In this document: positions 1 to 13,153 of the stretch, one piece after another | Numbering within the stretch: the stretch's first letter is position 1 | Layout: each line of letters begins with the position of its first letter | Assembly (NCBI GenBank): GCA_001303225.1 | Contig: LJNI01000052.1 | Location: 1 to 13,153 of the forward strand | Length of the DNA: 13,153 nucleotides | Direction of reading: 5' to 3' | Origin: a candidate division TA06 bacterium DG_78 | GTDB taxonomy: Bacteria; Hydrothermota; Tepidihabitantia; SM23-42 | Program-made: the position numbers and the translations under genes | Notes under the pieces: model-generated | What the model was told of the DNA's origin: nothing | The model's input: the letters and a program-made list of their open reading frames with translations, nothing else | Databases searched by the model: none

Positions 1-86
1 ATCGTCTTTTGGTATGGTCATACAGCAAAAAACGAAGGGCGAATAACGAAACGGGCTGCGTAACCGTTTAACGTAACCTCATTATT

Positions 87-1112
87 ATGCGAGCCGCAGT
101 ATACTATAACAATAAAGACATAAGAATAGAGGAACTCCCCAAACCTCGAATTAGTTCCAACGAACTACTGGTTAAAGTTATTTCGAGTGGGATCTGTGGT
201 AGTGATGTGATGGAGTGGTACCGTATCAAGAAGACGCCACGCATATTAGGTCATGAGATTGCCGGAGAAATTACCGAAGTCGGGAAAGATGTCAAACAGT
301 ATACGATTGGAGACAGGGTTTTTGTGTCTCACCACGTTGCCTGTAATGAATGTCGATACTGTCGTGCAGGATATCACACGGTGTGTGATACATTGAGGTC
401 AACTAATTTTGACCCTGGTGGTTTCGCAGAATTCATTCGTGTACCTGAAATAAATGTGCGCTTTGGAACCTTTGTTCTTCCTGATGAGGTATCATTTGAT
501 GAGGGAACATTTGTTGAACCTCTCGGTTGTGTCATAAGGGGACAGCGATTTGCAGGAGTTAAAAAAGATGATGTGGTATTGGTAATTGGTTCTGGTATTT
601 CTGGACTACTGCACATTAAACTCGCGCGGTTACGAGGAGCGCGTAAAGTGGTTGCTACAGATATCAATGACTACCGCCTCAGCGTAGCTCGTAACATGGG
701 GGCAGATGTCGTCATCAATGCAGAGGAAGATGTGCCTACACTCGTAAAGCAAGCTAATCAAGGCTGTCTTCCCAATGTAGTCATTGTCTGCACGGCTGCG
801 CTCAAAGCCTTTGATCAAGCTTTTAAATCTGTAGACCGTGGAGGCACAGTATTATTATTTGCTCCAACTGCACCTGATGTAAAAATACCGCTACCACTCT
901 ATGAGATATATTTTAAAGGTATTAAGATTGTATTTTCTTATGCTGCGGTTACTCAGGATATTACTGAGGCAATTGAGTTATTAAAAACTAAGAAGGTTAC
1001 TGTATTGGATATGGTCACACATCGGTTTGGCCTTACAGATATACAGAAAGGGTTCAATTTAGTTGCACAGGCAGGTAAATCAATAAAGGTCATTATTGAA
1101 CCACAGAAATAA
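87..1112 (+). CDS. Zinc-dependent medium-chain alcohol/polyol dehydrogenase
   Basis: This 341-aa protein is a full-length zinc-containing MDR dehydrogenase, which oxidises an alcohol or polyol with NAD(P)+ in the cytoplasm. The GroES-like half carries catalytic zinc ligands C37, H56-E57 and E144, and a structural zinc site of four cysteines (C86, C89, C92, C100). The Rossmann half has GSGISG at 168-173. D192 at the end of the second strand suggests NAD over NADP. The family includes sorbitol, threonine and sugar-phosphate dehydrogenases; the substrate cannot be chosen from sequence. The ATG at 87 begins MRAAVYY, the usual family N-terminus, but there is no clear Shine-Dalgarno and no convincing promoter in the 86 bases before it, so it may be co-transcribed with an upstream gene outside the window. 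It converges on enolase. Confidence 0.93.
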   Translation: MRAAVYYNNKDIRIEELPKPRISSNELLVKVISSGICGSDVMEWYRIKKTPRILGHEIAGEITEVGKDVKQYTIGDRVFVSHHVACNECRYCRAGYHTVCDTLRSTNFDPGGFAEFIRVPEINVRFGTFVLPDEVSFDEGTFVEPLGCVIRGQRFAGVKKDDVVLVIGSGISGLLHIKLARLRGARKVVATDINDYRLSVARNMGADVVINAEEDVPTLVKQANQGCLPNVVIVCTAALKAFDQAFKSVDRGGTVLLFAPTAPDVKIPLPLYEIYFKGIKIVFSYAAVTQDITEAIELLKTKKVTVLDMVTHRFGLTDIQKGFNLVAQAGKSIKVIIEPQK

Positions 1113-1130
1113 AAATTCTAAATCCGAAGC

Positions 1131-1221
1131 ACTAAATACTAAACAAATCCAAATCTTTAAATTTTAAATATTTTAAATGTTATTTTGTACATTTGGATTT
1201 ATAATTTGTTTAGGATTTAGG
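1131..1221. repeat. AT-rich imperfect inverted repeat between convergent genes
   Basis: The 206-bp gap between the dehydrogenase stop and the enolase stop holds a long imperfect palindrome. The left arm is about 1131-1155 and the right arm about 1189-1221. The arms pair over CTAAAT-n-CTAAACAAA and TCCAAAT, interrupted by a 6-nt insertion in the right arm, and the centre is a run of TTTAAA/AAATATTTT. A second small perfect hairpin (GAAATT/AATTTC, 3-nt loop) follows at 1227-1241. From memory, similar 'ctaaat..aaacaaat' palindromes are scattered between genes in many uncultured thermophile and groundwater genomes, so this may be a decayed copy of such an intergenic repeat. It could also end transcription of both convergent genes. 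No second copy is in the window. Confidence 0.55.
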
Positions 1222-1318
1222 GTTTTGAAATTAGTAATTTCTAATCAGGATAACTGAATTCAGAAAATAAACCACAAACCTTTACCTAATGTAGATTAGT
1301 GTAGATTTTTTATATCTT

Positions 1319-2605
<1,287 letters not shown>

Positions 2606-2631
2606 TTACTCCTCATTTCTGTCTGTGATTT

Positions 2632-2637
2632 ATTATA
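2632..2637 (-). promoter_or_regulatory. Possible -10 element for eno
   Basis: A perfect TATAAT on the minus strand lies 29 nt before the eno ATG. The -35 region upstream is weak (an AT-rich TTAATA-like hexamer at 17-bp spacing), so this is a tentative promoter. Confidence 0.35.
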
Positions 2638-2689
2638 CGGATAATCATCCTCATTATTAATTACCTACTAATTACAAACCAAAAAATAC

Positions 2690-4264
2690 CTATGGCTGAT
2701 AGCGTAATGGACAAGTTAAACAGCGTGAAGCTTCCTTTTGTAATTCCTCCTTTGATGCCCGAAGTTCAACTTCTTTAAAATCGTGTTTTCTTTCTTCAAT
2801 ATCACGGTGGGGAATACTCATTCTGTTCCTGTCTGTAATAGGTAGAAGTTGCACCTCAGGTTGATACGTCTTTTTTAATAGTTGCGCAATGAATGTTGGC
2901 ATGCATCTGAGATGTAAATCAATACGCTTAGCAATATTCGTTCCATGACCCACAGCGTGGGCAACTGTTGCACTACCAAGGACAGCATCACCACCTGCAA
3001 AGATTTTGGGATGTGATGTTTTTCCATTCTTTGTTATAATATGCCCAAACTTTCCTAATTTTACATGGTCTTTTAAAAAATTCGTGTCAGGATCTTGTCC
3101 AATGGCCATAACGATATTATCCAACCTAACATCGAATTCGCTTTCCTCAATAAGTCTTATTGGACCGTCTCTGCCATTTGGGCATTCGGTTTTTATCATA
3201 GTGACACTATTTTTTTCTATTTTTACTAGTGCCGTCAGTGGAATGATTTCTACACCTTCTTCCTGAGCTTCTTTAAGATTTTCAGATTCAGCAGGCATGT
3301 CCTCAATATTTCTTCTATAGTAAATTTTAACTTGTTCATGTCCTTCTCGTACTAAACTGCGCGCAATATCAATTGCCGTATTACCACCGCCAATAACACC
3401 AACTTTACCTAAATGATATAATTCACCTTTCTTTATACGTCTGAGCACATCAAAACCATCCAAGGTATGTTCTTCACCAGGAATGCCGAGTTTTATAGGT
3501 TTCCATACACCGATTGCAATAAAAATGGCATCATAGTTCTCAAACAGTTCATCTATTGATATATCTTTGCCTATTTCGACGCCACACTTCAGTTCAAACC
3601 CCGTACTCTGCAGAACTTCGATTTCATTATCGAGTACTTCTTGTGGATGTCGAAATTCTGGTATCAGAATACCAAGAACTCCCCCCGGTTTTTCTTCCTT
3701 TTCATAAACAACGACCTTATATCCCCTATGGCTCAGGTAATATGCGGCACTCAATCCACACGGGCCCGATCCTACAACTGCAATTTTTTCCTTCTTCGGT
3801 TTATGCTTATCGTCTGGTATCTCAGTTCTTACGCTAGCTCTCACATATCGTATTGCAACAGGCGCATCAATGCCCTTCCTTGTGCAGTGACATTCACAGG
3901 GGGCAAGACAAATTCTTCCGAGCGTGTTGAAAAAAGGAATAAAAGGATATTTTTGGTCACTATCTGTAGCAATAAAATTTATATAAGCCCAGGGGACAAT
4001 GCCAGCAGGACATGCCTTTTCACAAGGGGATTTTTCATAGCTGATTCCTTTATACGCATCGTAAATATTGAACAGCCAGACCAAGATCCATGCTGTAAGG
4101 AGCCCCCAGAATGCAGCGTTGATTCCTGTCCAGAGGATAATCATCAGAACGATCGAACCATAAAAGATTATGGCTAACGATATTCCGGTCCAGAATCGAC
4201 CTGAATATATTTGTCCACCACCAACGAGAAATGCCGAGATAAGTGCTTCTTTAGCGCGGGCCAT
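2690..4264 (-). CDS. Membrane-anchored GltD-like FAD/NAD(P)H Fe-S oxidoreductase
   Basis: This 524-aa protein joins a membrane anchor to a glutamate-synthase-small-subunit-like flavoprotein. Residues 1-70 form two or three hydrophobic helices with a GGGQIYSG stretch. Next come the two N-terminal Fe-S cysteine clusters of the GltD/AegA/dihydropyrimidine-dehydrogenase family: C81/C85 (CEKACPAG) and C119, C123, C125, C127. An FAD dinucleotide fold follows with GSGPCG at 165-170, then a second NAD(P)H fold with GGGNTA at 292-297, and the FAD-closing GGDA at 424-427. A C-terminal CLTC (515-518) is extra. GltD proteins are normally soluble, so the anchor is unusual. The start overlaps the end of the polyferredoxin gene by 14 nt, implying translational coupling. 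It probably feeds NAD(P)H electrons into that membrane ferredoxin (inference); the partner is unproven. Confidence 0.88.
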   Translation of the reverse strand: MARAKEALISAFLVGGGQIYSGRFWTGISLAIIFYGSIVLMIILWTGINAAFWGLLTAWILVWLFNIYDAYKGISYEKSPCEKACPAGIVPWAYINFIATDSDQKYPFIPFFNTLGRICLAPCECHCTRKGIDAPVAIRYVRASVRTEIPDDKHKPKKEKIAVVGSGPCGLSAAYYLSHRGYKVVVYEKEEKPGGVLGILIPEFRHPQEVLDNEIEVLQSTGFELKCGVEIGKDISIDELFENYDAIFIAIGVWKPIKLGIPGEEHTLDGFDVLRRIKKGELYHLGKVGVIGGGNTAIDIARSLVREGHEQVKIYYRRNIEDMPAESENLKEAQEEGVEIIPLTALVKIEKNSVTMIKTECPNGRDGPIRLIEESEFDVRLDNIVMAIGQDPDTNFLKDHVKLGKFGHIITKNGKTSHPKIFAGGDAVLGSATVAHAVGHGTNIAKRIDLHLRCMPTFIAQLLKKTYQPEVQLLPITDRNRMSIPHRDIEERKHDFKEVELRASKEELQKEASRCLTCPLRYQP

Positions 4265-5045
4265 GATTGATTGCTTTTGTTGGACAGATTTTTACACAAT
4301 CGAGACATCGTATACAATCGATATTTTTTGGTGAACGCCATATCGGAACGTGCATAGGGCACACCATCTGGCACGATTCACATTCAATACATTTTTCCTT
4401 ATCGATTTTCATCTGGAGGAGACTAAAATTGTTGAATACAGAATAAATTGCACCAATCGGGCAAAACGTGCGACAGAAAAATCGTTTGATTGATAAAGAA
4501 AGCAGTAATACTACGATTAATATAGCGATCTTCATATAGAAATGCCAGCCTATTAATGCTTTTAGATCACCACTTGAATCAGCAAGCACTAAGGGAATTC
4601 CTGCGATCAATGCGCCATCAGGGCAGAGTTTACAGAACCATGGTTCAGTAGTTACATAAGCAATAATACCGGCAACTCCGATGAGCACACCATATTTGAT
4701 ATAGGAACACCACTGTGGCAGAATCATTTTTACGGATTTTGCTTTGTATAGTAAATCCTGTAAAAAACCGAATGGACATAACCAACCGCATGACATTCTT
4801 CCGATGATAATCCCGATTGCACCGAAGAATCCTGCAATATAAAAGGGGATAAGTTTGAGACCGATGAAGTGTTGAAGCGCACCCATTGGACATGAGGTTA
4901 CTGCGAGAGGACACCCCCAGCAATTGAGGATTGGCGTGCAATACCGCTTTAATATACCCTGGTAAATTCCACCGCTAAACAACGCAGGAATGTATGAGTT
5001 TTGAATAATTGTGGCAATAATCTGAACAATGCGTTTCAAACTCAT
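4251..5045 (-). CDS. Membrane polyferredoxin (NapH/CcoG-like 4Fe-4S protein)
   Basis: This 264-aa integral membrane protein has four or five hydrophobic segments. They carry cysteine clusters typical of the NapH/PceC/YccM-type Fer4_5 fold: C36/C42/C45/C52, CGWLCP at 86-91, CKLCP at 138-142 and CRTFCP at 191-196. The C-terminal soluble part is a two-cluster ferredoxin: C219-x2-C222-x2-C225-x3-C229 and C244-x2-C247-x2-C250-x3-C254. Such proteins pass electrons between the membrane or cytoplasm and periplasmic acceptors. Its ATG overlaps the preceding gene's TGA (ATGA) and its end overlaps the flavoprotein start, so the three are translated as a unit. The context suggests that it relays electrons from the GltD-like protein to the periplasmic side. 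Confidence 0.9.
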   Translation of the reverse strand: MSLKRIVQIIATIIQNSYIPALFSGGIYQGILKRYCTPILNCWGCPLAVTSCPMGALQHFIGLKLIPFYIAGFFGAIGIIIGRMSCGWLCPFGFLQDLLYKAKSVKMILPQWCSYIKYGVLIGVAGIIAYVTTEPWFCKLCPDGALIAGIPLVLADSSGDLKALIGWHFYMKIAILIVVLLLSLSIKRFFCRTFCPIGAIYSVFNNFSLLQMKIDKEKCIECESCQMVCPMHVPIWRSPKNIDCIRCLDCVKICPTKAINHGPR

Positions 5046-5344
5046 TCAATACCCATACAGGAAAGACATATAATTGAACCGACAGTTTCGGTTTCGACAA
5101 AGTCGCCGAGCATACCGCCGTAGATAATTCCAGCGATAAAAACAGCTGTTATGACAAAAATCAACAACATCCTTACAATAGCAATTCTTCTGGCAAATCT
5201 GTACAAGAAATAGATAGCAGTGCCTATGCTGGCAAGATAAAGCACTAACCGGAGGATTGGAATTCTATCAAGAACCCTAAAAATAAAGAAGTATAAAAGA
5301 ACCAAAACTACGGCTATTCCTACAAGGTTTTCAATTTTTTTCAT
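5042..5344 (-). CDS. Small three-helix membrane protein with C-terminal CxxC
   Basis: This 100-aa protein is not one I can name. It has three predicted membrane helices (about 7-24, 31-48, 56-78). Positive charges K2/K3 and the RFARR loop at 49-53 place the N-terminus and that loop in the cytoplasm. The C-terminal tail would then lie in the periplasm. That tail ends in C93-L-S-C96, a possible redox dithiol or metal site four residues from the end. The AAGGAG Shine-Dalgarno at 5350-5355 is well placed. The TGA stop overlaps the next gene's ATG, so this UGA is a genuine terminator. Its position between the TlpA/DUF6029 genes and the polyferredoxin suggests a relay or anchor in the same electron path. 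Confidence 0.78.
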   Translation of the reverse strand: MKKIENLVGIAVVLVLLYFFIFRVLDRIPILRLVLYLASIGTAIYFLYRFARRIAIVRMLLIFVITAVFIAGIIYGGMLGDFVETETVGSIICLSCMGIE

Positions 5345-5400
5345 TTTGACTCCTTACCTGTATCTCTGTAATCTATATATGTTATCACCGTAATCATTCT

Positions 5401-6906
5401 TCAGAATATGCTGGTGAGTACTGCCTTAACACCCCTAAGTGGTTCTTCGAAACGACATACGCCGCCCGAACAGATTAACCCACCCTTTTCCGCACCAACC
5501 CTAATTCTTAAATTATGACGGTGTGTTAAATCGAGACTTAACTCAGCCAGCGGCCAAGCTGTTTCATCGCCATACTTTTCGACCAGCCATTCTGGTATAC
5601 GGTTACGGCGTTCATAGCGTAAAGTAAACACAAACAGTTCAGGTTTTCCTATTGAAAAAAATGCTGCATGGTCGTAATAATCACTTGTATCGCTCGAAAT
5701 AAAATTATGTTCATACCCTGTTTCAATAAAGAATGAGCCAAAATTGTATGTTAACTCAATGTTTGGTTTGGTCTCAATCTTCTTTTCAATTGGCAGTTCA
5801 ATTCCCTGTTTTAAGACCCGTTCCACACCGCCATTGATTTCTAAATCATAAGTTGTGTATATGGTCATTTTGGCTACGTGCTCGAGCACACCGTCCATGT
5901 TGTCGCTGATAGTGGCAATTTCTTTAAATTTATTCACTGTTTCGTCGTGCGTTGATATTTTATTGTGGTCGAGTTCGAGTGTTAAGAAGTCAAGTGGCGA
6001 GACGATGAACGATACTCCATAGCCAACTTCATCAAGCCCGCGATTCACTGAGATACCTGATTTTATGGGTGTCGGAGGTTCATTATAACGGTAACCAGGG
6101 TTACCAAATCCAATATCATTATAATCCATAAATTGACATGAAATACCCAATCCTGGAGTTGCGAAACTCGTAGTAAAGAGTATTCCATCGCCTCGCACTC
6201 TTCCACCAATTACATCATCACTTCCCCATTGTCGGGCATATTCAAAATATGCGTCAAATGGTCCAATTGTGAAATCAATGTCACCTCCGAATAATTCAGT
6301 AAAAGCCTTTGGGGTCAAGTCAGTGGTTTGATTTATTCTTACATATCGGCTACCCAAAGTTGTTTTGGGTATCAATTTAGTGTTGAAATTTATACCTCTA
6401 ATTTGATCAGAGGTGTGCTCCTCATTCTTTATTTTATATTTGTTTTCTTCAAAAAATATGCATCTCGGCTCACCTGATAGAAGTGTTAATTGACTTCCGA
6501 GATATTTGAAGTCAACTTTCACACCGTAGAGTGAATTATCAATACGAAAATCTTCATCAAGGAATGCATTCAAAGCAAGCCCCCGACCAAATGTTGTATA
6601 ATAAGTGCCATAAAGGATATTTACTGCATCTTTGCTATAAATTGCTGCATAATCAAGATAATTAAGTTTTTCCTGTACTGATAATGATGGACTCCAGAGA
6701 AAAAGAACACCTTTCAGCGTTATATCACCATAATTTACTGAAAGTTTTAATTTATCTTCGAGATGTTCTTTATAGTTTGAGGTATCTAACTCTTTATCAA
6801 CAAATACCCAGTACTCAGCATGGTTTGAACCACTGATTCTTATATCTGCTGCCGCGATAAAAAAGAGAGGAATTATTAACAGGAGTGGACTATTCTTCAG
6901 ATTCAT
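5401..6906 (-). CDS. DUF6029-like outer-membrane beta-barrel protein
   Basis: This 501-aa protein has a signal peptide (hydrophobic stretch up to about A19). The rest is a repetitive alternation of beta-strands rich in aromatic residues, ending in phenylalanine (LTSIF) as outer-membrane barrels do. Near the end it has GLICSGGVCR, the two-cysteine C-x4-C motif that I associate with DUF6029 proteins of T9SS-bearing bacteria. I chose the ATG at 6906 over a TTG six bases upstream. It overlaps the end of the TlpA-like gene by 17 nt, so the two are co-translated. The function of DUF6029 is unknown. Co-transcription with a thioredoxin and electron-transfer genes suggests a redox or disulphide role at the cell surface. 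The TGA stop is taken as real because the next in-frame codons do not look like protein. Confidence 0.75.
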   Translation of the reverse strand: MNLKNSPLLLIIPLFFIAAADIRISGSNHAEYWVFVDKELDTSNYKEHLEDKLKLSVNYGDITLKGVLFLWSPSLSVQEKLNYLDYAAIYSKDAVNILYGTYYTTFGRGLALNAFLDEDFRIDNSLYGVKVDFKYLGSQLTLLSGEPRCIFFEENKYKIKNEEHTSDQIRGINFNTKLIPKTTLGSRYVRINQTTDLTPKAFTELFGGDIDFTIGPFDAYFEYARQWGSDDVIGGRVRGDGILFTTSFATPGLGISCQFMDYNDIGFGNPGYRYNEPPTPIKSGISVNRGLDEVGYGVSFIVSPLDFLTLELDHNKISTHDETVNKFKEIATISDNMDGVLEHVAKMTIYTTYDLEINGGVERVLKQGIELPIEKKIETKPNIELTYNFGSFFIETGYEHNFISSDTSDYYDHAAFFSIGKPELFVFTLRYERRNRIPEWLVEKYGDETAWPLAELSLDLTHRHNLRIRVGAEKGGLICSGGVCRFEEPLRGVKAVLTSIF

Positions 6907-7402
6907 GTCCAAATTCTTTCATAACCAACTCGTATAATTTATTAACGATTATCTCTTCATCACCAGGTTTATAGCCTTGATGAATAAAGATGATGTTTTT
7001 ATTTTGCTCAATAATAAAACTGGTTGGCATTGTTCGTACATTATACAGGTCACGCATCATATTTTCGGGGTCGAGCAGTACAGTATACTGCCATTTTTTA
7101 CTTCGCGCAAATGGTTTAACCTGAGGAACAGACCGCATTTTGTCTTCGCTAATCGCAAGGAAATTGACACCGATTGAATCGAGTTCGTCATAATACGGTC
7201 TTATTGCGTCCAATTCCTTAATACACATGGTACACCACAACGCCCAGAAACTGATAAAAACAGGGCCTGTTTCGAGCAAAGAGTCGAGATACACTGTATT
7301 ACCATCGATATCTATTAGATTGAAATCAGGGGCAACATTGAAATCTATTTCCTGAGCACTGAGGTAAAGTATAAGAATAGGTATTAAAAGTAGTTTTTTC
7401 AC
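6890..7402 (-). CDS. TlpA/ResA-like exported thioredoxin-family protein
   Basis: This 170-aa protein has a signal peptide (residues 1 to about 16) followed by a redoxin/TlpA thioredoxin fold. Visible are the WALWCTMC active site with C57 and C60, and the cis-proline loop MPTSF with P126. It would act in the periplasm as a thiol-disulphide oxidoreductase. The start is GTG at 7402, preceded by AAAGGAG with a 5-nt gap. It is the first gene of the operon running to the flavoprotein, with a strong promoter just upstream. Here the active site is all cysteine, unlike the selenocysteine-containing thioredoxin-like protein encoded near 12 kb. It may reduce that protein or other exported partners (inference). 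Confidence 0.9.
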   Translation of the reverse strand: MKKLLLIPILILYLSAQEIDFNVAPDFNLIDIDGNTVYLDSLLETGPVFISFWALWCTMCIKELDAIRPYYDELDSIGVNFLAISEDKMRSVPQVKPFARSKKWQYTVLLDPENMMRDLYNVRTMPTSFIIEQNKNIIFIHQGYKPGDEEIIVNKLYELVMKEFGHESEE

Positions 7403-7449
7403 TATTGCTCCTTTGGTCTTTGCTTTAATGTTTTAACTATATGTTACTC

Positions 7450-7477
7450 ATTATATAAAAAAATCCAGTATTGTCAA
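7450..7477 (-). promoter_or_regulatory. Sigma70-type promoter of the TlpA/DUF6029 operon
   Basis: TTGACA (7472-7477), 16-bp spacer, TATAAT (7450-7455) on the minus strand. The expected start point is about 40 nt upstream of the GTG of the TlpA-like gene. Confidence 0.8.
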
Positions 7478-7482
7478 TAAAA

Positions 7483-7514
7483 TGAGAGGAGGTGTTGAAA
7501 TCCACCCCCTCTCA
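7483..7514 (-). terminator. Rho-independent terminator after gene A
   Basis: On the minus strand an 11-12 bp stem (arms 7484-7494 and 7503-7513, one mismatch) with an 8-nt loop lies 29 nt after the gene A stop. It is followed by TTTTATT. That T-tract runs straight into the -35 box of the next operon's promoter, so termination and re-initiation are tightly packed. Confidence 0.75.
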
Positions 7515-7542
7515 CTGGTAGTAAATTATGCTTTTGGTACTG

Positions 7543-8460
7543 TTACCTTACAACCACCTTACCTGTTGTATTAAAAACATCGCTTTCAAATCGGTACAGA
7601 TAGATGCCAGCATCGACAGATATGCCGTTGTCGTCTTTCCTATCCCACTTCACAGATTCCGGATTTCCATATGATAGTCCCTTCAAGGTTCTTACATGAC
7701 GGCCAAGTACGTCAAAGAGAGTAATCTGATATTTCATGACACCGGGTACTTGGAACATGAAATAGGTTGCTTTAGTGCATGGATTAGGTGCTACACTTAT
7801 GCTTGAGAATGTTATTTTTTCTTTCGTATCTTCGTGGATGCCAGTAAAGTCAAGAACAATGTCATCGGCGTAAACCCACGCCGAAGTAATTGAACCTCAA
7901 CCACTGCACCATTTTGACGTGTCAAATAGGGCAATTTGGAGTTTGCTTACCTCGAGTGGATTAACTCCAGAGAGGTTTGTTAATTCGTCGGTGATGTTGA
8001 AAGAGTAGTTATTCCAGTTATCATCAGCAGCAATGATTAAATGAAGAGTAGGAGAATCAGTCCAGGGACAGTCAGCATCACTGAAGTAGCATATTCGCGT
8101 CTCACCCAATATAGTGTTTGATGCATTCATATAGGAAACGATGACTGCAGCGCCAGCCCAATCACCAGTGGTGTTGTCATATGCATGCAGTTTTGCATTA
8201 CAGCTAAAATTTATATCAGTACTTGGAAGGGCAACTAGTTGGTGTAGAGAGGCAAAACCATTGCTCGATGATTTTAAGACGAGAGCTTCATAATTTTGAT
8301 CACCGTCATAGTACGTTGCTCGGTCAATTATAAAAGGAATGCCGAGTGTGGTTTGTTGCCAACCAACATCGAGCTCTTGTTCAAAATCGCCATTTGTCAA
8401 AAGATTATCAGCAAGTACGATACTTACAAGGGTTACCATCACAATGAGGTATTTTTTCAT
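7543..8460 (-). CDS. Gene A: exported selenoprotein with CxxU and T9SS sorting domain
   Basis: This 305-aa product is read through one in-frame UGA (7897-7899, residue 188). A signal peptide (MKKYLIVMVTLVSIVLA) leads into a beta-rich carbohydrate-binding-like domain (NLLTNGDFE..., ending at AWVYADDIVLD). After that comes a por/T9SS type A C-terminal sorting domain (APNP... GIYLYRF... GKVVVR). The UGA lies inside the first domain, in W-C185-S-G-UGA-G-S. Selenocysteine there gives a C-x-x-U redox motif, and the strand after it completes the domain. The frame is unbroken on both sides, and a bacterial SECIS-like hairpin follows the UGA by 12 nt. The ATG at 8460 has AGGAGG at 8465-8470. The gene lies directly downstream of selA but has its own promoter. 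The function is unknown. The alternative, a nonsense mutation, is less likely given two further cases nearby. Confidence 0.82.
7865..7884 (-). promoter_or_regulatory. bSECIS-like element of gene A
   Basis: Downstream of the UGA at 7899-7897, the mRNA can fold a perfect 7-bp stem (UCGGCGU with ACGCCGA) with a GGGUUU apical loop. There are 19 nt between the UGA and the loop, and the loop starts with G. This matches the known bacterial rule of roughly 16-37 nt and a G in the first two loop positions. Confidence 0.75.
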
Positions 8461-8517
8461 GAAACCTCCTAAGCGTTTTATTATAGCCACATTTCTGTTT
8501 ACAACCATTTACATATA

Positions 8518-8545
8518 ATTATATATATAATTCTTATTTTGTCAA
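8518..8545 (-). promoter_or_regulatory. Sigma70-type promoter of gene A
   Basis: TTGACA (8540-8545), 16-bp spacer, TATAAT (8518-8523) on the minus strand, giving a leader of about 50 nt before the ATG at 8460. A perfect 8-bp palindrome lies 13 bp upstream of the -35. Confidence 0.8.
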
Positions 8546-8558
8546 GGTCTCTGTGTAG

Positions 8559-8580
8559 GATTTCTGAAAAAACAGAAATC
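8559..8580. repeat. Perfect 8-bp inverted repeat upstream of the gene A promoter
   Basis: GATTTCTG, six A, CAGAAATC. It lies just upstream of the gene A -35 box and 161 nt past the selA stop. No T-run follows on either strand, so it is a poor terminator. A protein-binding operator for gene A or an RNA hairpin is possible. The rest of the 280-bp gap between selA and gene A holds only a weak 59-codon plus-strand open frame (8539-8718) with no ribosome binding site. Confidence 0.45.
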
Positions 8581-8740
8581 TGTGATTATCCACCAAGCTG
8601 TGTGGCGGAATTTCAGTATGATTACGATGATGATAAGTGCCGAATTTTCGTTATAATCCATAATCAAGAGCGCGAGGAAATACTTTTTCTGGGTTCTCTG
8701 TTTACTCTATATAAATAGGTGTGTTTCAATGGGTGTAGAT

Positions 8741-10168
8741 TTATCTGCTCTTTAGGATTGTTGTGAGTGCTTCTATAATGATTTTTTCCTCACCTTTGAG
8801 GACAGTACGGAAATCGAGGAAAAAATTCCCTCCTTTTACACGACCAAAGACAGGCGTTCTGTACTGCCGAAGGGCCCTGGCGAGATCATCGACCCGCATG
8901 TTATTTGGTTTTATTGACACGACATACGTTGGAAGTTCTTCTGTGCTGAGCGACCCTCCACCGATTTCAGAAACTGAAGGATCGACGGATACATCTACAT
9001 GCGGACCCAAATGCTTTTTTATATAATTTGCACATCTCATAGCCTGTCGTTTGATGCTTGGTAGTGGTCTGAGCAACATGCTAAGCACGCTATGATTCTT
9101 TATCACTTCGCTCCTGTTTAACAGAAACAATTGTAGTGTTGTTTCTAATAATGCACTGGTAAATTTATCACTCCGTAATACCCTTGCTAAAGGATTCTTT
9201 TTGAGCTTTTCAATGTATTTCCTTTTGCCAATTATAATACCGCACTGAGGACCGCCAATGAGTTTATCACCACTAAAACAGACAATGTCTGCTCCTGTTT
9301 TGATGCTTTCTTGTGCAACTGGTTCTTTTGGTAAACCAAATTTCGAGAAGTCTATAAGAGCACCACTTCCAAGGTCGTGGATGACTGGTATAGCATATTT
9401 TTTCCCTAACATCACCAGTTCACCAAGCGAAACCTGTTTCGTAAAACCAGTGATGCGGTAATTTGACTGATGGACTCGTAATAGTGCTGCGGTGTTGTCA
9501 TTAATCGCATGTTCATAGTCTCTCAGATGCGTGCGATTTGTTGTGCCGACTTCCTTCATGAGTGCACCACTCTGTGCCAGCATTTCCGGTATTCGAAAAC
9601 TGCCACCGATTTCGATGAGTTGTCCCCTCGAAATAATTACTTCTCTATTTTTGGCGAGCGTGTTCAGTATTAACAGCGTAGCAGCAGCGTTATTATTGAC
9701 AATCATGCCAGCCTCAGTTCCTGTTAAAATGTGGAGAAGGCGATTGATCCTGAGGTGCCTATCAGTTCTTCTTCCTTCATCGTCAATCTGAAGTCTGATA
9801 TAACCAAGAGAGAGTGCTTTCAATCCAGAAGCCATGCGTATGTTAACAGGCGCCCTCCCTAAGCCAGTATGCAAAACAATACCGGTCGCATTAATGGCGT
9901 AACAAAAATAAGGATTGAGTATATCATGCAATGCCTGCACAATATTCTGTTTGAGATTTATAACGTCAAATTGCTCACCAGCGATAAGGCGTTTTCGATA
10001 TTCATTAATGTTATTACGAATGAGCGCAGTGAGGTATTGTGGGTCTATTATATTTGAGAACTCTTTAATTTCTGGTTCATTGAGTATTTTATCGATCGAT
10101 GGTATTTGTCGTAGAATTTTCTTATTGCTGGAGCATCGCTGCCTGTTTTTTTTCAATTTTTGTTTCAC
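8741..10168 (-). CDS. selA: L-seryl-tRNA(Sec) selenium transferase (selenocysteine synthase)
   Basis: This 475-aa cytoplasmic PLP enzyme converts Ser-tRNA(Sec) to Sec-tRNA(Sec) using selenophosphate. The N-terminal LRQIPSIDKIL matches the SelA tRNA-binding domain. The core has NATGIVLHTGLGRAP (93-107), the TGTEAG/NNNAAA cofactor region (149-163), HDLGSG (264-269) and the PLP lysine K302 in SGDKLIGGPQ. The C-terminus has the RTPVFGRV motif (437-444). Its length is close to the usual 460-470. The start is GTG at 10168, with no Shine-Dalgarno, but a promoter -10 box ends only 5 nt before it, so the mRNA is probably leaderless. No selB, selD or tRNA(Sec) gene is visible in the window. It stands alone between genes B and A, which both carry in-frame UGA codons. 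Confidence 0.96.
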   Translation of the reverse strand: MKQKLKKNRQRCSSNKKILRQIPSIDKILNEPEIKEFSNIIDPQYLTALIRNNINEYRKRLIAGEQFDVINLKQNIVQALHDILNPYFCYAINATGIVLHTGLGRAPVNIRMASGLKALSLGYIRLQIDDEGRRTDRHLRINRLLHILTGTEAGMIVNNNAAATLLILNTLAKNREVIISRGQLIEIGGSFRIPEMLAQSGALMKEVGTTNRTHLRDYEHAINDNTAALLRVHQSNYRITGFTKQVSLGELVMLGKKYAIPVIHDLGSGALIDFSKFGLPKEPVAQESIKTGADIVCFSGDKLIGGPQCGIIIGKRKYIEKLKKNPLARVLRSDKFTSALLETTLQLFLLNRSEVIKNHSVLSMLLRPLPSIKRQAMRCANYIKKHLGPHVDVSVDPSVSEIGGGSLSTEELPTYVVSIKPNNMRVDDLARALRQYRTPVFGRVKGGNFFLDFRTVLKGEEKIIIEALTTILKSR

Positions 10169-10173
10169 AAAAA

Positions 10174-10201
10174 AGTATAATTAAATGATTGGGTATGTCA
10201 A
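10174..10201 (-). promoter_or_regulatory. Sigma70-type promoter of selA, predicted leaderless
   Basis: TTGACA (10196-10201), 16-bp spacer, TATACT (10174-10179) on the minus strand. Only five T residues separate the -10 box from the GTG start, so transcription should begin at or within the start codon. Confidence 0.75.
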
Positions 10202-10238
10202 GATTGCTTTAGAACAATTGAGCAAGCTACTCGTCTAT

Positions 10239-10481
10239 CTATTTTTTTCTTTTTCGTCTCTTCTTAAGAGCACCTAAGAGACTCACTGCATCTTCGAATG
10301 ATACATCTCCCTGCCTGTACGCAGTGAGGATACTGCCGATATTTTTTTTACCAAAACGCCGTTTTTCAGATTCGGGTTTTTTCTCCATCGTCTCATGGAG
10401 TCGGTTAAACACCTTGCGTTTTTCGTTCCAATTGAGCGATTTGAATAGCAACATTATAGAACCAATGACAGGCTTTTCCAT
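10239..10481 (-). CDS. Small basic hypothetical protein
   Basis: This 80-aa protein is not one I recognise. It is strongly basic, with a helical, charged middle (EKRKVFNRLHETMEKK) and a lysine/arginine-rich tail (KKRRKRKK). It has no signal peptide or membrane segment, so it is probably cytoplasmic and may bind nucleic acid (inference from charge only). The ATG at 10481 has an excellent AAGGAGG Shine-Dalgarno and its own promoter 57 nt upstream, so expression is well supported. It lies between gene B and selA, but nothing in its sequence ties it to selenium metabolism. Confidence 0.75.
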   Translation of the reverse strand: MEKPVIGSIMLLFKSLNWNEKRKVFNRLHETMEKKPESEKRRFGKKNIGSILTAYRQGDVSFEDAVSLLGALKKRRKRKK

Positions 10482-10534
10482 TTATTCCTCCTTACCTGCA
10501 CTCGGAAATTTCTATTACTTTTTACTTTCTTTAA

Positions 10535-10562
10535 ATTATATGAGGAAATCTACAATTGTCAA
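10535..10562 (-). promoter_or_regulatory. Sigma70-type promoter of the small basic protein
   Basis: TTGACA (10557-10562), 16-bp spacer, TATAAT (10535-10540) on the minus strand, with a leader of about 47 nt and a strong Shine-Dalgarno before the ATG. Confidence 0.8.
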
Positions 10563-10610
10563 TTACCTATGTAGAGAGCTCTGAAAAAGTATCCAACGCT
10601 CTCAAGATTA

Positions 10611-10636
10611 CCCCATAAGTTTAACACCTTACGGGG
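10611..10636 (-). terminator. GC-rich hairpin downstream of gene B
   Basis: Minus-strand RNA forms CCCCGUAAG paired with CUUAUGGGG, 9 bp including one G-U pair, with an 8-nt loop. The same position is an A-C mismatch on the plus strand, which favours the minus-strand transcript. It lies 75 nt after the gene B stop and has no T-tract, so it may stabilise the 3' end rather than terminate alone. The surrounding 10563-10710 holds no gene that I can support. Confidence 0.45.
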
Positions 10637-10710
10637 ATAACAGACAGATTACAGTGATATTTCAGCGAGTAGTATCGTTGTAAATCTAGTGGAGTTTTAC
10701 TTTGTGTATC

Positions 10711-11433
10711 TTATTTAATCAAAGTTACCTTTGTCATTACCGATTGGTTTTCACTTTTCAATATCAGCAGATACATACCAAGAGGAACAGTTCTCCCTCG
10801 ATCATCAGTCGCATCCCACGTCACATGTTTAACAGAAATTGGTTGGATAAACTGTTTTATTAATTTACCACTACAATCGTAGATTTGTATGGTAACGTTC
10901 TCGGTCTGCAATCGTATTTCATAGTTGATATCTAAATTTTTAATGAATGGATTGGGGTAGACATGGAACACTGGCGATTCTGTTTGAGTGTGTAGATTTT
11001 CATATCCTTCTTCAATACCGAGTCCTACATTGGTGTAGAGATTGATTGAATCACGGAGACCAGGATTACCCAGCGAGGCAACCCGGAGATTGGCTATCAG
11101 CGTGCCTTCGGTGTCAGAGGTATTTACATCCATATCAATACTTGCATTTACCTCGCCAGCCGCGAGGGTGTCGTATCTCAATACGCCTGGAGGACTTCAA
11201 CTACCACCGATGCACCATGTCACATACCAACTTGATGGAACATCATCAATTATATCACAATATAACTCATAGATATCTAACTCTGTGCCGGTATTTTCGA
11301 GACGGAAAAAGAACTTCGCAACCTCCCAAGGATTCACGATTTGAAAGGTATCATTCGTACAGGTAAAATCAAAACTGTATTGTGCAAAGAGGGGCAAGAC
11401 AATGATTGCAATGCAGCTCAATTTCTTTAGCAT
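10711..11433 (-). CDS. Gene B: exported selenoprotein with C-x4-U and T9SS sorting domain
   Basis: This 240-aa product is read through one in-frame UGA (11197-11199, residue 79). A signal peptide (MLKKLSCIAIIVLPLFAQ) precedes a beta-sandwich domain with S-W-Y-V-T-W-C74-I-G-G-S-UGA-S-P-P-G, then L-x-x-G-E-type strands. A T9SS type A sorting domain follows (VYPNPF... PLGMYLLIL... VTLIK). I recall exported proteins of T9SS bacteria with a 'W-x-x-x-x-C-x-x-x-x-C-x-P-P-G' segment at this place, so the UGA would replace the second, disulphide-partner cysteine. Frame and style are continuous across the UGA, and a SECIS-like hairpin follows. The ATG at 11433 uses a GGGAGGT Shine-Dalgarno (11437-11443) that overlaps the gene C stop, so B is the second gene of an operon with C. 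The function is unknown. Confidence 0.82.
11172..11185 (-). promoter_or_regulatory. bSECIS-like element of gene B
   Basis: After the UGA at 11199-11197 the mRNA can form a perfect 5-bp stem (CGUAU with AUACG) with a UGAG loop, plus one more G-C pair beyond a mismatch. There are 16 nt between the UGA and the loop, and G is in the second loop position. It is the shortest of the three candidates. Confidence 0.6.
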
Positions 11434-11442
11434 TGGACCTCC

Positions 11443-12198
11443 CTAATCAGTGGTTATTCTTTTATCAACGATCGCCTGGAGTACCTGTTTTGTCTCGATG
11501 TCTTGAACAAAAGCAACGATGCCCAGTTTTTCTGTATTCCAATGATCTTGAATATAAAAATCATCTTCTTTAACAATTGAATCTGGGTAAAATAAATCAA
11601 CAGAAACACCTTGTCCATTTAGATTCATTTCTCTAACCACAAAATAGAATATTGAATCAGAAGCACCCGATTGTATAAAATAGACGCTGTCTTCATATAA
11701 CACAAAGAATAATCGATAATTACCGTTTTCTATTGAATCAATAGAAACAATATGTAGTTTCAGATTCAATATAGAAGAGACCAAATTTTTTTCCATGTGT
11801 AATCTTAATTTCGGTGCAATATTTCTTTCTTTGATGATGTAGCTTTCGAATAATGAATAATTTTCTTCAGGATGTTCTGCCCAGATTATTCCGCTCGTTC
11901 CATCAAATACAGTTGCTGGATGAGAAGTTACTCCATAGAAAGATTCACGGTCAGAGACGTACTCAGGACTTAATGTATCATTGCTACCATAATGGTAGGC
12001 GATCACGGCTACGCTATCGCCGTATTCAGTAGCTACGCTATCCAGCGCATCTTCAGCCCAAGGGCAGTATGTTCAACGAGCATTTGTAAAAAATTCAGCG
12101 AGAACTATGCGTCCTGTTGGTTCTTCTTGTATTATCGGTGCTTCAGAACATGATAGTGCGAGCAGGAGGATGATGGTTAAGAGAGAGATTTGTTTCAT
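11443..12198 (-). CDS. Gene C: Omp28/thioredoxin-like lipoprotein with UxxC (selenoprotein)
   Basis: This 251-aa product is read through one in-frame UGA (12073-12075, residue 42). The N-terminus is a lipoprotein signal (LLLALSC, lipidated C17). A thioredoxin-like domain of the Omp28 type follows: E-F-F-T-N-A-R-UGA-T-Y-C45-P-W-A, where relatives have a C-x-Y-C-P active site. The UGA therefore replaces the nucleophilic cysteine, giving U42-x-x-C45. Later landmarks fit: AYHYG (67-71), the cis-proline loop TSHPATVFDG (91-100, P94), and a C-terminal IVAFVQD strand typical of Omp28 domains. A SECIS-like hairpin lies within the expected distance. Without read-through only a late GTG (12006) would be left, missing the signal and the active site. 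It is the first gene of the C-B operon and would act as an envelope thiol/selenol oxidoreductase. Confidence 0.9.
12031..12052 (-). promoter_or_regulatory. bSECIS-like element of gene C
   Basis: After the UGA at 12075-12073 the mRNA can fold UGCGCU with AGCGUA (six pairs including one G-U), extended by two pairs beyond an A-G mismatch, with a GGAU apical loop. There are 29 nt between the UGA and the loop, and the loop starts GG, like the GG-starting loop of the E. coli fdhF element. Confidence 0.75.
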
Positions 12199-12204
12199 AT
12201 TTCT

Positions 12205-12233
12205 ATTATAGATATAATTACAGATAAAGTCAA
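12205..12233 (-). promoter_or_regulatory. Sigma70-type promoter of operon C-B, predicted leaderless
   Basis: TTGACT (12228-12233), 17-bp spacer, TATAAT (12205-12210) on the minus strand. Only six bases separate the -10 box from the ATG at 12198, and there is no Shine-Dalgarno, so the transcript should start at about the A of ATG. Confidence 0.8.
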
Positions 12234-12277
12234 TACGCACAATAGTGGTAGGTTAATTTTGAGGATTCATCTGCTCG

Positions 12278-12679
12278 TTAGTACTCTAGAAGGTCAGCAA
12301 GCGTTAAATTATCAAAGACTTTTTCGATTGCTGTGCTCAGTTTAGACCAGAGTTTCCTTGTCTGACAAGAATTTTTTAGAGAGCAGATTTGTGGATTATC
12401 CAAACAGTCGATTGGTGTAAAAGACCCTTCTAAGATGCGATAAATTTCCGCAACCGTAATTTTTTCGGGATTTCGTATCAGATAGTAGCCACCTTTTGAA
12501 CCTCTCGTTGCCCTCACGACGCCGGCATTTTTAAGTGCGATTACAATCTGTTCCAAATATTTTTTTGATATCTTTTCACACTCAGCGATATTTCTGAGAA
12601 GCACAGGACCTTTCTGGTAATTCTTTGCGAGTTCCACTAAGAGTCGCAGTCCGTAACGAAATCTCGATGATAGCTTCAT
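12278..12679 (-). CDS. Rrf2-family transcriptional regulator with three cluster cysteines
   Basis: This 133-aa protein is an Rrf2/IscR-type winged-helix regulator. MKLSSRFRYGLRLL starts the DNA-binding domain, ISKKYLEQIV is the recognition-helix region, and RGSKGGYYL (59-67) is the wing. Three cysteines, C92, C99 and C105, have the usual [2Fe-2S] spacing of this family, so it probably senses iron-sulphur status, redox state or nitric oxide. The ATG at 12679 overlaps the TGA of the lipoprotein gene (ATGA), so the two are translationally coupled; a longer in-frame extension upstream is rejected because it runs through that gene. Its targets are unknown. Autoregulation at the divergent promoter near 13.1 kb, or control of the neighbouring selenoprotein operon, are possibilities only. 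Confidence 0.92.
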   Translation of the reverse strand: MKLSSRFRYGLRLLVELAKNYQKGPVLLRNIAECEKISKKYLEQIVIALKNAGVVRATRGSKGGYYLIRNPEKITVAEIYRILEGSFTPIDCLDNPQICSLKNSCQTRKLWSKLSTAIEKVFDNLTLADLLEY

Positions 12680-13071
12680 TCCAATACGTACAGTATAATT
12701 GTATCTGCTGGTCCAAATATCGTAGGATACCAGAGCTGAGATGGCCACTGTGGGTTCTGTAGACTGTCCAGGAATATTGCAACATAACCGGTTCCCTGCT
12801 GTTGTGATGTACCATACACGACACTATCAATTTCGAAAAATCCAACTAGAGCGTCTTGGGTCTGTGTTGTGACTTCACGTGTACGCCAATAATCTAGGTC
12901 ATTAGGATTGAGGTCTCGTATTTTGAGTATCAGACCACTAATACCTGTTGTACTATCGGTTTCTTCTCGTGCATAACCATAGAGATGTGTAAAATATATT
13001 TCTTCCTCTTCGGTTGCACACTGTACGACTAATAAAGCAGTAAACACAGTAATTAAAAACAGTTGTTTCAT
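12676..13071 (-). CDS. Hypothetical lipoprotein upstream of the Rrf2 regulator
   Basis: This 131-aa protein has a lipoprotein signal, MKQLFLITVFTALLVVQC, with the likely lipidated C18. A short acidic linker leads into a beta-rich domain (IYFTHLYGYARE, GISGLILKIRDLNP, VGFFEIDSV, GYVAIFLDS). The pattern resembles small Ig-like or carboxypeptidase-regulatory-like folds, but I recognise no family. The ATG at 13071 has GGAG four bases upstream and a clear promoter. The TGA stop overlaps the regulator's ATG, so this UGA is a true stop. A lipoprotein co-expressed with an Fe-S sensor may report or respond to envelope redox conditions; this is a guess from context. Confidence 0.8.
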   Translation of the reverse strand: MKQLFLITVFTALLVVQCATEEEEIYFTHLYGYAREETDSTTGISGLILKIRDLNPNDLDYWRTREVTTQTQDALVGFFEIDSVVYGTSQQQGTGYVAIFLDSLQNPQWPSQLWYPTIFGPADTIILYVLE

Positions 13072-13086
13072 TTTGACTCCGTAGCA

Positions 13087-13114
13087 AGTATACCAATAGT
13101 ACTTGAAAAGTCAA
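13087..13114 (-). promoter_or_regulatory. Sigma70-type promoter of the lipoprotein-rrf2 operon
   Basis: TTGACT (13109-13114), 16-bp spacer, TATACT (13087-13092) on the minus strand. Its -35 box abuts the -35 box of a divergent plus-strand promoter. Confidence 0.78.
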
Positions 13115-13130
13115 GACATTTGGATATACT
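13103..13130 (+). promoter_or_regulatory. Divergent promoter at the right edge
   Basis: TTGAAA (13103-13108), 16-bp spacer, TATACT (13125-13130) on the plus strand, ending seven bases before an ATG at 13138. It is back to back with the lipoprotein promoter. The pair forms an imperfect palindrome from 13087 to 13130. Confidence 0.65.
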
Positions 13131-13137
13131 TTTGCTA

Positions 13138-13153
13138 ATGAAATTACTGATAT
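13138..13153 (+). CDS. Start of a divergent gene, cut by the window end
   Basis: Only ATG and four further codons (M-K-L-L-I) are visible. The beginning resembles a signal peptide or membrane segment. It is reported because a good promoter ends seven bases upstream, which would give a leaderless transcript like those of selA and operon C-B. Nothing can be said about its function. Confidence 0.4.

Follow-up and report, generated by a model that had tools for sequence, protein, structure and literature searches.

Selenocysteine (Sec) is best known in intracellular enzymes, and relays of the ResA/TlpA-CcdA and DsbD types bring reducing power over the inner membrane to CxxC proteins of the periplasm. 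Selenoprotein families that are of the envelope or exported, as their names indicate, are listed in a review (MtrB/PioB-type barrel, TonB-dependent receptor, ExtKL cytochrome; PMC13188914), and an ocean survey lists secreted-protease-like selenoproteins together with the Omp28-related GOS_C (NF045500), known since 2008 (PMC2398784). The SAO and Tso operons hold several selenoprotein genes together with partner genes (PMC13188914). No entry in the review's selenoprotein table is named as cargo of type IX secretion (T9SS).

The window analyzed here is the whole stretch of 13,153 nucleotides of contig LJNI01000052.1 from candidate division TA06 bacterium DG_78, an uncultured member of the WOR-3 group, and all of the genes described lie on its minus strand in the order C, B, a small ORF, selA, A, a thioredoxin gene, a DUF6029 gene, a small CLSC gene, a NapH-like gene and a GltD-like gene. 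Sec/Cys columns, hairpins, decoding machinery and gene order were observed or computed for genes A, B and C. ORF translation gave exactly one in-frame UGA in each of the three, as the initial annotation had stated (UTYC in C, CIGGSU in B and CSGU in A). The grouping of several such genes with partner genes recalls the SAO and Tso operons, but at the level of protein models the families are different: A, B and C hit no Sao or Tso model (E≤0.001 for Tso). C shares with GOS_C a thioredoxin-like UxxC with Sec/Cys exchange (PMC2398784); it differs in its low score to NF045500 (57.2 bits, cut-off 200; E 1.8e-15, covering positions 39–264 of 377) and in that its closest orthologues carry Cys. Judged by these profile scores, C is distantly related to the selenoprotein already known as Omp28/GOS_C and is not filed as an NF045500 member. 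A and B resemble T9SS cargo in their C-terminal sorting domains, and SprA was found in the genome above cut-off (226.9 bits with neighbors in frame, cut-off 200). The initial annotation had proposed a new extracytoplasmic selenoprotein system; since envelope and exported families are already listed and C is related to GOS_C, this was too broad, while Sec in three exported proteins and its linkage with selA are supported.

Predicted decoding of UGA as selenocysteine

selA (8741–10168; TIGR00474, 528 bits) lies between A and B, hence among the three genes as proposed, and the DG_78 genome also contains selB and tRNA-Sec. The expected selD was not found above cut-off (best match 75.8 bits against 125) in this bin, which is 79.5% complete. 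Among family genomes, selD was above cut-off in 20 of 23, every one with an in-frame TGA, and in all eight genes retrieved this TGA is a GUxxK-type site. One genome without selD, C and A (G024) was considered as a case of co-loss and dropped when selB was found there.

Candidate SECIS elements were defined as bSECIS hairpins 16–37 nt downstream of the codon, with a G early in the loop and a minimum free energy of −7.5 kcal/mol or lower. Conserved UGA sites, 59 in all, were picked out by a filter that required three genomes and a share of U or Cys among the aligned hits of 85% or more. Five of them lay on the strand opposite the Sec genes and were removed; the remaining 54 came from 21 stretches mostly chosen for holding UGA matches and are therefore not a survey. 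Hairpins at −7.5 kcal/mol or better were present at 53 of these 54 chosen sites compared with 53 of 386 background codons, and 37 of the 54 reached p≤0.05 singly against 40 synonymous shuffles. Twelve of the 54 Sec-site frames themselves close with UGA. One of the twelve, in L113, contains another TGA and is possibly broken.

Within the window, the predicted hairpins of A and B fall clearly within the SECIS definition. That of A (7866–7883; UGA at 7897–7899, 20 nt to a GGUU loop) is clear at −13.2 kcal/mol (p 0.049 against 40 synonymous shuffles), and that of B (11151–11167; UGA at 11197–11199, 35 nt, GGCUG loop) is fair at −11.3 kcal/mol, with a p of 0.15 that alone is not significant. The B hairpin occurs in both UGA-bearing orthologues, and none of the nine Cys orthologues has one of −7.5 kcal/mol or better. 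The putative hairpin of C (12034–12049; UGA at 12073–12075, 29 nt, GGAU loop) is weak and only just within the definition (−7.9 kcal/mol, p 0.37), and the 17-nt hairpin of C's Sec relatives is missing here; the SECIS of gene C is the weakest local point. A SECIS-like hairpin had been claimed after each UGA, which is borne out for A, fairly for B and weakly for C.

UGA is the stop codon of two genes of the window, those for the small CxxC membrane protein and the DUF6029 protein, and is thus more than a sense codon; a recoded genome was rejected since UGA serves as a stop in other genes. If UGA were instead read through as another residue, or the genes were decaying pseudogenes with a nonsense codon, the failure to find selD in an incomplete bin and the weak hairpin of C would fit. 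Against this stand a UGA column fixed phylum-wide, the exchange of Sec and Cys, covarying hairpins, co-occurrence with selB, T9SS tails downstream of the UGA and the dozen Sec-site frames closed by UGA. We consider such a reading extremely improbable overall, and for A it is already unlikely; A, B and C as pseudogenes were rejected on conservation and on the tails downstream of UGA. The prediction of Sec insertion in genes A, B and C is well supported, and SECIS-directed reading of the UGA as Sec, likewise predicted, is well supported for A, good for B and less so for C.

Family A

Gene A (7543–8460; 305 aa, motif CSGUG) encodes a domain modelled by AlphaFold as a jelly-roll, followed by a T9SS-type tail that scores as a sorting domain (TIGR04183, 27.0 bits, cut-off 23). 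The family search returned 118 matches in 50 of the 147 phylum genomes, 110 of them with TGA. At the Sec column, 68 distinct genes have UGA, one has Cys and none has another residue (10 rows stop short); retention of UGA at one column in 68 distinct genes excludes chance for A. The Cys form (L174) retains a hairpin of −12.7 kcal/mol. Across 56 distinct 24-mers, 333 of 336 cells over six stem pairs are paired, with 38 compensatory cells, and the stem couples two residues of the protein (n = 66: AKVF 39, AEVS 14, ARVL 6, E/F 3, and R/F, W/Y, Q/C and A/A once each). selB was detected in 45 of the 50 A-bearing genomes and in 16 of the 97 others (Fisher 1.2e-18, with related genomes treated as independent), which leaves five A-bearing genomes without a strong selB match.

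No Pfam match to A was obtained at E≤0.001, neither A nor B matched an NCBIfam selenoprotein model, a single search of the A domain against a protein database gave one hit covering 17%, and no relatives of A were found in the viral scan. The predicted fold and tail place family A among jelly-roll proteins, with T9SS sorting where tested, and it appears to be a large family not found among known selenoproteins. The developers of a selenoprotein finder state that selenoproteins lacking Cys homologues may escape detection (PMC12013277); A, nearly without Cys homologues, comes close to that case.

Genes B and C

Gene B (10711–11433; 240 aa) encodes a beta-sandwich domain and a T9SS tail (Por_Secre_tail, 37.7 bits, cut-off 27) that passed both the Pfam and NCBIfam T9SS-tail cut-offs; its AlphaFold model is beta-rich, with a pLDDT of 94 for residues 71–80. 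The 80-aa small ORF between B and selA (10239–10481) matched no family at cut-off in profile searches. Gene C (11443–12198; 251 aa), downstream of a gene for an Rrf2-family regulator (12281–12682; PF02082, 135 bits), encodes an Omp28-type protein (Pfam Omp28, 39.2 bits, cut-off 34.9) with a thioredoxin-like UxxC. Its N-terminus is lipoprotein-like (..LALSC-SEAP) with a non-canonical lipobox, as read directly from the sequence. Export of all three proteins, as the initial annotation had it, is thus predicted from the tail models of B and A and from the N-terminus of C.

Cys forms are in the majority among orthologues of both B and C, and Cys homologues continue past the UGA column, as anticipated. 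The column of C holds Cys in all 54 covering database homologues. One C homologue, in a 53% complete genome (L024), has Cys at the column and two TGAs elsewhere. Orthologues of B have Cys or UGA at the column, duplicate domains of B lacking both cysteines have Trp, and two remote T9SS hits have Thr and Leu. The expectation of Cys or Sec was upheld for A, for C and for the orthologues of B, the exceptions being these duplicate domains and remote hits of B.

The Cys partner of the Sec in A is vicinal in 44 of 68 genes, at a distal column in 17 and at both in none, the distal form having at least two independent origins on the tree rather than 17. The description as structural-type domains fits A and B, while the shifting position of the partner in A suggests that Cys and Sec form a pair. 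Such pairs might be mainly structural or protective, a selenenylsulfide stapling the exposed beta-sandwich domains of A and B and re-forming after damage, with redox genes only maintaining periplasmic disulfides. The modelled beta-rich folds with T9SS tails are consistent with this, as are a Cys partner in A that is nearly always kept although its position moves and the joint loss of both cysteines in the B duplicates. Cys is enough for a plain structural bond, however, yet among 69 distinct A genes a single one has it, and the UxxC of Omp28-type members resembles an active site. We regard a mainly structural or protective role as unlikely.

Neighboring redox genes and a possible relay

The adjoining redox genes, like the wide spread of family A, were absent from the initial annotation. 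Beyond A lies a ResA/TlpA-like thioredoxin gene (6890–7402; WCTMC), assigned by synteny and an AhpC-TSA match above cut-off (77.2 bits; the NCBIfam ResA model gave 74, under its cut-off of 170). It is followed by the gene for a DUF6029 protein (5401–6906; PF19494, 89.7 bits, cut-off 27), presumably an outer-membrane barrel, with a terminal CSGGVC motif. A small membrane-type protein with a C-terminal CLSC (5042–5344), recognized by sequence and synteny, gave no family in profile searches. The last two genes encode a NapH-like membrane polyferredoxin (4251–5045; Fer4_5 above cut-off, TIGR02163 at 61 bits under 213) and a GltD/YgfK-like NAD(P)H flavoprotein (2690–4264; Pyr_redox_2, 114 bits; NF009410 at 345 bits under 516).

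Among 19 other genomes of the order, 18 have the short Sec-bearing C no more than 2 kb from DUF6029, and ResA, DUF6029, small CxxC and NapH genes follow it in eight of the nine clusters retrieved. In the window C is ∼4.5 kb from DUF6029 with A between them, and in G010 a long distance separates DUF6029 from the Sec C gene. Outside the order, no relay genes were seen in 21 stretches that carry A, although in two genomes (G093 and G094) A and DUF6029 are ∼3 kb apart by coordinates. DUF6029 occurs in 90 of the 147 genomes, many without selB; the relay thus does not need Sec.

We consider it probable that A, B and C are real exported envelope or surface selenoproteins that serve a trans-envelope thiol/selenol relay at its outer end. 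UGA would be decoded by SelB and tRNA-Sec at the hairpin just downstream, giving a predicted Sec paired with Cys in A and B and, in C, a Sec as the first residue of the UxxC. Electrons from NAD(P)H would enter at the GltD-like flavoprotein, pass to the NapH-like ferredoxin with the small CxxC membrane protein, and go onward via periplasmic ResA and the CSGGVC motif of the DUF6029 protein to the Omp28-type UxxC proteins at the surface; A and B, delivered by T9SS, would be their partners or substrates. Compared with the ResA/TlpA-CcdA and DsbD relays, the ferredoxin and flavoprotein would replace CcdA/DsbD, a DUF6029 protein would be added and Sec proteins would be the end points. We infer the direction of electrons, the order of steps, the localizations and the substrate. 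Sec at exposed sites would give fast reaction and survival of re-oxidation.

Surface proteins acting on a metal, a metalloid or a compound of selenium by binding or reduction, as in selenium scavenging or organometal handling, would explain the adjacency to selA and, in relatives, to selD and a SaoX/SaoP/SaoA-like ABC importer. In G010, Cys forms of B and C run with selD, selA and selB, and in G006 selD lies near B and C with SaoX/P/A-like genes after it; the review also tabulates Sao and mercury-linked selenoproteins (PMC13188914). However, the Sao-like matches of G006 are under cut-off (40/300, 150/295 and 260/360 bits), no Sao-like gene is among those of the window, and it is redox genes that consistently neighbor the Sec C gene. 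We judge this explanation improbable.

Implications for the phylum

As a more specific form of the relay, we tentatively propose, as possible rather than probable, a WOR-3 extracellular Sec redox system in which NAD(P)H electrons cross both membranes via ferredoxin, then a ResA-like carrier, then a DUF6029 barrel, and reach Cys/Sec pairs that T9SS-secreted proteins expose at the surface; A would be a large, almost all-Sec extracellular family. A single candidate phylum holds more than 100 matches to family A, which is almost purely Sec and has T9SS-type tails. In this family the SECIS constrains the protein sequence to the point where two residues covary. If the relay is true, DUF6029 and Omp28 proteins would gain a function in thiol/selenol chemistry at the cell surface.

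UGA usage and the residues at the UGA position

Reading along the minus strand of the window, the genes are an Rrf2 regulator, gene C (Omp28/thioredoxin-like), gene B, a small ORF, selA, gene A and a ResA-like thioredoxin. Gene A and the thioredoxin are then followed by a DUF6029 protein, a small membrane-type CxxC protein, a NapH-like polyferredoxin, a GltD-like flavoprotein and enolase. Genes A, B and C each contain exactly one in-frame UGA; two other genes of the window end at UGA, so the codon retains its usual meaning elsewhere.

The aligned position of each UGA (the column) was read across homologues, with U denoting UGA as selenocysteine (Sec). For family A, 68 genes distinct by DNA carried U and one carried Cys (L174), with no third residue among the distinct genes reaching the column and 10 rows stopping short of it. 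For gene C, the loci from searches of 27 genomes, in which overlapping loci are counted twice, gave U in 35 rows, Cys in 17 and gaps in 3. All 54 protein database hits to gene C that cover the column carried Cys; the other five of the 59, among them the window's own fragment, begin past it. Orthologues of gene B had Cys or U. Its rows from the same 27-genome searches, likewise doubled, comprised 16 Cys, 4 U, 73 gaps and one each of Trp, Thr and Leu, with Thr and Leu coming from remote T9SS proteins. Among 11 database hits to gene B, two had Cys, six did not reach the column and three had Trp, in a domain that also lacked the other Cys.

Some relatives departed from this layout. On contig C73 of G005 (53% complete), the gene C homologue (L024) has Cys at the column and two TGAs elsewhere in frame, and the gene B homologue (L054) contains a TAA, which may reflect errors in the sequence or gene decay. 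On contig C122 of the window's own genome, a long Omp28 gene with a UGA (L119:6969-8801) directly precedes a two-domain relative of gene B (L119:8860-9945), which has both cysteines in one domain and Tyr and Trp in the other.

A probable Cys-Sec pair and predicted folds

A vicinal Cys directly precedes Sec in 44 of the 68 distinct A domains. None of these 44 has Cys at alignment column 146, which is occupied by Cys in 17 of the other 24, leaving seven domains with neither. Of these seven, the window has CSGU, its sister UPGC and a third CAGU; a fourth places Cys four residues after Sec, two are GRSGUGG copies without an obvious Cys partner, and the last is the Cys copy. The distal Cys form requires two changes on the tree, both forced by well-supported branches. 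Judged from the alignments, this shifting place of the Cys is the trace expected if a Cys-Sec bond is needed.

AlphaFold modeled a mostly confident A domain (whole-model mean pLDDT 67, with a poor tail; 76 for the Sec188 block), and gene B with a mean pLDDT of 75.5 (94 for residues 71-80). From the strand order of these models, the A domain is predicted to be jelly-roll-like and the B domain a beta-sandwich. By sequence, the A profile had one weak match among solved chains, to the C-terminal portion of a GH31 enzyme (E 8e-4), and gene C matched two thioredoxins from archaea (E 7e-4 and 0.016).

SECIS-like hairpins

Hairpins of the published bacterial SECIS form (section 5 of PMC13188914) were sought at 54 UGA sites on 21 stretches: 21 sites in family A, 19 in mid-length and 3 in long Omp28 genes, 10 in the short C type and 1 in B. 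At a threshold of -7.5 kcal/mol or better, 53 of the 54 sites had a hairpin, the exception being an A gene in L120 (-7.3), and 39 reached -10; among 386 random codons from the same genes, 53 and 16 did so, respectively. Mean energies by family were -11.2 to -11.8, against -3.6 to -6.4 for synonymous-codon shuffles (40 each), and 37 of the 54 sites individually reached p<=0.05 against these shuffles. The loop mostly lay 18-20 nt from the UGA in family A, 16-17 nt in the C type, 21-22 nt in mid-length Omp28 and 23 nt in long Omp28; in a wider A set (n=66) the spacing was 20 in 49, 17 in 12, 23 in 4 and 26 in 1.

Across 56 distinct 24-mers of family A, a six-pair stem was paired in 333 of 336 cells, 38 of them compensatory. 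Counted over seven pairs, 364 of 392 cells were paired; shuffling gave a mean of 327.5 (sd 2.8) and at most 340, and sliding the stem by one left 132 or 172. The stem ties two amino acids, which in 66 genes were K/F (39), E/S (14), R/L (6), E/F (3) and, once each, R/F, W/Y (the window), Q/C and A/A.

Both UGA-bearing orthologues of gene B share a hairpin, and none of nine Cys orthologues reaches -7.5; for gene C, one of eight Cys orthologues does. The Cys copy of A (L174, genome G105, 4113-4706) still has a SECIS-like hairpin after its Cys codon (-12.7 kcal/mol), and perhaps represents a recent loss of Sec.

Selenocysteine machinery and the spread of family A

In the window's genome, selB (353.6 bits) and tRNA-Sec (70.3 bits) adjoin on contig C62, and the best selD match in this 79.5% complete assembly scored 75.8 bits against a cut-off of 125. 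This missing selD and the weak hairpin of the window's gene C are the weakest local points of the Sec case. Elsewhere selD passed the cut-off in 20 of 23 family genomes, the others being the window's, G005 (53% complete) and G024 (94%), the last of which has selB. Because all 20 selD genes contain an in-frame TGA, which lies within a GUxxK-type motif in all eight fetched loci (L126-L133), SelD is itself probably a selenoprotein in these genomes; the motif agrees with UxxK in the table of PMC13188914.

The family A profile gave 118 listed matches in 50 of 147 phylum genomes. An in-frame TGA was present in 110 (one also with TAA, one with two TGAs); the remaining eight are the Cys copy and seven matches that stop short of the column, residues at the column having been read in fetched loci. 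At E<=1e-60, selB was called in 61 of the 147 genomes, comprising 45 of 50 A-bearing genomes versus 16 of 97 others (Fisher 1.2e-18, uncorrected for kinship). The five A-bearing genomes without selB were G005 (53% complete), G016 (66%), G092 (91%), G112 (90%) and G118 (88%). Of 12 named loci related to the window's gene A, eleven lie on contigs of candidate division WOR-3 or Candidatus Stahlbacteria. The twelfth, labelled Candidatus Eisenbacteria, is the sole named hit outside the phylum and has U at the column; this gene (L144:8931-11207, HCUGG) bears the same hairpin, and its presence there may be due to transfer or mis-binning.

A proposed electron relay

Sec-bearing short C genes of the main type were found on nine fetched stretches, and eight (G022, G017, G009, G020, G006, G008, G021 and G013) continue with ResA, DUF6029, small CxxC and NapH genes, joined by GltD in G017, G006 and G021; this run was absent from the ninth, G010. 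Leaving out the window's own genome, Sec-bearing short C lies <2 kb from DUF6029 in 18 of 19 order genomes, G010 again being the exception. One Sec-bearing short-C frame (L107:9206-11662), 819 aa long, has a second match, to a subtilase domain at residues 453-796, and may be a fusion or a frame error. In the window, A adjoins ResA and C is ~4.5 kb from DUF6029. No relay genes were found near A in 20 stretches outside the order plus L144; in G093 and G094, the coordinates place A ~3 kb from DUF6029. DUF6029 occurs in 90 of the 147 genomes, including 45 of the 50 with family A, so the relay chain extends beyond Sec use.

DUF6029 proteins here end in C-x-G-G-x-C, much like the C-x-G-G-x-U of gene B; in the window these are CSGGVC (5401-6906) and CIGGSU (10711-11433), a likeness that may stem from descent or convergence. 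The shared neighbourhood and this likeness suggest a line that would carry electrons of NAD(P)H out to Cys/Sec sites at the surface, its direction and order being inferred from family names, several assigned below curated cut-offs. The reading of UGA as Sec stands on its own and would hold even if the relay were wrong.

In G010, selD, selA and selB stand in one run (L108:5602-18599) together with Rrf2, a pair of long Omp28 selenoproteins, B and C in their Cys forms, and a double-cubane reductase accompanied by its activase. In G006 (L116:11985-15823), ABC transporter genes resembling SaoX, SaoP and SaoA come after selD, none reaching its cut-off. These arrangements link Sec-making genes with exported thiol/selenol proteins in more than one genome.

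Relation to known selenoproteins

A 2026 review lists 119 selenoprotein families (PMC13188914), including NF045500 as GOS_C (UxxC), from an ocean survey (PMC2398784); gene C is a distant relative of this known selenoprotein. In the part of the review consulted, no entry fits A or B by name and motif, and the NCBIfam scan returned no selenoprotein model for either, only T9SS-tail models plus FlgD-like ones for B. Within the partial literature coverage, nothing was found on Omp28, DUF6029, T9SS, WOR-3/Stahlbacteria or exported bacterial selenoproteins resembling these. Judged against NCBIfam models and review entries by name and motif, A and B seem to represent new families of selenoproteins. 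Their clustered export would be a variation on an already known kind.
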